NCBI GenBank assembly: GCA_937127125.1
Contig: CAKZLO010000013.1
Span: 1 to 64,000 of the forward strand
Length of the DNA stretch: 64,000 bases
From: an uncultured Ardenticatenia bacterium
GTDB lineage: Bacteria; Chloroflexota; Anaerolineae; 4572-78; NAK82
Direction of reading: 5' to 3'
The notes under the pieces are model-generated. The model was not told the DNA's origin. It worked only from the letters and a program-made list of their open reading frames with translations, and ran no database searches. Made by a program: the position numbers and the translations under genes. Numbering within the stretch: the first letter of the stretch is position 1; every line of letters begins with the position of its first letter. Shown one piece after another: positions 1-64,000 of this stretch.

Positions 1-1082
1 TCCAATGTAGTACCACCCCCCAAGCTGGGATTAAACAGCAGTCGATTGGCGCCCACTGGTGATTGCGCCGCCAGCGCTGTCATTAGGTCATAAGCGTCCG
101 CTCCCTGCTGCGCTGCCTGAACTACAAGGTTCTGACAGAGAGTATCCCGAATCCAGCGGAGGCTGGTGCCAGCTGAGAAGATAGACACCGCCGATGTGAA
201 CATGCCAGGAATCACATGGGCGAATACGTATGGTCGGACGCGTTCCTCAAGAACTGGTCTGGCTGAGGAGACTGCGATCCAGCTGGAAGATCCCAACGAA
301 TTGTATACGCGACCTGGCTGTATATTACGGGCACCCAATGCCATACATGAGTTGTCCACGCCCCCTGCGACGACTCTAAGGCCTCGCGGCAATCCCAACA
401 CATCGGCCGCCTTGGTCTGTAGCTCGCCGATCACCTCAATGGAAGGCACAATTTCGGGGAAGATCTCGCGTGGCAGGCCACTTGCTGCCACAAGAGTGTC
501 GGAATAGCCACCCAGCAGCAAGTCATACACACCACTACCCGAGGCATATGAGTGATCGGTGACGATCCGACCAGTCAGATGGAAATTGATAAAGTCTTTG
601 GTACCGACCACTTTGTCAATCTGTTTGAACATCTCCGGTTCGTGGTCGCGATACCACATTATCTTGAAGACCGAATAAAGTGGCGGCGGGAAACCATTGC
701 CAGTTGTACGATACCATTCCTTCTCGTCAATCATCCTGAAAAAGTGCTCCGCTTGAGCACCCGCACGCATATCGGACCAGATCGGGGTCCTAGCGCGCAA
801 TAGTTGACCTCTTCGATCCAGTGGCACTACCCCTAAACTGTGTCCAGAGATGCCGCAACATACGATCTCCTCTCGACGGACGTTCGCCTGTGCCAGAAGC
901 TGCCGTGTGCTTTCGACGACAGCATGCCACCAATCCATAGGACACTGTTCGTGCCAGCCGACAGCGGGATAACTGGTTACATAAGGCACCATAGTAGATG
1001 CCGCACAATTACCTTCAACATCAAACAGGGTGGCCTTACAACCACCAGTTCCCAGGTCCCAGGCTATGATATATTGCTTCAT
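1..1082 (-). CDS. FGGY-family carbohydrate kinase (3' end beyond the window)
   Basis: Open frame running off the left edge, so only about 360 N-terminal residues of a family normally near 500 are visible. It starts at an ATG whose complement is 1080-1082, after an AGGAG Shine-Dalgarno. The N-terminus AWDLGTGGCKATLFD is the phosphate-1 loop of the FGGY (xylulokinase/gluconokinase) ATPase fold; ISGHSLGVV and TPIWSDMRA follow, as in sugar kinases that phosphorylate an open-chain sugar or polyol. It lies 65 bp downstream of deoC on the same strand, so the two are probably cotranscribed in a sugar or deoxysugar catabolic operon. The substrate cannot be told from sequence. Confidence 0.88.
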   Translation of the reverse strand, partial: MKQYIIAWDLGTGGCKATLFDVEGNCAASTMVPYVTSYPAVGWHEQCPMDWWHAVVESTRQLLAQANVRREEIVCCGISGHSLGVVPLDRRGQLLRARTPIWSDMRAGAQAEHFFRMIDEKEWYRTTGNGFPPPLYSVFKIMWYRDHEPEMFKQIDKVVGTKDFINFHLTGRIVTDHSYASGSGVYDLLLGGYSDTLVAASGLPREIFPEIVPSIEVIGELQTKAADVLGLPRGLRVVAGGVDNSCMALGARNIQPGRVYNSLGSSSWIAVSSARPVLEERVRPYVFAHVIPGMFTSAVSIFSAGTSLRWIRDTLCQNLVVQAAQQGADAYDLMTALAAQSPVGANRLLFNPSLGGGTTL

Positions 1083-1147
1083 ACCGGCAGACTCCTGTCC
1101 TCTACAGGACTGACTGGCTACCGCTCATAAAAATCAGACAAGACAGG

Positions 1148-1813
1148 CTATGGCTCGAAAATCTGTGGCGCTGCGCGGAGTCCAATGCCAAAACGTCTTG
1201 CTCCGCGACGGTACATCTCTATCAACGTTTCGCGTCCTCGAATCCCACCGGAGGCTTTGATCCCGATAGCATCACCTACACAAGCCTTTATCAACGCAAC
1301 ATTCTCCAAAGTGGCACCCGTGGGAGCCCAACCGGTGCCAGTCTTGACGAAAGCGGCCCCGGCTTGGATGGATAGCTCGCACGCTTTGCGAATCTCATCG
1401 TCTGTGAGGTAATGGCACTCCAGAATCACTTTGACAGGCACCCCACTGGCCACTTCCACCACTGCCCTGATGTCATCCAAGACCTGTTGATATCGCCCAG
1501 AACGGAACAGCCCGAGATTGATAACCATATCCAGCTCGTCACAGCCCATGCGAAGCAGCTCCTTAGCCTCTAGGACCTTGATTCCGGTGGTAGCTGACCC
1601 GGAAGGAAATGATACGTTACCGCTGATCCGAATCTCAGGCGCATCAGCCAGTAACTCCTTGATCAGAGGGGTAAAAGTCGGCAAGGTGGTCACACACAAG
1701 CAGTGATAACGCTTGGCTGCCTCAGCCAAGGCCATGATCTCTGTTTCATCAGTGTCAGCGCGCACGGCACTAAGATCTGTCATCATAGCAATTTCCTGGA
1801 TAGTCAGTGTCAT
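1148..1813 (-). CDS. deoC: Deoxyribose-phosphate aldolase (DeoC)
   Basis: Class I aldolase of 221 residues, usual family length; the family cleaves 2-deoxyribose-5-phosphate to glyceraldehyde-3-phosphate and acetaldehyde. Seen: EFH-type strand VKVILECHYLTDDE, the Schiff-base lysine in AAFVKTGTGW (about Lys157) and the second active-site lysine in GIKASGGIR (about Lys186). The frame is open upstream to 1840, but the ATG at 1813 is chosen because GGAGGG precedes it by about 7 nt. It is first in a pair with the FGGY kinase downstream. A TATAAT-like box on the minus strand near 1861-1866 could be its promoter, but the -35 is poor. Some DeoC relatives act on other substrates, so the exact substrate is less sure than the fold. 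Confidence 0.9.
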   Translation of the reverse strand: MTLTIQEIAMMTDLSAVRADTDETEIMALAEAAKRYHCLCVTTLPTFTPLIKELLADAPEIRISGNVSFPSGSATTGIKVLEAKELLRMGCDELDMVINLGLFRSGRYQQVLDDIRAVVEVASGVPVKVILECHYLTDDEIRKACELSIQAGAAFVKTGTGWAPTGATLENVALIKACVGDAIGIKASGGIRGRETLIEMYRRGARRFGIGLRAAPQIFEP

Positions 1814-1934
1814 TCCGGTTCCCTCCATGTTTGCCAACAACGACTATCTGCAGCGAGGGAATTATACTAGATTAGCTCGCATTCTTGGAGAGGACACAGT
1901 GATTGCAGCGTAGTATAATGCAGATGCCTCCAAG

Positions 1935-1980
1935 GCATAAGGCATACCTCGCACTGGGGATCACCTTATGCGTATGCCTT
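1935..1980. repeat. Compound inverted repeat, possible operator
   Basis: Two interleaved inverted repeats: GCATAAGG (1935-1942) with CCTTATGC (1964-1971), and AAGGCATAC (1939-1947) with GTATGCCTT (1972-1980). It lies between divergent deoC and the VOC gene, just downstream of a TATAAT box at 1914-1919. The position fits a regulator site, but no candidate regulator is adjacent. Confidence 0.35.
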
Positions 1981-2010
1981 GCAGGCCATTGGGATGGATA
2001 GCATTAGTAT

Positions 2011-2925
2011 ATGGATCAAAGCATGTCAGCGAGCAATATGTTGCGCATCGACCATGTGACCATCGCCGGGCAGGACCTGGCTGCGCTGCGTGCAGCGTTT
2101 GCACGATTGGGCCTGCCATCCGTTTACGGAGGTGTGCACTCCAACGGCATCACCCATATGGCTTTGCTCAGCTTTCCCGACAGTTCCTACATTGAACTAA
2201 TCTCCACCTGTGTTGCAGGACAACGCTCGCCGTGGTGGCATACTCACATCGCCAACAATGGTGGCCTATGCGCCTGGGCGGTACAAGTTGACAACGTAGC
2301 CGCTGAGCTGGAACGTCTTGCTGCGCGCGGCATCTCAACGCGTGGGCCATTCCCTATGCATCGCGATCGACCGGATGGCGTGCGTTTGGAATGGGTATTG
2401 GGATATCTGGGTACAGGAGAACCAGGAGCAATGTTACCCTTTCTCATCGAGGATCGCACGCCGTGTGCATGGCGCGTGCCATCTTCTGCTCAGCTCAAGG
2501 GGAACCTGATAAGCGGTATCGCCTGCGTTGTGTTGGATGTGCAAGATGAAACAGATGCGTATGCCCAGATGCAACGTGCATGGGATTGGGGACAAGTTGT
2601 CACTTTCACAGATGCCAGCTTTGGGGCATGTCTGAGCTGGTTCCCTGGCACGCCAGTGATACTTGCTACGCCCCTAGCGAGAGACAACTGGCTGACCGAG
2701 CGTCTGAGGCGATTCGGGGATTCGCCGTGTGCGCTTCTATTGAGTACGCCCGACTGGGCGACAGCGCTGCGTACCTATCACCTTGGCAATTTCAGCACTT
2801 GGTTCGGTCGGCGCGTTGCCTGGTTCGACACAGCCTCGCTACCAGGGGCAACGCGCCTGGGTATCATTGAGGAAAACGACCATCCGATGTCATCCGAGGG
2901 ACCGAAGTGGCCTCAGCAAGGGTGA
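2011..2925 (+). CDS. VOC / glyoxalase-like domain protein
   Basis: A 304-residue protein with the vicinal-oxygen-chelate opening LRIDHVTIAGQDL, then GGVHSNGITHMALLSFPDSSYIELIS, typical of the glyoxalase-like (PF13468-type) family. These proteins bind a metal and act on varied small molecules, so no reaction is assigned. Three in-frame ATGs (2011, 2023, 2038) are possible and none has a strong ribosome site; the first is given. It is transcribed away from deoC. Its 3' end overlaps the 3' end of the convergent ABC ATPase gene by 62 bp. Confidence 0.75.
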   Translation: MDQSMSASNMLRIDHVTIAGQDLAALRAAFARLGLPSVYGGVHSNGITHMALLSFPDSSYIELISTCVAGQRSPWWHTHIANNGGLCAWAVQVDNVAAELERLAARGISTRGPFPMHRDRPDGVRLEWVLGYLGTGEPGAMLPFLIEDRTPCAWRVPSSAQLKGNLISGIACVVLDVQDETDAYAQMQRAWDWGQVVTFTDASFGACLSWFPGTPVILATPLARDNWLTERLRRFGDSPCALLLSTPDWATALRTYHLGNFSTWFGRRVAWFDTASLPGATRLGIIEENDHPMSSEGPKWPQQG

Positions 2926-3664
2926 CAGCTTCTTCACCACGTTGCCTTTTGGCACTGGCAAAGGCGTCGATCTCATCCCGGTTGGACAGGATACGCGCGA
3001 TGCGCCCGTCTTGCATTTGGATGACGCGGTCGACGTAAATGCACATACGCAGGTCGTGTGTGACCATAATGCCAGCACGTCGGTGTCCGTGGATCATATC
3101 GGCAAAGATCTCGACAACCTGGTAAGCGCGCTCAGTATCCAAACTGGCGGTGGGTTCATCCGCCAGCACAACCGCAGGATTATGAATCAATGCACGTGCG
3201 ATGGCGACACGTTGTTGTTCTCCGCCGGAGAGTTGGCGCGGTAAATTATTCAAGCGCTGTCCGAGACCCAGTCGGATCAGCAACTCGACAGCCATACGGC
3301 TGCACTCGCTTTTGCACCCCCCGTTGAGGCGCATCATCAGTTCTACATTCTCGCGTGCCGTCAGGTAGGGCATCAAGTTGTTCGCTTGAAAGGTGAAGCC
3401 AATGCGCTGGCGTCGAAAAGCAGTACGCTGTGCATCGTCCATCTTGCCCAGGTCGTGACCACCAATATAAATGCTGCCACTCGTGGGGTAAAGCAGCCCT
3501 GCCAGCATTGCAAGCAAAGTGGTCTTGCCTGACCCACTTGGTCCTACCAAAGCGACGAACTCGCCCTCGGCCACAGAAAACGAGACATTGTTCACAGCTA
3601 CAACAGCACTTTCACCGCTGCCATAAATCTTGGTGACGTTATGCACCTCGAGCGCAACACCCAC
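2864..3664 (-). CDS. ABC transporter ATP-binding protein, MacB/LolD type
   Basis: A 266-residue ATPase: Walker A GPSGSGKT (41-48), signature [14 protein letters not shown] (from 145), Walker [13 protein letters not shown] (165-176) and the H-loop VTHD near 200. The closest family is the MacB/LolD/DevA group, which powers mechanotransmission permeases rather than classical import. The start is GTG at 3664 after AGGAG. It lies 22 bp downstream of its permease, so the two form one operon. A roughly 35-residue C-terminal extension beyond the usual LolD length overlaps the convergent VOC gene. Confidence 0.92.
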
Positions 3665-3686
3665 TTCTATATCTCTCCTGTTATGC

Positions 3687-4883
3687 TCATTGTGACAGTC
3701 CCAGGGCTGTCAAAGGTTCTACACCGACTGAGTAACGGATGGACAACAAACCACCCAGTGGCCCGATCAAGAGGAGAGAAGCCAATGCAATCAGCGTCGT
3801 CTGAGGTGAAAAGGCGATCGGGACGCCGACTGGCAGCGCCACAGCCAGGCCCAACGTGACAACACCCCCAATGAAGACCCCGAGAGCAGTCACCGAAGTG
3901 ATTTGCACCAACGAAGCAGCAACGATGGTTCGATTAGGTGTGCCAATTGCCTTCAACACTCCGATCTGTGCAACCTTCTGCAATGCCTGGATCTGGAAGA
4001 AGCCTCCCAGCACCAGTACACCGATTACCAGCGCGAAGTAACGCTGTGTGTCCAATGTACCCTGTTGGGCACTGTAGCCAGGCGTGTTCTCATAAGCAGT
4101 GCGGATGTCCACCACCTGAATCTTCTTCACCTGGCTTTCTAGTCTTCGCTTCATTAACTCGCGGAAAGCGCGTGCCTCATTTGGGTCAGCTGGCATGTCC
4201 AATTTGATGGCAATAATGTTCGCTGAGATGTCACCGCTAGGGCGATCTTCGACCGCTGGTTTAGGCTTGATTTGATCGCCAGTGAGCAGCGGCACAATGA
4301 TCGAGGGTTGGATCGAGTATTGCTGACTGGTGGTAATTCCTACCACCCGCAGAGTGTAGAACTCCTCACGCGTACCTTGCAGGGAGCGAATGGTAAACTC
4401 ATCACCGACGGTAAGACCTGCGCGGCGCGCCACGAGACTGTCGATGATTGCTTCTTTGCCTCGACGGTTTTGCAACTGACGACCAAAGCGCACTGGTGGT
4501 TCTCCTGGCCGGCCAGGCTCAACCTGGATGAGTGAGACATCTAACGGCTTGCGTGGCTGTCCCTGTGGAGTGGTGCCAGGCAGGATAATGGAAACCCGAC
4601 TGAACTCGATCGGACCAGCTATTTTGACACCTGGCACGCGTTCGATATCTTGTAAGGTACCACGCGCGAGACGGCTGGCAGCGATGAGCAGCTGAGCATC
4701 CGCCTGATAGGCAATCAGATCAGCATCTAGATTGCTGAGGTACTCAATGTTGCCCCGCCCCAATCCCTCGGTCAGCCCGGCGATGAAGAGCACCAACGCA
4801 GTCAACAGCGCCACAAGTAAGCTGACCAGCAAGAAACGCCCTCGATTGCGCCATGTTTCCTTGAAAGCCAGATAAGCGCCCAA
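3687..4883 (-). CDS. ABC transporter permease, FtsX/MacB (DevC-like) family
   Basis: A 398-residue membrane protein with one N-terminal membrane segment (about 14-38), a large extracytoplasmic MacB-PCD-like domain (about 40-270), and three C-terminal membrane segments beginning near FALVIGVLVLGGFFQIQAL. This is the FtsX-fold layout of exporters such as DevC and of lipoprotein-release systems. The only good in-frame start is TTG at 4883, with AGGAG about 12 nt upstream. It is the first gene of the permease-ATPase pair. No membrane-fusion partner is encoded nearby, so the cargo is unknown. Confidence 0.88.
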   Translation of the reverse strand: MGAYLAFKETWRNRGRFLLVSLLVALLTALVLFIAGLTEGLGRGNIEYLSNLDADLIAYQADAQLLIAASRLARGTLQDIERVPGVKIAGPIEFSRVSIILPGTTPQGQPRKPLDVSLIQVEPGRPGEPPVRFGRQLQNRRGKEAIIDSLVARRAGLTVGDEFTIRSLQGTREEFYTLRVVGITTSQQYSIQPSIIVPLLTGDQIKPKPAVEDRPSGDISANIIAIKLDMPADPNEARAFRELMKRRLESQVKKIQVVDIRTAYENTPGYSAQQGTLDTQRYFALVIGVLVLGGFFQIQALQKVAQIGVLKAIGTPNRTIVAASLVQITSVTALGVFIGGVVTLGLAVALPVGVPIAFSPQTTLIALASLLLIGPLGGLLSIRYSVGVEPLTALGLSQ

Positions 4884-4936
4884 TACAACACGATCTCCTT
4901 GCTAGATCAGGGTAACGTGAGAATCTAACACGACTT

Positions 4937-4964
4937 ATTATACACGAATTGGGCGCCAACCCAA
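4937..4964 (-). promoter_or_regulatory. Likely sigma-70 promoter of the ABC exporter pair
   Basis: Reading the minus strand: TTGGGT (4959-4964), a 16-bp spacer, then a perfect TATAAT (4937-4942), about 50 bp upstream of the permease start. Confidence 0.55.
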
Positions 4965-5009
4965 AAGCATGGACTGATACATGGTCGGCGTAGCCCTGTC
5001 ATCCCGTAC

Positions 5010-5792
5010 TCAATCGCGGCGCGCGACAAAGATCATCCTCTCGCAGTGATCCTCAAAAGGTTCCATCTGGTAGGAACCGTAGAGGGCCTCTAGGCTGAAC
5101 CCGGCTAAGCGCAACAGCAGCTCCATCTCGAAACGAAAAACAAAACGCAACCGAAAAGGAAAAAGCATACGTCGCACTGTGCCATCCATTGCAATTTCAT
5201 CTATAATGAAAGTAACATACTGCATTTGGTTGGCCATATCGAGCCGTCGTTGGATGAAGCGCTGGATAGTATGACCTGTGTCGGGATCAAGCACAGCTTC
5301 ATCACTCATCAACCGGCCATCCGCTTCGCTGAGCATCTGCATGTCGGGATGACTCAGGTCTACGATCAAACGCCCACCCGAGATCAGATGCTGACGTACA
5401 CAATTCAGGCATGCCAGCTGTTCCCGGGTATCGTGACAGTGCATGAATGTGTTGGCGGAGAGGATCGCCAGCGCAAAGCGTTCGGACAGGACAAAACGTG
5501 CCATATCGCCTTGCACTAGCGTCACCAGATGGGCCAGTCTGGCAGCTTCGAGGCGCTTGCGCGCGCGGGCCAACATTTCCGCTGAGATATCCAGACCCGT
5601 AGTATGGTAGCTAGCACGTGCCAACGGCAACAGAATGCGGCCGGTACCGCACCCTAGCTCCAGGATGGCGCCATCCCCGGCTTGCGCGAAGTCAAGGTAC
5701 ATTGCTACGTCCTCGCTGCGCTGGCCGTAGAAAAGGTCATAAAAGCGCGCAAAGGCGTCGTAGTCATCTATTGAGGACGAGATTGCATACAT
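5010..5792 (-). CDS. Class I SAM-dependent methyltransferase
   Basis: About 260 residues. The SAM-binding motif I ILELGCGTGRILLPLA follows an N-terminal segment DDYDAFARFYDLFYG typical of this group; LVQGDMARF (motif II region) and FALAILSANTFMH (motif IV region) follow. The acceptor is unknown. The frame is open to 5843, which would overlap the previous gene by 16 nt. The ATG at 5792 is preferred because it has a purine-rich GGGGCAGG upstream and begins right before the conserved region. It is the last gene of the operon headed by the AIR-synthase-like gene, and the context of tRNA modification and editing genes hints at an RNA or metabolite substrate. Confidence 0.8.
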   Translation of the reverse strand: MYAISSSIDDYDAFARFYDLFYGQRSEDVAMYLDFAQAGDGAILELGCGTGRILLPLARASYHTTGLDISAEMLARARKRLEAARLAHLVTLVQGDMARFVLSERFALAILSANTFMHCHDTREQLACLNCVRQHLISGGRLIVDLSHPDMQMLSEADGRLMSDEAVLDPDTGHTIQRFIQRRLDMANQMQYVTFIIDEIAMDGTVRRMLFPFRLRFVFRFEMELLLRLAGFSLEALYGSYQMEPFEDHCERMIFVARRD

Positions 5793-5827
5793 GGTTGCTG
5801 CCTGCCCCAGCCGACACAGCATCCTTA

Positions 5828-7063
5828 TCAGTCCGCCAGCCAACGCTGCAACAGCGCCCGTGCCAGGTCAAGCGCTTCGCTGAGACGCGTCGCATCGCAT
5901 CCCCCTTGTGCCAGAATGGCACTGCCGCCTCCGCTGCCCCCCACCTCACGACAGACTTCCTGCAACAGGAGGCGTATGTCACAAGGCACATCCTCCGCAC
6001 GGGCGAATAAAAGTTGCCCCTTGCCACGCGCTACCGTCTCACCCTCACTGCTTGGGCCTAGGCCGAACAAGACCACACTGTTGGGGTGGGCGGTGATGCG
6101 CGATGCCAGCTGGCGAGCTTCCTGCGGAACACGTCCGGTCAACACTTGTGCAACGAGGCGCACAGTGCCCACGATCGGTGCCTGCGCCACCAGAGCAGCT
6201 GCTTCGTGTTCTGTTAGAGTCTCTTGCAGTTGTTCTCGTGCTTTGCGCTCGCGACGCACTTCGTCCTGCAATCGTTGCACAGCTTCGGGCAGCTCTTCGA
6301 CCGCAATGGTGAGCTGGCGCGCCATTTTGCTAGTCAATGCATGCAAGGCAGCATAGTGGCGCAATGCGCGCCCTCCACAGAGAAAGGTCAAACGCGTTTC
6401 TGCCCCACGTCTTTCAACGTGCACCACCTTAATAATACCTACCGCTCCAGTGTGCTTCACATGGGTACCCCCACATGCGGACCAGTCAAAGCCTTCAACC
6501 TGCACGATGCGGATGTGCTCGTGCACAGCAGGTGGCTTGCGCAGTGGTAACCGATGTGCCTCTTCAGCGTCCACCCACTGCCAGCTGACTGGCCGATCCT
6601 CGAAGACGATCTGGTTGGCGAGTGTCTCACCACGCGCGATTTCCTCCTCACCCAGATCGTTGCGATTCAAATCAATTGTGCTATAGCTCTGGCTGAGATG
6701 GAAACCCACCGTATCGGCTTGAAAAAGTTGCACAAACGCTTGTGAAAGAATGTGCTGACCAGTGTGTTGTTGCATATGATCGAAACGGCGCGGCCAGTCA
6801 ACCACACCCTCAACCTCACTATCTGACAGCACACTGTCCGCAGGTAGCAAGTGCACGACAGCGCCATCCGCGGCACGTTCAATCACTTCCAGCACGGGGT
6901 AACCTGCTAACGTGCCAGTATCGTGTGGTTGGCCGCCACTCGTGGGATAGAAGGCGCTACGATCCAGCACCACTCCCAAACGGTCATCCAATCGCTGTAC
7001 TTCCACAATATGCGCGCGGAATTGGGTGCAATAGGGGTCGACATAGTACAACCGTTCAGTCAC
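5828..7063 (-). CDS. Alanyl-tRNA editing protein, AlaX-like with DHHA1 domain
   Basis: A 411-residue stand-alone relative of the AlaRS editing domain, expected to hydrolyse mischarged Ser- or Gly-tRNA(Ala). Seen: SAFYPTSGGQPHDTG (36-50), the zinc motif HTGQH (100-104) with CGGTH (197-201), a coiled coil around 250-290, and a C-terminal DHHA1 domain ending GGSGGGSAILAQGG. The length matches the long AlaX-L class. The start is GTG at 7063, preceded by GGAGGTGA and overlapping the end of truD by 8 nt, so translation is probably coupled. No aminoacylation domain is present, so it is not an AlaRS. Confidence 0.9.
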   Translation of the reverse strand: MTERLYYVDPYCTQFRAHIVEVQRLDDRLGVVLDRSAFYPTSGGQPHDTGTLAGYPVLEVIERAADGAVVHLLPADSVLSDSEVEGVVDWPRRFDHMQQHTGQHILSQAFVQLFQADTVGFHLSQSYSTIDLNRNDLGEEEIARGETLANQIVFEDRPVSWQWVDAEEAHRLPLRKPPAVHEHIRIVQVEGFDWSACGGTHVKHTGAVGIIKVVHVERRGAETRLTFLCGGRALRHYAALHALTSKMARQLTIAVEELPEAVQRLQDEVRRERKAREQLQETLTEHEAAALVAQAPIVGTVRLVAQVLTGRVPQEARQLASRITAHPNSVVLFGLGPSSEGETVARGKGQLLFARAEDVPCDIRLLLQEVCREVGGSGGGSAILAQGGCDATRLSEALDLARALLQRWLAD

Positions 7064-8264
7064 ACTTCATCACCTCCCGCAATACCTGGGTGGCATAGCT
7101 ACCTGACGGCAGGCGAAACTCCAATCGCAGGCCATCATCCCATTTCACCCGAACATCGGCAAGCGGCACGCGATAGGGGCGCCGTGCTCCTTTCAGCTTG
7201 ATCCCAGGCAATCGCAGCTGTTCCAACGATAGCCCTGTCTCGGCCAACAATGCCCGTTCGCGCTCGCCCGGTGCTCCTTCTGCCAGCAGACATTTCGGGC
7301 CAAATAGCGCACCAGATGGGCTGATCTCGAAACGATCGGCACGCGGTTGCTCGCGCGCCAGCTCACGCACGATGAAAGCTGCCCCGCTGGCATGAATGAA
7401 GGCCACATCGCCCACTTCCAGTTGATCCAGCGTGCGAATGCGCTGCGCCAGCAAACGATTGAAAAAATATGATTGATAAGCAGACAATGCAAGACGCCGC
7501 AATGGGTTAGGCACCGTACGCATAGCGCGTTGGACATCTCCACCTGCTCTGACCAGCGCCTCTAATACGCGACGCTCGTCACGTAATGCAGGTGGCCACT
7601 TTTTTAAAGCCTCGGCATATGCTCCGGCTTCGACCAGTGCGCGCGCCGTTTGCAGCTCAGATGGTTCATTTGGCAGCGGGCAGCCGAGATATGTGCGCAC
7701 AAAGGCAAGCCCATCATCGCGCAACAGCGCTAATCCCAACAGATGAGTATTATGGCGTCGGCCAAAACGCTGCTCGCCGAAATAATTGGGTACACCCCGG
7801 CGCACCAACTCACCAAGCACAGCTTCGGCGATGGAGAGCATATCGCGTGTCACACCGCGGATGCGCACAGTGAAACGGTTACCGGCTAAATGTCCCAGTT
7901 TGAGCTTGTTGCGGTGGCGAGAGACCTGCAGGATTCGAACGCCCTCAAGCTCCAGTCTAGCTGCCTCATTGGAATGTAGATTGTCTATGGAAATCCATTG
8001 GCGCGCAACCGCTTGCGCATCCTTTAGGCCGGCATAGCCAACAGCTTGCGGGGACACTCTCAAAGCACGTGCTATGCGAGCCACCATTTCCAGTGTACTG
8101 ATGCCCCGTTTTTCGACGAGGAGATAACAATGTTGCCCTTCACCGCACGGCTCATAAAGAGGAATTTCTTCAACGATGAAGTCATCCAGCTGCACCCTGA
8201 TTCGGCCGCCCGTGCCAGGATAGTCCTCGGTCAGATAGGGTAGTTGAAGCGCTGCGGTTAGCAT
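7056..8264 (-). CDS. truD: tRNA pseudouridine(13) synthase TruD
   Basis: A 402-residue protein with the TruD signature VGYAGLKDAQAVARQ; the Asp in GLKD (about Asp82) is the catalytic residue. Also seen are the N-terminal FIVEE motif, HLAGNRFTVRIRG and PNYFGEQRFG. The family modifies U13 of certain tRNAs and, in archaea and eukarya, other RNAs. The frame extends to a TTG at 8300, but the ATG at 8264 with GTGAGG just upstream is preferred. It lies between the AIR-synthase-like gene (39 bp gap) and the AlaX gene (8-nt overlap) in one operon. Confidence 0.92.
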   Translation of the reverse strand: MLTAALQLPYLTEDYPGTGGRIRVQLDDFIVEEIPLYEPCGEGQHCYLLVEKRGISTLEMVARIARALRVSPQAVGYAGLKDAQAVARQWISIDNLHSNEAARLELEGVRILQVSRHRNKLKLGHLAGNRFTVRIRGVTRDMLSIAEAVLGELVRRGVPNYFGEQRFGRRHNTHLLGLALLRDDGLAFVRTYLGCPLPNEPSELQTARALVEAGAYAEALKKWPPALRDERRVLEALVRAGGDVQRAMRTVPNPLRRLALSAYQSYFFNRLLAQRIRTLDQLEVGDVAFIHASGAAFIVRELAREQPRADRFEISPSGALFGPKCLLAEGAPGERERALLAETGLSLEQLRLPGIKLKGARRPYRVPLADVRVKWDDGLRLEFRLPSGSYATQVLREVMKCD

Positions 8265-8303
8265 GGCCTCACAATCATACACGGCGCAGGAACAAAACAA
8301 CGC

Positions 8304-9317
8304 TCATTCGAACAGGCGCGCGATCTCATCCCGCGCGAGGACAGGTAGAGGCTTCGGTCCTTCCTTTGTTAACAACGTGCACCCATTCTCGCGTGCGACG
8401 GCGCGTCCAATTACCGCTGCCGGAATGTCATTGGCGGCTAAAGCGGTTACAATACTACTGGTATCCTCAGGGGGGCAGGCGATCAGCAGCGCGCCAGAAG
8501 CGATCACTCCCAGCACGTTGAGACCGAAATAGGCACACAGGCGCTCTGTCTCAGGAAAGATGGGGATCGCGGTCTGGTCAATTTCCAAGCCAATGCCTGC
8601 CGCGCGTGCCATCTCCCACAACCCACTTACCAGCCCACCCTCAGTCGGATCGTGCATCGCATGCACCCGACCCGCCGCACATGCCAGCTGAGCATCCCGC
8701 ACTACGCTGATGCCCGGATTGTGGAGAAAGTCACGGCAACGTGCCAGCAGGGCAGCATCCATAGCGTCACGCAACTCTGCTTCCTTCTCGCGCACGATGA
8801 GAGCAGTCGCTTCTATAGCGATCCCCTTAGTAAGCAGAATGTCATCCCCCACTTGCACACCAGCACTGCTCACATAGTTACCTTTGTTCGTTTCGCCCAA
8901 CATATGTCCTATCACGATCGGTCGCTCCAGTGCGTGGGTGATTTCGGTGTGCCCACCAGCTAACGTGATACCCAGCTCCTCGCAAGCATTGGCAATCTGT
9001 TCAAAGATGGAGTCCACCAGCTGGCTATCAGTCTTGCCTTCCGGCAACAGCAGCGTGGCCAGAAACCAGCGCGGCACAGCACCAGCGCAGGCAATGTCGT
9101 TTGCATTAATGTGAACGACATACCAGCCAATCTCATCCGTGGCGAAAGTGATGGGATCGCTCTTGGCCACCAGGTAATGATCGCCCATGTCAATCACGGC
9201 GGCATCTTCACCCACCCGTGGCGGCACGATTAACCGCGCATCCGGCCGACGGTAGCGCGCTAGGAGGGCGTCGAGGTATTCAGCTGGCAGCTTACCCACC
9301 GGAAGCACTGCATTCAT
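8304..9317 (-). CDS. AIR synthase-related (PurM/HypE-like) protein
   Basis: About 337 residues with the PurM/HypE/SelD/ThiL superfamily fold: PPRVGEDAAVIDMGDHYLVAKSDPITF near the N-terminus, HINANDIACAGAVPRWFLATLLLP, and AGGHTEIT. These enzymes use ATP to phosphorylate or activate a carbonyl group or selenium. No hyp hydrogenase genes, pur genes or sel genes are nearby, so no specific reaction is assigned; it best resembles the HypE-like orphan group. The ATG at 9317 with GAGAGAAG upstream is chosen over the GTG at 9332. First gene of the operon, it is preceded by an unusual structured leader (9318-9525). Confidence 0.78.
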   Translation of the reverse strand: MNAVLPVGKLPAEYLDALLARYRRPDARLIVPPRVGEDAAVIDMGDHYLVAKSDPITFATDEIGWYVVHINANDIACAGAVPRWFLATLLLPEGKTDSQLVDSIFEQIANACEELGITLAGGHTEITHALERPIVIGHMLGETNKGNYVSSAGVQVGDDILLTKGIAIEATALIVREKEAELRDAMDAALLARCRDFLHNPGISVVRDAQLACAAGRVHAMHDPTEGGLVSGLWEMARAAGIGLEIDQTAIPIFPETERLCAYFGLNVLGVIASGALLIACPPEDTSSIVTALAANDIPAAVIGRAVARENGCTLLTKEGPKPLPVLARDEIARLFE

Positions 9318-9525
9318 AGCTACTTCTCTCACTGGGATGATAGGAGTGATGACAAGAACATGGGACCTCCCCGCTATGAGAAGGTCCCATGCCGCGCCGT
9401 GGCGTATTACCGATAAACCGGAGGTGACGCCACGGCGCTCAGCCTGCTACTAAAACATTGGTCCATTGGCATCACCTCCCTGTCCTAGGATGGCATCACC
9501 AGGACAAGAGGCGGGCACTCTTGTC
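9318..9525 (-). ncRNA. Structured 5' leader of the AIR synthase-like/truD operon
   Basis: From the predicted start near 9525 the RNA contains, in order: hairpin GACAAGAG/CTCTTGTC (arms 9518-9525 and 9503-9510); hairpin TGTCCT/AGGACA; a 19-codon ORF with a strong ribosome site; an 11-bp perfect hairpin (9427-9437 with 9395-9405) whose 5' arm lies in that ORF; and a 10-bp perfect hairpin (9382-9391 with 9359-9368). The ribosome site GGAGGTGATGCC (9468-9479) can also pair with 9420-9431 with one G-U, giving an alternative fold that hides it. It matches no riboswitch class that I recognise. The function is inferred only from the architecture. Confidence 0.55.
9407..9466 (-). CDS. Leader mini-ORF, 19 codons
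   Basis: ATG at 9466 after a near-ideal GGGAGGTGATGCC, stop TAA at 9407-9409. The peptide reads MDQCFSSRLSAVASPPVYR, with four Ser codons among 19. The stop codon falls in the loop of the 11-bp hairpin, so translating ribosomes would open that hairpin. This fits a regulatory leader peptide, but without an obvious run of a control amino acid. A precursor peptide is the alternative; no modification enzyme is nearby. Confidence 0.45.
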   Translation of the reverse strand: MDQCFSSRLSAVASPPVYR

Positions 9526-9531
9526 ACGCAT

Positions 9532-9560
9532 AGTATGGCATACAACCGCAGAAATGTCAA
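9532..9560 (-). promoter_or_regulatory. Sigma-70 promoter of the AIR synthase-like/truD operon
   Basis: Minus strand: perfect TTGACA (9555-9560), 17-bp spacer, CATACT (9532-9537). Transcription would start near 9525, exactly at the first leader hairpin. Confidence 0.7.
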
Positions 9561-9687
9561 CCGCAAAAATGCTACACCCAATCTCCAACATTCCCCTACG
9601 GCTGACGCCGCAGAGACTGGATCTCCCAGAATTTCCTCATAAGATATCATCGCCTAAAATCATAGTAACCTACTGTCTCTCACTACG

Positions 9688-10275
9688 CTACGCCCGAGGC
9701 TGGTCTCCTCTTAGAGCTCGGACAAGTGAACCGACGAAACGAAGCAGGCAATTGCTAGAAGATTTGGACGCTTCTGAGATGGATGAGGTTGTTGGAACAA
9801 CAGTTCCACCAAATGTCGGTCTCGCGGCTTCTGAGCGTAACCGTTCCAGCTCGGCCCGCAGATCCTCACACTCTAGGCGGAGACGCTGAACGACTGCTTC
9901 CAAGCCTGTCACCGAGTTCTGAAGTGCAGCGGACCGCATTTCGAGCACTTGGTTATCACGCATAAACGTAAAGGCACGAAATTTCATCACAGCTGCCACC
10001 GATTCCAGATCGGCCAGCCGTTCTGCTAGGCGATGCTGCTGCTCATCCTCGGCCTCTAGGAAATAGCGTCCCTGAGCATATCCTGATCCCAGTGTGAGCA
10101 GAATACGTAATCCCTCCTCGATTTCCCAACCATTACGTTGAATAACCTTCAGGATCTCCTCGTAGGTTTCCTTGAGAATCTTGATCTCTAATGTGACGAT
10201 CTGTGCCTCAGAGAAGAAATGCTGTTCAAAGTCGGCACTGCTCGGTACTTGTTCCTCGTCTTCCGATGCATTCAT
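9688..10275 (-). CDS. Hypothetical coiled-coil protein
   Basis: About 195 residues, not recognised. The N-terminal half is acidic and contains IVTLEIKILKETYEEILKVI and GLRILLTLGSGYAQGR. Residues about 90-155 are heptad-rich (RLAERLADLESVAAVMK, then LEAVVQRLRLECEDLRAELE) and predicted coiled coil; the tail is Ser/Arg-rich. There is no signal peptide or membrane segment. The ATG at 10275 is chosen over the upstream open frame to 10359, because an earlier start would overlap the preceding gene and AGGGAG lies upstream of this one. It is the last gene of the long minus-strand run, 14 bp after a DUF6062 gene, so it is probably coexpressed with it. Confidence 0.6.
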   Translation of the reverse strand: MNASEDEEQVPSSADFEQHFFSEAQIVTLEIKILKETYEEILKVIQRNGWEIEEGLRILLTLGSGYAQGRYFLEAEDEQQHRLAERLADLESVAAVMKFRAFTFMRDNQVLEMRSAALQNSVTGLEAVVQRLRLECEDLRAELERLRSEAARPTFGGTVVPTTSSISEASKSSSNCLLRFVGSLVRALRGDQPRA

Positions 10276-10289
10276 TACCGCTGTGCTCC

Positions 10290-11045
10290 CTATAAGTGTC
10301 CGGGCAATTTCTGCTGAGCAGGTGCCGCACCGATCAATGCCTCGATGACACGCAACCATGCATCCGCTTCCTCACCCCACGGCTCGTCATGAAAACGGTA
10401 GTCATTCTTGCGGATCACTTCTGCCAGATGGGAACTGAGTCGTTCCCATACTGTGCGCTGGGCGTGGAGAAGTGCATCCAACACGGGTTGCGTGCGTATG
10501 CGATGCACTGCTTGCCGAAAATGGGGCAGGCACAGGCCATCGGAGGATTTGTAGGCTTCCAGAAGCCCTTCTGCGATCGGCAACAAGTTATCCAGCAACA
10601 CGTCCAGGTACACCTCTTCCATAATGCGACATTGCACGCATACCGGACACATCTGCTGGCCCTGAGGCTCTAGCGTAGCAATGATCTCAGTTGCCGCGGG
10701 TGGAGACGATGGCGCAACCGTCGCGCGTAACCGTTCCAATGGACCACGCGGTTCCTGCACGGGTTGCATTGCCGCCCTATTGAGTGCCTGTAGCACATCT
10801 TGCAAGATATCATGGAACATGAGCGCGATACCCAAAGAAGCTCCCGGACGCACCAACGCCCAGGCATGTTGCCGACAAAAACCTCTCGCCTGACGCAGAT
10901 TTTCTCGTAGCTCAGGGTCGTTAACCCGCTCCCACAACAGGAAATCCAAATAGCGCTCGGCCACCTGCTCTTCGAGACGACATAGAGGGCAGCCCGGCAG
11001 AGCCATCGCGTCGCGCAGGTCGTAGAAGGCAATATGTTGACCCAT
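10290..11045 (-). CDS. DUF6062-like Cys/His-rich protein, paralogue 1
   Basis: About 251 residues. It has two similar halves, each with CPxC followed by GxCxxH: CPLCRL (about 19), GFCRQHAW (about 53), CPVCVQC (about 133) and DGLCLPH (about 170). This looks like two metal-binding modules and matches what I recall of DUF6062, a family mostly from Chloroflexota with no known function. The C-terminus carries RKNDYRFHDEPWGEE, shared with paralogue 2. The ATG at 11045, with AGGGGTG upstream, is chosen because the conserved region starts there; the longer frame would overlap the upstream gene. No signal peptide, so cytoplasmic. Confidence 0.78.
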   Translation of the reverse strand: MGQHIAFYDLRDAMALPGCPLCRLEEQVAERYLDFLLWERVNDPELRENLRQARGFCRQHAWALVRPGASLGIALMFHDILQDVLQALNRAAMQPVQEPRGPLERLRATVAPSSPPAATEIIATLEPQGQQMCPVCVQCRIMEEVYLDVLLDNLLPIAEGLLEAYKSSDGLCLPHFRQAVHRIRTQPVLDALLHAQRTVWERLSSHLAEVIRKNDYRFHDEPWGEEADAWLRVIEALIGAAPAQQKLPGHL

Positions 11046-11088
11046 CGCATACACCCCTGTTTGAGTCGATCCCATACAGACCACAAAG

Positions 11089-11823
11089 CTAACCCGCTTC
11101 CACCGTGCTGATGCGTGGCCCGGAGAGGATCGCAAGGGCTCGCAAGGAAGCTCCCGTCTCCTCACCACGCGGCTCGTTACGGAAGCGATAATCCTCCTTG
11201 CGGATGAGCTCAGCGAGCTGTTCTACCAAGCGTTGCCAGATCTCCCGCTGGACGCTCATCAAGGCATCAAAGACAGCGGCATCGGGCGTCTGTGCCAATG
11301 CCTGCTGCAGATGATGCAGACATAGACCCTCTGAGGCCTGGAAGGCAGCCAACAGGCCATCTTCACCAATTAGCTCTTTCACGAGTGTGCTGATCAGCAC
11401 TTGCTCAGTGGTCTCGGCATGGACACAGACGGGGCATGGCGCCTGGGGACGCAATTCCGCGAGCAGATCTGCATTGGCTGGCGCTGCGCGAGATGGGGCG
11501 AGTGCCCTACGAGCGCGCTGGCGCAAATTAGAAGGAGGTGGCTGGAACTTGGCCATCTCCAGCAGCTCCAGTATGTGCTGCATCACGTCGTGCACGATAA
11601 TTACCACGCCCAACGAACTACCAGTCTCGACCAACTGCCATGCGTGCTGCTGACAGAACCCGCGCGCTTGTCGAATCTCGTAACGCACCCCTGAATCATT
11701 GACACTCTCCCACAACAGGTTGTCAATGTGTCGCCGCACTGCGTCCACCTTCAGACGACACACCGGGCAACCAGGCAGCGCCATAGCGTCGCGCAGATCA
11801 TAAAAGCTCATCGTGCGCCCCAT
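11089..11823 (-). CDS. DUF6062-like Cys/His-rich protein, paralogue 2
   Basis: About 244 residues, closest to paralogue 1: both begin with a near-identical FYDLRDAMALPGCP segment. The same layout is seen: CPVCRL, GFCQQHAW, CPVCVHAE and GLCLHHL, then RKEDYRFRNEPRGEE. Start ATG at 11823 with GAGGAG about 8 nt upstream. It sits 44 bp upstream of paralogue 1 and 81 bp downstream of the UspA-CBS gene, all on one strand. The pair is a tandem duplication. The metal-binding interpretation is from the spacing of the Cys and His residues only. Confidence 0.78.
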   Translation of the reverse strand: MGRTMSFYDLRDAMALPGCPVCRLKVDAVRRHIDNLLWESVNDSGVRYEIRQARGFCQQHAWQLVETGSSLGVVIIVHDVMQHILELLEMAKFQPPPSNLRQRARRALAPSRAAPANADLLAELRPQAPCPVCVHAETTEQVLISTLVKELIGEDGLLAAFQASEGLCLHHLQQALAQTPDAAVFDALMSVQREIWQRLVEQLAELIRKEDYRFRNEPRGEETGASLRALAILSGPRISTVEAG

Positions 11824-11904
11824 AAAACTCACTCCTCATCTACTATCACCACAAGAGGTGTTTCGCTAAGTCTCGACATTCCTATGCCCTGTTGTGCAGC
11901 ATGC

Positions 11905-13239
11905 TCACAGCTTACTTTCAGCCAGCACGTTCAAGATGCTTTCGCGGCTTACCATTCCCATCAACCGTTTCTCCTCATCGGTCACCACTAGGCGCTTGAT
12001 GCGCCTCTGCACCATTAGCTGAATTACTTCAGCGAGCGGGGTGTCAGGCCGTACCGAGAAAACTTCTTTGTTCATGACGTCTCCAGCTGTCCCCTCCAGA
12101 CTCAGGGGATCAACTGGAGCATGCAACAGATGGGCAAGGATGTTCTGCGGCCCTGGACGCCTGTCGCGCAGACCAGCTTTGACCAGCTGAGTGTCCACGA
12201 TGATCCCCAGAACGCGCCTCCGTTCGTCAGTCACCACTACCCGTCGCAACGGCGTGGAGAGAATCTTGTTGACCACCTCATTCAAGGGGGTGTCAGGCAT
12301 AACAGTTGGGACGTCGCGGAACATAATGTCTCCTGCCATCCGCGCCGAGCTGCCGATGACAGTGGGCAACATCTCCGCTGTAACACCACTGGCTGCCACG
12401 AGGGCAAGGATATCCAACCGGCTGATGATGCCCACCAGCTCGCCCTGCCTGTTCACCACGGGCAGCCGCTTGATGTTCTTCTGAGACATCAACGCTGCTG
12501 CTTGCAGCACGGGCTCGTCTTCTACGATGGTGATGACCGGAGAGGTCATAATGTCCTTAGCAGTTCTGCCTTCTGCAGCAAGTTTTTGGATTTGGTGGGA
12601 AAGGATCTCCGGCGGCAATGTGCGTTGGAGACTAAGTCGCAGATCCATCCCTGCCCGCGCCAGTAGATCTCCTCCAGTGATGATGCCTACAATATGCCCT
12701 CCATCCACGACGGGTACAGCTTTAAGTTGCTTCTCGACCAACAGCTGAAGCACTTCATTTAAGGGCATACTAGGCGCAATGTGGGTTACTGTCCGTGTCA
12801 TCGCGTCTTTTACTTTGACTGCCGACAGGTTCACGCGAGCGACGAGGACGGAACAAGGAGCATTCTCGGTGATTTTGTCCGCAGTGCCTCCCAGCCCGTG
12901 TCCCGAGCCACCCCCCACCACGATCAAATTGACCCCGTTTTCCTCGGCATAACGGATGACTGCCTGAGCCGCATTTCCCATCCGTATAGCCGATTTCATC
13001 TCCAGGCTGGCTGCTTGGGCAATCTTCGTAGCGTTGGTATGGAGCTTTGTGAAGAATCTCTCGATCTCGCCCCGGGTTTCTTCCACCTCGCCTGCCGACG
13101 CCGCATAGGCAGGCAGCTTCTCGATCACCGAAATTGCGGTGAGCGAGGCACCAAACGCACGTGCCAGTGCTATAGCTTGTTTCAGGGCCTGTTCGGATCC
13201 AACTCCTCCGTCCAGAGCTACCAGGATATGCTTATACAC
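11905..13239 (-). CDS. Universal stress protein fused to four CBS domains
   Basis: 444 residues. A UspA domain (about 1-143) carries the ATP-binding pattern VVGGGSGHGLGGTADKITENAPCSVLVAR. Four CBS motifs follow, starting VKDAMTRTVTHI (about 146), AKDIMTSPVITI (about 227), AGDIMFRDVPTV (about 308) and AGDVMNKEVFSV (about 384). CBS pairs bind adenine nucleotides and usually regulate a partner enzyme or channel. The start is GTG at 13239 after GGAGG and overlaps the antiporter gene by 8 nt, so it is very likely translationally coupled to, and may regulate, that antiporter. UspA genes are among those reported downstream of fluoride riboswitches in other bacteria. Confidence 0.9.
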   Translation of the reverse strand: MYKHILVALDGGVGSEQALKQAIALARAFGASLTAISVIEKLPAYAASAGEVEETRGEIERFFTKLHTNATKIAQAASLEMKSAIRMGNAAQAVIRYAEENGVNLIVVGGGSGHGLGGTADKITENAPCSVLVARVNLSAVKVKDAMTRTVTHIAPSMPLNEVLQLLVEKQLKAVPVVDGGHIVGIITGGDLLARAGMDLRLSLQRTLPPEILSHQIQKLAAEGRTAKDIMTSPVITIVEDEPVLQAAALMSQKNIKRLPVVNRQGELVGIISRLDILALVAASGVTAEMLPTVIGSSARMAGDIMFRDVPTVMPDTPLNEVVNKILSTPLRRVVVTDERRRVLGIIVDTQLVKAGLRDRRPGPQNILAHLLHAPVDPLSLEGTAGDVMNKEVFSVRPDTPLAEVIQLMVQRRIKRLVVTDEEKRLMGMVSRESILNVLAESKL

Positions 13240-14365
13240 TCTCGACCTCCTTTTCCAGCTCTACCTTGGGAGAGAAAAAACGTTGCGCGAAGAAAGTGGG
13301 GACGACCGCTGTGGCGATAACCGTTGTCACTAACACCGAGAACTGAGCTTTATCCAATATACCCGCATTCAGACCGTACAGAGAGGATATGGTCCCAAAG
13401 GTCAGACCTGTGCTCATCAGCAAGGTGGTATACCAGGCATAGCGTTGGACATAGCGGATGGCCAAAGGATATACCCCAATGAATTTCGCCGCCAATTTCA
13501 AGCTCAAAAACAGTGCCAACCAACCCAAGTTGGCTGCCACTGCCGGAAGGGAAACGTTCATACCCGATTTGAGGAAAAAGAAAGGAGTCAGAAGAGCAAA
13601 GGCCACCACGCGCAGACGTCGCAGCTGGTTACGATGGGTGGCCAGGAACCGGGCCATAACGAGGCCGAAAATGAATGCTGGCAGCACAGCATGGCTCTGC
13701 CCTAACTCCGCTACCAGCATCATGATGAAGAGAGCCAGGAAGATCAACTTGATCTCAGGCTCCGTGACTCGGTCGCCATAACGTTGGAAGAAGTGCGGCG
13801 AGACTCGATACACTAGAATGATGACTGCTGCGGAGACCACTACAAAGACTGCCAACAATGGCCCGGGATGGATGAACAAGAGGGTCAGAGCCATCGCCGT
13901 GCCGAAGTCTGTCACAAACGTCGAGGCCATGATCAGCTTACCGATGCGTGTCTCAGTCAGACCTGTCTCGACAAGCACAGCATACACCACTGCCAGCGAA
14001 GTGGTGGAGAGGGCTACCCCGGCAATGGAGGCAGCCTGAGAGCTCCAGTGCAACACCCATGCAGCAAAAGCCATGCAAACTAGAAAGGGGACTAGGAAAG
14101 AGAATCCACCAATCAACACACTTTCCTTCCACTTCTCACGCAGCAAGTCAGCATCTACTTCTGTCCCGGCGAGAAAGGTTAGCACAATCCCGGCAAACCC
14201 GGCCAAGAAATCAATCCAAGGAGTCGTATGCAATCCTAAGAAGTTGCCAGCTATCACACCAGCAAGGATCTCCGTAATCGCTACCGACAACCCCAGCTCG
14301 GCTGATGTCATACTGGCGAATAGTATCAGTCCACCAGCTACTACGGCTATGACCAAATTATCCAT
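13232..14365 (-). CDS. Cation:proton antiporter, CPA2 family
   Basis: A 377-residue polytopic membrane protein with roughly 11-12 predicted segments. The N-terminus MDNLVIAVVAGGLILFASMTSAELGLS and FAGIVLTFLAGTEVD, with its acidic residues in helix 5, are typical of the CPA2 (KefB/NapA-like) Na+/H+ or K+/H+ exchangers. It has no C-terminal TrkA-N domain; regulation is probably supplied in trans by the overlapping UspA-CBS protein. ATG at 14365. It lies 36 bp after a DUF6062 gene on the same strand. Confidence 0.9.
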   Translation of the reverse strand: MDNLVIAVVAGGLILFASMTSAELGLSVAITEILAGVIAGNFLGLHTTPWIDFLAGFAGIVLTFLAGTEVDADLLREKWKESVLIGGFSFLVPFLVCMAFAAWVLHWSSQAASIAGVALSTTSLAVVYAVLVETGLTETRIGKLIMASTFVTDFGTAMALTLLFIHPGPLLAVFVVVSAAVIILVYRVSPHFFQRYGDRVTEPEIKLIFLALFIMMLVAELGQSHAVLPAFIFGLVMARFLATHRNQLRRLRVVAFALLTPFFFLKSGMNVSLPAVAANLGWLALFLSLKLAAKFIGVYPLAIRYVQRYAWYTTLLMSTGLTFGTISSLYGLNAGILDKAQFSVLVTTVIATAVVPTFFAQRFFSPKVELEKEVESV

Positions 14366-14401
14366 CTTGACTGCATGTACCTCCCGATGGGATTGGTTCT
14401 T

Positions 14402-15259
14402 TCATGACTGAGCTCCCCTCTCTTGAGATTGTAGCTGAACAGCAGAGTCATCAAACTCTATAGACTCGCCCACCATGAAGGCGACCAGCCGCTTCCCAAT
14501 AGCCTCTGGATCACCTATCAGCGTGCCGGATTGCGGACTCTGCCAAGTATCTAGACAGCACTCTCTGAAAGCATGTAGCAGTGTGCCGAGTTGCGCAGCA
14601 GCGTGATGTATCAGAAATTCAGCACTTGGCTGATCCGTAACATATAGCGCAAGTGCAAGCTGCAAGTGAGGCAGGCATAGGCCATCTGAAGCTGCATACC
14701 AGGATCGAAATTCACGATTTGCCATTTCCTGTGTCAGCCAGGTGAGCATAGTCGATTCCGACCGGTCAACAAGCGTACATGCCGGGCAAGTTGCAATCGG
14801 ACGCAGACGCCCGAGGATCCAACGGGCAGGTGTCGATGGCTGCGCACGCCCTGCCGCCCGCGCGACTGTGTGTATATGCTTTTCCGGCCGGCCAGCTGTA
14901 TCACTAAATATCGGTATACGTTGTGACCACAAGCTCAGCTTGCTCAACTTACTCTTCAACTGAGTATGATTAAGAAAGTCTGTCAACAGCGAGACTGTTC
15001 TGCTGAGTAGGTCTTCATATATCGTGCCTGTGCCGAGTCCGTCTTCCCATTGTTCCCATTCAATCGCCTGGCAAAGCCAAGCATGGCGAAAGCAGAGACC
15101 CATGCTTTGCACCAGCCTCAGCCGTGTCACCCCGTCATTCACACTCTCATACAAGAGGTGAAACAGATAACGCTGCTCAGTTTCCCGGCGCAGCCTACAC
15201 AGAGGACAACCGGGTTTTTCAAACGCCATTCTCAAATCCAGCGTGATGAGATCGACCAT
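14402..15259 (-). CDS. DUF6062-like Cys/His-rich protein, paralogue 3
   Basis: 285 residues with the family pattern CPLCRL, GLCFRHAW, CPACTLVDRSE and DGLCLPHL. The spacer between the two modules is longer than in paralogues 1 and 2, and the C-terminal YRF..EP motif is replaced by WQSPQSGTLIGDPEAIGKRL. The family-typical ending LVAFMVGE is shared with paralogue 4. ATG at 15259, with no clear Shine-Dalgarno. It lies 63 bp downstream of paralogue 4 and 36 bp upstream of the antiporter gene. Its function is unknown. Confidence 0.76.
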   Translation of the reverse strand: MVDLITLDLRMAFEKPGCPLCRLRRETEQRYLFHLLYESVNDGVTRLRLVQSMGLCFRHAWLCQAIEWEQWEDGLGTGTIYEDLLSRTVSLLTDFLNHTQLKSKLSKLSLWSQRIPIFSDTAGRPEKHIHTVARAAGRAQPSTPARWILGRLRPIATCPACTLVDRSESTMLTWLTQEMANREFRSWYAASDGLCLPHLQLALALYVTDQPSAEFLIHHAAAQLGTLLHAFRECCLDTWQSPQSGTLIGDPEAIGKRLVAFMVGESIEFDDSAVQLQSQERGAQS

Positions 15260-15322
15260 AGCGTCAGCTACACTCTATGCCCCAACCGATAGATGTAGTC
15301 CGCCCATGGAGTTTCTTATGGA

Positions 15323-16204
15323 TCACGATCCACTTTCCAAGCACGTTACTCGCTCTCGATAGTCCAACTGAGCTTGGAGGCGAACGCGTTGGGTATGTTC
15401 TGCCACATCGGATGGTGCCTCGCCCACCATGAATGCTATCGCGCGAATCCACGATGCCTGCTCCCACGCCAGCTTGGGTTCGTGATGGTATTGCCAGCTG
15501 TGCTTGCGCAGGAATTCATTCAGGTCGTGCGTCAGAATCTTCAGCTTGCAGAGTGTGCTCTCAACCAAGAAGCATGCATCCGCCTCACTGTGGACCGCTG
15601 TCAATGCACTGCGCAAATGGACCAAACACAGTCCGTCCGAAGCACCATAGGCGGCCCGGAATGCGGCATCACTGAGGCCACAAACCAGATTTTCTATAGC
15701 ATCTCTTTCGCCAGAGACTCCTGCCTCACAAGCTGGGCATCCAGACTGAGGCTTTAGCTGCGATAGTAGCACCTGCATAAATGGCAATGCGCGCCGGCGG
15801 GTGTTTTCTCGTTGTGTCACCCAGCACTTCAGACGACGCCATAAGCGTATTGGTAACAATGCTCCGCCGGGGGCAACTGATGCTCCGGCCGCTGGTACTT
15901 GAGCTAGATAAGCTCTCAGCACCTGCAAAACCCACTCGGTCAATTCCTCATACAACATGCCAGTTGCCATACCAGTGCGGTTCACCTGACGTTCAAGAGC
16001 CTGCAAAGTCCAGGCGTGAGTATGGCACAATCCTAGACTGCTACGCAGACGCCGACGGGAGGCATCATCGGAAAAGCGCTCGCCCAGCAGGCTTAGCACA
16101 TAGCTGTGCTCGACGTCCCGGCGCAGCCGACATAGCGGGCAGCCCGGTTGGTCAAATGCCAACAACAATTGCATTTTCACCTGATCCACAACCGTGGCCG
16201 ACAT
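15323..16204 (-). CDS. DUF6062-like Cys/His-rich protein, paralogue 4
   Basis: About 293 residues: CPLCRLRRDVEHSY, GLCHTHAW, CPACEAGVSGERD and DGLCLVHL, with a C-terminal WQYHHEP and FMVGE. The CPxC/GxCxxH spacing is kept in both halves. The ATG at 16204 is favoured over 16225 because GGAGGTGA lies 7 nt upstream. It starts 92 bp downstream of the fluoride-riboswitch-controlled MFS gene with no strong terminator seen between, so read-through from that promoter is possible. Confidence 0.76.
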   Translation of the reverse strand: MSATVVDQVKMQLLLAFDQPGCPLCRLRRDVEHSYVLSLLGERFSDDASRRRLRSSLGLCHTHAWTLQALERQVNRTGMATGMLYEELTEWVLQVLRAYLAQVPAAGASVAPGGALLPIRLWRRLKCWVTQRENTRRRALPFMQVLLSQLKPQSGCPACEAGVSGERDAIENLVCGLSDAAFRAAYGASDGLCLVHLRSALTAVHSEADACFLVESTLCKLKILTHDLNEFLRKHSWQYHHEPKLAWEQASWIRAIAFMVGEAPSDVAEHTQRVRLQAQLDYRERVTCLESGS

Positions 16205-16295
16205 GTCTCTGTCACCTCCAACCATGGGTGCCTAAGAGATGCCTCACATATCGCAGTTGACTCTTGCTATCCTCTGTTCGCCACACTTGATCTTG

Positions 16296-18038
16296 TCACC
16301 TCAATCGATACATCAGGGCGGCGCCGGCAACGAACAACCCTGTCGCATAGCCAAATCCAGCCGAGGGGCTGATGCTTTGCCACAGTGCTCCAACAATTAC
16401 ACTCGACAAGAAGTCTCCTACTCCGTTCACTGTGGCTAACACTCCGTAGCCTGTGCCACGCAGGTCATCGGGTAGCAAATCAGCTGCCAGTGCGCCCTCC
16501 AGAGCATCCTCAGCCGCCAAGTACACCCCTCCCAATGCGAACAACAAACCCAGATGCCATATTGACGGTGTCAAGAACAACCAGCCAATCCCCATAACAG
16601 CTGCAGCCAAATACCCTAACGCTAACAACAAGCGCTTGCCTAACCGATCGGCCAGTGCACCAATCGGATAGGACATCCCGGCGTATAGCACGTTGTGCCA
16701 AACATACAATGCCATTGCCAGCTGCCCGGCTTGTGTTGTACCTACCAAAGGTTCCAATACGGAGTTGGCACGCAGGATGAGCAAGCTATGAGCAAAATCG
16801 CCTGCACCGAAGACACCCACTGCTATCAAAAACAACCTGAAGCGTATCGGTAAAGATCGCACGGCTTTGAGCAGGCCGCCAGCATGACGTTTGTTGCGAG
16901 CATGTTCGCGAACCAGGAAGGCAAACGAACACGTAGCAAGCAGACCGGGTATCAACGTGAATGCAAAGATGTATTGGTAGCTGACTTTAGGATCAACGTG
17001 CCCGGCCAAAAGGCTCATCAGTACTAAACCAATTGCGGGACCTAAGATGGCACCCAGAGTATCACCCGCCCGGTGGAAACCAAAAGCTCGCCCACGAGCT
17101 GATGCTTCGACAGAATCCGCCAGTAGTGCATCTCGCACCGGTCCACGTGTACCACGCCCGAGCCAGCCCGCCGCTCGTACGGCCACGACATAGGGCCAAG
17201 CAGTTATCAGGGCAAACATGCCTGTGGTCACACCAGTTAGTGCATAACCAAACACAGCGATTGGCTTGCGCCGCGCCACTCGATCACTGAGCCATCCCGC
17301 CCACACCTTCGCGAGTGAGGACACTGCATCCGCTATGCCTTCTACGACACCCAATGCTACAGGCGGCGCACCAATGGACGCCAAGAACAAGGGTAAGATG
17401 GATGTTGCCATCTCGTGGCCGGCGTCGCTGAACAGGCTAGCCAACGCCATGCCGACAACATTGCGGTTCAACCAGGATGCTGAATGATCAGCAGTTGCTA
17501 CCGCTGACGATCTGTCGTCACCGCTAGAAGAGACCGAGTTAGCATCACAGCGCAGGGTCATCTGTGCCTCGGGGATTGTATCCCGAGCCACATCGCGCAT
17601 TGGCCCCTTCGTAGAGCGTGTGACCTCGGCCAGAGCCGCCATGGCCTGGTCATCCCCGATGCACTCCAGGGCTTTTGCCGCCTCTGCTCGCGCCATGAAC
17701 GAGGCATTTGCATCCCTCAGTAGTTCAATCAGACACGGTACTGCGTCACGGTTGCCGATCAGCCCCAGACTCTTAACCGCTACAGCAGTCAAATATGGAT
17801 CGTTCGCCTCACGTGCCGTCACCACCCGGATCAGTGCAGGCACTGCACGTCCCTGACGCATGCGCCCCAACATCCAGGCAGCTCGCAGGCGAGTCATCGG
17901 GTCGGGGTGTTGCAGCGCAGCAATGTACTTGTCTACTATATCCATCCCACTCTGCTCAACGTACGCGCCACAATGTGGGCATACTATCGCGTCATGGGGT
18001 ATAGTGTTCCAGCACGATGGACAGTAATGTGTAAGCAT
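16296..18038 (-). CDS. MFS transporter with N-terminal zinc ribbon and HEAT-like repeats
   Basis: About 580 residues in three parts. Residues 1-30 form a zinc ribbon (YCPSCWN, then VCPHCGAYV). Residues about 35-150 are HEAT/PBS-lyase-like repeats (DPMTRLRAAWMLGRM, PYLTAVAVKSLGLIG, SFMARAEAAKALECIG). Residues about 180-580 are an MFS domain of about 12 segments, including a motif-A-like loop DRVARRKPIAVFGYALTG. An ATG at 18038 with AGAAAGG upstream is preferred over a TTG at 18077, which lies in the riboswitch terminator tail. The gene directly follows a fluoride riboswitch, so its expression should rise with fluoride. Whether it exports fluoride or another ion or toxin is not known; fluoride exporters usually belong to Fluc or CLC-F. 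Confidence 0.85.
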   Translation of the reverse strand: MLTHYCPSCWNTIPHDAIVCPHCGAYVEQSGMDIVDKYIAALQHPDPMTRLRAAWMLGRMRQGRAVPALIRVVTAREANDPYLTAVAVKSLGLIGNRDAVPCLIELLRDANASFMARAEAAKALECIGDDQAMAALAEVTRSTKGPMRDVARDTIPEAQMTLRCDANSVSSSGDDRSSAVATADHSASWLNRNVVGMALASLFSDAGHEMATSILPLFLASIGAPPVALGVVEGIADAVSSLAKVWAGWLSDRVARRKPIAVFGYALTGVTTGMFALITAWPYVVAVRAAGWLGRGTRGPVRDALLADSVEASARGRAFGFHRAGDTLGAILGPAIGLVLMSLLAGHVDPKVSYQYIFAFTLIPGLLATCSFAFLVREHARNKRHAGGLLKAVRSLPIRFRLFLIAVGVFGAGDFAHSLLILRANSVLEPLVGTTQAGQLAMALYVWHNVLYAGMSYPIGALADRLGKRLLLALGYLAAAVMGIGWLFLTPSIWHLGLLFALGGVYLAAEDALEGALAADLLPDDLRGTGYGVLATVNGVGDFLSSVIVGALWQSISPSAGFGYATGLFVAGAALMYRLR

Positions 18039-18084
18039 CCAGAAGCGCCTTTCTGGTTTTGCCTCTTGCAAGTTCAATGAAAAA

Positions 18085-18119
18085 AGCCTCTGCCCGCGAC
18101 TTCATCGCAGACAGAGGCT
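18085..18119 (-). terminator. Intrinsic terminator of the fluoride riboswitch
   Basis: Minus strand: AGCCTCTG (18112-18119) pairs with CAGAGGCT (18085-18092), with an inner GCGA/TCGC, and runs into six T's. The 5' arm AGCCTC is also the pseudoknot strand of the aptamer, so the two folds exclude each other: a classic ON switch. Confidence 0.85.
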
Positions 18120-18170
18120 ATCAGCCGATCATTCGGCGGTTCGCTTACGCACAAGCGAGCCTCATCGCTT
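18112..18170 (-). promoter_or_regulatory. Fluoride (crcB-type) riboswitch
   Basis: The minus-strand RNA has P1 AAGC-GATGAGGCTC-GCTT (18153-18170), then P2 GCCGA-ATGA-TCGGC, then TGATAGCCTCTG. GAGGCT in the P1 loop pairs with AGCCTC as the pseudoknot. This matches the Thermotoga petrophila fluoride aptamer element by element (GCGAUGAGGC, hairpin, CUGAU, GCCUCU). An extra 5-bp hairpin (CGCTT/AAGCG) lies between P1 and P2. Fluoride binding should stabilise this fold and prevent the overlapping terminator. Confidence 0.85.
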
Positions 18171-18178
18171 GTACTCTT

Positions 18179-18208
18179 ATAATACGTCCTACTGTACCCT
18201 GTTGTCAA
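18179..18208 (-). promoter_or_regulatory. Sigma-70 promoter of the fluoride-riboswitch transcript
   Basis: Minus strand: TTGACA (18203-18208), 18-bp spacer, TATTAT (18179-18184). The predicted start near 18172 is right at the aptamer 5' end. Confidence 0.75.
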
Positions 18209-18308
18209 ATCAGCCGCATAGAGAGCATCGAGAAGGCACAGTGGCCTTCAGAGCTCTGCAACATGAACAGAGGAGAGTGAAGACAATTGCACAGGAGGCA
18301 GGAGCAAT

Positions 18309-18719
18309 ATGGGAGAGAAACTTTTCAAGCCATTGGGCACAAGCTCGTTTTCTTCGGGCAGTTGGTGCACAACCAAGCTTTGCCTGAGGAGTACTATCAA
18401 TGGCAACTATATCAGGTGAGGGGCTCGGCGAAATGTTTTCTGGGATTAGCAGTGATGAGATGGTCCCGGATCACGCGACGTGGCACGTGTTCAGGGAACA
18501 ACTGGTGGAAAAGGGGAGATAGTGTGTTTAGAGAGCTGTGGCAGGAAATTTATGGTAGGAGTGGGGGCAGGAGTGGAGCTTGGCAGCATTTAGGTGATGG
18601 ACAGCACGCACATGGTGGCGGATGCGAATGTAGAGAAGATTGAGTGGTGGCAGGAGGAGGAAGGGAAGCCAGTGCGGGATAAGGGATATGCGCTGAGGGA
18701 GATAAAAGGGTGGCAATGA
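18309..18719 (+). pseudogene. Degraded IS5/IS1182-like transposase remnant
   Basis: Transposase-like pieces lie in different frames. SSDEMVPDHATWHVFREQLVEKG (18448-18516, stop TAG at 18520) resembles the VPDHST..FR segment of DUF772-type transposases. VMDSTHMVADANVEKI and the following GYALREIKGWQ (18594-18716) contain the DST[HK] catalytic-core motif. In-frame stops and shifts separate the pieces, and the catalytic C-terminus is missing. No intact terminal repeats were found. It fills most of the 1 kb gap between the riboswitch and glgP and is not a functional gene. Confidence 0.7.
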
Positions 18720-18896
18720 CGCTTGCGGCGTCGGTGGACAGGGAGCTATGCCGTACGCCAGGTCGCCCTGTGCGACGCGTCGCTGACAATCAGCGATCAG
18801 TCGAAGCAGTGCCGATAGATGCATTGTCAGCAAGGTCGTCACTCGTTCTAAACAAACAGCCAAACAGGCTACTGCGTGGGCGAGATGAATTGCTGA
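18720..18896. other. Gap without recognisable gene, between IS remnant and glgP promoter
   Basis: About 180 bp with no credible coding frame, ribosome site or strong hairpin. It may be the rest of the decayed insertion element. Confidence 0.4.
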
Positions 18897-18926
18897 TTGC
18901 TATTGAGTGGTATGGAATGATATAAT
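18897..18926 (+). promoter_or_regulatory. Likely promoter of glgP
   Basis: TTGCTA (18897-18902), 18-bp spacer, perfect TATAAT (18921-18926) with an upstream TGA resembling an extended -10. It is about 150 bp before the start codon. Confidence 0.5.
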
Positions 18927-19072
18927 TTAAAAAATTGTGCCTACAGCCATCCTACGGCAAGATTATGGGCTTCTGGTGCGATCAAGGAATTTGTTGCTGT
19001 TTTCCCACTAAATCGTAACATAAAGCGATCAGGACGTCAGCAGATTCCTATCCGACATGAGAGGTGTAACCA

Positions 19073-21229
19073 TTGGACATTCTACAGATTGCTTCAGGCT
19101 TCACGCCGATCCCATCGCGGTTGTCGCGGCTGGCCGAGCTAGCTTACAACTTGTGGTGGTCGTGGCACCCTGCTGCACAAGAGCTGTTCCGCGCTATGGA
19201 CGGCTCGCTCTGGGAAGAAGTCTATCACAACCCAGTGCGCCTCCTGCGCGAAGTCCGTCAGAAAACGTTGGAACAGGTCGCGCGGCAGCCTGACTTCCTG
19301 CGTCGCTACCACGCTGTGATGGCTGACTTCGACGCCTATATGGCTGCTGCAGATACATGGTTCAGCCGCACCTATCCCGAAGCAAGCAACGGACCGGTGG
19401 CCTACTTTTCGGCTGAGTTCGGGCTGCACGAAGCGTTGCCCATATACTCTGGCGGGTTGGGTGTTCTGGCGGGAGATACCTGTAAGCAAGCCAGCGACCT
19501 GGGGCTCCCCTTCGTTGGCATCGGGTTCCTGTACCCGCAGGGCTATTTTCGTCAACAGATCGATGCAGATGGTGGTCAGCACGCAATCTACGAGAAGCTG
19601 AACTTCGCCGAGGTGCCTGCCCTGCCCGCCTTCGATCGCGACGGTCGTGAGGTCGTGGTGGAGGTGCAGCTGGCCGACCGCACCATCTACGCAAAAGTCT
19701 GGCAGATTCAGGTTGGACGAGTGACGCTCTATCTTATGGATACCGACATCCATCCCAATGCGCCGCCGGACCGTCACCTCTCCGCGCGGCTGTACGGAGG
19801 TGACCGTGAGATGCGTCTGTCGCAAGAGATGGTGTTGGGGATCGGTGGTGCGCGGGTATTGCAGGCGCTCGACATTCATCCCTCTGTCTGGCACGTCAAT
19901 GAAGGACACCCCGCCTTTGCGTTGCTCGAGTACGCACGCAGCCTAGTCCAGACGGGCAAATCTTTCCAAGAGGCGCTCGAGGAAGTGCGTGCCACCTCTG
20001 TTTTCACGACGCACACGCCGGTGCCCGCCGGACACGATGCCTTTCCTTTTGACCTCATCGAACGCTTTTTCAATGGCTACTGGGACGCGTTGCAGCTGAG
20101 TCGAGATGAGTTCCTGAACCTGGGTCGCGAGGACCAACCGTGGGGTGCGATCTTCAGTATGACGGTATTGGGGTTGCGTATGGCTGGTCACTGCAACGCG
20201 GTCAGCCAGCTCCACGGCGAGGTCACACGGCGCATGTGGCAGTTCCTCTGGCCCAGCGTGCCAGTTGAGAAGGTGCCTATCCAGGCGATCACCAACGGTG
20301 TGCATACTGCCAGCTGGTTAGCACCAGAGATGAAGGCACTTTATGATAAGTATCTGCCTCCTGATTGGATGGAGCGCGTGGACGATCCCACGGTGTGGCA
20401 GGGGGTACAGGCTATCCCGGACGAGGAGCTGTGGGCGGTACGCTGCCAGCTGCGCTGCGCCTTGATCAATTTCGTGCGTGAGCGCATGCGGGCACACCTG
20501 CAGCGACTGGGTGCCGAAAAGTGGCAGCTGGACAGCATTGCGTCGCTGTGTAATGGAGAGGCACTGACTATCGGCTTTGCTCGACGCTTTGCCACCTATA
20601 AACGCGCTTACTTGCTGTTTCAGGACCTCGAACGTCTCAAACGCCTGCTCAACCAGCCGGGGCGACCAGTGCAGATCATCTTCGCTGGCAAGGCACATCC
20701 TGCCGATGACCCAGGCAAGGAGATGATCCGCCAGGTGTATCGCCGCGCCAAGGAACCCGGGCTAGCCGGGCACATCGTCTTCCTGGAAGACTACGATATG
20801 AACATGGCGCGCTACCTGGTGCAAGGGGCAGACGTGTGGCTTAACACGCCACGTCGGCCCAACGAAGCAAGTGGTACCAGCGGGCAGAAAGCTGCTATCA
20901 ACGGTGCCCTTAATCTGAGCGTCAGCGATGGCTGGTGGGCGGAGGGCTACAACGGTGCCAATGGCTGGGTGATCGGGCCATCTAGTGACCAGTTGGATCC
21001 TGGTGCTCAGGATTGGCAGGATAGCCAGACGCTATATCGCTTGCTTGAGGAGCAAGTCATCCCTATGTTCTACGAGCGTGATGCGGCGAACCTGCCGCAT
21101 CGCTGGTTGACTATGATGCGCGAGTCGATCCGCAGCATCGCCCCTACCTTCAGCACAGCGCGCATGCTGAAGGAGTACATTGCAACGATGTACATGCCAG
21201 CCACTATGCACGTCGAGACAGCACGTTAG
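19073..21229 (+). CDS. glgP: Alpha-glucan phosphorylase
   Basis: 718 residues, the short bacterial/archaeal type with an N-terminal DUF3417-like segment (LSRLAELAYNLWWSWHPAAQELF). It releases glucose-1-phosphate from storage glucans in the cytoplasm, with pyridoxal phosphate. Seen: YFSAEFGLHEALPIYSGGLGVLAGD, WHVNEGHPAF, TTHTPVPAGHD, GFARRFATYKRA and the C-terminal PNEASGTSGQKAAINGALNLSV, which holds the PLP-lysine. The start is TTG at 19073 after GAGGTG. It is a single gene; a regulator gene is convergent. The length and motifs fit the Thermus/Thermotoga group rather than the 800-residue MalP/GlgP. Confidence 0.95.
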   Translation: MDILQIASGFTPIPSRLSRLAELAYNLWWSWHPAAQELFRAMDGSLWEEVYHNPVRLLREVRQKTLEQVARQPDFLRRYHAVMADFDAYMAAADTWFSRTYPEASNGPVAYFSAEFGLHEALPIYSGGLGVLAGDTCKQASDLGLPFVGIGFLYPQGYFRQQIDADGGQHAIYEKLNFAEVPALPAFDRDGREVVVEVQLADRTIYAKVWQIQVGRVTLYLMDTDIHPNAPPDRHLSARLYGGDREMRLSQEMVLGIGGARVLQALDIHPSVWHVNEGHPAFALLEYARSLVQTGKSFQEALEEVRATSVFTTHTPVPAGHDAFPFDLIERFFNGYWDALQLSRDEFLNLGREDQPWGAIFSMTVLGLRMAGHCNAVSQLHGEVTRRMWQFLWPSVPVEKVPIQAITNGVHTASWLAPEMKALYDKYLPPDWMERVDDPTVWQGVQAIPDEELWAVRCQLRCALINFVRERMRAHLQRLGAEKWQLDSIASLCNGEALTIGFARRFATYKRAYLLFQDLERLKRLLNQPGRPVQIIFAGKAHPADDPGKEMIRQVYRRAKEPGLAGHIVFLEDYDMNMARYLVQGADVWLNTPRRPNEASGTSGQKAAINGALNLSVSDGWWAEGYNGANGWVIGPSSDQLDPGAQDWQDSQTLYRLLEEQVIPMFYERDAANLPHRWLTMMRESIRSIAPTFSTARMLKEYIATMYMPATMHVETAR

Positions 21230-21258
21230 CTCCAGAGAGGCTCAATGCGCTGGGGTGC

Positions 21259-21273
21259 AACGGCTATGCCGTT
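21259..21273 (+). terminator. Short hairpin after glgP
   Basis: AACGGC-TAT-GCCGTT followed by TTGTCTTG. The stem is only 6 bp and overlaps the last codons of the convergent regulator gene, so terminator function is tentative. Confidence 0.4.
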
Positions 21274-22040
21274 TTGTCTTGTTGCATAAAGATATAGCCT
21301 ACCGAAGGCACATTGTGGATGTAGCGTATCCCACGTGAAGTGGTCCCGATCTTCTGGTGAAGCGCCTCAATCGAGGTATGCACAGTGTCCTGCAGCATCG
21401 CATCGACGCTTTTGATGCGTCCCAAGCGGCTTACAAGGAAATCGACGGTGACAAGATGACCGGCGCGGCGCATCAAGATATGCATGATCTTGGTCTCGAG
21501 CGGGCTGAGGGAAACCCTGTGGTCACAGAGCAGGGCACGCTGGCGCACGAAGTCTACTGCCAGTCCGTCATCTACTTGGACTAATGGAGCGACTGGCAGG
21601 TTGGATTCACCGAGGAAACGCATCAGGCGCCGAACACACTCGACAACCTGACACGGTTCGAATGGCTTCCTCAGAGAGTCATCGGCGTAGGCACAGGCGG
21701 ACAGCAGAGATGTCTCGGGCGCATCCGCCGGTATCAGCACGAGGGTGGGGATATCGCTGAACGCACTCATCCACCTACACAGTTCCTCGCCGTCCGTATC
21801 GGGCAGAGTACTATCTACGACCGCTGCATGGGGCAAGCCGATTTGTTCTATCAGCTCGCGTGCCTCATACGCGCGGCCGCAGGTGAGCACTTCATAACCA
21901 ACGTGTTCGAGCTGATAGGCAACCCTGCGGGCGACATAACCTTCGCTTTCCACGACCAGGATGTGCTGTGCAGGTGAGAAGCCGTAACGCAACTCCCACC
22001 GGTTTGTCAGCAACCGATCAGAGGGCCTGTGATGCAACAT
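21264..22040 (-). CDS. OmpR-family two-domain response regulator
   Basis: About 258 residues. An N-terminal receiver-like domain (HILVVESEGYVARRVAYQLEHVGYEV) keeps the phosphoacceptor in AAVVDSTLPDTDG and the lysine in LRKPFEP. The C-terminal winged-helix domain reads LSPLETKIMHILMRRAGHLVTVDFLVSRLG and IRYIHNVPSVGYIF. The usual DD pair after the first strand is reduced to ES, so phosphorylation may be altered. No histidine kinase is adjacent (orphan). The ATG at 22040 is given; a TTG at 22061 is possible. It is convergent with glgP, and its target is unknown. Confidence 0.85.
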   Translation of the reverse strand: MLHHRPSDRLLTNRWELRYGFSPAQHILVVESEGYVARRVAYQLEHVGYEVLTCGRAYEARELIEQIGLPHAAVVDSTLPDTDGEELCRWMSAFSDIPTLVLIPADAPETSLLSACAYADDSLRKPFEPCQVVECVRRLMRFLGESNLPVAPLVQVDDGLAVDFVRQRALLCDHRVSLSPLETKIMHILMRRAGHLVTVDFLVSRLGRIKSVDAMLQDTVHTSIEALHQKIGTTSRGIRYIHNVPSVGYIFMQQDKTA

Positions 22041-22162
22041 CAAGGTGATCTCTCGCAGCAAGGAGCCTTTTAGCTTTAACCTGATCTCAGTATAGGGGGT
22101 AAATGAGTCGACTTCAATAGGGCATAAGGACTATGATGCTCGTCGGGATTGAACAAAGTGGG

Positions 22163-22192
22163 GGGGCCGCGTCTGATGCGGGACGCGGCCCC
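22163..22192. repeat. GC-rich perfect hairpin upstream of mnmG
   Basis: GGGGCCGCGTC (22163-22173) and GACGCGGCCCC (22182-22192) form an 11-bp perfect stem with an 8-nt loop, flanked by G-runs. There is no T-tract on either strand, so it is not a standard terminator. It lies in the divergent space between the regulator and mnmG. Confidence 0.5.
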
Positions 22193-22272
22193 AAACAGAG
22201 TGGGGGATGGGGGTGATACTGTGTCGGCCATCTTCACTATAGGGCGAGCTTGTTAAACATGAATAAACGATA

Positions 22273-22297
22273 GGTTAACGATATGTTATGATTAACC
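22273..22297. repeat. Inverted repeat GGTTAA/TTAACC upstream of mnmG
   Basis: GGTTAA (22273-22278) and TTAACC (22292-22297) are separated by 13 bp, in an AT-rich stretch about 20 bp upstream of the mnmG -35 box. It is a possible protein-binding site. Confidence 0.3.
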
Positions 22298-22315
22298 AGA
22301 ATCGGGTGATACGAT

Positions 22316-22344
22316 TTGACTCGGCAATACGGCAATGCAATACT
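22316..22344 (+). promoter_or_regulatory. Promoter of mnmG
   Basis: TTGACT (22316-22321), 17-bp spacer, AATACT (22339-22344) preceded by TGC as an extended -10. It lies downstream of the ATG at 22335, which argues against that ATG as the start codon. Confidence 0.6.
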
Positions 22345-22388
22345 TTGTATCATCCAAATTTTCAGCGTTATCGGGGAGTGTACCCAGA

Positions 22389-24323
22389 GTGTGGCCTGAA
22401 GTTTCCAAGGTGTATGATGTGATTGTGGTCGGGGGAGGGCATGCCGGCATCGAGGCAGCCCTCGCCGCAGCGCGCATAGGTGCTCAAACCCTATTGCTGA
22501 CCACACATCTGGATGCCATCGGCCGCATGAGCTGCAATCCCAGCATTGGTGGGCCAGCGAAGGGACACTTGGTGCGTGAGATTGATGCCCTGGGTGGCGA
22601 AATGGCGCGTGCAACGGATCGTACCTTCATCCAGATTCGCCTGCTGAACAGCAGCAAGGGGCCAGCGGTGCGCGCGTTGCGCGCTCAGGCAGATAAGCGA
22701 CAATACGCGTGGACGATGCGCCAGACGCTGGAAAACACCCCTTTGCTAGACATTAAGCAAGCAACCGTCGAGGAGATCTTGGTGCAAGGGGAACGTGTGA
22801 GCGGTGTGCGTACTTCGTACGGCCAAGTCATCTCGGGTCGCACGGTGGTGCTCACGACGGGCACCTTTCTGAATGGGCGCCTCATTACTGGCGACTGGGT
22901 GCGTGAAGGAGGACGCGATGGCGAACCACCAGCAGTGGGTCTGTCTGCTTGCCTCAAGCAACTGGGTTTCCGGCTGGGGCGCCTGAAGACAGGCACGCCA
23001 CCCCGACTGGACGCGCGTACGATCGATTTCACACAGACAGAGCCACAGTACGGCAGCGAGGAAGCAGCCCTCTTCAGCTTTGAGAGCGATGTGAACCATC
23101 TGCCCGAGTTTCTGCGCGTGCCGCCTCATCCGGTGTATCCCTACGTGCGCTCCGCGCTATGGCGGCCGCAGCTGCCGTGTTATCTAATCTACACCAACCA
23201 TACCACGCACGAGATCATCCGTGCCAACTTGGGCCGTGCTCCCCTCTTTACCGGGGTAATTCAAGGGGTAGGGCCACGTTACTGTCCCTCCATTGAAGAC
23301 AAAATTGTGCGCTTCGCCCACAAAGAAAGTCATCAGCTGTTTCTTGAGCCGGAGGGCTGGAACACCGTTGAGGTTTATCTGCAGGGTGCAAACACCTCCC
23401 TGCCACTAGATGTGCAGCTCGCCATGGTGCGTAGCATCCCGGCATTGCGCAATGTCGAGCTGATGCGCATCGGATACGCGATCGAGTACGACTATGTGCC
23501 GCCCGACCAGATCCAGCGATCGCTCGAGACCAAGCTGGTGGAAGGTCTCTTCCATGCCGGTCAGATCAATGGGACGACTGGTTACGAGGAGGCTGCTGCG
23601 CAAGGGCTCATGGCCGGCATCAATGCTGCGCTCAAGGTGCAGAGCCGTCCTCCTGTAATTCTGGGCCGCGATCAGGCATACATTGGGGTGATGATCGACG
23701 ATCTGGTGACCCAGGAACACCATGAACCCTATCGCCATATGACCTCGCGCGCCGAGTATCGCCTGCTGTTACGTCAGGACAATGCCGAACTGCGCCTTAC
23801 CCCCATTGGTTACCAAGTGGGTTTGGTGCCTTTTGAGCGCCATCGTCGTGTTGAGGCACAGCGTCGGGCAATCCAAGACGAGTTAGGACGCCTTGGGACT
23901 CTCTTCATTACACCCAATCATGGCAATGCAGAGCTGTTGCGCGACTTCGGTCTTGAGCCTCTGCGTGAAGGAGTCAATGCTCTGCAATTCCTGTGCCGCC
24001 CGGAGGTCACCTACCAGCTGATCAGCACACTGGCGCCTCCGCCACACCCCTTGCCAGCTGATGTGATTGAGCAGGTAGAAATCGAGGCGAAGTATGGTGG
24101 GTACATTGCCAAGCAGCAGCGCCTTGTGGAACGCATGCGTCGTCTGGAAGAGCGCCCCATCCCCTCCAGTTTTGACTACCGCACTGTGATCGGACTACGC
24201 GCCGAAGCGCTCCAAAAGCTGTTGCACTTCCGCCCCGTAACCGTGGGTCAGGCGGCACGCATCCAAGGGGTCAATCCCGCTGACATCGCATTGTTGCTGA
24301 TCCACCTCGAGCGCAACAGATAA
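22389..24323 (+). CDS. mnmG: tRNA uridine-5-carboxymethylaminomethyl modification enzyme MnmG (GidA)
   Basis: FAD-dependent enzyme that, with MnmE, modifies U34 of tRNAs. Seen: the dinucleotide fold YDVIVVGGGHAGIEAALAAARIG, SCNPSIGGPAKGHLVREIDALGG, GTFLNGRLITGDW, LKTGTPPRLD, QINGTTGYEEAAAQG and TSRAEYRLLLRQDNAELRLT, all signatures of the family. The frame is open from 22335, but a promoter overlaps that ATG. A GTG at 22389 with GGGGAG upstream, or a GTG at 22410 next to the conserved YDVIVVGGG, are better starts; the former is given (about 644 residues). mnmE is not in the window. A 17-bp perfect inverted repeat spans the stop codon. Confidence 0.95.
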   Translation: MWPEVSKVYDVIVVGGGHAGIEAALAAARIGAQTLLLTTHLDAIGRMSCNPSIGGPAKGHLVREIDALGGEMARATDRTFIQIRLLNSSKGPAVRALRAQADKRQYAWTMRQTLENTPLLDIKQATVEEILVQGERVSGVRTSYGQVISGRTVVLTTGTFLNGRLITGDWVREGGRDGEPPAVGLSACLKQLGFRLGRLKTGTPPRLDARTIDFTQTEPQYGSEEAALFSFESDVNHLPEFLRVPPHPVYPYVRSALWRPQLPCYLIYTNHTTHEIIRANLGRAPLFTGVIQGVGPRYCPSIEDKIVRFAHKESHQLFLEPEGWNTVEVYLQGANTSLPLDVQLAMVRSIPALRNVELMRIGYAIEYDYVPPDQIQRSLETKLVEGLFHAGQINGTTGYEEAAAQGLMAGINAALKVQSRPPVILGRDQAYIGVMIDDLVTQEHHEPYRHMTSRAEYRLLLRQDNAELRLTPIGYQVGLVPFERHRRVEAQRRAIQDELGRLGTLFITPNHGNAELLRDFGLEPLREGVNALQFLCRPEVTYQLISTLAPPPHPLPADVIEQVEIEAKYGGYIAKQQRLVERMRRLEERPIPSSFDYRTVIGLRAEALQKLLHFRPVTVGQAARIQGVNPADIALLLIHLERNR

Positions 24324-24347
24324 TCGCTGCCGAGGTGGATCAGCAAC
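24293..24347 (+). repeat. 17-bp perfect inverted repeat across the mnmG stop codon
   Basis: GTTGCTGATCCACCTCG (24293-24309) and its exact reverse complement (24331-24347) surround a 21-nt loop that contains the TAA stop (24321-24323). It would be a very stable 3' hairpin, but lacks a T-tract. It may be an mRNA-stabilising or Rho-independent-like end, or a recent inverted duplication. Confidence 0.6.
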
Positions 24348-24408
24348 TGTTGCACCAGCCACAGCCTTCAGCTCTGGCCGGTCCGTTTTTCCCACCTGCT
24401 CAGTCCAA

Positions 24409-24417
24409 TGGTATAAT
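24409..24417 (+). promoter_or_regulatory. Extended -10 promoter element of the zinc-ribbon protein/rpe pair
   Basis: TGG followed by perfect TATAAT (24412-24417). The -35 region (TTCCCA at 24389-24394) is weak, but an extended -10 can compensate. Confidence 0.5.
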
Positions 24418-24453
24418 GCGCTTTACTAGCGGTTATCGCGAGGTAAAAAACAA

Positions 24454-25065
24454 ATGCCCAGTATCCAGATCCCGAACATTGTGATTGTTGCGCTGCAAGT
24501 TCTGTTGGCGTTTGGCGGCGCTTTTTTCTTGGCAATATGGATTGCCCTGATTGTATGGACTTTTCGGGACATCCGCTCTCGTTCGCGAGATATCTTTGCC
24601 ATACTGCTTGCCACATTAATGGTGGTGATCTTCGGACCGCTGGGGCTGGTGGTGTATTTCCTTCTGCGGCCCCAAGTCACCCTTGCCGAGCTATATGAAC
24701 GTTCGCTCGAAGAAGAGGCATTGTTACAGGACCTGGAAGAGCGGATCGTGTGTCCGGGCTGCCGGCGTAAGGTTGAATCCGACTGGCTGGTCTGTCCCGA
24801 TTGTCACGCTATCTTGAAGAAAAAATGTATCAATTGTGGTCGGCTGCTGCATCTGCGCTGGGACATCTGCCCATATTGCGTGACGGCAGTAATCGAACAA
24901 GCTGTGACCGATAAGGGTGCCGTGGCGCTTCCACCATATCCCGAACCCCTTCCGGCAATCGAGCGCCCACACAATCCGGAGCTAGGCCTTCCCGCAGCGG
25001 CCCCGGCTGATCCACCTGCAGATATGGGAAACTCTGAGCCGCACACTCGGGAGGCAGAGGGCTGA
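24454..25065 (+). CDS. Membrane protein with C-terminal double zinc ribbon
   Basis: 203 residues. Two N-terminal membrane segments (about 6-30 and 45-66, reading [21 protein letters not shown], and [22 protein letters not shown]) are followed by an acidic helix. A cytoplasmic zinc-ribbon region holds four CxxC pairs: CPGC, CPDC, CINC and CPYC (about 90-145). The tail is Pro-rich. It resembles PLDc_N/DZANK-type membrane anchors common in Chloroflexota. ATG at 24454 with GAGG upstream. It overlaps nothing, but rpe begins 1 nt after its stop, so they are cotranscribed. The function is unknown. Confidence 0.75.
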
Positions 25066-25066
25066 A

Positions 25067-25780
25067 ATGAGGCGGGTGAAGCTTGCCCCCTCCATCCTCT
25101 CGGCAGACTTTGCCCGCCTGGGCGAGCAGGTACGCGACGCTGAAGCGGCCGGCGCTGATTACATCCACGTCGATGTGATGGACGGCCATTTCGTGCCCAA
25201 CATCACGGTCGGCCCCCTGGTTGTGGAATCTCTGCGCCCGGTGACCACCTTGCCTCTGGATGTTCATCTGATGATCAGTCAGCCGGAACGTTACGTTCCA
25301 GCCTTCGCCCAAGCCGGCGCCGACATTCTGACAGTACACGTGGAAGCTTGTCTCCACCTGCACCGCACAATCTGGCAAATCAAAGATCTCGGCCTCAAGG
25401 CTGGCGTGACACTCAACCCGGCCACGCCGCTCGTCAGCTTGGAAGAGGTGTTGCCAGACGTGGATATGGTGTTGATCCTGTCGGTCAATCCTGGCTTTGG
25501 GGGGCAGGCATACATCCCCAGCAGTAGTGCCCGCATCACCCGCCTGCGTCGCATGTTGGACGAGCGAGGCTTGGAAACGGTGGACATCGAGGTAGACGGT
25601 GGGATAAAGGCACACAACGCAGCAGATGTGGTCGCTGCTGGTGCCAACGTACTGGTACTCGGCTCTGCGGTCTTCAACGCGGAAGCAACGGTGGCACAGA
25701 ACATTGCGCACATCCGAGCTGGTCTGGCGGAGCGCTTGCCGGCTGAGATCTTGTCCGGCGGTGACGACCGAGCCCCTTAA
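25067..25780 (+). CDS. rpe: Ribulose-phosphate 3-epimerase
   Basis: 237 residues. The TIM-barrel epimerase interconverts ribulose-5-phosphate and xylulose-5-phosphate in the pentose phosphate pathway. Seen: [16 protein letters not shown], the metal-site histidines in [35 protein letters not shown] and [27 protein letters not shown]. Usual family length is about 220; the extra is a short C-terminal tail. It starts 1 nt after the stop of the zinc-ribbon membrane protein and is probably translationally coupled to it. Confidence 0.95.
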
Positions 25781-25933
25781 TCGCGTTAGTAGACGCGCGG
25801 GAAAGCGCGGTCTGGCGCGGAAGCGCTATGCTTGAAGGTGCAAAGACCCCCCAGCGCCCAATCCTCAGCTGGCCATCCTAGTTGCAGTGCAATAGTGCCA
25901 AGTTGTTGTTCTGACACCATTTGCAAAAAGCCC

Positions 25934-25962
25934 TTGACACGAAAGACCAATGACGCTATAAT
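25934..25962 (+). promoter_or_regulatory. Consensus sigma-70 promoter of the LacI-type regulator
   Basis: Perfect TTGACA (25934-25939), 17-bp spacer, perfect TATAAT (25957-25962). It is the strongest promoter in the window, immediately followed by two operator-like palindromes. Confidence 0.8.
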
Positions 25963-25967
25963 TTAAA

Positions 25968-25994
25968 TCGAAACGCTTCGACTAAGCGCTTCGA
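25968..25994 (+). promoter_or_regulatory. Tandem LacI-family operators
   Basis: TCGAAACGCTTCGA (25968-25981) and AAGCGCTTCGA (25984-25994) share the CGCTTCGA half-site and central CG typical of LacI/PurR operators. They lie at about +1 to +25 of the consensus promoter, so the regulator probably represses its own synthesis until an inducer appears. Confidence 0.65.
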
Positions 25995-26032
25995 TAAACT
26001 TTCGGGTTCTGACTGCTGTTGGGACTTCGCCT

Positions 26033-27088
26033 ATGCCAACGATGGCAGACGTCGCCAGGCGTGCTGGTGTCGCTGTGAGTACAGTGTCGTATGTTTTAAG
26101 TGGCGCTCGTCCTGTCTCTGAAAGGACACGTCAGCGTGTCATGGCAGCCATCGCCGAGCTCGGATACCACCCTAACATCCTCGCCCGTGGTCTGGCCAGC
26201 AAGCGTACTCGCGTCATCGCCCTATTGTTTCCCTCTGGAACTCGTGGATTGTCTCACGACCAGCTTGAATTCTTCAGTGCTGCCGCCGAGGTCGCCAGCC
26301 AGCGCGGCTATGCTCTGCTTCTGTGGACTACCCTGGGTGGCGACGCGGAAATCCTGCGACTGACAGAAGAGGGGCTTGTGGAAGGTCTGCTTCTGATGGA
26401 GGTTAGACTACACGATCCACGCGTCGAGGCTCTAAAAGCACTTGGTTATCCATTCGCAATGATCGGTCGCACTGAATGCAATGACGGGATCAGCTATGTG
26501 GATTTCGATTTCGAGCAAGCGATTCGCCTGTGCGACCAGTACCTTTATGAGCTCGGCCACCGCCACATTGCCCATCTGATCTACTCGCCAGTGCCAATCG
26601 AACAGAGTTACGGGCCGGCAGTGCGCTCGTTAGTCGGTGCTAGGGCATTCTGCGAGGAGGCTGGCATACCATACATCATACGCGTAAGTGAGGCTGATAT
26701 CGAGGCTACCTACCGAGCTGCTCACGAATTGCTGGATAGCTATCCGTCGTTGACGGCGATGGTCTTCGTGAGTGACCTCCAATGTGCCCCTGTGATGCAA
26801 GCGATCCACGAACGAAGACTGCGAGTCCCGGAGGACTTCTCCGTTGTCTCAATACTTTCATCACGGTTCGCCGAGATGATGGCGCCGCCACTCACTGCTA
26901 TCGAACTCCCAGCTGTTGAGATGGGACATATCGGCATGGAGCTATTGATCCGATATCTAGAAGGGGATGAGTGTGTGCCAACCCAGTTGGTCCTGCCCCC
27001 TCGGTTGGTCGTACGCCAAAGTTGCTCCGTTCGTACCCACACTGAGCTGAGCATGCAAGAGGCAAAATGTTTTCAGGAAGGGAGGTGA
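26033..27088 (+). CDS. LacI-family transcriptional regulator
   Basis: 351 residues. The N-terminal helix-turn-helix is ADVARRAGVAVSTVSYVLSGARPVSERTRQRV (about 4-35), with the hinge ELGYHPNILARGLASKRTR. The periplasmic-binding-protein-like effector domain begins VIALLFP; it includes GHRHIAHLIY and SVVSILSS. It is first in the carbohydrate cluster, upstream of an ABC sugar importer and a GH31 enzyme, so it is probably their local repressor responding to a sugar. ATG at 26033 follows an unusual leader carrying the operators. Confidence 0.92.
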   Translation: MPTMADVARRAGVAVSTVSYVLSGARPVSERTRQRVMAAIAELGYHPNILARGLASKRTRVIALLFPSGTRGLSHDQLEFFSAAAEVASQRGYALLLWTTLGGDAEILRLTEEGLVEGLLLMEVRLHDPRVEALKALGYPFAMIGRTECNDGISYVDFDFEQAIRLCDQYLYELGHRHIAHLIYSPVPIEQSYGPAVRSLVGARAFCEEAGIPYIIRVSEADIEATYRAAHELLDSYPSLTAMVFVSDLQCAPVMQAIHERRLRVPEDFSVVSILSSRFAEMMAPPLTAIELPAVEMGHIGMELLIRYLEGDECVPTQLVLPPRLVVRQSCSVRTHTELSMQEAKCFQEGR

Positions 27089-27181
27089 TTGGCAGCGTCC
27101 GCAGAATAACTATGTGGCCCCATTACAAGTGAGGATGGATCGTCAGAGGTTAACACTTTTCCAAGGGAGGAGGAACAAGAA

Positions 27182-28183
27182 ATGTTCAAGCGAATCACAT
27201 TGGTAGTGATGATTCTGGCAATGGCACTGGCATGGGCTTGGCCAGCAATGGCACAGGAACCCGCCGAATTTCCGCCTGGCAAGTGGTGTCAAGGTATGAC
27301 AATCCGCTTCTTCGCTGGTGGTGAGGCTGGCGATGCTTTTGCCTCGATCGTTTACAAGGGCGCGCTCGCTGCTGAGGCGGATCTGGGTCCCAAGGTTGAG
27401 TATGTTTTCTCTGGCTGGAATGTGCAGAAGATGGTGGACCAGCTGCGTGAGGCAATCGTCGCCAAGCCTGATGGTATCTCCATGATGGGACATCCTGGCG
27501 ATGATGCAATTATGCCACTAGCCGAGCAGGCTGCCAAGGCGGGCATCCTCATGATGTACTCCAACGTGGACGTGCCGCAGGTGCGTGCAAAGTACGGTGG
27601 CGGTTATGTGGGTGCCAATCTGACCCCACAGGGGTACGCTTTGGGGGCCGAGGCTGTCAAGATGTTCAACCTGAAGGCAGGTGACTACGCGATCGTCTTC
27701 GGCGCCTGGGGTCAACCAGGGCGTTACTTCCGCGAGGAAGGGACAGCCAAGGCCTTTGAAGACGCAGGGCTGACCGTAGAGCGGATTGTTGCGCCACCCG
27801 AATGGGCGACTGCTCCAACGCAGGCGATCCCGACTCTGTCTGCAGCCGTTCTGGCTCATCCCGAAGTAAAGATTATCGTGTGGCCAGGCGGTCAGTTGCT
27901 TGGCGCCGTGCCCACCTTTATGGAGGCTCTCGAGAAACAGCCAGGTGAGATTATCAACATTGGCTTTGATACCAGCCCAGCCGTGATCGATGCCTTCGCC
28001 AAGGGCTACGTCCAGCTCACCTCCGATCAGCAGCCTTTCCTGCAGGGCTATGTGCCCATCCTCAGCCTTTGCTTGAGCTGGAAGCTAGGCCTGGCGCCGA
28101 TGAACCTGGACACAGGTGCCGGTTTCGTAACCGCCGAGAATTACCAGACCGTGGCTGAATGGGCCAACAAAGGCTATCGCTAA
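27182..28183 (+). CDS. Sugar ABC transporter substrate-binding protein
   Basis: 333 residues with a Sec signal peptide (FKRITLVVMILAMALAWAWPAMAQ), no lipobox cysteine, and a type I periplasmic-binding fold (FFAGGEAGDAFASIVYKGALAAEADLGPKVEYVFSGWN). Similar proteins bind ribose, xylose, fructose or related monosaccharides. The start has an excellent GGGAGGAGGAACAAG upstream. The ATPase and permease follow. The substrate cannot be assigned, but the GH31 gene downstream suggests a sugar released from an alpha-glycoside. Confidence 0.9.
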   Translation: MFKRITLVVMILAMALAWAWPAMAQEPAEFPPGKWCQGMTIRFFAGGEAGDAFASIVYKGALAAEADLGPKVEYVFSGWNVQKMVDQLREAIVAKPDGISMMGHPGDDAIMPLAEQAAKAGILMMYSNVDVPQVRAKYGGGYVGANLTPQGYALGAEAVKMFNLKAGDYAIVFGAWGQPGRYFREEGTAKAFEDAGLTVERIVAPPEWATAPTQAIPTLSAAVLAHPEVKIIVWPGGQLLGAVPTFMEALEKQPGEIINIGFDTSPAVIDAFAKGYVQLTSDQQPFLQGYVPILSLCLSWKLGLAPMNLDTGAGFVTAENYQTVAEWANKGYR

Positions 28184-28204
28184 TTCATACCAAGGGTGAG
28201 CGCA

Positions 28205-28235
28205 GGGTTGGGGGTTAAGTTGCTGCCCCCAACCC
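28205..28235 (+). terminator. Intercistronic hairpin after the binding-protein gene
   Basis: GGGTTGGGGG (28205-28214) pairs perfectly with CCCCCAACCC (28226-28235). There is no T-tract, and the operon continues, so it likely stabilises the upstream mRNA or causes partial termination, giving more binding protein than ATPase. Confidence 0.6.
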
Positions 28236-28269
28236 ACTAAGCAAGATGCAGAATCAATCGAGGAATTCC

Positions 28270-29031
28270 ATGGGTGATTATATCGTCGAATTGCGCAATA
28301 TCTCTAAAGCATTTGGCAAAACGCACGCTCTCACCGATGTGAATTTCCGTGTGGGGAGGGCAGAGGTCGTCGGACTAATTGGCGATAATGGGGCCGGCAA
28401 GTCGACATTGATCAAAATCATATCCGGTGTGATCGCCCCAGACAGCGGAGAGATCTACATACGTGGCAAGAAAGTTGATAATTGGTCAGTTGCCGCAGCG
28501 CGCCGTGCAGGTATTGAGACTGTATATCAAGACAAGGCACTTGCCGAACAGCAAACCATCGCACGCAATATATTTATGGGCCGTGAGCTGACCGGTTTCT
28601 TGGGTTTCATCAGAGGCAAAGACGCCTACAACGAAGCCAATCGCTTGATGCGTGATATTGGCTTTACCTCCAAAGTCTTTTCACCCGACTCCATTGTGGC
28701 CACACTGTCAGGCGGTGAGAAACAGGGGGTCGCGATTGCCCGTGCATTGTACTTCGATGCCACGCTGATCATTCTGGATGAGCCAACGACGGCACTCTCC
28801 CTGACCGAGTCAGAGAAGGTGTTTGGCTTCGTGCGACAAATAAAACAACGAGGGTGTTCAGCTATCTTCATCAGCCATAACATTTATCACGTCTACGATG
28901 TCGCTGATCGCTTTGTCATATTGGATCGTGGCAGAGTTGTTATGTCAGCCGAAAAACACGAGGTGCCGTCGGCGGATCAATTGGTCAAAGACCTACAGGA
29001 CATTGCCCGCACCGGTAGACGCATCGAATAG
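28270..29031 (+). CDS. Sugar ABC transporter ATP-binding protein, single-domain (FrcA-like)
   Basis: About 253 residues: Walker A GDNGAGKS, signature LSGGEKQGVAIARA, Walker B LIILDEPTTALS, H-loop FISHN. CUT2-type importers usually have a fused double ATPase (RbsA/XylG, about 500 residues); this one has a single domain like FrcA and must dimerise. The ATG at 28270 with GAGGAATTCC upstream is preferred to the ATG at 28246. It lies between the binding-protein and permease genes. Confidence 0.92.
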   Translation: MGDYIVELRNISKAFGKTHALTDVNFRVGRAEVVGLIGDNGAGKSTLIKIISGVIAPDSGEIYIRGKKVDNWSVAAARRAGIETVYQDKALAEQQTIARNIFMGRELTGFLGFIRGKDAYNEANRLMRDIGFTSKVFSPDSIVATLSGGEKQGVAIARALYFDATLIILDEPTTALSLTESEKVFGFVRQIKQRGCSAIFISHNIYHVYDVADRFVILDRGRVVMSAEKHEVPSADQLVKDLQDIARTGRRIE

Positions 29032-29096
29032 AGCATCGGTCTTGAGACAGATTCTGTTCGCTTTATCTTATCATCCTGACCCTGGGGGGATGATCT

Positions 29097-30056
29097 ATGC
29101 TGAGTAGATTCATCGATCGCAACCGACGACCTATCAGCGCATTTGTTGTACTGGCTGTGCTGCTGATCGCCTTCACCATAGCAAACCCCAAAGTGTTTCT
29201 GAATCCACAGCTCTATACTGCTGTATTTACTTCTCTTCCCCTCTCTATCATCCTGGCTGTACCTCTTGTGTTTGTGATTGCGGCAGGGGAAATCGATCTG
29301 GCTTTTCCATCCGTTGTCGGAGTGGCTGCGTGGGCATGCGCTCTGGTCATTCAGGCCGGCGGAAATCATTTATTCGCGGTGTTGGCAGCTTTGTCTGTTG
29401 GCGCATTGGCTGGACTGCTCAACGGTTTGCTGGTAACACGCGCCAAACTTTCCTCGTTGGTTTCCACTCTGGGGATGAACTTCCTGCTGCGCGGGCTCAT
29501 CAATCTCGGATCAAGGGGCGAGGGCATCCCATTGACTGCTCAGCTGAACGATGCCCCTTTCCGATTTATATTCGCGGGTGAGCTGGGACCGATTCCAACC
29601 CAAATGCTTTGGGCGATCGCGTTTGCAATAGTCGGTGTGTTATTATTCAACTACCACAAGTTTGGTGCCCAGGTGTGTTGTGTAGGAGACAACCAGGAAA
29701 GCGCTCGTGAAATGGGCATCAACGTTGAACGAGTCAGAACGTTGACTTACGTTTATGTCGGGATAGCGGCTGGCCTAGTGGCAATCCTATCCAACGCGCT
29801 TAACCTTATTTTTTGGCCCAATACTGGCGATGGGTTCTTGCTCAGCACTTTGGCCGCTGTCTTTGTCGGCGGCACACCGACGTGGGGAGGCGTTGGCACG
29901 GTCACAGGCGCAGTTATCGGCACATTCACGGTGGGTTTTGTCACCACTGGCATCATCGCTGCCGGACTGACCGGCTTCTGGACACAGTTCTTCTACGGCT
30001 TAATCATCATCCTATCTCTCCTGGGACACCGTTTCAATCAGCCCAGATATCGATAG
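29097..30056 (+). CDS. Sugar ABC transporter permease (CUT2 family)
   Basis: 319 residues, about 8-10 membrane segments of the BPD_transp_2 family, with the conserved loop VGDNQESAREMGINVERVRTLTYVYVGIAAGLVAIL and GDGFLLSTLAAVFVGGTPTWGGVGTVTGAVIGTF. It is the membrane part of the importer encoded by the two preceding genes. It starts at ATG 29097 after a purine-rich GGGGGGATGATCT. The window shows one permease gene, so the transporter probably uses a homodimer. Confidence 0.9.
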   Translation: MLSRFIDRNRRPISAFVVLAVLLIAFTIANPKVFLNPQLYTAVFTSLPLSIILAVPLVFVIAAGEIDLAFPSVVGVAAWACALVIQAGGNHLFAVLAALSVGALAGLLNGLLVTRAKLSSLVSTLGMNFLLRGLINLGSRGEGIPLTAQLNDAPFRFIFAGELGPIPTQMLWAIAFAIVGVLLFNYHKFGAQVCCVGDNQESAREMGINVERVRTLTYVYVGIAAGLVAILSNALNLIFWPNTGDGFLLSTLAAVFVGGTPTWGGVGTVTGAVIGTFTVGFVTTGIIAAGLTGFWTQFFYGLIIILSLLGHRFNQPRYR

Positions 30057-30114
30057 CGCAACGAGGCTCACGCGGTGTAACACAAGCTGTCGCAATAACG
30101 GGATAAGCTCCTTT

Positions 30115-31314
30115 ATGACTTCACGCGAATTGGTTATAGGACTGCTTGGTAAAGGCTCGTTCGACCGAGTGGGAGTGTTCGAGCATTTTTGGGCTGATAC
30201 GCTAGAGGTGTGGCTGAGCCAAGGTTACCCCTCGGTCATGCCTGCTGAAAGTGACACTGTTGCCGAGGAAGCCCACACTGTCAGGATCTCCCACGTTGTG
30301 CCATCCGAGCTGCGGGGGAAAAACGCCCCTGTCCCTGCCAATCCCTACCGTCATTTCGACTTCGATATGCATCCCTGCGGAGGTGGCTTTGACCTGGAGC
30401 CTATCCGTGGCTATGAAGAGATTCTGGAAGAGACGAATGAGTGGATCATCAAACGCAATGGCGCCGGCGCCACTTTCAAGTATTGGAAGCACAAGTCAGG
30501 TACACCAGAACACATTGGCTTCCGCATGACGAGCCGCGAAATCTGGGAAAAAGACTATCGACCTCACCTGCTCACAGTCGATCGCGAGCGACTCAAAAGC
30601 GGCGCCTTCAAAAATAGCACTCTGAGCGAGGACCGAGCCGAGCTAGAATACGCCCGAACTACCCAGAAATGGGCTCATTTTGCCCACATTGGCCTTTGGG
30701 AGGTGATGCGCGGCAGCTTGGGCGATTTGTGTATGTACGAGAGCCTCCTCACCGATCCGGGCTGGATTCATGATTTCAACCGCGTTTATACCGACTTCTT
30801 CAAGGTACACTTCCAGGCATTGTTCGATGAACTGGGACTGCCGGATGGCGTCTGGATATATGATGATATTGCTTATCGAAATGGCCTGTTCGCCTCACCG
30901 CGTACGTTGCGTGACCTGTTCCTACCCTACTACGCTGAGCTGGTCGACTTCTTTCATTCGCATGGTCTTCCCGTGATTCTGCACTCGTGTGGAAACATCA
31001 CTCGGGCGTTGCCCCTTATCGTTGAGGCTGGATTCGACGGTTTGCACCCGCTCGAGATTAAGGCTGGCTGTGATCCCTTCCGCTTTGCCGAACAATATCG
31101 TGACCGCCTAGCCTTTATTGGGGGGCTGGATGTGCGTATTCTGGAGACAAACGACCGGGCAACGATCGTGCGTGGTGTCTCAGATCTGGTAGAGGGGATG
31201 AAAGCACGCGGCGCGCGGTACCTGTTTGCGACTGATCATTCAGTCACTCCGCTGGTACACTACGAGAGCTACCAGCTCGCACTTGATGTATATCGACAGC
31301 ACATGAGGTATTGA
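30115..31314 (+). CDS. Uroporphyrinogen decarboxylase-fold (URO-D) protein
   Basis: 399 residues. URO-D/MtaA-like TIM barrel: GLPDGVWIYDDIAYRNGLFASPRTLRDLFLPYYAEL, then HSHGLPVILHSCGNI, the family HSCG motif, and FIGGLDVRIL. The N-terminal substrate-arginine pattern of true HemE (RQAGR) is absent, so it is not a heme enzyme. Members outside heme synthesis transfer methyl groups or are uncharacterised; several sit in sugar operons. It lies between the importer and an aldo/keto reductase. A paralogue occurs at 56521. Confidence 0.82.
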   Translation: MTSRELVIGLLGKGSFDRVGVFEHFWADTLEVWLSQGYPSVMPAESDTVAEEAHTVRISHVVPSELRGKNAPVPANPYRHFDFDMHPCGGGFDLEPIRGYEEILEETNEWIIKRNGAGATFKYWKHKSGTPEHIGFRMTSREIWEKDYRPHLLTVDRERLKSGAFKNSTLSEDRAELEYARTTQKWAHFAHIGLWEVMRGSLGDLCMYESLLTDPGWIHDFNRVYTDFFKVHFQALFDELGLPDGVWIYDDIAYRNGLFASPRTLRDLFLPYYAELVDFFHSHGLPVILHSCGNITRALPLIVEAGFDGLHPLEIKAGCDPFRFAEQYRDRLAFIGGLDVRILETNDRATIVRGVSDLVEGMKARGARYLFATDHSVTPLVHYESYQLALDVYRQHMRY

Positions 31315-31391
31315 TAATGAGATCATCCCTTGCAGCGCTCTCGGTCCGCTGGGGCTATTGATGCCACAGAACCTGAGGAGGTTATTCAAAA

Positions 31392-32390
31392 ATGGAATTG
31401 CGCAATCTAGGAAATACAGGTCTTCGCGTGTCCGAGCTTTGTCTTGGCACTATGACATTTGCACGGGAAACCGATGAAGAAACCTCGCTGCGCATGATCG
31501 ATCATTTCATTGAAGCCGGCGGCAATTTCATTGACACCGCTGATATATACAGCGCTGGCCGTTCTGAAGAAACTGTCGGCAAAGCGCTGAAAGGTCGCCG
31601 GCACGATTTCATCGTCGCCACAAAAGTACGGTTCCGCATGGGGCCTGGGCCCAACGATGTGGGCCTCTCACGCAAGCATATCATAGAGGGGTGCGAGGCC
31701 AGCTTGCGCCGCCTGCAAACCGACTACATTGACCTCTATCAGGCTCACTGTTGGGATCCCTACACGCCACTGGAGGAGACCCTGGCAGCATTCGATGACT
31801 TAGTGCATGCCGGCAAGGTGCGTTATGTGGGGGTCTCTAACTTCACTGGTTGGCAGCTAATGAAGGCGCTTTGGCTGAGTGATAAACACGGCTGGGCGCG
31901 TTTCGTTTGTTTGCAACCACGTTACAATCTCGTGGATCGTCATGCGGAGCGCGAATTGTTGCCAATCTGCCGCGAGGAGGGTTTGGGGGTGATCCCGTGG
32001 AGCCCGTTAGGCGGTGGCTTCCTGACCGGCAAATACCAGCGAGATAAACCTATGCCTGAGGGTGCACGTATTGCTAGCGCCCAGCCACACTGGCCGGAGG
32101 CTATGGAGCGGCAGGGCACCGAACGTGCATGGCGCACGCTAGAGGTTGTCCAGCAGATTGCACAGCAGCGCGGCAAGACCCCTTCTCAGGTCGCACTTGC
32201 TTGGTTGCTCGCTCAACCGGGTATCACTGCGCCCATCCTTGGTGCGCGCACAATGGAACAACTCGAGGACAACCTTGGCTGTGTCGGATGGCAACTGGCA
32301 GCTGAGGAGATGACTCAGCTAGACAAGGTCAGCGCACTCGAAGACGCTTACCCATACCACTTTATCCAATCCTTCGCTTATGATCGCTAA
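31392..32390 (+). CDS. Aldo/keto reductase
   Basis: 332 residues, NAD(P)H-dependent (alpha/beta)8 barrel. Seen: [23 protein letters not shown], the catalytic Asp and Tyr in [15 protein letters not shown], the Lys in [19 protein letters not shown] (catalytic His), [14 protein letters not shown] and [15 protein letters not shown]. Members of this subgroup reduce sugar aldehydes or ketones. The start follows GAGGAGG. In this operon it probably interconverts a sugar or its keto derivative, acting with the Gfo/Idh enzyme downstream. Confidence 0.92.
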
Positions 32391-32407
32391 TTAAGGAGAG
32401 GTTACCA

Positions 32408-34396
32408 ATGCAAGGCTTTCGTCGAGAAGATAACGCGCTTGTTTGGGAGCTCAACCACGAAATACTGCGTATTGAGCCATGGGGGCGTGACAGTTTACGA
32501 GTACGTGCCACTGTCGCACCTGCCATCCGTGATGATCTGCCTGGTGCCCTGTTAGAACCGGCACCCACACAGGCTCAGATCGAGATAACCGAACAGCTGG
32601 CCACGATCCGCAATGGTGCAATTCGAGCCGAGGTGTCTCTCACTGGCAAGATCCGTTTCGTCAATGCGGCGACTGGGGCTGAGCTGTTGGAGGAGGAAGA
32701 GCACTTGTTACCTTTCGGGTGGCCACCGAAACGTGATTACCGGCCATTACCTGGCGGAGCGTTTCACATTGAGGTGCGCTTCCTGGCGCGTGATGACGAG
32801 CACTTCTATGGTCTGGGCCAACAGCAACACGGTCGGCTGGATCACAAGGGCTGCGTTATCGAACTAGCTCACCACAACACCCAGGCGACCATTCCGTGGA
32901 TCATTTCGAGTTTGGGATACGGCCTGTTGTGGAACAACCCGTCCGTCGGTCGTGTCCAGCTGGGCTATGATCGCACCATGTGGGTCGCCGAGGCAGCACA
33001 CCAGATAGACTACTGGATCACTGTGGGAGATACACCAGCCGAAATCCTGGAACACTATGTGGACGCTACCGGTCACACACCTGTCTTTCCAGAGTGGGCA
33101 TCTGGCTTCTGGCAATGCAAACTGCGATACGCCAGCCAGGACGAGCTCCTGGCCGTAGCGCGCGAGCACAAACGTCGTGGCCTGCCCATGTCAGTCATCG
33201 TGATCGACTTCTTCCACTGGACAGTACAAGGCGAGTGGAAGTTCGATCCCGAGAAGTGGCCCGATCCTGCCGGTATGGTTCGCGAGCTGGAGCAGATGGG
33301 TATCAAGGTCATGGTTTCCATTTGGCCGACTGTCAATCCCCTCAGCGAGAACTACGAGGAGATGACCCGCCGCGGCTTGCTGGTACGGCAGGAAAGTGGC
33401 ATCCCGGTCCAAATGCGATTTGTGGATAACAAGCCGGAGGGGCCAGTGTTTTTACAGTTCTTCGATGCCACGCACCCCGAGGCACGACGCTTTGTATGGG
33501 AGCGAGTGCGTGAAAACTACTATCGTCATGGAATCCACATCTTCTGGCTCGATGAGGCCGAGCCGGACATGTGGCCGATGCATCCACACAACCTGCGCTA
33601 TCATTTGGGCAATGGACTGGAGGTAACCAACCTGTATCCATTGTTTTACGCTCAAGGTTTTTACGAAGGGATGCGTGCTGAGGGACAACAAGAGATCCTC
33701 AATCTGTGTCGGTGCGCATGGGCTGGCAGCCAGCGCTACGGTACGGCTGTCTGGTCAGGAGATATCTACTCCACATTTGAGGCGCTACAGGCGCAGGTGC
33801 CTGCCGGCCTGAACATGGGATTGAGTGGCATTCCCTGGTGGACGACTGACATTGGTGGCTTCTTTGGCGGCGACCCGTCCACACCCTACTTTCGCGAGCT
33901 GATTGTGCGCTGGTTCCAATACGGTGTCTTCTGCCCGCTGTTCCGCCTGCATGGCTATCGCGAACCCACCACCTGGTACCCAGTGATGCAGGGCGGTCCC
34001 AATGAGGTGTGGTCCTTCGGTGACGAGGCCTATGCAATCATCAAGGAGCTGCTTTTCTTGCGAGAACGGTTACGTCCATACATTATGGCGCAGATGAAGG
34101 TAGCCCAGGAGAAAGGTACACCGCTAATGCGCCCCCTGTTCTTTGAGTTCCCAGATGATCCTGATTGCCGACCCGTCGCTGACGCGTTTATGTTCGGGCC
34201 TGATTTGCTTGTGGCACCGATACTGTGCCAAGGTGCACGCAGCCGACAGGTGTATTTACCTGTTGGGACGACTTGGACAGAGGTATGGACGGGTAAGAAG
34301 CTGAAGGGTGGCCAATGGCTTACCGCTGATGCTCCACTGGAGCGCATCCCACTTTTTCTCCGAGGTGATGCCCAATTGCCCATCCGTGGGCAATAA
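32408..34396 (+). CDS. Glycoside hydrolase family 31 (alpha-xylosidase/alpha-glucosidase-like)
   Basis: 662 residues, GH31 layout: N-terminal galactose-mutarotase-like domain, (alpha/beta)8 barrel and C-terminal beta domains. The nucleophile is Asp382 in FWLDEAEPDM and the acid/base is probably Asp452 in WSGDIYSTFE. The insertion WWTTDIGGFFGGDPSTPYFRELIVRWFQYGVFCPLFRLHG matches the family. No signal peptide, so it works in the cytoplasm on an imported oligosaccharide or glycoside. The substrate (xyloside, glucoside, galactoside or sulfoquinovoside) cannot be told by eye. It starts 17 bp after the aldo/keto reductase. Confidence 0.92.
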   Translation: MQGFRREDNALVWELNHEILRIEPWGRDSLRVRATVAPAIRDDLPGALLEPAPTQAQIEITEQLATIRNGAIRAEVSLTGKIRFVNAATGAELLEEEEHLLPFGWPPKRDYRPLPGGAFHIEVRFLARDDEHFYGLGQQQHGRLDHKGCVIELAHHNTQATIPWIISSLGYGLLWNNPSVGRVQLGYDRTMWVAEAAHQIDYWITVGDTPAEILEHYVDATGHTPVFPEWASGFWQCKLRYASQDELLAVAREHKRRGLPMSVIVIDFFHWTVQGEWKFDPEKWPDPAGMVRELEQMGIKVMVSIWPTVNPLSENYEEMTRRGLLVRQESGIPVQMRFVDNKPEGPVFLQFFDATHPEARRFVWERVRENYYRHGIHIFWLDEAEPDMWPMHPHNLRYHLGNGLEVTNLYPLFYAQGFYEGMRAEGQQEILNLCRCAWAGSQRYGTAVWSGDIYSTFEALQAQVPAGLNMGLSGIPWWTTDIGGFFGGDPSTPYFRELIVRWFQYGVFCPLFRLHGYREPTTWYPVMQGGPNEVWSFGDEAYAIIKELLFLRERLRPYIMAQMKVAQEKGTPLMRPLFFEFPDDPDCRPVADAFMFGPDLLVAPILCQGARSRQVYLPVGTTWTEVWTGKKLKGGQWLTADAPLERIPLFLRGDAQLPIRGQ

Positions 34397-34413
34397 TCCC
34401 TTTTAGCAATGCT

Positions 34414-34453
34414 GACTGGTGTGCCCACCGCTTCACCCGTAGGCACACCAGTC
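34414..34453 (+). terminator. Intercistronic hairpin after the GH31 gene
   Basis: GACTGGTGTGCC (34414-34425) pairs perfectly with GGCACACCAGTC (34442-34453), a 12-bp stem. The following sequence is not T-rich, so it may stabilise mRNA rather than terminate fully. Confidence 0.55.
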
Positions 34454-34481
34454 GCGTATGAACACAGAGGCATGAGTGATA

Positions 34482-35513
34482 ATGGCTAACCAGTTGAAAG
34501 CCATCCTTGTTGGCTGTGGTACCATTAGCAAAGTGTGGTTGGACGCCATAAAAGATATACCCCAGCTGAAGATAGTGGGATTGGTTGATCTGCGTGAGGA
34601 AGCAGCACACGCGCGTGCCGAGGAATATGATTTGCGAGATGTGCTCATCGAGACCGAGACGGAAATGGCATTGCAACACCTTCATCCCGAGATCGTGTTC
34701 GACTGCACCGTACCAGAAGCGCACAAAGAGGTCACTCTTACTGCACTACGTTATGGTTGCCACGTGCTTGGCGAGAAGCCAATGGCCAGTTCGCTGGAGG
34801 ATGCGCGAGAGATGGTTGCTGCCGCACAGGCTTCTGGGAAGCTATATGCTATTGTTCAAAATAGACGCTACGAGCCGCATGTGCGCGCTCTACAACACTT
34901 CTTGCGATCGGGTGCGATTGGCCCAGTGACAACGTTGCACAGCGATTTCTACATCGGAGCCCACTTTGGTGGCTTTCGCGAGCACATGCACCATGTCTTG
35001 CTGCTGGATATGGCCATCCACACCTTTGACGTGGCGCGTGTGCTTGCTGGTGCAGATCCTTTGCGGGTGTACTGCTACGAGTGGAATCCAGCTGGTTCCT
35101 GGTATGATCACGGGGCATCCGCGGTGGCAATTTTTGAGATGGCTGGCGGGATCATCTACACGTATCGTGGCAGCTGGTGTGCTGAGGGACTAAACACCGC
35201 GTGGGAGGGTGAATGGCGGATCATAGGGCAGGTTGGCAGTGTCATATGGGATGGTGCTAATGACTTACGTGCCCAAGTAGTCGCGGCATCGGGAGGGCTC
35301 TTCTCGCGGCTGAATGATGTTCCGGTGCCAGAGTGTGAACCTAGCAATAAGGTTGCTGGCCACGCTGGGATAATACGCGAGTTTGTCGAGTGCGTGCAGA
35401 CAGGCAACATTCCGGAAACCGTTTGCACCGACAACATCAAGAGCTTGGTAATGGTGTTCGGTGCAATCGAAAGTGCCGAGACTCGCCAGGTAGCGACAAT
35501 ACAAGCTGGCTGA
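34482..35513 (+). CDS. Gfo/Idh/MocA-family oxidoreductase
   Basis: About 343 residues: Rossmann motif ILVGCGTISKVWLDAI near the N-terminus, then LGEKPMASSLEDAREM, with the EKP motif of the family, and a C-terminal alpha/beta domain starting near LHSDFYIG with LLDMAIHTFDVARVLAG. These NAD(P)-dependent enzymes oxidise sugars, inositols or sugar derivatives. The ATG at 34482 is taken over GTG 34476. It is the last gene of the LacI-controlled operon, followed by a small CTGCGC/GCGCAG hairpin and a convergent gene. Confidence 0.9.
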   Translation: MANQLKAILVGCGTISKVWLDAIKDIPQLKIVGLVDLREEAAHARAEEYDLRDVLIETETEMALQHLHPEIVFDCTVPEAHKEVTLTALRYGCHVLGEKPMASSLEDAREMVAAAQASGKLYAIVQNRRYEPHVRALQHFLRSGAIGPVTTLHSDFYIGAHFGGFREHMHHVLLLDMAIHTFDVARVLAGADPLRVYCYEWNPAGSWYDHGASAVAIFEMAGGIIYTYRGSWCAEGLNTAWEGEWRIIGQVGSVIWDGANDLRAQVVAASGGLFSRLNDVPVPECEPSNKVAGHAGIIREFVECVQTGNIPETVCTDNIKSLVMVFGAIESAETRQVATIQAG

Positions 35514-35579
35514 AAAGCAACTATCACCTCAAACACATATCTGCGCCGTATATCCGCGCAGAGTATGGCACGCGACACA

Positions 35580-36821
35580 CTAGTCTTTGCTGTTGGCTAG
35601 AGCAGCTTCCAGTAGCTGATCCACAATGACGCTTGACTGTGTGAGATCGGGATCAGCGAAGACCCCAGTGCGTGCCAGCTTTGCCACCTTCAAGAGCTCT
35701 AAACTTTGCCGCGTATTCTCGCCTGCAAAGCTGATCTGTCGGCTAATAATGGTCGAGGCAGCCAACAGTGGGATGTAGAGCAGCTCGACCGGCAGCGTCT
35801 CCCCTCTCTCCAGCCGACCAGCGATTTCCTGGATTAGCCCGCGCCTTTCTTCCAGCTCCCATGGCTGCTTGTTAAGCATTTTGGCGATTAACCCGAACGA
35901 AATCGCCACCGCCAAGCGTGCCAGATGGCCAAAACCTACCTTGCGCAGCACCCACATAGGATCATCACTCGGCATTTCCAGTCGCAAGGCGGACTCCCAG
36001 ATAGGCACCAACAGGCCATCCGCGGTGGCAGCGTTCTCGAGAAAGCGGCGTGCCACGTAGGTCAGAATCTTGCCCAGCGCAATCGCTTCACCGACCCGCA
36101 ACGTAATGCCAGCGCGGGTGCACCGCTCATGTCCTTCAGCAAAGAGCGCAGCATACAACGGCTCAGGTGCAAGGGTGTCGCTGATGTGAGATCGTCTTGC
36201 TGCTACTTCCTGTTGCGCTTTGAATTGCAGAGAGGCGTCTTCTATGTTCCATAGCACCTCAAACTTGGAAGTGCTGGTTGGAGGTTCCTGGATCGCCTCG
36301 GCGCGCCGCGCGATGGCAAAGGGTACGGAAATCTTGCGCGCGGGAACCGCGACATAACGCACACCCAGCACCCGGCCGATCTCGAGGCCAACTAGGTCGT
36401 CCAGCAGCTCGTCCTGGAAGCCAGTGGTCTTCTTCGGCGGTCGTACTCGCTGAGCAGCTCCTTCTGTCTTGACCATCACATGGAGCTGGACCTCGTATTG
36501 ACCCTCTCGAGCTCCTGATACCACCTTGATAGGGACATACAGCGCTCCCACCTGAGCTGGTTCTAGGCGAACGCGCAACTCGGAGCTGCCGATCTCGAGC
36601 AGTGGTGTCCCCCGGAGGCGCCCCGCCGTAGGCAGCTCTGGCCTCACCACTACCTCGGTCGGCACGTCTACCGCGCTCTGTAACAGCAGGATCAACATTG
36701 CATAGCCGTCTGTGGGGATTTCAGCGGGTTCTAGAGAGGGCATGATCTGGACGCCATCACTTTCATAGCGCTGAGCTGCTTCAATGTATTCACAGATGAT
36801 GTCTGGGTATTCGACCGCCAT
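35580..36821 (-). CDS. Hypothetical protein, unknown family
   Basis: About 413 residues, not recognised. The N-terminal third is beta-rich with repeated VxxRPELPTAGRLRGTPLLEIGSSELRVRLEP-like strands, suggesting a beta-sandwich. The rest is helical, including WVLRKVGFGHLARLAVAISFGLIAKMLNKQPWELEERRGLIQEI and LLYIPLLAASTIISRQISF. No signal peptide, clear membrane segment or catalytic motif. The ATG at 36821 is preferred because AGGAGG lies 7 nt upstream; the open frame reaches 36860. It is monocistronic, convergent with the sugar operon. Confidence 0.7.
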   Translation of the reverse strand: MAVEYPDIICEYIEAAQRYESDGVQIMPSLEPAEIPTDGYAMLILLLQSAVDVPTEVVVRPELPTAGRLRGTPLLEIGSSELRVRLEPAQVGALYVPIKVVSGAREGQYEVQLHVMVKTEGAAQRVRPPKKTTGFQDELLDDLVGLEIGRVLGVRYVAVPARKISVPFAIARRAEAIQEPPTSTSKFEVLWNIEDASLQFKAQQEVAARRSHISDTLAPEPLYAALFAEGHERCTRAGITLRVGEAIALGKILTYVARRFLENAATADGLLVPIWESALRLEMPSDDPMWVLRKVGFGHLARLAVAISFGLIAKMLNKQPWELEERRGLIQEIAGRLERGETLPVELLYIPLLAASTIISRQISFAGENTRQSLELLKVAKLARTGVFADPDLTQSSVIVDQLLEAALANSKD

Positions 36822-37183
36822 CGGTTCGCCTCCTGTCGGCGTCATCTGAACATATGTCAAGCTGGCACACTCACACTATAGTAAACGAGCCATAAAATGT
36901 CAATAATCCTCACGTGTGATGCCACTCATTGGACGATACCTGGTCGTCGGGGATTGCTGGGGATGGATAGTCGATACGTTTCAAGATCGGCTGTTGATCG
37001 AACAGGAATGTATCAAGGGCTACCCCACCAGAGATGGACAGATGGGGATTGGGCAAGAGCAGTTGCGCGGCTTACTGCGCCGTCTAAGGCGGGGAGGAAT
37101 GATGACGTGGCGCGCAATGGCTAACTGGGGGGACTGACCTACAGCTTTGCCGACTGCTGCACTTGCCGTGGCAGAAAAGCTTG
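36822..37183. other. Intergenic region with one doubtful 72-codon frame
   Basis: About 360 bp between the unknown protein and the arsM-like gene. A plus-strand frame from ATG 36919 to 37137 encodes a mildly amphipathic 72-residue product (starting MPLIGRYLVVGDCWGW). It lacks a ribosome site and any recognised motif, so it is not called. No strong hairpin was seen. Confidence 0.35.
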
Positions 37184-38677
37184 CTATTGACACTCGGTAA
37201 CTGGTTTGCGCGCTGAGACTATGATGCTATAGATCGGCACGTTGCCTACGGTGCCTGCACTGCTGCCGCGCTGTGCGGTTATTTCCTCAAAACCAGCTTC
37301 TGCTACCAGGTCAAGGTACTCCCGCTCGGGCAGCGCACCCGATACACAACTCTGCCACGCAGCCTCGTCAAGACGCAGGGCCATAGGCAACGGGCCAGCA
37401 GCCACCATGTCGCTTATCTCCAGGCGTCCACCAGGCTTCAGGACACGAAACGCTTCACTGAACACGACTCCTTTGTCCTCACACAGGTTGACCACACAGT
37501 TAGATAGGACGACATCCACTGATGCGTCTGCCACCGGCAGGGTCTCTGCCTGGCCGCGGCGGAATTCGACGTTGTCAATTCCTAGCTCGACAGCCGTCCG
37601 CGCAGCGCGTTCTGTCATCGCCTGCGTCGCATCTATCCCGATCACCCGCCCGCCTGGGCCAACCTGTCGTGCTGCCATGAAGGCATCTATCCCACCTCCA
37701 CTACCAATGTCCAACACAATCTCGCCAGGATGCAGGCCGGCCAATGCTACAGGGTTGCCGCACCCCAGCGCAATCATCTCCGACTCAGGCGGCAATGCAG
37801 CCAAGTCATCCAGGCTATAGTCGGTGCGAAACTCCACACTGCCTTCCTCGAACAGGGTGCCCCCGACGCCACAGCACGAAACACTCGACGACGTCTGAGT
37901 GCAGCATCCGGACGCAGGCTCCGCCACGTTCCCACAACCACAATGGTTCAGTGCAACCTGGTTGTAATGTTCCTGCACTGCCTGGCGCATTGTGATGCGT
38001 TTGCTGCCGGTCGCCAACCAGACGCTGGTGTGTGCCGCACGACTGTGATCGCCACAGCTGTCAGGTGTCGCGTTCAGAGATGTGTATTGATCAATGCGTC
38101 GCACTAAGACATTAACCAGGTCAGCTGCTCGCAGCCAAGCCCGCAGTTGTTCTCTGCTGGGACCTGCCCCTTCCTCGGCCATTTCCTGCCGCAGTCCCGT
38201 GCAGGGATGCGTGCCCCAATCCACGATCATTACTCTCCCGCCTGGCCGGAGGATGCGCACCATCTCCTGAAGAACTTTCGGAAACGTTTGCGAATCGCTC
38301 TGGCAGCGCAAGCACATACTGGCGAAAACTGCATCCACTGAGCAGTCCGCCAGCGGCAATCTGTCCTTGTCCATATGGTGGAAGACAATGTTGTTGAAAT
38401 GTGCCAAATGGCGAGGTGTCGCATCTGACACGTGTGGTATGCAGTTGATCACGTGTACACACGCCACTAATGGTGCCAGTCCGATTGCGATAAAGCCATT
38501 ACCATCACCCACATCTGCAACGACCATCTCCGGCCGCAGGTATGCCTTGGAAATGGCCGTCTTGCGCACCGCAGCGTTGAAGTGGGTAGTGTGCAAGGTG
38601 TCTTGCTCAGACCCCATCGTGGCGAAATACTCTACGAACGGATCATCCTGCATCATAATAGCCTGCCCAGTCTCCAT
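37184..38677 (-). CDS. arsM: Arsenite methyltransferase-like protein with two methyltransferase domains
   Basis: 497 residues. The C-terminal half (about 280-490) is ArsM-like: LGCGNP (Cys306), VLDIGSGGGIDAFMAA, LSNCVVNL (Cys393) and SCVSGAL (Cys444), the three cysteines expected to bind As(III). The N-terminal half (about 45-220) is a second class I methyltransferase fold with an altered motif I (VVADVGDGNGF). A Cys-rich linker (CGCG, CC, CC, about 246-269) joins them. The C-terminal half probably methylates arsenite; the N-terminal domain may be regulatory or act on another acceptor. It lies 45 bp downstream of arsR in one operon. Standard ArsM is about 260-280 residues, so this is a fusion. 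Confidence 0.82.
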   Translation of the reverse strand: METGQAIMMQDDPFVEYFATMGSEQDTLHTTHFNAAVRKTAISKAYLRPEMVVADVGDGNGFIAIGLAPLVACVHVINCIPHVSDATPRHLAHFNNIVFHHMDKDRLPLADCSVDAVFASMCLRCQSDSQTFPKVLQEMVRILRPGGRVMIVDWGTHPCTGLRQEMAEEGAGPSREQLRAWLRAADLVNVLVRRIDQYTSLNATPDSCGDHSRAAHTSVWLATGSKRITMRQAVQEHYNQVALNHCGCGNVAEPASGCCTQTSSSVSCCGVGGTLFEEGSVEFRTDYSLDDLAALPPESEMIALGCGNPVALAGLHPGEIVLDIGSGGGIDAFMAARQVGPGGRVIGIDATQAMTERAARTAVELGIDNVEFRRGQAETLPVADASVDVVLSNCVVNLCEDKGVVFSEAFRVLKPGGRLEISDMVAAGPLPMALRLDEAAWQSCVSGALPEREYLDLVAEAGFEEITAQRGSSAGTVGNVPIYSIIVSARKPVTECQ

Positions 38678-38722
38678 CTGTTCTTGCTCGTGTGAGGTTT
38701 TCCTGTGATTCCGACAAGGTTC

Positions 38723-39088
38723 TCAGCAGCACTGCCTGTGTTTCTTCTCTCGCACATTTGCGTCTTGCTCCCGGCTGCACTCCGCCAGCCAGCGGACAAC
38801 CTGTCCCCTCAGCCAGCGTATGCCATCTTCGTCCAGACAATAACAGGTTGCCGGACCGTCAATCTCACCGCGGATCAGTCCAGCCTCGCGCAAGACCTTC
38901 AGGTGCTGGCTCACCGTAGACTGTGCCAAGCTGGTGAATTCTACGAGGTCGCCGGTGATGCACTCTTGTCTGGCCGCCAGCAAACACACAATGCGGAAGC
39001 GCACCGGGTTGCCCAACGCCTTGAACATCTTTGCGAGGCGCGTTTCCTCAGGAGTCAGGAAAGCTGAAGAGGATTTTGCTCTGGCCAT
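38723..39088 (-). CDS. arsR: ArsR-family metalloregulator
   Basis: 121 residues, winged helix: ALGNPVRFRIVCLLAARQECITGDLV, then the recognition helix LAQSTVSQHLKVLREAGLIRGE. The metal-site cysteines are probably Cys43 and the C-terminal CC pair; CYC in the wing is also present. It represses arsenic genes until As(III) binds. The ATG at 39088 lies only about 5 nt from the operator and has no Shine-Dalgarno, so the message looks leaderless. First in an operon with the arsM-like gene. Confidence 0.92.
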   Translation of the reverse strand: MARAKSSSAFLTPEETRLAKMFKALGNPVRFRIVCLLAARQECITGDLVEFTSLAQSTVSQHLKVLREAGLIRGEIDGPATCYCLDEDGIRWLRGQVVRWLAECSREQDANVREKKHRQCC

Positions 39089-39093
39089 CGGCT

Positions 39094-39119
39094 GCTATAT
39101 CGTAATTTTACGATATAGC
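39094..39119. promoter_or_regulatory. ArsR operator palindrome
   Basis: Perfect 12-bp arms GCTATATCGTAA (39094-39105) and TTACGATATAGC (39108-39119) with a TT centre. It covers the -10 box of the arsR promoter, so repressor binding would block RNA polymerase. Confidence 0.85.
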
Positions 39120-39133
39120 GCATTGCACGTCAA
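39105..39133 (-). promoter_or_regulatory. Promoter of arsR-arsM
   Basis: Minus strand: TTGACG (39128-39133), 17-bp spacer, TAAAAT (39105-39110). The transcript would begin about 10 nt before the arsR ATG. Confidence 0.7.
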
Positions 39134-39148
39134 ATGGCCACCATCTTT

Positions 39149-39176
39149 TTGGTGTTGTGTCGACACGTGCTATAAT
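39149..39176 (+). promoter_or_regulatory. Promoter of the NDK-like gene
   Basis: TTGGTG (39149-39154), 16-bp spacer, TGC-TATAAT with the perfect -10 at 39171-39176. The leader contains a CTTCTGG/CCAGAAG hairpin (39178-39184 with 39209-39215). Confidence 0.6.
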
Positions 39177-39233
39177 CCTTCTGGCCGGAATGATTGGCCA
39201 TATCTCGCCCAGAAGTAAGCGGAGGGAACTATC

Positions 39234-39974
39234 GTGCCCAGCAGCGAATTCGATCAAACCTTGGTCCTGATCAAACCAGATGCTCTGAAGAACTCCCTGA
39301 CAGGTTATGTACTCTCTCTGTTGTCTGAATTTCATACCGGACTGCGCTTTGCCGGCGCCAAGGTTGTGCACGTCACCCGGATGTTGGCAGAAGAACATTA
39401 CGCCGAACATCGGGGCAAGGTTTTTTACCCAGCCTTGATCGATTATATTATGGGTATGTTCCATTACCCGAATGAACCGCACAAGCGACGCGTGATTGCC
39501 ATCGTGTATCAAGGATTCAATGCAGTCGAGGAGGTTCGTTCCGTCGCCGGGCCAACTGATCCGCACGTTGCGCGTGAACAGAAGCCGGGCTGTATCCGCT
39601 CCCTGGGCACGTTAGTGCCTCTGAGGAATGCCCAAGGTGAGGAAATTGGCCGGCGCATGGACAACTTGATCCACGCCTCAGCGACACCCCAAGAAGCGGA
39701 GCGCGAGATCAAACTTTGGTTTAAACCGAACGAGATACCACCCCACATGCGCATTTATGCCGCGCGCATTTGTGAGGATCACTTCTACTATAAAGACGAT
39801 CGGGTGTTCGCTGAATACATCCCGGGCAGCGTTTGCCTGCTCGCCCCCGGTGACGTCGCATGGGAGACGGACATTCAAGCGTTGGAGCTGATCCTACGAG
39901 GCCAGCCATCCGCCGTCCCCCTGCGCACCGTCGTGGCCAAGTATCTCACCAACGAAATATGTAACGAGTGTTGA
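39234..39974 (+). CDS. Nucleoside diphosphate kinase-like protein, extended form
   Basis: 246 residues against about 140 for ordinary NDK. Conserved pieces: LVLIKPDALKN (Lys14), GKVFYPALIDYIMG, and the active-site histidine in NLIHASA (His147), where NDK has NxxHGSD. The N-terminal half fits the ferredoxin-like NDK fold with an insertion; about 90 residues after the histidine (YAARICEDHFYYKDDRVFAEY) have no NDK match. The HGSD change and length mean kinase activity is likely but unproven. GTG start at 39234 with GGAGGG upstream. Monocistronic. Confidence 0.72.
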   Translation: MPSSEFDQTLVLIKPDALKNSLTGYVLSLLSEFHTGLRFAGAKVVHVTRMLAEEHYAEHRGKVFYPALIDYIMGMFHYPNEPHKRRVIAIVYQGFNAVEEVRSVAGPTDPHVAREQKPGCIRSLGTLVPLRNAQGEEIGRRMDNLIHASATPQEAEREIKLWFKPNEIPPHMRIYAARICEDHFYYKDDRVFAEYIPGSVCLLAPGDVAWETDIQALELILRGQPSAVPLRTVVAKYLTNEICNEC

Positions 39975-39989
39975 TCTCGACTGAAGGCA

Positions 39990-40628
39990 TTAATGCAGTG
40001 GTGCCGAACTTGTCTTCTGATCTTCCAAGCGTATCCGGAGCGTCTCGAGCGCATTGGCCGCGATGCTGCTCAATATCAGGAGCAGATGGACATCTGCCTC
40101 GGTGAAGGGAGCACCCGTGTACTTGTTGAGCACCTCGATGACGCCGATGACCCGATTGTGGGCGACCATTGGAACACCGATAAGTGAACGGGTGACGAAT
40201 CCGAACACTTCATCCACGTGGGGTGAGAAACGCGCATCCTGGTGCGCATGATTGGCGATCACAGGCTTGCGGTGCGCGGCAACCCAGCCGGCGATACCGG
40301 TATCTATTGGTAAGCGATATCCACGCAGCTCACCGCGCTTGTCGCCGTGCACCACGGCGAATACCAGTTCATTCGTCTCCGGATCCAACAGTAATACCGA
40401 GCCATCGCTTGCCTGCGCCAAGTGGACGGCATAGTGCATGGTGTTGTCCAAAAGTGTGATCAGATCTGCCTCCGAGGTGATGTCTTGAGCAGCCAGGTAT
40501 AAATGCTCCAACGCCTTTAAATAGGCACGCAAAGATTCATTCTCTTCGCGCAGCTCTTTGATCTCCGCTTGGAGACGTATATGCTCCTGCTGCAAGAATC
40601 GCACCAGATGTGAAGAGGGTTCGTCCAT
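39990..40628 (-). CDS. GAF-domain protein with N-terminal coiled coil
   Basis: About 212 residues. A coiled coil (QQEHIRLQAEIKELREENESLRAYLKALEHLY, about 10-45) precedes a GAF domain (about 50-200) with DGSVLLLDPETNELVFAVVHG, TGIAGWVAAHRKPVIANHAHQDARF and LIGVPMVAHNRVIGVIEVLNK. The signal it binds is unknown, and no output domain is attached. The ATG at 40628, with GGAGGT 7 nt upstream, is chosen over 40709. Probably a partner-binding sensor. Confidence 0.85.
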   Translation of the reverse strand: MDEPSSHLVRFLQQEHIRLQAEIKELREENESLRAYLKALEHLYLAAQDITSEADLITLLDNTMHYAVHLAQASDGSVLLLDPETNELVFAVVHGDKRGELRGYRLPIDTGIAGWVAAHRKPVIANHAHQDARFSPHVDEVFGFVTRSLIGVPMVAHNRVIGVIEVLNKYTGAPFTEADVHLLLILSSIAANALETLRIRLEDQKTSSAPLH

Positions 40629-40810
40629 GTGAGTTACCTCCGATTGCTCGTCCACTCGCGCTGTCCTACGCGGAGAACCTGCCCGCCGGGATCCCGCAAC
40701 TAAAGACACTGTATAAGTATAGCCATCTTTGGGCGCGTTACAATTCTATTATCCGGAAAGAATGCTTGCTGCCGCCCATGCGTAGCAACGGCCAAAATCT
40801 TCCCTGGGCG

Positions 40811-43800
40811 TCACAGCTTCCGTTCGCAAGTCATACCCGGATAGTCGCGATAAAACTGCAGCGACTCCAGCAGGGATTGAGCTGAGCTTTCCAATACAGA
40901 CATGCCATTCCACACCTCCACTGTGACACGCAGTCGGAAGGAAAGCACATGGTCCAGTAACGTCTGCAGCGCACGGCGCACGAGCGCAGGAACAGCGCCC
41001 TGAGCTGTAATGATACGTGCACCTGTGTCCTCCGCAATCAGGAGAGGAAGGCCACGGTGCAACACCAACCAGGTAGAAGGGATGCGAGCAGCTACCAAAG
41101 GTTCACCCCGCTCGCTCAAAGGTGTGTGCTGGGACGAGGTACCGTACAGATTCGCCGGATCACACGCATTCAGAACGACCATTTCCTCTTCTGCGAGCTC
41201 GTTAGCGCGAGCAAAGCTGTTCAGGGCACGCAGCTGTTCAACCGCTTCCGGTAGCGCGAACTGAATGCCGGGCAATCCATCCACGAAGTAGCCACGCCTT
41301 ATCTCGCCACGCATCTCCATACGGCCAAGCTGCTCGAGCAACGTTTGCCAGTCGAGCCAGTCTGCCTCATTGTTCAAGCTGGCGCGGGTGACCACACCAT
41401 AGCGTGCCAGCAGCTGGCCTGCCTGACGTGCCGCGCGTTCCTCATCTGACAATGCCGCTCCCAACACTCCCAGACGGTATACTGGTGCCCAGCGACCGGC
41501 ATCTTCAAGGTGAGTCATGGGTCTGAGATGATGTTTCAGGCGCTCGCGCACCCGCCTTTTCGCTGCCATGTAGCGTGCTCGCTCCGGCCGATGCAGGCTA
41601 ACACCTGTCAGCAACGAGAGGTGTGGTGTACTGCCGCGGCGTGTGGCCAGCTTTTCCTCCAGCGCGCTGGGCTGCCGCGCCACGCCGGGAGCGTTTCCTT
41701 GCTGGATAATGTGTCGCAGTGCATCCAACGTGTCGTTGCTCACCAGACCAGCAAGTGCCAGCTCAGTCAGCGCTGTCTCAGCAGCAGCTTCCTCTATATG
41801 CAGGGCACCACATATATCAGCCAGGAAAAGAGCTCCCTCTGCACGCAGCAGCGTATATACCTGGCGCGCCAGTTCACTCAAATCATTAAGGAGATCCTCA
41901 GAGAAAGGTTTCAGGAACGCAGCACCTTCACCGCGAAACAGGAACTGAATGCGATTGCGCCGTGCGCCCGGCTCGCCGGCCCCAATCCATATCAGCTCAC
42001 CCCGTCGACACAGAGACGCCAGCTCAGTGGGATCGTACCGCTGCAGGCGCAACGGCAATACATCGCGTTCCCAGATCGCTCCTATCAATGGCACCCCACG
42101 CAACTGCTGCAACGCCTGTCGCAGAGCACCCGGGCCGCTCAACCGGGCAGCAGGATGAAGGTGTTGCCAGCGGCTCAGGAAATCGGCATACACGACAAGA
42201 GGGACCGCCTGCACCTCACGTCGCAAAATATGCAGGGTGCGCCGATGGATCTGGGCCAGCGTGCGAAGGTGCAGATATTCCTCCGACATCGCTTCACCAG
42301 TGTGGGGGGTAAAGCGTCCGCGCACTACTTGACGATTTGCTATAAGCTCCTCCAGCAGAGCGGATAGCTGCTCCTCCGAGATACGATAACGGTTGTGGAT
42401 GATCTCCCGTGTGACCGGCCCGGCATAGCGTAGGAAACGTTCCAGGATGGCGCGCAGCGCTGCCGACTGCTTCTCCAGTGGGGCTGTTCGGGAGGAGCTC
42501 TCCATTTCGAACGCGGCGCGATATTCGTCAGCGTATTCCGCTGCCACCCACCTTTGCGCGGAGCCATATGCATGGGGAATGTTCAACAGGACGATGCGTC
42601 CTTGTGCCGCCAGATGAGCTATCCAAGGTGATGGATCCACCGTCGCGGCGAGTGCTATCTCTGTGGCCGACATGTCACCGCGCTCCTGAAACAGCATCGC
42701 CAGCTCCTCGGCAGTACGCACTCGGAAGCCGGGCGCAGTATGCTGCAGACGACCTTGCACCTCAGTAATGGCTTCAGTCCGCAGAAACTTGTCGAGCCTT
42801 ACATCTCTGAGCACATCAGCCAGCAGCTCAAGGTTGACCTGCAGTCCCTGTAGCTGACGCTCCACCTTGGGCGCGTCGCCCTCGTACATATAGATGTTGA
42901 TAAAGTCCCACAACAAACTCTGCGCCACCGGAGAGGGTGTAGGTGTCTCAACCGTGACCACCTCAATCTCACCGCGCTGGATGTCAAGCAACACCTCTTC
43001 CAAGTGCGGCAAGTCCATGACATCTTCCAGGCAATCACGGTACGTTTCGACCAAGATGGGAAAGTCGTTGAACTGCTTAACCAGTTGCAGAAGGTCGCGA
43101 GCGCGCAGGCGCTGTAGCCAGAAAGGCGTGCGCTTGCCACCGCGTAGACCGGGCAACAGAAGCGCACGCGCTGCATTCTGGCGAAACTGACTGCCGAACA
43201 CGGCCGAGTCAGGCAGCTCACGGAGGACGCGCTCGCGTGCCTCCTCTGGGCCGATACGTTGCACCAAGTCAAGGGGGAATTCTGCGTCCGAGGCGGGGAA
43301 ACGGAGCAAGATGCCATCGTCGTTGCTTTGTACCTCAACCTCGACGCCGGTGCGTTCGCGCAAGGCGCTGGCCAATGCTAACCCCCATGGCCCGTTGACG
43401 CGTCCGCCGAAAGGTGATTGCACCACCATGCGCGGGTCACCCAAAGCATCGGCGAAGAGCTCGACCACCACAGTGCGATCTGAGGAGATGTTGCCGATCG
43501 CATCTAGCTGCCCTGCCACATAATCAACCAACACCCATGCAGAGTTGTTGTCCAGGGCGTGCTCGCGCTGTAGCCAATCCATGATGGGTTGCAAAATTGC
43601 CTTATCACGCTGAAGGAGCAGCTCGCGGCAGGTGGCGGCGCCTAACTCATGGCGCAGCGCTTGCAACCGTTCTGCTAAAAGGCGACGGAATTCGCCCACG
43701 CGCCGACCCAGATAATATGGTCGCCAAGGATACTCACCGCGCCAGAAGGGCATACGCGGCGGCGCACCGGGCGCCGGGACCACTGTGACACGATCATCAG

Positions 43801-45574
43801 TAATCTCAACCACGCGCCACACCTGTGCGCCCAGCATAAAAGCATCCCCGCGACGCGTCTCGTAGACAAATTCCTCATCTAGCTCCCCGATGCATGTCTT
43901 ACCGTCGGGGAGACAAGCACGGTAGGCACCACGATCTGGGATGGTGCCGCCATTGGTGAGCGCTGCCACGCGTGCGCCAGGTAGGGCAAACAGACGGTTG
44001 TTAACCCGATCCCACACGAGACGCGCACGCAATTCGCGGTGTGTGGCACTCCCATACTGTCCAGCGAGCATAGTCAGCACGCTGTGCAACACGCGTGGTG
44101 TCAGGTCTTGATAGGCATATGCACGGCGCACCAAGTTGAACAGTGCTTTCACATCCCATGGCTCTACGGAGACCATTGCAACGATGTGTTGTGCCAGTAC
44201 ATCCAGCGAATTGCGCGGAGTGTAGGTGGGTTCGACCTCGCCGCGCAGCATGCCGCCGGCGATCGTTGCTGCCTCCATTACATCCTCGCGGAAAGTGGGG
44301 AAGATACGACCTTTGCTCGTCTGGCCGACCAAGTGGCCAGAACGTCCCACACGTTGCAACCCTTGTGCCACCGATTTGGGAGATTGCAGCTGCACCACCA
44401 GATCGATGTTGCCGATATCGATGCCCAACTCGAGTGACGAGGTGCCTACCAGAGCCGGCAGACGTCCTTCCTTAAGATCGCGTTCCATAGCGAGCCTCGC
44501 CTCGCGTGAGGTGCTGCCATGGTGCGCGCGGATGGGGGCGGGTTGCATACCACGCCCAGCCGCCATGAAGCCGAGCCCCTTGGGAATGTTCTGCTCCAGC
44601 AGAGCGCTGGCTTTCCCTTCCTCTTCGACAGCAATTTGCTCGTTGAGCCAATCGGCGGTGCGCTCTGCGAGCCGTCTGTTATTGGCAAAGATGAGAGTGG
44701 TCTTGTGCTCGCGCACCAGCTTGAGCACGCGCGGAACGATGTATGGCCAGATGGAGCCGCCCACAAGGTTGCGAAAGTCCTCCACCACCGTTTCGACACG
44801 CAAGTCGAGCGGTTTATGGTAGGTTGCCTCCACGATGGTAACCGAACGTGGAACGGGTTGCGTCTCCTCTTCCATCTCTATGCCACCCGCTTCCGCGCCG
44901 GGCACGGGTATGATCTCATTGCCCCCTAGAAAGCGTGCCACCTCCTCGAGTGGCTGGATGGTGGCCGAAAGGCCAATGCGTTGTACCGGTTGTACCGCTA
45001 TGTGTTGCAGGCGTTCCAAGCTCAGTGAGAGATGTACACCGCGCTTGTTACCTGCCAACGTGTGAATTTCGTCCACAATGACTGTGTGCACATGGCGGAA
45101 GAGCTGGCGCGAGCGTGTTCCAGTAAGCATCAAGTAAAGCGACTCTGGCGTAGTAATGAGGATGTGAGGAGGGCAACGTAGCATAGACTGGCGCTCGCGA
45201 TAAGGTGTGTCGCCGGAACGCACTGCCACCTCGATGCGTGGCAACGTAATGCCCAGCATATGAGCATGCTTATGAATACCTGCCAACGGTACACGCAAGT
45301 TGCGGTGGATGTCGTTGTTGAGCGCCTTGAGCGGTGAGACGTAGACGATGCGGATGCCTGGGGAGGCTTTGGCATCCTGTAACTCACGTAGCAGTGCATC
45401 AATGCCCCACAGAAACGCAGCCAGCGTCTTGCCCGATCCAGTAGGCGCCAGGATCAGGGTGTGTTCACCACGCTGAATAGGTGGCCACCCCTGCGCCTGG
45501 GGCGGCGTGGGAGTACCAAAGGTGCTGACGAACCACTCGCGCACGGCAGGTGAGAAACGATCAAGGGCATCCAT
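40811..45574 (-). CDS. lhr: Lhr-type ATP-dependent helicase
   Basis: 1587 residues, the full-length Lhr with Lhr-core and long C-terminal extension; a superfamily 2 3'-5' helicase linked to DNA repair. Seen: Q-like motif TPPQAQGWPPI, Walker A LAPTGSGKT, DEIH box (VIVDEIHTLAG), SAT (GLSATI), then VGTSSLELGIDIG and the arginine finger in QRVGRSGH. The winged-helix and beta-barrel Lhr-core domain follows (about 450-900), then a C-terminal region of about 700 residues with winged-helix repeats. The ATG at 45574 begins the conserved ALDRFSPAVREWF. Divergent from the arg operon; single gene. Confidence 0.93.
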   Translation of the reverse strand: MDALDRFSPAVREWFVSTFGTPTPPQAQGWPPIQRGEHTLILAPTGSGKTLAAFLWGIDALLRELQDAKASPGIRIVYVSPLKALNNDIHRNLRVPLAGIHKHAHMLGITLPRIEVAVRSGDTPYRERQSMLRCPPHILITTPESLYLMLTGTRSRQLFRHVHTVIVDEIHTLAGNKRGVHLSLSLERLQHIAVQPVQRIGLSATIQPLEEVARFLGGNEIIPVPGAEAGGIEMEEETQPVPRSVTIVEATYHKPLDLRVETVVEDFRNLVGGSIWPYIVPRVLKLVREHKTTLIFANNRRLAERTADWLNEQIAVEEEGKASALLEQNIPKGLGFMAAGRGMQPAPIRAHHGSTSREARLAMERDLKEGRLPALVGTSSLELGIDIGNIDLVVQLQSPKSVAQGLQRVGRSGHLVGQTSKGRIFPTFREDVMEAATIAGGMLRGEVEPTYTPRNSLDVLAQHIVAMVSVEPWDVKALFNLVRRAYAYQDLTPRVLHSVLTMLAGQYGSATHRELRARLVWDRVNNRLFALPGARVAALTNGGTIPDRGAYRACLPDGKTCIGELDEEFVYETRRGDAFMLGAQVWRVVEITDDRVTVVPAPGAPPRMPFWRGEYPWRPYYLGRRVGEFRRLLAERLQALRHELGAATCRELLLQRDKAILQPIMDWLQREHALDNNSAWVLVDYVAGQLDAIGNISSDRTVVVELFADALGDPRMVVQSPFGGRVNGPWGLALASALRERTGVEVEVQSNDDGILLRFPASDAEFPLDLVQRIGPEEARERVLRELPDSAVFGSQFRQNAARALLLPGLRGGKRTPFWLQRLRARDLLQLVKQFNDFPILVETYRDCLEDVMDLPHLEEVLLDIQRGEIEVVTVETPTPSPVAQSLLWDFINIYMYEGDAPKVERQLQGLQVNLELLADVLRDVRLDKFLRTEAITEVQGRLQHTAPGFRVRTAEELAMLFQERGDMSATEIALAATVDPSPWIAHLAAQGRIVLLNIPHAYGSAQRWVAAEYADEYRAAFEMESSSRTAPLEKQSAALRAILERFLRYAGPVTREIIHNRYRISEEQLSALLEELIANRQVVRGRFTPHTGEAMSEEYLHLRTLAQIHRRTLHILRREVQAVPLVVYADFLSRWQHLHPAARLSGPGALRQALQQLRGVPLIGAIWERDVLPLRLQRYDPTELASLCRRGELIWIGAGEPGARRNRIQFLFRGEGAAFLKPFSEDLLNDLSELARQVYTLLRAEGALFLADICGALHIEEAAAETALTELALAGLVSNDTLDALRHIIQQGNAPGVARQPSALEEKLATRRGSTPHLSLLTGVSLHRPERARYMAAKRRVRERLKHHLRPMTHLEDAGRWAPVYRLGVLGAALSDEERAARQAGQLLARYGVVTRASLNNEADWLDWQTLLEQLGRMEMRGEIRRGYFVDGLPGIQFALPEAVEQLRALNSFARANELAEEEMVVLNACDPANLYGTSSQHTPLSERGEPLVAARIPSTWLVLHRGLPLLIAEDTGARIITAQGAVPALVRRALQTLLDHVLSFRLRVTVEVWNGMSVLESSAQSLLESLQFYRDYPGMTCERKL

Positions 45575-45777
45575 ACGTTATGTCACACCATCTTCTATCC
45601 ATTATACCAGCTAGACGTGCAGCTGCCACGTAGAGGATATCGTTGAGTGGCTTTGTAGCCTTGTAGTGAATGCTGTACCTATGGAGGGTTTCCTCCCGTT
45701 TGTGAATTGGGGAGCAGAATGTTATAAGTTGGGAGAGTAGATGAACCGTCAAAAGCTCTTGTGTACTGACTATATGA

Positions 45778-45862
45778 GCGTGTTGGAAAACTTCCGACTT
45801 ACCCACTTTATAGGCCATTTTCCTGCAAGAATCTGTATATGTGAGACTTTTTCAACACCCTC
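45778..45862. mobile_element. MITE-like element with short imperfect terminal repeats
   Basis: About 85 bp bounded by GTGTTGGAAAACTT (from 45780) and AAGTTTTTCAACAC-like AGACTTTTTCAACAC (ending 45858), imperfect inverted repeats of the GTGTTGAAAAAG type seen at many insertion-sequence ends. It contains no gene and sits just upstream of the argC promoter. No target-site duplication was confirmed. Confidence 0.4.
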
Positions 45863-45880
45863 CCACCCCCTGCTTCTCAC

Positions 45881-45909
45881 TTGACAAACGCGACTGGATA
45901 TGCTAAATA
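45881..45909 (+). promoter_or_regulatory. Promoter of the argCBDA leader transcript
   Basis: Perfect TTGACA (45881-45886), 17-bp spacer, TAAATA (45904-45909) preceded by TGC as an extended -10. Transcription would start near 45916, about 200 nt before argC. Confidence 0.7.
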
Positions 45910-45945
45910 TTATAACGTATTCAAGCGATTGTGAGTGCTTCTTCT

Positions 45946-46002
45946 ATGAGCAATACGTGCGTGCGTTTGCCCAGGGCGATCAGGAGCCGGCCAGACCGCT
46001 AG
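45946..46002 (+). CDS. Arginine-rich attenuator leader peptide
   Basis: 18 codons: MSNTCVRLPRAIRSRPDR, with arginine codons at 45964 (CGT), 45973 (AGG), 45982 (AGG), 45988 (CGG) and 45997 (CGC), then TAG. Five Arg in 18, including three of the rare AGG/CGG type, directly upstream of an arginine operon, is the hallmark of transcription attenuation by ribosome stalling. A possible GTG start in frame lies at 45931. The Shine-Dalgarno is weak. The stop codon lies in the CCAGACC/GGTCTGG hairpin. Confidence 0.7.
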   Translation: MSNTCVRLPRAIRSRPDR

Positions 46003-46034
46003 GTCTGGACAGGCCAGGCTTGCATTGGGCAACG
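45964..46034 (+). ncRNA. Arg leader stem-loops (attenuator control fold)
   Basis: Nested pairings: CGTTTGCCCA (45964-45973) with TGGGCAACG (46026-46034), one bulged T; AGCC (45985-45988) with GGCT (46017-46020); CCAGACC (45991-45997) with GGTCTGG (46002-46008). The whole 5' side is coding sequence of the leader peptide, so ribosome position would decide which pairings form. Confidence 0.55.
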
Positions 46035-46056
46035 GATGCCGTCAATCGTCCACAAG

Positions 46057-46089
46057 ACCAGCCTTCCAGATCAGGAGGGCTGGTTTTTT
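46057..46089 (+). terminator. Intrinsic terminator (attenuator) upstream of argC
   Basis: ACCAGCCTTCC (46057-46067) pairs with GGAGGGCTGGT (46074-46084), 11 bp with one G-T, followed by T84-T89. It lies between the arg promoter and argC on the plus strand; as the upstream gene runs the other way, it can only be an attenuator of the arg transcript. Confidence 0.85.
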
Positions 46090-46113
46090 ATATCGTATGT
46101 GGGGAGGAAAGGC

Positions 46114-47133
46114 ATGATCCGTGTGGGAGTCTATGGCGCGAGCGGCTACACCGGTTTCGAACTGCTGCGCATTTTGCGCCAGCACCCGCAGGTGGAGCTG
46201 GTCTTCGCTACCGCACAGAGCCATGCTGGCAGCTTGCTGTGTGATGTCTTTCCAGTGCCATGGGATATCCCGCTGATTGCCGAGGCGGATGCCGATCCCA
46301 GCACAGCCGATGCCGTGTTTTGCTGCCTGCCGGCAGGCAAGGCGATGGAAACCGTCACCCTTGCGCATCGCCACCAAGTGCGCGTTGTTGACCTCTCGGC
46401 TGATTTCCGCCTCACGGATGCGGATACCTATACGCAGTGGTACGGCCTCCCGCACAGCGCCCCCGAGCTGCTACCCTTGGCAGTGTACGGCCTGCCCGAG
46501 CTATATCGTCAGCAGATCAAAGGGGCATCCATCGTCGCCAACCCAGGTTGCTACCCCACCAGTGTGCTACTGGCGCTCTATCCCCTGCTCAGGGCGCAGC
46601 TGCTCGCGCCAGATCGCCCTATCATTGTGGACAGCAAATCGGGAGTGAGCGGTGCTGGCCGCAGCCCGACGCTCAAGACCCACTTCGTCGAGGCGAACGA
46701 AAATCTCTCGCCCTATAACATTGGGCGCAAACATCGCCATCTCCCTGAAATGGAGCAGGAGATCACACGTTGGGGCGGTCCATCCGGCCAGCTCATTTTT
46801 ACACCTCATCTGGTGCCGGTGAACCGGGGCATCCTCTCCACGGTATACGTGAGTGTGTCCGAGACACTCTCTGTGGATGCACTGCACAACCTGTTCCGTG
46901 AGACATATGCCGGGGAACCCTTCATTTGGGTGATGCCACCTGGGCAGCTCGCCACGCTAGCACACGCGGTATATACCAACAGTTGCGTTCTATCGCTCAC
47001 TCAGCCGTTGCCGGGGCAGCTCATCATCTGCTCCGCGATCGACAACCTTGTCAAGGGAGCTGCGGGACAGGCTGTACAGAACTTCAATCTGATGTTCGGT
47101 TTGGAGGAGACGACAGGGCTGATGATGCTATGA
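46114..47133 (+). CDS. argC: N-acetyl-gamma-glutamyl-phosphate reductase
   Basis: 339 residues, third enzyme of arginine synthesis: reduces N-acetylglutamyl-phosphate with NADPH. Seen: VGVYGASGYTGFELLRIL, the active-site Cys146 in VANPGCYPTSVLLAL, VDSKSGVSGAGRSP, and HRHLPEMEQEI with the catalytic His. The ATG at 46114 with GGGGAGGAAAGGC upstream is the start; the open frame continues upstream through the terminator to 46036. First structural gene of argCBDA, controlled by the leader described. Confidence 0.95.
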   Translation: MIRVGVYGASGYTGFELLRILRQHPQVELVFATAQSHAGSLLCDVFPVPWDIPLIAEADADPSTADAVFCCLPAGKAMETVTLAHRHQVRVVDLSADFRLTDADTYTQWYGLPHSAPELLPLAVYGLPELYRQQIKGASIVANPGCYPTSVLLALYPLLRAQLLAPDRPIIVDSKSGVSGAGRSPTLKTHFVEANENLSPYNIGRKHRHLPEMEQEITRWGGPSGQLIFTPHLVPVNRGILSTVYVSVSETLSVDALHNLFRETYAGEPFIWVMPPGQLATLAHAVYTNSCVLSLTQPLPGQLIICSAIDNLVKGAAGQAVQNFNLMFGLEETTGLMML

Positions 47134-47897
47134 TGATTCAAGTGCTCAAAGTTGGCGGCAACGAGCTGGACGATCCAGCCTTCATTGGGCAGCTGGTAGA
47201 GGCAGTGAAGCATCTGCCACAACCACCGGTCATTGTCCATGGGGGTGGCAAGGAAATCCGCGAGCTCCAAGAGAAGCTGGGTATGGAAGCACAGTACATC
47301 GACGGGTTGCGCATCACTGACGACGCCTCGCTGGAGGTAGTACAAATGGTGCTCTCCGGCCGTATCAACAAGCGCCTGGTGGCTGCCCTAGGCGCGATTG
47401 GCCTCGATGCCTTTGGCATGTCGGGCATCGATCGTGGTGCGGTGAAGGCAGAAAAGCTACACCACCCCGCCGGTGACCTGGGATGGGTAGGGCGTGTGGT
47501 TGCCGTGCGCGCGGAAGTTTTTCTCAATCTGCTGGAGAACGGGATCATCCCGGTGCTTTCTCCCATTTGTTTTGGGCCAGATGGTAGCATTTTCAACGTA
47601 AACGCGGATCACGTCGCCGAGGCAGTCGCCATCGCCCTGCAGGCGGACGAGCTGGTGTTCATCTCCAACGTACCCGGTGTGCTGGTAGAAGGCCAATTGG
47701 TCGAGCGCCTGGATGCCAAGCGGGCAGAGGCGTGGATCGCCAACGGCACAATCTCGGGCGGTATGATCCCGAAGGTGCACGCCGCGTCAGAAGCCGTCGC
47801 GCGCGGCGTGAAGGCGGTACGCATTACCAACCTGGAAGGATTGAAACATCAAGGCGGCACCCTAGTCATCAGTAACAGTGAGGCAGAAGCACAATGA
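47130..47897 (+). CDS. argB: Acetylglutamate kinase
   Basis: 255 residues, phosphorylates N-acetylglutamate. Seen: LKVGGNEL, IVHGGGKEI, the substrate segment YIDGLRITDDASLEVVQMVLSGRINKRLV, NVNADHVAEAVAIALQADELVFISNVPGV and SGGMIPKVHAA. The start ATG at 47130 overlaps the argC stop (ATGA), so translation is coupled. Lysine-pathway relatives (LysZ) look similar, but no lysW is present and the leader is arginine-rich. Confidence 0.92.
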   Translation: MMIQVLKVGGNELDDPAFIGQLVEAVKHLPQPPVIVHGGGKEIRELQEKLGMEAQYIDGLRITDDASLEVVQMVLSGRINKRLVAALGAIGLDAFGMSGIDRGAVKAEKLHHPAGDLGWVGRVVAVRAEVFLNLLENGIIPVLSPICFGPDGSIFNVNADHVAEAVAIALQADELVFISNVPGVLVEGQLVERLDAKRAEAWIANGTISGGMIPKVHAASEAVARGVKAVRITNLEGLKHQGGTLVISNSEAEAQ

Positions 47898-49120
47898 ACG
47901 AAACTGTGCAGCAACTCGTACCAACCGCAATCGCCTTGGAACGCCAGTACGTTCTGCAGACTTACCGTCGGCCTGATTTCGTGTTAGTGAGGGGAGAAGG
48001 CGTGCGCTTGTTTGACGAAACAGGGCGCGCTTATCTGGACGCAGTAGCTGGCATTGCCGTAAATGCGCTGGGCTATGGCGATCCAGAGCTCGTGGCTACG
48101 CTACGTGTGGCAGCGGAAGGGCTTATCCATGTCTCAAACCTGTACCACACCGAGCCCCAAGCACGCTTGGCACAAGCACTGGTGGAATGTTCCTTCGCCG
48201 ACCGTGTGTTCTTCTGCAACTCGGGCACCGAGGCGATCGAAGCCGCTCTAAAGTTCGCGCGCAAATATGCACGCCAACACTATGGAGCGCACAAGACGCA
48301 CTTCGTTGCATTCACCAACTCCTTCCATGGGCGCACTATGGGCGCGCTGTCCACCACAGCTACCGAAAAGTATCGTGCGCCGTTCGAACCGTTGGTGCCC
48401 GGCGTGCAGTTTGTGCCTTTCAACGATCTGCAGGCCGCTGAGCAAGTGATCACCGATCAGGTGTGCGCTGTGTTGGTCGAGCCGATCCAAGGGGAGGGCG
48501 GTATCCATCTGGCGACAATGGAATTCTTGCAAGGTCTGCGTACGCGATGCAACGAACAGGGTGCACTGCTCATCTTCGATGAGATTCAATGCGGATTGGG
48601 GCGCACCGGCACCTTGTGGGCACATGAGCCAGCAGGTGTGACACCGGATATGATGACGCTGGCCAAGCCGCTAGCAGGTGGTTTGCCCACGGGTGCTGTA
48701 CTTATGACCCAGGCGGTCGCGGACGCGATGGTGCCGGGCGATCACGGTAGTACGTTTGCCGCCGGACCGCTGGTTTGCCAGGTGGCGCAGGTAGTGTTCC
48801 GGCGCGTCAGCCAGCCAGAGTTCTTGGCTGAAGTGCGAGCCAAGGGAGAGTACCTCGCGGCACGTCTGGATCAGTGTATCCGCCCACATCGTCTGGTGCG
48901 TGGCGTGCGCGGTCGTGGACTGATGTGGGGCATCGAGTGCACTGTCGAGGCCACCGTCGTGGTCAACGCTGCCTATCGAAGAGATCTGCTCGTGTGTGCC
49001 GCAGGGACCCATGTGGTGCGTCTGTTGCCGCCGCTGATCATTACGCGCGCTGAGATCGACGAGATGGTGGACAAACTGGCAGCAACGCTGGACGATGTGG
49101 TGCAGGAGAGTGCACGGTGA
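47894..49120 (+). CDS. argD: Acetylornithine aminotransferase
   Basis: 408 residues, PLP-dependent class III aminotransferase. Seen: FFCNSGTEAIEAALKFARKYA, SFHGRTMGALSTTATEKYR, VEPIQGEGGI, LLIFDEIQCGLGRTG and the PLP lysine (about Lys258) in TLAKPLAGGLPTGAV. It overlaps argB by 4 nt (ATGA), again coupled. In organisms using lysine or other omega-amino acids the family is promiscuous, but the operon assigns it to arginine synthesis. Confidence 0.93.
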   Translation: MNETVQQLVPTAIALERQYVLQTYRRPDFVLVRGEGVRLFDETGRAYLDAVAGIAVNALGYGDPELVATLRVAAEGLIHVSNLYHTEPQARLAQALVECSFADRVFFCNSGTEAIEAALKFARKYARQHYGAHKTHFVAFTNSFHGRTMGALSTTATEKYRAPFEPLVPGVQFVPFNDLQAAEQVITDQVCAVLVEPIQGEGGIHLATMEFLQGLRTRCNEQGALLIFDEIQCGLGRTGTLWAHEPAGVTPDMMTLAKPLAGGLPTGAVLMTQAVADAMVPGDHGSTFAAGPLVCQVAQVVFRRVSQPEFLAEVRAKGEYLAARLDQCIRPHRLVRGVRGRGLMWGIECTVEATVVVNAAYRRDLLVCAAGTHVVRLLPPLIITRAEIDEMVDKLAATLDDVVQESAR

Positions 49121-49656
49121 ACGGGGATGTGATCGAGATCGTCCGGGCGAGCGTGCACGATGTGCCAGCTATTGCGGCGTTGGTGGAACGTTATGTGCGG
49201 CGCGGTGAGGTGCTACCGCGACCGCCGGAGGACATCTACCAGTCGCTGCGCGATTGGATAGTGGCGAAGCAGCATGGTGAAGTGGTCGGCTGCGGCTCAC
49301 TGGTCATCCTGTGGGCAGATATGGCCGAGATTCGGTCATTAGTTGTGGCGCCTGAGCGGCAAGGCATGGGCATCGGCCGCCAGATTGTCAGCGCTCTGCT
49401 TGCCGATGCTGCCGCACTGGAGATCCCGCGCGTGATCGCACTGACACGCAGGCCAGCTTTCTTCGCTAAGCTGGGCTTTGTCGAGGTGCCACGCGCGTCG
49501 TTACCGCGTAAGATTTGGAAGGATTGTATCCATTGCACCAAGTTTGCTGGCTGTGACGAAGTGGCAATGGTGTATCAGCTGCCGCTTCAAGCACAAGACC
49601 AGCACAATGCGACTTTAGCACGCGCAAAGGTAGCCATCTATGCTACGCGCGAATAG
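49117..49656 (+). CDS. argA: N-acetylglutamate synthase, GNAT type
   Basis: 179 residues, GNAT acetyltransferase: AEIRSLVVAPERQGMGIGRQIVSALLADA carries the acetyl-CoA site, and the C-terminal LPRKIWKDCIHCTKFAGCDEVAM is typical of the short ArgA found in mycobacteria and Chloroflexota. It makes N-acetylglutamate, replacing the large ArgA with an amino-acid-kinase domain. GTG start at 49117 overlaps argD (GTGA). argJ is absent, so the operon uses the linear pathway in this window. Confidence 0.85.
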   Translation: MNGDVIEIVRASVHDVPAIAALVERYVRRGEVLPRPPEDIYQSLRDWIVAKQHGEVVGCGSLVILWADMAEIRSLVVAPERQGMGIGRQIVSALLADAAALEIPRVIALTRRPAFFAKLGFVEVPRASLPRKIWKDCIHCTKFAGCDEVAMVYQLPLQAQDQHNATLARAKVAIYATRE

Positions 49657-49884
49657 CTGGTTGCGTGCTGTGAACACTTTGCGCTCTATCTACCTCCATA
49701 CCGTCGATGTCCGGTGGGAATGGGCGAATCCCTTGCGATCATTGAGCGCACGCCGACCATACCTTCAGCGGGAAGCCAATCAGGATGCTCTGCGTTGCAC
49801 CTGCCGCCGTACGAAGCGCATACCTGGCCCAATTATCTCCCTACAGCGATGACGTGCGCATCTGCGGCTGTGCTTGTTACACCG
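49657..49884. other. Gap between argA and the convergent MDR gene
   Basis: About 230 bp. A 77-codon plus frame (49714-49947) overlaps the MDR gene, has no ribosome site and no motif, so it is not called. No terminator hairpin was recognised. Confidence 0.35.
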
Positions 49885-50901
49885 TTATGGGTTGCTTCTG
49901 CTCCAGTCGAAGATAACCCCTATAAACGACGAGCGATCACGCTGTAGCGCGGCATAGACCTGTGGTGCCTCAGCGGGGGTGAATTTATGGGTGACCAGGT
50001 CGGCGACCCGCATGCGTCCCTGTAGCAGATAATCGAAGAACAAGGCGATCACCTCGCGGCGCGTCCACGGACAGAACTCAGATGGATGCTCCGGGGTCAT
50101 AGTGCCATGAATGCCCAAGATGGCGAGCGACTCGCTGACCACGCCTGGCCCCAAATGTTGTTGCGTCGGTGTGGGAGTATCGCCCAGCAAGACGATGCGT
50201 CCCAGCTTGTGCAGCAACGGGAGGCACTGCGCCAGCACTTGGGGGTGGCCAGTGATCTCATACACGACGTCGAGCATGCGCCCGGCGGTGATCTCACGCA
50301 CCGGTTGGAACGTCTCCTGCACAGGCATGGCCAGCGTATGTGTGGCGCCGTGAGTCTTTGCCATCTCCAGTCGGCTCGCCACCGGATCAATAGCGATAAT
50401 CTGACGGGCGCCACAGAGCACCAAGTATTGCACTACCAGCTGGCCGAGCATTCCCAGTCCGACCACACCCACTCGCTCACCTAGCACGTGACCGGCGCGG
50501 CGCACGCCCAATTGTGTGGTCGTCGCCAAAGCCATCCAGGTCGCCTCCTCGTCGCTGATCGCATCCGGAATTGGGTAAAGATGCTCTGGGATTGCCTTGA
50601 AGTATTCCTGATGAGGTACCCAAGCGGCCACCCGATCACCCTCGCGCAGCGTGGTCACATCCTCACCCACCGCAACCACTCGCGCGGCCATGCTATAGCC
50701 CGGCCGAAAGGGATAGCGCACCCATTCGCCCCAGTTGGTCCCTGGATCGAAGATGCCCCTCAGGCAGTACAGCTCGGTGCCGATGCTGATCAATGACTTC
50801 TGGGCGGCGCACACAACTTCGCCCGGGCCGGGCGGCGCCATCTCCTCCTGCCAGATTTCTACCTGATGGGGGGCCGGAAAAACGAGATAGGTGGATTGCA
50901 T
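49885..50901 (-). CDS. Zinc-containing MDR alcohol dehydrogenase family protein
   Basis: 338 residues: N-terminal GroES-like domain (PGPGEVVCAAQKSLISIGTELYCLRG, then GYSMAARVVAVGEDVTTLREGDRV) and a Rossmann domain with VGVVGLGMLGQLVVQYLVLCGARQIIAID. The usual catalytic-zinc CGTD segment is replaced by IGTELYC, as in the bacteriochlorophyllide/sorbitol-like subset and in some sugar-alcohol dehydrogenases, so zinc dependence is uncertain. ATG at 50901 with GAGAAGAG upstream. It diverges from the class II aldolase gene; the two may share regulation. Confidence 0.85.
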   Translation of the reverse strand: MQSTYLVFPAPHQVEIWQEEMAPPGPGEVVCAAQKSLISIGTELYCLRGIFDPGTNWGEWVRYPFRPGYSMAARVVAVGEDVTTLREGDRVAAWVPHQEYFKAIPEHLYPIPDAISDEEATWMALATTTQLGVRRAGHVLGERVGVVGLGMLGQLVVQYLVLCGARQIIAIDPVASRLEMAKTHGATHTLAMPVQETFQPVREITAGRMLDVVYEITGHPQVLAQCLPLLHKLGRIVLLGDTPTPTQQHLGPGVVSESLAILGIHGTMTPEHPSEFCPWTRREVIALFFDYLLQGRMRVADLVTHKFTPAEAPQVYAALQRDRSSFIGVIFDWSRSNP

Positions 50902-51182
50902 AGTCTCTTCTCCTGTAATGTCACACGCGAAATTGGATCACACAAACTGTCGCGAACGAGATGGGCTTCCTTGAACAGCGCGCACACTTTTTCGATCCGT
51001 CTCGCGGCACTCTATTAAGCCATGAGCTTTAGCATTAGTTCTGCTTGAGCGGTCGCTAACAAATTTCCATCTAGAGTATAGCACACCTTCGCACCTCATA
51101 CCCTCTATGACGTAGCGGGACACACTCGATCGCGATATAATAGTGCCTCAACATGTCCTTTCGCCGTGAAGAGGAACACACA

Positions 51183-52139
51183 ATGATCCCCAATACTGCC
51201 ACATTGCTCCAACTCGCCTACGGGCGCTTTGCTGTCGGTGCCTTCAGCATCAACTCGATCGAGCAGATTCTAGGTGCTTTCCGTGGCGCTGCGATGGCAG
51301 CAGCTCCACTAATCATCCAGATTTCACGTCGGGCACGCCAGTATGCTGGTCCCGGGGTGCTCGAGGCCGCTGTGCACGCTGCGGCACGCCTGTTTCCCGA
51401 GATCCTCTTCGCGCTCCACCTCGATCACGGCGACGAACAGAGCTGCTATGACGCCATCGAGTCCGCCTTCTACAGCTCGGTGATGATCGATGCCTCGCAA
51501 CGTTCTTTCGAGGAAAATATCGCGACCACGCGCCGCGTGGTCGAGCGGGCGCACGCGCGCGGCCTCAGCGTGGAAGCTGAGCTAGGTCGCCTTAGTGGCA
51601 AGGAGGACGACATCGCGGTGGACCAGAGCATGGCCTTCCTGACCGATGCCGACCAGGCAGCTGAATTTGTCGAGCGTAGCGGATGTGACGCACTGGCAGT
51701 GGCGGTCGGCACTGGCCATGGGCTACACAAATTTGCCGGCACCGGACAGCTCCATCTGGAGCGCTTGATCCAGATTCAGCAGCGCCTGCCAGGCTTCCCG
51801 TTGGTTTTACATGGTGCCTCCTCCATCCCATCTGAAGAGATCGCGCGCATCAATGCAGCGGGAGGTGCAGTGGCGCCGGATGCGCAAGGCTTCCCCGAGA
51901 CGATGTATCTGCTGGCCGCACAGCGCGGTGTGGCGAAGATCAACATCGATACCGATGGCCGGTTGATCTGGGCGCGGGTGATGCGCGAGCATCTGCGCGA
52001 TCACCCAGCCGAGATTGATCTGCGCGAACCCGGTCGTGTGTTCGTGGCCGAATATGCACAGCGTGTGGCACATCTGTGCCAGTGTTTTGGCTGCGCCGGT
52101 CGTCTAGCGGAAGTGCGCCGCCAGCTGGGGTGGGGATGA
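51183..52139 (+). CDS. Class II fructose-bisphosphate/tagatose-bisphosphate aldolase
   Basis: About 318 residues. TIM barrel with FAVGAFSINSIEQILGAFRGA, zinc ligand region LFALHLDHGDE, the acidic SVEAELGRLSGKEDD, the ligand VGTGHG, and the phosphate site HGASSIPSEEIARINAAGG. The start at 51183 with GAGG upstream is chosen; the longer frame to 51153 lacks one. A TATAAT box lies at 51136-51141. Fructose- or tagatose-bisphosphate is the likely substrate, but family members with other ketose substrates exist. Confidence 0.9.
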   Translation: MIPNTATLLQLAYGRFAVGAFSINSIEQILGAFRGAAMAAAPLIIQISRRARQYAGPGVLEAAVHAAARLFPEILFALHLDHGDEQSCYDAIESAFYSSVMIDASQRSFEENIATTRRVVERAHARGLSVEAELGRLSGKEDDIAVDQSMAFLTDADQAAEFVERSGCDALAVAVGTGHGLHKFAGTGQLHLERLIQIQQRLPGFPLVLHGASSIPSEEIARINAAGGAVAPDAQGFPETMYLLAAQRGVAKINIDTDGRLIWARVMREHLRDHPAEIDLREPGRVFVAEYAQRVAHLCQCFGCAGRLAEVRRQLGWG

Positions 52140-52223
52140 GTGTTTCGTGTTTTTGTTCCCTGCATCCTTCCCAACGAGAAGAAGCCATGCCTCCTCCCAT
52201 AGATCGAAGAGAGGGTGCGATAA

Positions 52224-53096
52224 GTGGAGGCTAATGTACCCATGAGCGATTCACCTTTGTACCGTGCGACTATGGCACGGCGTTCAGTGCGCCGATACGA
52301 CGCACGCCCTCTCGATGAGGCAACGCTGGAACAAGTGCGCGCGCTCGCCGATGCGGTCCGGCCGCTCGTGCCCGCCAACCACTTCAGCGTGCGCCTGCGC
52401 AGCGACCTGGTGCGACACGATCTCGTCACCTTGCTGGGCGCTTACGGACGTCTAATCACACCGCCCCACGCGTTGGTGCCCTATTTGCAGGGTACAGCAC
52501 ACCCTCTCACCGATCTAGGCTATCGCGTCGAGCAGATCGTGGTGCAGCTGACCGCGTTGGGCATCGCCACATGTTACATCGGCACGTTGCCGCGAGAAGA
52601 GCGCGCGCGGGAGATGTTGGCGCTTCCGTCGGACGCGCGCATTGGGGCATTGGTAGTCTTCGGATATGCTGCTGAGACAGTGGGCGGACGTGCGTTGGAT
52701 GGGTTGGTACGTGCTGCACTCGGGCGTACCCAGTTGCCTGCGCTGGAGCATTTCTTCTTTATTGAGCGTGTCGACAATCCGTCTCAGCCGCCTGCGTTCC
52801 TGCGTCCGTTGATCGAGGCAGCGGTGCGTGCGCCCTCGGCATGCAACGCACAGCCATGGCGCTTCCTCTGGCGTGATGGTTGCCTGACTCTCTTCGTCAC
52901 CCGCCACAATCCGCGCTACGGCGTAGGGGCAGCGCAGCACTACAACTTATACGACGGCGGCATCGCTATGGCTAACATCACCATCGCGCTGGAAGCGTTT
53001 GGTATGCGCGGCCAGTGGCAGTTACTGTCCGATCCCTCCGGTGCACCGCCTCATCCGGCCGCATGGCTGCCGCTTGCCCAGCTGACGCTCGAGTGA
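52224..53096 (+). CDS. Nitroreductase-family protein
   Basis: 290 residues, FMN-dependent nitroreductase fold: the N-terminal part begins YRATMARRSVRRYDARPLDEATLEQVRALADA, and the C-terminal half has APSACNAQPWRFLWRD and YNLYDGGIAMANITIALEAFGM. Roughly 80-100 residues longer than a typical nitroreductase, with a duplicated-looking second half. The start may be GTG 52224 (AGGGTG upstream) or ATG 52242. Its electron acceptor is unknown. A short gap follows the aldolase, so cotranscription is possible. Confidence 0.82.
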   Translation: MEANVPMSDSPLYRATMARRSVRRYDARPLDEATLEQVRALADAVRPLVPANHFSVRLRSDLVRHDLVTLLGAYGRLITPPHALVPYLQGTAHPLTDLGYRVEQIVVQLTALGIATCYIGTLPREERAREMLALPSDARIGALVVFGYAAETVGGRALDGLVRAALGRTQLPALEHFFFIERVDNPSQPPAFLRPLIEAAVRAPSACNAQPWRFLWRDGCLTLFVTRHNPRYGVGAAQHYNLYDGGIAMANITIALEAFGMRGQWQLLSDPSGAPPHPAAWLPLAQLTLE

Positions 53097-53287
53097 CGTG
53101 CATGCAAGTGCCCCAGAACTCACGAAACTGACCCACGAATGTGAGCAGGCGCACAATCGCTCCTAAACCATGCCCATTGATAGCAGATCGGGTGGAGACA
53201 GACACAGGATTTGGCTTCTGTCAACGGTCGCCGGAAAGACTGGCGTAGCTGTGCCTCAGGTCGATGTAGCGTCGTCCTCTGTGTTAT
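53097..53287. other. Intergenic region between nitroreductase and the Asp23-like gene
   Basis: About 190 bp between two convergent genes; no coding frame or clear terminator hairpin was identified. Confidence 0.3.
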
Positions 53288-54283
53288 CTAGCGATGGGGG
53301 GGGGTAGAGAGCGCCGATTCGGCATCCATAGCAGAAGTGTCTTCAGCGGTCTGGGTGGCTGCTTCCGTTGTACTTGATGCAGAAGCAGTCTCCTCAGCGT
53401 GCGGTCGCGAGAATGGCCACAGGCGCCACGATCGCTCGCGGTTGTCGTTCGTGGTTACCTCCGCCCTCTCCTGAGAACCTTCTTCCTCCGGCTGTGACGG
53501 CTCGACTGTAGGCGACGCCGGAGGCACTACCTCGGCTACAGGCTGGGACGCAGGAGGTGGAGTGACTGGCACAGGCCCAGCAGCTGATGGCACGGGCGGC
53601 GGTGTGGGTGATGTCGCTGGTGATACAGTCGATGGTGTAGAGGGTGTAGCCGATGGTCTCGGAGATGGAACTGGGCGCTGCGTGACAGTAGGTGCACGCG
53701 ACGTCAGCTCCACCCGCTCTCCCTTGAAGAAGGATTTCGGGTAAGGTGCATGCCGAATCACCACACGCATCGATTCCAGCTTGAGACCCATCTGCTGTTC
53801 CATGATATCGCGTGTACGCTGGCGAATCTCCTCAGTGATGGCAGGTACTTCCACCTCCGGATTAGTCTCGACCGACATATCGATGCGCACACCCTTGCGC
53901 GCGCTGCGTACGCGCGGCCAGACGCGGATAATGTCAGGCATCTGTTCCAGATTGTATTGCAGCCGGCTGATGATCGAGTCAACGGTTAGCTCAGCGTGGC
54001 CTCCGCTCACCTGCTGTACCGTAATTGTCCGGGCGCGCGGACGACGTGTCTCCAACCATAGCAGCGCAATGCATGCTGCCCATACTGCTACGGTCAGTCC
54101 GAAGCCACCCGCCCAACGCAAGAGCGGATTGGTATCGGCCAGTGCGGTCAGCGCCGCGTTTGTCTGCTGCAATACGCCAATAAGGATTTGCAGGAAAGGC
54201 CCCCATGCCAAGAAGAGAATGACAGAGATCACCATAATGGTGAGCAGGCCCAGAATGACCAGAATGCGGTTAAATATGTGCAC
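53288..54283 (-). CDS. Membrane-anchored Asp23/AmaP-like protein with Pro-rich tail
   Basis: 331 residues. Two N-terminal membrane segments (about 8-36 and 58-77: ILVILGLLTIMVISVILFLAW, LTVAVWAACIALLWL) are followed by a conserved Asp23-like domain (VQQVSGGHAELTVDSIISRLQYNLEQMPDI, then VRIDMSVETNPEVEVPAITEEI). A Pro/Ser/Thr-rich tail runs from about 200. This matches the AmaP-type membrane anchor of alkaline shock proteins. GTG start at 54283 with GAAGGAGG upstream. Its own promoter is visible at 54337-54365. Role: probable envelope-stress scaffold. Confidence 0.75.
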   Translation of the reverse strand: MHIFNRILVILGLLTIMVISVILFLAWGPFLQILIGVLQQTNAALTALADTNPLLRWAGGFGLTVAVWAACIALLWLETRRPRARTITVQQVSGGHAELTVDSIISRLQYNLEQMPDIIRVWPRVRSARKGVRIDMSVETNPEVEVPAITEEIRQRTRDIMEQQMGLKLESMRVVIRHAPYPKSFFKGERVELTSRAPTVTQRPVPSPRPSATPSTPSTVSPATSPTPPPVPSAAGPVPVTPPPASQPVAEVVPPASPTVEPSQPEEEGSQERAEVTTNDNRERSWRLWPFSRPHAEETASASSTTEAATQTAEDTSAMDAESALSTPPHR

Positions 54284-54788
54284 CTTACACCTCCTTCGGA
54301 GCCGCCGCGTCCATCACGCGTGCCAGCCTTATCATCAGTATACACCAACCCTTGATGCGCGCCAATGCACCTCGACACAACGTGTCCTGTGTCTTCGCGG
54401 TGGGGTCCCATTGCGAGGGCAATGCCCATTGACTCATCTGGGCAGCAGACGTATAATGAATCCACCTTCTAATGCTGGATAGCTGGCTGCAGGATTCCCG
54501 TCGACGGACCCTGCAATGACTCTTCCGGATCCTTCGCTCGCTTTGGAGGATTGCATAGTCGGGAACCAGCCCCTTGGCAATTCCGCAGAGCTTCCATATA
54601 GCGGGATGGAAGGATGACAAGCGTCTACAGACGTCGGCGATGCTTGCCAGTTGTAATTGCGGGTCTCCATAAGTACACAGGCTCAGCAGCGTTGCGTAAG
54701 GAAAGATGTGGAGAAGAAGATCGCTCTCTTACGGCCGTGTGTCAAATCAGAAACAGCTTGATTATAAATCTATGATAGGGACAGCACG
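54284..54788. other. Intergenic region between Asp23-like and DhnA-type genes
   Basis: About 505 bp. The Asp23-like gene's promoter is here. A 78-codon minus-strand frame (54434-54670) has no ribosome site and no family signal and is not called. The remainder shows no repeat or RNA gene. Confidence 0.4.
54337..54365 (-). promoter_or_regulatory. Promoter of the Asp23-like gene
   Basis: Minus strand: TTGGCG (54360-54365), 17-bp spacer, TATACT (54337-54342). Confidence 0.6.
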
Positions 54789-55592
54789 ATGAACACTGGG
54801 AAGCTGGTACGTCTTAATCGCATCTTCTCGCACCCGTCTGGGCGACTATGTTCTGTCGCTGTAGATCACTTTATCGGGTATGGCGATGGACTGCCGCGTG
54901 GACTGCGTCGGATGAAAGAAACACTGGCTGCTGTGGTGGCTGGACAACCGGACGCAGTTACGATGCACAAGGGCGTTGCTGCGACGATGTGGGCGCCTTA
55001 TGCCGGTCGTGTGCCTTTGATCATCCAAGCTATTATCGGCCGGGCTGACGACAAAGCCTATGAGCTGGTAGTGACAGCTGAGGAGGCCATCCGCTTAGGC
55101 GCCGATGCCATTGCCGTTGCAGCTTTCGTGCATGGCAAAACCGAGGGTTATCAGCTTAGAGTGGTTGCCGATTTGGTGCGTGATGCCGCTCGTTTTGAGC
55201 TGCCAGTTATGCTGCACATTTATCCGCGCAATCCTCAGACACTCGAGATCATCTACACACCGGAGGATATTGCCTGGGCATTGCATTGCGGTGTTGAGCT
55301 GGGCGTGGACGTGATCAAGGTGCCCTATTGTGGCGATGTACAGGCACATGCCGAGATAGTCTCCGAAAGCCCGGTGCCTGTCGTTGCAGCGGGTGGTCCG
55401 CGCACCGATACGCTCGAGGCAGCTCTGCAAATGATGGCAGAGGTGGTCGCCAGCGGGGCACGCGGTGCCACCATCGGCCGTAACATCTGGGGCTTCGATA
55501 ATCAGAGCATTACTGCTGCCGTGCACGCGTTCAAAGCGGTCATCCATGACGGCAAAAACGCACGCGAGGCACTCCAGATCGCAGGACTATGA
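54789..55592 (+). CDS. DhnA-type class I aldolase
   Basis: 267 residues, DeoC/FbaB-like TIM barrel: LCSVAVDHFIGYGDGLPRGL at the N-terminus, and the Schiff-base lysine in GVDVIKVPYCGD; VVAAGGPRTDTLEAAL and GATIGRNIWGFDN form the phosphate site. Members cleave ketose-1-phosphates or, in LsrF, thiolytically cleave a keto-phosphate. It overlaps the PfkB kinase by 4 nt, so the kinase and aldolase probably act in sequence on one sugar. Purine-rich GGGACAGC precedes the start. Confidence 0.85.
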   Translation: MNTGKLVRLNRIFSHPSGRLCSVAVDHFIGYGDGLPRGLRRMKETLAAVVAGQPDAVTMHKGVAATMWAPYAGRVPLIIQAIIGRADDKAYELVVTAEEAIRLGADAIAVAAFVHGKTEGYQLRVVADLVRDAARFELPVMLHIYPRNPQTLEIIYTPEDIAWALHCGVELGVDVIKVPYCGDVQAHAEIVSESPVPVVAAGGPRTDTLEAALQMMAEVVASGARGATIGRNIWGFDNQSITAAVHAFKAVIHDGKNAREALQIAGL

Positions 55593-56524
55593 ACACTCGT
55601 TGGGACATTCTGGGATTAGGGGTCGTCGCCGTAGATGACCTGCTCTACGTGGAACACTTTCCACGTCCCAACACGAAAATGCGCATTCAGGGCAAAGAAC
55701 GCCAGGGAGGGGGATTAACAGCCACAGCGTTGGTAGCAGCGACGCGCCTGGGCGCGCGTACTGCTTACCTTGCTGTACTAGGGGATGACGACCTCTCGTG
55801 TTCTGCCCTGGAAGAGCTGGAACGCGAGGGTGTGGATTGCAGCCCTGTATTGTGCCAAGCAACAGCGCGTCCTGTTCATGCTGTAGTTATTGTGGATCGT
55901 TCCAGCGGGGAACGGACCATCCTGTATACCACTGAGGGGTACACTCCGGTGCCGCCGGAGTACATCGGTGAAGAATTGATCGCGCAGTGTCGTGTGCTCT
56001 TTGTGGACTACACCGCGGGCGAGGGTGGGTTGCGTGCTGTGACATTGGCGCACCGCCACGCTATCCCTGTGGTGGCCGATATAGAGCAGGAGAGTGCTCC
56101 TGCGATGGCTGAATTGATTCCCCAGGTGGATCACCTTATTGTGGACGTGGAGATGGCAGGGCGGGCAACCGGCGAGGCGCAACCAGAGCATATGGTCCGT
56201 GCCCTGGCACACCCCAAACGTGCTTGTTGTGTGGTAACGGCAGGTGAGAGAGGGTGTTGGTACGCCGAGTGGGGCGGAGAGGTGCATCATTTTCCGGCGT
56301 ACCATGTGAACGTGGTGGATACCACAGGCTGCGGTGATGTATTTCACGGCGCCTATGCGGCATGCATCGCTCGCGGTGAACCGGTTGCCAGAGCGATCCA
56401 GGTAGCTTCGGCCGCCGCTGCCTTAAAAGCGACACGACCCGGTGGGCGCAGTGGTATTCCCACTTGGTCGGCGGTGGAAGCATTTATCGAAGCATCTACC
56501 CCACACAGTCAGAGAGACATATGA
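55589..56524 (+). CDS. PfkB-family carbohydrate kinase
   Basis: 311 residues, ribokinase fold: GLGVVAVDDLLYVEHFPRPNTKMRIQGKERQGGG (N-terminal substrate GG motif), LGARTAYLAVLGDDDLS, and the C-terminal ATP/anion-hole DTTGCGDVFHGAYAA with the catalytic Asp in GCGD. It starts at ATG 55589 overlapping the aldolase (ATGA). Some similarity to the 6-deoxy-6-sulfofructose kinase pattern was noticed, but not enough to assign it. It may phosphorylate the ketose at C-1, feeding the aldolase. Confidence 0.88.
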   Translation: MNTRWDILGLGVVAVDDLLYVEHFPRPNTKMRIQGKERQGGGLTATALVAATRLGARTAYLAVLGDDDLSCSALEELEREGVDCSPVLCQATARPVHAVVIVDRSSGERTILYTTEGYTPVPPEYIGEELIAQCRVLFVDYTAGEGGLRAVTLAHRHAIPVVADIEQESAPAMAELIPQVDHLIVDVEMAGRATGEAQPEHMVRALAHPKRACCVVTAGERGCWYAEWGGEVHHFPAYHVNVVDTTGCGDVFHGAYAACIARGEPVARAIQVASAAAALKATRPGGRSGIPTWSAVEAFIEASTPHSQRDI

Positions 56525-57534
56525 GCGAATCAACCCATATCACCAGAGTGTTGGATGCCGTCCAACATCGCCAGCCCGACCGCGTGCCGTATTACATCAG
56601 CTTCACCGGTGCCGCGGCGCGCAAGCTGGAGAGCTTTTATGGAGTCACTAACCTGGACGAGTTCATCGACAATGATATGGTGCGTTACTCGATTCGTCGC
56701 CCGTCGCTGTATACCGAGGTGCGACCTGGCTTCTTCCGGGAGGACTTCGGGGTGGTCTGGAATCGCACCATCGATGAGGACATCGGTATCCCAGAGAGCT
56801 GTCCCCTGAAGGAACGTTCCCTTCGGGAGTACTCTTTTCCCGATCCGCGTGATCCGCGTCGCTTCGCTGAGCTGCCCGCCTTTATCGCTGCCCATCCGAC
56901 GCGCTTCCGCTTCGTCAACCTCGGTTTCTCCCTGTTTGAGCGCGCCTGGAGCTTGCGCGGGATGACAGAGCTGCTGGTAGATATGGTAGAAGCGCCGGAA
57001 TGGGTGGAAGAGCTCTTTGATGCCATCCTAGCGTATAATCTGGAGCTGCTCGATGAATTATTACGTTATGACATTCATGGTGTACTCTTCGGCGATGACT
57101 GGGGTCAACAGCAGGGGTTGCTCTTCAGCCCATCTTTGTGGCGACGCTTTATCAAACCGCGTTTAGCTCAAATGATTGCAGTGGTCAGGCGTGCTGGCAA
57201 AGTCGCTATGGTACACTCATGTGGCAAGGTGCAATCCCTGTTCCCTGAGCTGATCGAGATCGGCTTGCAAGTGTTTAACCCGTTTCAACCCGACGTTATG
57301 GATGTATATGAGATGAAACGCCAGTATGGCGGTCGCCTCGCCTTCTACGGAGGAATGAGCGTGCAGAGCCTACTGCCACGTGGCACCCCGCAACAGATAC
57401 GCGATGAGGCACGTCGGCTGATGGACGAGATCGGGCAGGGTGGAGGCTTTATCATAGCTCCATCACATCACATGCCAGCTGACATCCCGATTGAAAACAT
57501 GGTGGCTTTTATTGAGGCGGTGCGCGCGGGGTGA
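56521..57534 (+). CDS. URO-D-fold protein, second copy
   Basis: 337 residues, starting at ATG 56521, which overlaps the PfkB stop (ATGA); the open frame begins at 56464. It has the TIM-barrel pattern HGVLFGDDWGQQQGLLFSPSLWRRFIKPRLAQMI and MVHSCGKVQSLFPELIEIGL, then YGGMSVQSLLPRGTPQQI. As in the copy at 30115, heme-type substrate arginines are absent. Its coupling with aldolase and kinase genes repeats the association with sugar catabolism seen in the LacI operon. Confidence 0.82.
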   Translation: MSESTHITRVLDAVQHRQPDRVPYYISFTGAAARKLESFYGVTNLDEFIDNDMVRYSIRRPSLYTEVRPGFFREDFGVVWNRTIDEDIGIPESCPLKERSLREYSFPDPRDPRRFAELPAFIAAHPTRFRFVNLGFSLFERAWSLRGMTELLVDMVEAPEWVEELFDAILAYNLELLDELLRYDIHGVLFGDDWGQQQGLLFSPSLWRRFIKPRLAQMIAVVRRAGKVAMVHSCGKVQSLFPELIEIGLQVFNPFQPDVMDVYEMKRQYGGRLAFYGGMSVQSLLPRGTPQQIRDEARRLMDEIGQGGGFIIAPSHHMPADIPIENMVAFIEAVRAG

Positions 57535-57641
57535 AACAGCTCCTGAGTTTCCGCACCGCGTGGATCTGGTTTGTATGTGAGCCTCTCTGCCTGTGAACCT
57601 CAACTATCAATTCATCCGGATCGAAGAGGAGTGACTAAACT

Positions 57642-58283
57642 GTGCTGGAAGAACTGCGCGAAGAGATCTGGCGTCTACATCTGGAGCTGCCCAAGTATCG
57701 CCTGGTGACTTGGACGAGCGGCAACGTCAGTGGTCGCGATCCCAAGACCGGCTATGTAGTGATCAAGCCCAGTGGCATACGTTACGAGGACCTGCGCCCA
57801 GAGCATATGGTCATTGTGAATCTGGACGGAGAGGTGATCGAGGGCAATCTCAAATACTCCTCCGACACTGCCTCGCACCTCTACATCTACCGCCATCGAC
57901 CAGATGTCTTTGGAGTGGTGCATACACACTCGCCCTATGCCACCGCCTTCGCCGCTGTAGGGCAACCTATCCCTGTCTACCTGACTGCCATCGCCGACGA
58001 GTTCGGTTGTACCATTCCATGTGGTGGTTTTGCGCTGATCGGCGGTGAGGAAATTGGTCGTGTAGTGGTGGAAAATATTGGCGAGTCGCCTGCCATCCTG
58101 CTCAAGAATCACGGTGTCTTCACCGTTGGTCCGACCCCAGAGGCGGCTGTCAAAGCGGCAGTGATGGTGGAGGATGTGGCTCACACGGTGTGGATTGCCA
58201 AGCAGCTGGGTGAACCAGAGGTTATTCCTGACGACCTAGTGCGAAGACTGCGCAAGCGCTATACCACCGAGTACGGGCAGTAA
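57642..58283 (+). CDS. Class II aldolase / L-ribulose-5-phosphate 4-epimerase (AraD) family protein
   Basis: 213 residues, zinc aldolase/epimerase fold. Seen: TSGNVSGRDPKTGYVVIKPSGIRYEDL (phosphate loop), metal histidines in VVHTHSPYATAFAAV, and a third metal His in LLKNHGVFTVG. Fuculose-phosphate aldolases, ribulose-phosphate epimerases and their kin are not separable by eye, though the length matches AraD/FucA. GTG start at 57642, GAGGAG about 11 nt upstream. It closes the sugar cluster (54789-58283). Confidence 0.85.
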   Translation: MLEELREEIWRLHLELPKYRLVTWTSGNVSGRDPKTGYVVIKPSGIRYEDLRPEHMVIVNLDGEVIEGNLKYSSDTASHLYIYRHRPDVFGVVHTHSPYATAFAAVGQPIPVYLTAIADEFGCTIPCGGFALIGGEEIGRVVVENIGESPAILLKNHGVFTVGPTPEAAVKAAVMVEDVAHTVWIAKQLGEPEVIPDDLVRRLRKRYTTEYGQ

Positions 58284-58310
58284 GCCGGTGAAAAGTGCTG
58301 AGACAAGCTT

Positions 58311-58330
58311 GGCGGAAAGAACGTTCCGCC
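58311..58330 (+). terminator. Hairpin after the AraD-type gene
   Basis: GGCGGAA (58311-58317) pairs with TTCCGCC (58324-58330), extended by flanking CTT/GAG pairs. No T-tract follows, so it is a weak candidate. Confidence 0.4.
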
Positions 58331-58375
58331 GAGTACAAGCATACATAGAGGCTTGACTGTAACTACAAGGCTGTG

Positions 58376-59017
58376 ATGGACAAATGTTTCGTTGCCATCG
58401 CTGGCAACATCGGGGTGGGTAAAAGCAGCCTGACCGCCTTGCTGGCGCAACGACTGAATTGGCAGCCCTTCTATGAGGCGGCAGATGAAAACCCCTATCT
58501 GGCCGACTTCTATGCTGACATGCGCCGCTGGAGCTTTCATTCGCAGGTGTTCTTTCTGACGCGCCGCGTGCGTCATCACCAGCAGTTAGCGCGCAGCCCC
58601 TATTCGGTGATACAAGATCGCACTATCTATGAAGATGCTGAGGTCTTTGCACGTAATCTATACGAACAGGGCCACATGGACGCACGCGACTATGCCAGTT
58701 ACTCCGCTCTATATGAAGTGTTTCGCCATCTGCTGGCTCCACCGCATCTGGTCGTCTATTTAAGAGCTTCGTTACCAATCTTGCTACGACGTATTACATT
58801 GCGTGGGCGCGACTTTGAGCGTCGCATCTCACGCGAGTACTTAGAACAGCTGAATGTGTTATACGAGCGCTGGGCCGGGAGCTTCACATTGTGCCCAGTG
58901 CTTATCATTGATACAGATCCGTTGGACTTTGTTCACTCCGCCGTTGATCTGGAGGAAATTGTTGGACGCATACGAGACCGTTGCGCTGGACTCTCCCTGC
59001 CCAGAGGTACTCTATGA
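58376..59017 (+). CDS. Deoxynucleoside kinase (dNK family)
   Basis: 213 residues. Salvage kinase using ATP: P-loop AGNIGVGKSS (about 9-18), VIQDRTIYEDAEVFA (the DR[ST] motif), and the LID-region RDFERRISREYLEQLN. It phosphorylates deoxyadenosine, deoxyguanosine or deoxycytidine; the substrate is not clear. ATG at 58376 is preferred over GTG 58373; AAGG lies upstream. The next gene (rnc) overlaps its stop by ATGA. Confidence 0.9.
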   Translation: MDKCFVAIAGNIGVGKSSLTALLAQRLNWQPFYEAADENPYLADFYADMRRWSFHSQVFFLTRRVRHHQQLARSPYSVIQDRTIYEDAEVFARNLYEQGHMDARDYASYSALYEVFRHLLAPPHLVVYLRASLPILLRRITLRGRDFERRISREYLEQLNVLYERWAGSFTLCPVLIIDTDPLDFVHSAVDLEEIVGRIRDRCAGLSLPRGTL

Positions 59018-59751
59018 ATGAGTTTGACCGTGCCGAAGCCGCCCTCAATCTGACGTTTCATGATCGTACGTTGCTGATCCGCGCTCTGACACATCGTTCT
59101 TATATTAACGAGAATCCAGGTTTCACGCTTGAGGACAACGAACGCTTGGAATTTCTGGGTGATGCTGTGCTCGACTATGTCTCGGCGGAGTATCTCTATC
59201 ATCACTTCCCCGAAATGCGCGAAGGGGAGTTGACACGCCTGCGCGCAGCGCTGGTGCGCACCGAAACATTGGCCAAGCTAGCACAACAGATTGGTTTGCA
59301 GCACTTTATTCGATTAGGGCGCGGTGAGGAGGAATCAGGCGGCCGCGAGCGCCCAGCTGTTTTATGTGACTGCTTCGAAGCCTTGATCGGTGCCCTATGC
59401 TTGGATCAGGGTCTGGAAGCAGCACGCAACTATCTTGCGCGTCTGATCGGACCACTTCTGGAAGAGATTATGAACAGCGAGGCGGATAAAGATGCTAAGA
59501 GTCGCCTCCAAGAGATCAGTCAGCGCTATCTGCAAATCACCCCAACCTACCGCACCCTGGCGGAAGAAGGGCCTGACCACGCACGCGTGTTCACCGTCGC
59601 CGCGCTTATCGGCGATCGCATTTATGGGGTGGGCAAAGGTAGCAGCAAACAACGCGCCGCTCAAGCAGCTGCACGCGCTGCGCTTGAATCTCTGGAACGT
59701 GAGATGGCACAACGCGAAGAAACGGAATTCTCAGCTGCGGTGACGAAGTGA
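59014..59751 (+). CDS. rnc: Ribonuclease III
   Basis: 245 residues. Double-strand RNA endonuclease for rRNA and mRNA processing. The signature NERLEFLGDAVLDYV (42-56) contains the metal-binding acidic residues; VLCDCFEALIGALCLDQG supplies the second acidic set; the C-terminal dsRBD is about residues 165-235 (DAKSRLQEISQRYLQITPTYRTL... to GKGSSKQRAAQAAARAALESL). The frame is open upstream to 58981, but ATG 59014 overlapping the dNK stop is the natural start. Confidence 0.95.
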   Translation: MNEFDRAEAALNLTFHDRTLLIRALTHRSYINENPGFTLEDNERLEFLGDAVLDYVSAEYLYHHFPEMREGELTRLRAALVRTETLAKLAQQIGLQHFIRLGRGEEESGGRERPAVLCDCFEALIGALCLDQGLEAARNYLARLIGPLLEEIMNSEADKDAKSRLQEISQRYLQITPTYRTLAEEGPDHARVFTVAALIGDRIYGVGKGSSKQRAAQAAARAALESLEREMAQREETEFSAAVTK

Positions 59752-59770
59752 GCTGCAACGGAAGGGGTGA

Positions 59771-60286
59771 TCAGGGATGCTTCAGAGCCTCGGATTCGAG
59801 ACGTAACAGAGCAGCTTTGCGCTGTATACCCCAGCGGTACCCCCCTATGTCGCCATCCTGACGCACCACACGATGGCAAGGTACAAGCAGCGCTACCGGA
59901 TTGGCAGCACAGGCACGTGCCACCGCCCGCACAGCACTTGGCCGCCCGATAGCGGCTGCTACTTGACCATAGGTGCGCGTCTCGCCGCAGGGGATGCGCT
60001 GCAATGCTTGCCATACCTGCCACTGGAAAGGTGTGGCACGCACATCCAGCGGCAACTCTGGCAAAGGACAACACTCCCCGAGATAATCCAGCACGGGTGC
60101 AATCCATTTGTGTAAAGCAACCTCGTCACGTTCCAGGTAAGCTGCAACGAACTCGTTGTGCAGAAGCTGTTCCAACTCTGCTGGATTATCTCCCAGCTTC
60201 AGAGAGCATATCCCTTTGCCTGTGGCAGCAAGCAGCAGCCACCCGATCGGACAGGGTACGCTCGCGTAGTGGATATGTGTCTTCAT
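59771..60286 (-). CDS. ogt: Methylated-DNA-protein-cysteine methyltransferase
   Basis: 171 residues. Repairs O6-alkylguanine by suicidal transfer to a cysteine: VPCHRV active site with Cys137, followed by GGYRWGIQRKAALLRLE. The N-terminal domain is short and ribonuclease-like. It is the only repair gene here. The start lies 1 bp after the carboxyl-carrier gene's stop, so it may be cotranscribed with the carboxylase, an odd pairing. Convergent with rnc. Confidence 0.93.
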   Translation of the reverse strand: MKTHIHYASVPCPIGWLLLAATGKGICSLKLGDNPAELEQLLHNEFVAAYLERDEVALHKWIAPVLDYLGECCPLPELPLDVRATPFQWQVWQALQRIPCGETRTYGQVAAAIGRPSAVRAVARACAANPVALLVPCHRVVRQDGDIGGYRWGIQRKAALLRLESEALKHP

Positions 60287-60287
60287 C

Positions 60288-60785
60288 CTAGCCGATCGTC
60301 ACTAGAATCTGGTGCTGATCCACTCGATCGCCCGGTTTAACCCGCACGCTGTGTACCACACCGGCACAAGGGGCCTTGAACTCATTCTGCATCTTCATCG
60401 ATTCCAGCACGACCACCCGATCGCCAGCGGCAACCTCCTGGCCCGCTACAACTGGCACGTCCACCACCACACCGGGCATCGGGGCTTTGATAAGAATCTC
60501 ACCCGCTGGTGCCACTGGTGCTCGCTGAAGTCCAGCCAGTCGACGCGTACGCTCGTCCTCTACCTTAACCTCGAAGATACCCTCCTGCATGACAAGCCGA
60601 TACCGTTCCTCCTGCTCATCAATATAGACATCATAGGAACGGCCGTCTACCAGGAGGGAAAACAGCCGCGACCTGCCAATGCTTTGTATGTCTACCGTAT
60701 GAGGCACACCATTAACTGTCACCTCGCCTGCGCGGTTGATCTCAATGACATATTCCTTGTTCTCAATGGTGGCAATATATTTCAT
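60288..60785 (-). CDS. Biotin carboxyl carrier protein of an acyl-CoA carboxylase
   Basis: 165 residues. The C-terminal biotinyl domain (about 95-165) has VVLESMKMQNEFKAP with the biotinylated Lys131. The N-terminal half (about 1-85) is a small beta domain of the sort seen in acyl-CoA carboxylase carriers and oxaloacetate/methylmalonyl-CoA decarboxylases. ATG start at 60785. It lies 18 bp downstream of the biotin carboxylase gene in the same operon, giving a complete three-part carboxylase. Confidence 0.9.
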   Translation of the reverse strand: MKYIATIENKEYVIEINRAGEVTVNGVPHTVDIQSIGRSRLFSLLVDGRSYDVYIDEQEERYRLVMQEGIFEVKVEDERTRRLAGLQRAPVAPAGEILIKAPMPGVVVDVPVVAGQEVAAGDRVVVLESMKMQNEFKAPCAGVVHSVRVKPGDRVDQHQILVTIG

Positions 60786-60803
60786 TGCTTCCTCACCATT
60801 TGC

Positions 60804-62300
60804 TTAGCGCAGGGGCTGCCGCAGAGCAGAACGACGTGCTGCCATTTTCCAAGGGCTAAGGCGATCTTGGTGTAGGAGTACAGCCTGCTGAGTGCGTTGA
60901 TGGGCAAACATGGCCGCGGCAATAGCCGCAACCTCCGGTATATGCGGTTGCACTGATTGTTCAATGGTGAAATGGTTCTCCAGAAAGCGCGTGTCCAATT
61001 GGCCACCTTGGTAGCGTGTACTGTTCATCACCTGAATGTGAAATGGGATGGTTGTCCTTACCCCCATAATTTGGTACTCCACCAATGCGCGGCGCATACG
61101 CAGAATCGCTTCTGCGCGCGTCTCGCCCCAGACGATCAGCTTGGCAATCAGGGAGTCGTAATAAGGGGTAATTTGCATCCCTTGGTAGATACCACTCTCC
61201 AAGCGCACGCCTGGTCCTGTCGGCTCCCAAAGGCCCACGATCTCGCCTGTGGAAGGCATAAAGTTGTAGTAAGGATCTTCGGCCAGAATGCGACACTCGA
61301 TCGACCACCCATTAATGCGAATGTCATCCTGAGTGTAGCGCAATTTGCGACCTGCAGCAATGCGCAACATCTCCTTGACGATGTCGACGCCGGTTACCAT
61401 CTCGGTTACGGCGTGTTCCACCTGCAGACGGGTGTTCATCTCCAGGAAGTAGAAATTGTTGTCCTGATCGAGAAGAAACTCGACTGTGCCGGCACTCACG
61501 TAGCCTGCCTCTCTGGCCACTTTCACCGCCGTCTCACCCATGCGCCTCCGCAGCTCATCATCCAAGGCAAGGGAGGGCGCTTCTTCGATCAGCTTCTGGT
61601 GACGCCGTTGAATGGAGCACTCACGTTCACCCAAATGGATGACGTTGCCATGTTGGTCGGCCAGGATCTGCACTTCGATATGCCGGATCGTGTCCAGCAT
61701 CTTCTCCAGGTATACGCGGTCATCACCGAAGGCAGCGCGCGCCTCATTGCGTGCTATGCGGATCGCTTCTGGCAACTCTTCAGGGGTGTCGACGCGGCGC
61801 ATGCCCTTGCCGCCACCTCCAGCTGCTGCTTTTACCAACAAGGGGAAGCCGATGGCGGCACATTTGGTTGTTAGGTCATCTTCGTTCAGCGTTTCTTGCA
61901 CACCGGGAATAATGGGAATGCCAGCTGCTTGCATAGCCTGGCGAGCAACGGTCTTGTCACCCATCATACGCATTGCAGCAGGAGGCGGGCCGATCCAGAT
62001 AAGCCCAGCATCGATCACCGCCTGAGCAAATTCGGGATTTTCAGCCAGGAAACCGTAGCCCGGATGAATACCGCTGACCTGCGCCTTTTTAGCTACATCG
62101 ATAATGCGGTCGATGCGCAGGTAACTTTCTGTTGCCGGCGGCGGACCAATGCAGTACGCCTCCTGCGCCTGTCGCACATGGGGTGCTATGCGATCTGCTT
62201 CCGAGTAGACCGCGACAGTAGCCAGTCCCATCTCTTGGCACGCGCGCATGATGCGCACCGCAATTTCGCCACGGTTGGCGACCAATACTTTCCTGAGCAT
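60804..62300 (-). CDS. Biotin carboxylase subunit (AccC/PccA type)
   Basis: 498 residues. ATP-grasp enzyme that carboxylates biotin: LVANRGEIAVRIMRACQEMG, AAAGGGGKGMRRV (glycine-rich lid), ECSIQRRHQKLIEEAPS, NFYFLEMNTRLQVEHAVTEMVTG, and ESGIYQGMQITPYYDSLIAKLIVWG. Length is typical of the free-standing subunit. It lies between the carboxyltransferase and carrier genes, so the operon order is carboxyltransferase, biotin carboxylase, carrier. The acyl substrate (acetyl-, propionyl- or methylmalonyl-CoA) is not resolved. Confidence 0.94.
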   Translation of the reverse strand: MLRKVLVANRGEIAVRIMRACQEMGLATVAVYSEADRIAPHVRQAQEAYCIGPPPATESYLRIDRIIDVAKKAQVSGIHPGYGFLAENPEFAQAVIDAGLIWIGPPPAAMRMMGDKTVARQAMQAAGIPIIPGVQETLNEDDLTTKCAAIGFPLLVKAAAGGGGKGMRRVDTPEELPEAIRIARNEARAAFGDDRVYLEKMLDTIRHIEVQILADQHGNVIHLGERECSIQRRHQKLIEEAPSLALDDELRRRMGETAVKVAREAGYVSAGTVEFLLDQDNNFYFLEMNTRLQVEHAVTEMVTGVDIVKEMLRIAAGRKLRYTQDDIRINGWSIECRILAEDPYYNFMPSTGEIVGLWEPTGPGVRLESGIYQGMQITPYYDSLIAKLIVWGETRAEAILRMRRALVEYQIMGVRTTIPFHIQVMNSTRYQGGQLDTRFLENHFTIEQSVQPHIPEVAAIAAAMFAHQRTQQAVLLHQDRLSPWKMAARRSALRQPLR

Positions 62301-62313
62301 CGTGCACGTGTTC

Positions 62314-63864
62314 CTACAACGGGATGTTGCCGTGCTTCTTTGGGGGGTTATGGTCCCGTTTGTTCTGCAACATCTCCAATGCGTTGATAAGGCGTGGCCG
62401 GGTATGACTGGGTTCGATCACATCGTCCAGGTAGCCCCAGCTGGCTGCCACGTAAGGATTGGCAAAAGTGGCACGGTATTCTTCTATGAGTTGGGCGCGT
62501 AACTGTGCCGCATCCTCTGCCGCTGCCAGCTCTTGGCGGTACAGAATGTTGATGGCGCCCTCTGCACCCATCACAGCGATTTCAGCGCTGGGCCAAGCGA
62601 GATTAACGTCGCCGCGAATGTGCTTGCTAGAGATCACTATGTAGGCACCACCATATGCCTTGCGGGTGATTACAGTGATCTTGGGCACTGTAGCTTCACA
62701 ATAGGCATATAGTAACTTAGCCCCATTGCGAATGATGCCGCCGCGCTCCTGATCCAGGCCGGGCAAAAAGCCTGGCACATCCTCGAAGGTAATGATCGGA
62801 ATGTTAAATGCATCACAAAAACGGATGAAACGTGCCCCCTTGATAGAAGCATTGTTATCAAGAGCACCTGCCAAGACCGAGGGTTGCGACGCGACGATGC
62901 CCACCGGCCGACCGTTAAGACGCGCAAACCCAACGATCAGATTGGTGGCGAAATGTTCCATAACTTCCAGGAAATCACCATTGTCCACTACTGTGCGTAC
63001 CACCTGCTTCATATCATAGGGCTGCGTGGGATCATCCGGCACAATGGTGTTCAGGTTATCGTCCGTGCGCAAGGGATCATCGCGACAAGGGATAACGGGC
63101 GGATCTTCCATATTGTTCTGTGGCAGGAAGCTCATTAGCCGTCGCAATGTGTAAATAGCATCCTCTTCATTCTCGGCGATGAAATGGGCGACGCCACTCT
63201 CCGTATTGTGCATCCAGGCTCCGCCCAGCTCCTCAAATGAGACCTCCTGGCCGGTTACCGCTTTGACCACGTCGGGCCCCGTGACGAACATATAGCTGGT
63301 ACTCTTCACCATTACAATGAAATCCATCACGGCAGGAGAATAGACAGCGCCACCCGCACAAGGCCCCATAATACAAGAGATTTGGGGAATGACCCCACTG
63401 GCCATCACATTGCGTAAGAAAATATCCCCATAGCCACCCAGCGCTACCACGCCCTCCTGAATGCGCGCTCCCCCCGAATCGTTCAAGCCAATCACAGGTG
63501 CACCATTTTTCATGGCAAGATCCAGCACCTTGCAGATCTTGTCAGCATGCGCGCGCCCCAGGCTGCCTCCCATCACCGTAAAGTCCTGGGCAAACACAAA
63601 CGTCAGCCGTCCATCAATGGTGCCATACCCCGTCACCACACCATCACCTAACGGTTTATACTTTTCCATGCCAAAGCCGGTGGCACGATGGGTTACAAAG
63701 CAGTCAATTTCACGGAAGGATCCTTCGTCCAACAGCAGCTCGAGTCGCTCGTAAGCGGTGAGCTTGCCTGCCTTATGCTGGCGCTCAACGCGCTCTGGTC
63801 CACCTCCTTGCCTGCTTAATGCCTTCAGCTCGCGCAAACGCTTAATAGATGGAGTCAAGCTCAT
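62314..63864 (-). CDS. Acyl-CoA carboxylase carboxyltransferase (PccB/MmdA-like)
   Basis: 516 residues, fused beta/alpha carboxyltransferase of the crotonase-like superfamily. Seen: [77 protein letters not shown]-like [22 protein letters not shown], and [34 protein letters not shown]. It transfers the carboxyl group between biotin and an acyl-CoA (propionyl-CoA likely). First gene of the operon, preceded by a structured leader (63907-63966). ATG at 63864. Confidence 0.93.
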
Positions 63865-63906
63865 CGTCTTACCATGCCTTTCCCAACACGACGAGTACCA
63901 TAAACG

Positions 63907-63966
63907 ACAAAGGTGACCTTAACAGCGCCACTGAACAGACGAATCTGCCGTGTCGGTCACCTTTGT
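63907..63966 (-). ncRNA. Structured leader of the carboxylase operon
   Basis: On the minus strand a 12-bp perfect stem ACAAAGGTGACC/GGTCACCTTTGT (63955-63966 with 63907-63918) encloses a CAGA-TTCG-TCTG hairpin and a weaker CAG/CTG hairpin, a branched fold about 60 nt long. It ends 42 nt before the ATG. No known riboswitch class fits by eye. Confidence 0.5.
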
Positions 63967-64000
63967 ACCTGTCAAATATTCAAAACACCTAGTTAGCCAG

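Follow-up and report, generated by a model that had tools for sequence, protein, structure and literature searches.

A single-copy structured RNA with a micro-ORF in Chloroflexota: a candidate stand-alone, translation-gated small RNA gene

In the genome of an uncultured Ardenticatenia bacterium, a stretch of 64,000 nucleotides (contig CAKZLO010000013.1, positions 1 to 64,000, referred to here as the window) carries an element which, as judged by sequence comparison, is an autonomous small gene: it has its own promoter and terminator, occurs once per genome and is found beside varied neighbors. In the family of 95 elements analyzed here the order from 5' to 3' is promoter, segment P, segment A (the extended ribosome site GGAGGTGATGC), a short ORF, segment B, the stop codon, segment C and the terminator hairpin D, and the pairing alternatives are A with B or B with C. 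Based on the sequences and on their predicted folds, we put the chances at about even that this is a stand-alone small RNA gene working as a translation-gated switch.

The element in the window

The element spans positions 9560-9352 of the minus strand, and its promoter, its 19-codon ORF with a strong ribosome site, and its hairpins are all present (Table 1). A sequence-only reading had described a regulatory-looking RNA with a micro-ORF in this region, and this proved to be real, its listed features lying where they had been placed or one to two bases off. The promoter, TTGACA-17-CATACT, was found with 10 of 12 consensus matches; the pairing of the ribosome site (GGAGG at 9479-9475) with a downstream segment, previously given as 9468-9479 with 9420-9431, involves 9467-9479 and 9420-9432 and is 92% complementary over 13 nt; the hairpin overlapping the ORF, B:C, is paired at 12 of 12 positions where 11 bp had been reported; and the 10-bp hairpin next to it was recovered with 10 of 10 pairs. 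The fold of the window RNA is beyond chance: the 218-nt molecule reaches -100.6 kcal/mol, whereas its dinucleotide shuffles lie at -73.6 +/- 4.4 (z = -6.2), and 0 of 200 fold as well. The window copy of D went undetected in a simple terminator scan, and the T run that follows this hairpin is better in many relatives than in the window copy. Elsewhere in the window, a fluoride riboswitch (18105-18178, minus strand) scores 34.1 bits against a gathering cut-off of 34; the gene 3' of it (16296-18077, minus strand) appears by eye to encode HEAT-repeat and MFS-transporter parts, and crcB is not obvious there.

Table 1. Features of the element and of its neighbor in the window
Feature	Position	Strand	Basis or remark
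Promoter, TTGACA (9560-9555), 17 nt, CATACT (9537-9532), TG before the -10 box (extended)	9532-9560	-	10/12
5' hairpin, 8 bp, arms 9518-9525 and 9503-9510	9503-9525	-	similar hairpins by eye in some relatives
Segment P, GCCATCC, potential mask of the ribosome site (P:A)	9488-9494	-	RNAalifold consensus
Segment A, extended ribosome site GGAGGTGATGCCA	9467-9479	-	GGAGGTG invariant in the 16-row alignment
Micro-ORF MDQCFSSRLSAVASPPVYR, 19 codons and TAA (ATG 9466 to TAA 9407)	9407-9466	-	phase and AGU evidence
Segment B, ORF end; 9420-9432 pairs with A, 9427-9438 with C, mutually exclusive	9420-9438	-	
Segment C, 3' arm of the B:C hairpin, directly past the stop codon	9394-9405	-	
Segment D, intrinsic-terminator-like hairpin (9359-9368 with 9382-9391), then T-rich tail TTCTTGT	9352-9391	-	both-side changes in 15/15 pairs
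AIR-synthase-like gene (AIRS, AIRS_C), neighbor outside the element	8304-9332	-	likely start ATG 9317 from homologues

Copy number and genomic neighborhood

The AIR-synthase-like protein encoded next to the element was sought in 61 relatives, 58 of which had a match, and the best 30 of those loci were fetched. The element lies upstream of the gene and on the same strand in 16 of the 30, in several families; among the other 14, L007 and L029 have less than 200 nt of upstream sequence present. A covariance model (R1) built from the alignment of the 16 homologues matches 47 of the 61 relatives, 45 of them exactly once and two with an additional weaker match, and places the element beside the AIR-synthase-like gene in 16 of the positive genomes and elsewhere in 31. 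The fetched copies away from this gene mostly retain the same promoter, ORF, hairpins and terminator amid unrelated surroundings. Among the 95 elements, 79 lie away from the AIR-synthase-like gene, and for these simple ORF picking put the closest ORF within 400 nt downstream on the opposite strand in 34 and on the same strand in 31, with none found or the contig ending in 14. When ten proteins encoded downstream on the same strand were scanned, no two were related in function (TilS, epimerase, radical SAM, amidohydrolase, luciferase-like, RecF/RecN/SMC N-terminal domain, PIG-L, P450, class II tRNA synthetase and SurE).

The element had been taken for the leader of an AIR-synthase-like/truD/AlaX operon, a view that does not agree with a single-copy element which has its own terminator and adjoins that gene in only 16 of 47 positive genomes. 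In fact, the 31 copies located elsewhere, together with the unrelated or oppositely directed neighbors, lead us to reject a general role as AIRS/truD leader. The features of an autonomous small RNA gene, namely own promoter, own terminator and independent location, were all found, and in view of the single copy and the varied neighbors we regard the element as an autonomous gene that happens to precede the AIR-synthase-like gene here. The promoter scores at least 10/12 in 71 of the 95 elements, a level reached by 1.1% of mononucleotide shuffles, and stands at a median of 52 nt ahead of the ribosome site. These promoters are near-perfect and none of the 95 scores 12/12; among the rows listed, most -10 boxes read NATAAT or NATACT, where N is a base other than T, usually with an extended TG.

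Distribution across genomes

When 400 Chloroflexota genomes were searched with R1, 79 were positive, 78 of them with a single match; counted by hand from the listing, the positives comprise 44 of 55 genomes in the class of the window and 35 of 345 outside it. A broader covariance model, R2, built from the 95 elements, found 96 positives among 251 genomes, all with a single match, including 31 of 36 in the class of the window (hand count). The distant matches in families f53, f89 and f63 are supported by synteny, since nine of the ten fetched copies have a common upstream gene on the same strand, LysM-like by eye. A pattern scan of genome contigs returned at least 118 stretches, 80 of which were inspected, and yielded a record outside Chloroflexota, from an uncultured Bdellovibrionales bacterium (L170). 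Searching 143 genomes of its class with R2 gave 25 positives, one match each, and the 17 of these inspected by eye display a ribosome site, a short ORF, a hairpin and a terminator-like end; the neighbors of the copies in this class vary, except for one gene common to six. In a control comprising 597 genomes of three other phyla R2 gave 8 weak matches, none with the layout of the element, and in eight outgroup genomes it gave no match. The element occurs in many Chloroflexota and probably also in Bdellovibrionales-type bacteria. Many actinobacterial pattern matches with constant spacing were rejected, as by eye they seem to lie inside one coding sequence.

The set of 95 leaves out L073, L076, L077, L103, L104, L107, L108 and L110, which are weak, partial or aberrant, L164 (12.6 bits), and L134, L143, L147, L163, L169, L186, L192 and L212 as near-duplicates or unneeded; the sequence counts likewise leave out L213-L250 and the R1 and R2 matches whose sequence was not fetched. 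Three matches from family f56 (L105, L106 and L112) were dropped because their ORF runs into the terminator and B:C is missing. These short relatives or look-alikes have the same GGAGGTGGTGCC-ATG start, and their ORF of 11-12 codons ends inside the terminator hairpin, so that translation would directly oppose termination.

Alternative pairings and covariation

Both alternative pairings recur across the family. A:B is better than in mononucleotide shuffles (p <= 0.05) in 81 of the 95 elements and B:C in 91, and in 75 the two B segments have 3 nt or more in common. In an alignment of 16 rows not fitted to any structure (A1), 99.5% of the B:C cells are paired and 3 of the 12 pairs have changes on both sides (11 cells), which 0 of 500 shuffles reach; for A:B 95.7% of the cells are paired, with four both-side changes that are matched by 3 of 500 shuffles. 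In the alignment of all 95 rows, made to fit the structure model, both-side changes occur in 12 of 12 pairs of B:C and 15 of 15 pairs of D, and over the whole structure they amount to 592 cells versus 130 +/- 14 in shuffles. All of these shuffle comparisons leave the relatedness of the homologues out of account.

Partition-function folding points to a switch between the two pairings. In RNAs cut before C the ribosome site is paired with B in 80 of 95 elements (probability > 0.5), and in full RNAs in 8 of 95. Shuffling the sequence past the stop codon abolishes this release, the ribosome site remaining with B in 73 of 95, which indicates that the sequence around C specifically frees A from B; shuffling the body of the ORF lowers A:B to 18 of 95. 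In the full RNA the ribosome site is mostly paired upstream (72 of 95), and since it still pairs upstream in 55 of 95 after the upstream 45 nt are shuffled, the specificity of P:A is weak; the variation of the P:A pairs in the 95 homologues is mostly from C to U opposite G of A. The ribosome site has an unpaired probability above 0.5 in only 2 of 95 cut and 3 of 95 full RNAs, and it therefore looks masked in both folds, such that the ON state would need a helper or strong 30S binding. In the RNAalifold consensus, B:C and the terminator D form together and have no bases or columns in common. Beyond the core class the end of the ORF often has a second GGAGG resembling a ribosome site shortly upstream of the stop codon, as in L072, L074, L075, L137 and L254, among other loci; at that position the core class has the complementary CACCTCC.

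The micro-ORF

An ORF was parsed in all 95 elements, mostly of 14-20 codons and in one just 9 codons long. Its start codon and the first G of GGAGG are 13 nt apart in 62 of 95, the stop codon is TAG in 59, TAA in 31 and TGA in 5, and the distance from start to B is mostly 16, 19, 22, 25 or 28 nt, one phase being kept in 83 of 95. The early codons are rich in AGT (141 of 601; for eight window genes the figure is 28 of 2820), and within codons 2-9 this triplet is in frame in 143 of 144 cases, at least one being present in 86 of 95 members. Serine is encoded by AGY in 170 of 182 cases. An earlier remark on the serine codons of this ORF was therefore apt, since throughout the family the ORF shows a strong and specific enrichment of AGU, whatever the neighbor gene; support for the accompanying idea of a link to AlaX and Ser-tRNA(Ala) was not found.

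A covariance search and a comparison of leader peptides had been suggested as checks, and both were carried out: the hairpins do covary, and the peptide changes freely, close pairs differing in codons 2-9 by 59 nonsynonymous versus 25 synonymous changes (53 non-independent pairs). Amino-acid conservation beyond the RNA constraint, as expected of a small protein, was not found. By eye, a peptide likeness is apparent as GIT-(x)-EV in several lineages and as CDIT..AEV in members of the Bdellovibrionales class, for which 12 of 13 rows gave an ORF; the other, L260, was set aside as it has no exact GGAGG, and it shows the layout of the element by eye. This likeness is due in part to RNA pairing and in part perhaps not, and together with the AGU codons it could hint at a peptide role. 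As far as the sequences tell, it looks as if selection acts on the AGU codons and on translation as such, and much less on the peptide. In terms of a dual-function small RNA, phase and codon use are strong signs that the ORF may be translated. Regarding the other frames, stops in the -1 frame of codons 2-9 are commoner than in codon shuffles (182 versus 143 +/- 7, in 92 of 95 sequences versus 79 +/- 3) and those in the +1 frame rarer (48 versus 70); the former excess probably arises in part from the clustering of AGU, since AGUAGU reads UAG there.

Proposed mechanism and alternative explanations

The predicted folds suggest that during transcription B, the end of the ORF, would capture the ribosome site A, and that once C is made B:C would form, leaving A freed from B and held at most by the weaker P. 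At that point a 30S subunit might gain the extended ribosome site, which is very strong, and the ribosome would cross the AGU-rich codons, open B:C and terminate, mostly at UAG, in the loop or at its edge. By opening B:C, ribosome traffic would set the fold of the RNA, and probably also how long the RNA lasts or whether it can act in trans. The product is probably not the peptide, and our best guess for the output is a target of the RNA in trans. In a broader and rather doubtful version, the element would be an ancient housekeeping RNA class common to Chloroflexota and Bdellovibrionales-type bacteria, a single-copy minigene gauging initiation at the extended ribosome site and the reading of AGU, and reporting in trans via its fold.

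The position on the same strand just upstream of the AIR-synthase-like gene, seen in 16 of 30 loci and in several families, would fit a leader peptide and hairpins that decide, in this lineage at least, whether transcription continues into the AIR-synthase-like/truD/AlaX operon; in the window the terminator hairpin ends about 40 nt ahead of the AIR-synthase-like gene. We hold such an attenuator acting in cis to be unlikely, as 31 of 47 genomes carry the element elsewhere, the family precedes unrelated or oppositely directed genes, and B:C and D coexist on separate bases, leaving no antiterminator visible. Nevertheless, conserved tandem placement leaves room for a role in cis at particular sites, namely before the AIR-synthase-like gene in 16 genomes of the class of the window and before an Hpt/HATPase gene. 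The latter gene, CheA-like, follows the element at about 100-135 nt in Bdellovibrionales-class members, in all five loci of one fetched set (L272-L276) and also in L261. The separation of the terminator from the switch and the lack of a constant gene to control favor a free-standing, translation-gated RNA.

The ORF itself may alternatively be the point of the gene, with an active product of 14-20 residues whose synthesis the hairpins merely tune, and its presence in every element, the phase kept, the strong ribosome site and the by-eye likenesses (GIT-(x)-EV; CDIT..AEV) speak in this direction. The excess of nonsynonymous differences between close pairs (59 versus 25) makes such a micropeptide improbable, as does the almost exclusive use of AGY for serine, which reflects codon choice and not peptide choice; moreover, the most constant residues fall in B, where the need for RNA pairing limits sequence change. 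An antisense-type regulator, in which the B:C loop exposes CACCTCC and masks the ribosome sites of other mRNAs, draws on the 66 of 95 elements whose ORF has an anti-ribosome-site-like string within its final 26 nt, and on the window copy, where CACCTCC lies mostly in the loop under the B:C fold. We find this very unlikely, given that 29 of 95 elements are without the string, 14 of them having a ribosome-site-like string instead, so that it is not a common feature of the family.

Relation to known systems

Attenuators of amino-acid operons of the trp/his type combine a leader ORF, alternative pairings (1:2, 2:3 and 3:4) and an intrinsic terminator. The element likewise has a leader ORF, a chain of alternative pairings and an intrinsic terminator, but it is a single autonomous copy without a fixed downstream operon, its segment 2 is the ORF's own ribosome site, and its terminator is a separate hairpin that does not compete with the others.

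A precedent for leader output beyond the downstream operon is rnTrpL/peTrpL of Sinorhizobium, a trp attenuator leader ORF whose peptide acts in trans, according to the part of PMC7298713 drawn on here; unlike that system, the element mostly has no fixed operon and its peptide is not conserved. In the portion of PMC8632094 considered, odc1, uORFC-8-2 and uORFC-6-1 are, like the element, conserved structured RNAs with a short ORF, the ribosome site of odc1 being partly masked, but each belongs to one particular downstream gene; neither 'Chloroflex' nor 'Anaerolin' is found in the text of that paper. Another candidate RNA of Chloroflexota, the Chloroflexi-1 motif (RF01698), is given in the portion of PMC2864571 considered only for Chloroflexus aggregans, but cmscan gives no match of it to the element. 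At the gathering score, Rfam 15 has no family at the element in the window, nor in 20 loci (86,769 bases), and matches to the element are only sub-threshold (E 0.61 or worse). Literature searches, with most subscription papers outside their scope, found no description of it, nor does one occur in the parts considered of PMC2864571, PMC8632094, PMC3627812 and PMC7298713.

The element would thus be a widespread RNA gene missing from Rfam, in which the parts of an attenuator, that is, a leader ORF, mutually exclusive hairpins and a terminator, are cut loose from any operon. This suggests that attenuator-type logic is able to stand alone as a gene, and makes the element a candidate translation sensor in bacteria with few described small RNAs.

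Follow-up and report, generated by a model that had tools for sequence, protein, structure and literature searches.

The window, a stretch of 64,000 nucleotides read here on its forward strand, belongs to a 3.7-Mb draft genome whose nearest named relatives are uncultured Anaerolineae/Ardenticatenia (ArgC 85% identical). It carries an arginine-synthesis operon in which argC (N-acetyl-gamma-glutamyl-phosphate reductase, 46114-47133) is the first gene and is followed by argB (acetylglutamate kinase, 47133-47897), argD (acetylornithine transaminase, 47894-49120) and, last in the overlapping cluster, a gene for a GNAT N-acetyltransferase (49117-49656). All four lie on the forward strand and scored above the NCBIfam cut-offs (TIGR01850, TIGR00761, TIGR00707 and NF005840, respectively); the last gene is probably argA, encoding acetylglutamate synthase. 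The operon is preceded on the same strand by a leader (45881-46113). A mobile or repeated element was considered and rejected, as BLAST showed the leader DNA to be single-copy in the genome, the remaining matches being short and due to chance.

The leader starts with a -35 element, TTGACA (45881-45886), followed after a 17-nt spacer by a weak -10-like element, TAAATA (45904-45909), both read from the sequence. The original prediction had described a good promoter: the -35 element and spacer are present, and the same layout recurs at equal distance in the argC leaders of relatives, but the -10 element is weak, and a strict promoter scan of the window did not list this promoter. The other predicted parts were all found in place. 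An ORF of 18 codons (MSNTCVRLPRAIRSRPDR) runs from the ATG at 45946 to a TAG stop codon at 46000-46002 and contains five Arg codons (CGT, AGG, AGG, CGG and CGC, at 45964, 45973, 45982, 45988 and 45997). The stems said to lie over this ORF correspond to a 7-bp hairpin between CCAGACC (45991-45997) and GGTCTGG (46002-46008); in the window leader this inverted repeat, CCAGACC-N4-GGTCTGG, is a perfect palindrome. Further downstream, an intrinsic terminator (46057-46089) with 11-bp arms (46057-46067 and 46074-46084) ends in a run of six T (46084-46089), and argC follows.

Folding of the leader revealed a second arrangement, absent from the original prediction. Strand 1 (CCAGACC, 45991-45997), identified from the fold and from the consensus helix of an alignment of leaders (A1), falls within the final codons of the ORF. 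Strand 2 (GGTCTGGACAGGC, 46002-46014), delimited by footprint folds and by duplex and permutation tests, has two alternative partners in the window leader, strand 1 and strand 3 (GCCTTCCAGATC, 46061-46072), the latter found by folding the RNA before the 3' arm of the terminator is made. As strand 3 shares nucleotides with the terminator's 5' arm and loop, the 2:3 helix (46002-46014 with 46061-46072) would act as an antiterminator. None of 200 dinucleotide shuffles of the 174-nt leader RNA folded as well as the leader itself (z -6.0), and the full leader free of ribosomes folds into the 1:2 hairpin plus the terminator. To represent translation, ribosome-covered RNA was folded prior to synthesis of the terminator 3' arm. 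In these footprint folds of the window leader, a ribosome at Arg13 or Arg15 gave the 2:3 antiterminator, a ribosome at Arg10 gave the 1:2 hairpin, and a ribosome at the stop codon hid strand 2 so that neither helix formed. Because the completed terminator is predicted to exceed the antiterminator in stability, the switch would depend on timing. A conserved TGGGC stretch 3' of strand 2 (window positions 46020-46045; alignment A1) is complementary to the control-codon region, and this complementarity suggests an extra hairpin that would close the leader when no ribosome loads.

Are the alternative helices maintained in evolution? In alignment A1 the terminator helix covaries: two-sided changes occur at 7 pairs out of a consensus of 13, for the most part terminator pairs. 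The core of the 2:3 helix is nearly invariant in this narrow alignment, which makes pair counting uninformative for it; a family-wide permutation was therefore used, in which strands were located by motif alone and, at family level, their pairing was compared with that of permuted partners. Strands 2 and 3 covary across 35 families, each represented by a single leader (mean z 5.0). Over 129 leaders, the 2:3 pairing of a leader with its own partner averaged -17.4 kcal/mol, against -14.3 kcal/mol with the partners of other leaders, and in 107 of 126 leaders it beat an upstream control stretch from the same leader. Covariation of the 1:2 helix is weak (5.55 versus 5.38 pairs).

Five Arg codons among 18 are weak evidence when taken from one sequence. 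Conservation of the ORF in relatives, which the original prediction had named as a check, was assessed by comparing argC upstream regions from genomes of the same genus out to the entire class. A scan found a terminator in 133 of 147 upstream regions and none in the other 14. An ATG-initiated ORF with at least three Arg in 8 codons was present in 82% of 129 terminator-bearing argC leaders, against 20% of shuffled sequences, and one with at least four Arg in 8 codons in 51%, against 5%. When all 20 residues were compared in these 129 leaders, Arg had a z of 15.7, the next being Pro at 7.6. Arg-rich leader ORFs thus precede the terminator and argC across the class, and this conservation takes the observation beyond chance. 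Within the genus the reading frame of the leader ORF is kept: silent changes are seen at several Pro and Gln codons, and three stop codons (TAG, TGA and TAA) occur at one and the same position. The Arg codons lie mostly 3-24 nt 5' of strand 1 (84 leaders from 25 families, in a measure whose choice of ORF favours Arg), a placement in which a stalled ribosome would cover strand 1 and free strand 2. The stop codon precedes strand 2 by at least about 10 nt in about 20 of these 84 leaders; in the window leader and many others a ribosome at the stop codon would mask strand 2.

Outside the class the picture is patchy. In the rest of the phylum, families f80 and f106 have Arg-rich leaders with terminators and other families are without. 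Of 60 argC upstream regions from other phyla, 17 have a terminator, and 2 of these 17 have at least three Arg in 8 codons. Two other arrangements were seen on the way. In family f75, which comprises large genomes of the same phylum, a T-box signature recognised by motif only, GGGTGGTACCGCG, lies upstream of argC (L294), which suggests that a different RNA device serves argC there. In family f70 (L245, L247 and L250), a conserved 28-codon ORF, MFTRILxFLRRLGQIHPAVIAIAPDRTW, lies about 55 nt before argC and has no terminator.

The original prediction had seen no argR, and this extends to the whole genome, in which no ArgR_C domain was found. ArgR (PF02863) was found in none of 61 genomes of the class, with 8 of 14 control genomes positive, and in 1 of 34 genomes from the rest of the phylum. 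Membership of an ArgR regulon was rejected, the repressor being absent from the genome. Control by a known riboswitch was likewise rejected, since no curated family matches the leader: at the gathering threshold nothing in Rfam 15 matched the window leader, and a search of ten argC loci with E up to 0.5 returned nothing except one weak chance match (L033). T-box control was excluded at this site because RF00230 does not match the leader and the only two T-box matches of the genome lie elsewhere, before trpE and a trpB-like gene (L325 and L326). From these T-boxes, the genome appears to use T-boxes for tryptophan and leader peptides for arginine and lysine. Elsewhere in the window, on the reverse strand, a fluoride riboswitch was matched at 18105-18178 (RF01734, 34.1 bits, just over the gathering score).

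The ORF with its codons, the three alternative helices, their geometry and conservation, and the lack of ArgR are all legible in the DNA, and the parts and the distances between them are, at this level of description, those of classical attenuation. The leader is very probably a ribosome-mediated transcription attenuator of argC-argB-argD-argA. We infer from its architecture that the ORF is translated, that ribosomes stall on it and in which direction the operon responds. RNA polymerase would transcribe the leader with a ribosome trailing on the Arg-rich ORF. When charged tRNA-Arg is scarce, this ribosome would stall at the Arg codons just 5' of strand 1 (Arg13 or Arg15) and cover strand 1; strand 2 would then pair with strand 3, the terminator would be blocked and argC would be transcribed. 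When charged tRNA-Arg is plentiful, the ribosome would reach the stop codon and cover strand 2, or leave so that the 1:2 hairpin forms; strand 3 would then pair with strand 4 and transcription would end.

The comparison of relatives supports the arginine attenuation proposed in the original prediction, but its restriction to arginine proved too narrow, as versions of the scaffold with Lys or Pro codons stand before lysine and proline genes. A covariance model built from 21 argC leaders only (R1) was run over 41 relatives and matched leaders of lysW, homocitrate synthase, proS and argG, mostly with E values of 1e-5 to 1e-12. A second model from which the codon region was left out (R2) found more sites than R1, with the same split between Arg, Lys and Pro. 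R2 had a significant match in 65 of 111 genomes of the class and none in 46; many of the genomes are incomplete. A subset of the R2 matches was inspected, and some of the weak ones are probably false (for example G031:C225, G022:C3:1710097, G022:C8 and G077:C19). The shared scaffold reads CC[AG]GACC-loop-GGTCTGGATAG followed, after an interval, by the CTCCAGACC terminator, and the leader peptides of the family often end in PDxxSG directly before the stop codon.

In the genome studied here, R2 gave exactly two significant matches, the argC leader and a Lys-type leader that the original prediction did not contain; no leader was found at the genome's own argG. The Lys-type leader (contig 15, 96150-96262, reverse strand), whose ORF reads MDVVSVPVLRIIKSKCTKKPDPGSG and then stops, precedes lysW-lysX-lysY-lysZ-lysJ-lysK-homocitrate synthase (named by NCBIfam, lysK by position and sequence). 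Directly upstream of this leader and its operon lies a gene for tRNA-Lys with anticodon CTT (CUU; L347, 2650-2725, contig 15), and a tRNA-Lys gene occupies the same place in a genome of the same genus (L350).

The elements were then grouped by their downstream gene, with NCBIfam names for representatives and the rest assigned by sequence or by operon order in relatives. Each of the 23 leaders scored before lysW or homocitrate synthase had Lys as the commonest of Arg, Lys and Pro, with an average of 3.5 Lys among 10 codons; the Lys codons were AAG in 76 cases and AAA in 4. Before proS operons, Pro was the commonest in 8 of 9, the ninth (L362) having been scored in the wrong frame; in three further leaders the script missed the ORF, and by eye these three and L362 carry the expected residue. 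Before argG or carAB, Arg was the commonest in 8 of 10, with one tie, and the carAB leader is mixed in Arg and Lys. Fisher tests between these groups gave P values of 1e-8 to 1e-13, which are indicative because related genomes are not independent. In footprint folds, the Lys and Pro leaders formed a stall-dependent antiterminator like that of the Arg leader. Several genomes have Lys-type attenuators in tandem before lysW or homocitrate synthase (L349, L361 and L439), and at one further locus (L445) a homocitrate-synthase-like (nifV-like) gene follows a divergent scaffold whose leader, MLAVLQPLPYKRPQPQPPKWAAG, is rich in Pro. Neither this leader nor the mixed carAB leader agrees cleanly with the codon pattern. 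Because a common scaffold bears codons for Arg, Lys or Pro in line with the operon, and because R2, built without the codon region, divides the sites in the same way, these leaders appear to form a homologous family of ribosome-mediated attenuators whose specificity is set by codon swap.

Three other explanations of the argC leader were weighed. Amino-acid-sensing arrest peptides exist, and free arginine might cause an Arg/Pro-rich nascent peptide to stall the ribosome from within the exit tunnel, in place of a stall through slow decoding of Arg codons. RRPRRRP-like stretches do recur in the leader peptides of some families, and Pro comes second to Arg in enrichment; this excess of Pro may partly reflect the coding of strand 1 and its flank. 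As the peptide sequence varies between families, which keep the number and position of Arg, and as the same scaffold is found with Lys or Pro in place of Arg, we regard peptide arrest as improbable. A riboswitch or an RNA-binding protein that senses arginine through the 1:2, 2:3 and 3:4 helices, the ORF being incidental, is a poorer candidate still. It would fit the strength of the RNA structure and the sequence of strands 1, 2 and 3, which is conserved beyond the needs of pairing, but it is hard to reconcile with the empty Rfam searches and with a reading frame that persists through changes of stop codon; moreover, the cognate codon follows the operon while the scaffold stays constant, so that no single aptamer explains the family. 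Least credible of all is the reading of the perfect palindrome as a DNA operator for some other arginine repressor, free to act where ArgR is absent, next to a constitutive terminator: a third, complementary copy within the terminator covaries with strand 2, the in-frame Arg codons lie at a near-fixed distance, and the palindrome recurs at lys and pro operons.

Ribosome-mediated attenuation thus remains our reading of the argC leader, and for the family as a whole we think it likely that one ancestral attenuator was copied within the Chloroflexota and re-programmed through the control codons 5' of strand 1 alone, yielding sensors of charged tRNA-Arg, tRNA-Lys and tRNA-Pro. If this is true, these leaders would constitute a homologous set of leader-peptide sensors, a T-box counterpart built on leader peptides, in a phylum whose searched genomes almost all lack ArgR, and they offer a possible answer to how arginine synthesis is controlled in Chloroflexota that lack ArgR. 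Arginine, lysine and proline-tRNA-synthetase genes would join the likely targets of leader-peptide attenuation. Textbook accounts usually present the attenuators of different amino acids as separate inventions; here the codons on a single RNA scaffold, Arg, Lys or Pro, go with the operon that follows, and such a chassis permits codon swaps by which the rule that the codon sets specificity becomes directly testable.

The mechanism itself is already known; it is the re-coded scaffold that looks new. Full-text searches of the open literature, whose coverage is incomplete, returned no report of an Arg, Lys or Pro leader-peptide attenuator at these operons, and none of any leader-peptide attenuator from Chloroflexi. 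The fungal AAP of arg-2/CPA1 resembles the argC leader as an upstream peptide of arginine biosynthesis; it is a eukaryotic arrest peptide that senses free arginine and acts on translation. For control at the RNA level, reports exist of T-boxes at arginine operons of other bacteria and of the L-box riboswitch for lysine (PMC1262725). In Salmonella, the speF leader contains orf34, and when arginine is low the decoding of two consecutive Arg codons in this ORF alters the mRNA structure (PMC6386406). It is like the argC leader in that an Arg-codon leader ORF is tied to mRNA structure, but it serves ornithine decarboxylase and acts by way of Rho, translation and RNase G, whereas an intrinsic terminator is present here; that paper reports no link between the speF leader and the argC-leader scaffold. 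Short ORFs with proline codons in the Salmonella mgtCBR leader also affect downstream transcription by attenuation (PMC3641672). Unlike the Pro leaders described here, they belong to an operon for Mg2+ transport and virulence, not to proS, and do not use the argC-leader scaffold.

The closest relatives in mechanism are the classical attenuators (trpL, hisL, leuL, pheL, thrL and ilv; for his, see PMC9413887), which share with the argC leader an ORF rich in codons for the product, the 1:2, 2:3 and 3:4 helices and an intrinsic terminator ahead of the first structural gene. The leaders described here differ from them in their Arg, Lys and Pro specificities, in their host phylum, the Chloroflexota, and in that one homologous RNA scaffold serves several amino acids with the control codons alone changed. 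In this last respect they resemble the T-box, likewise a single RNA scaffold re-targeted among amino acids by a codon-like signal; the T-box specifier is read directly by the tRNA, whereas the control codons of the present scaffold sit in an ORF that we propose to be translated.
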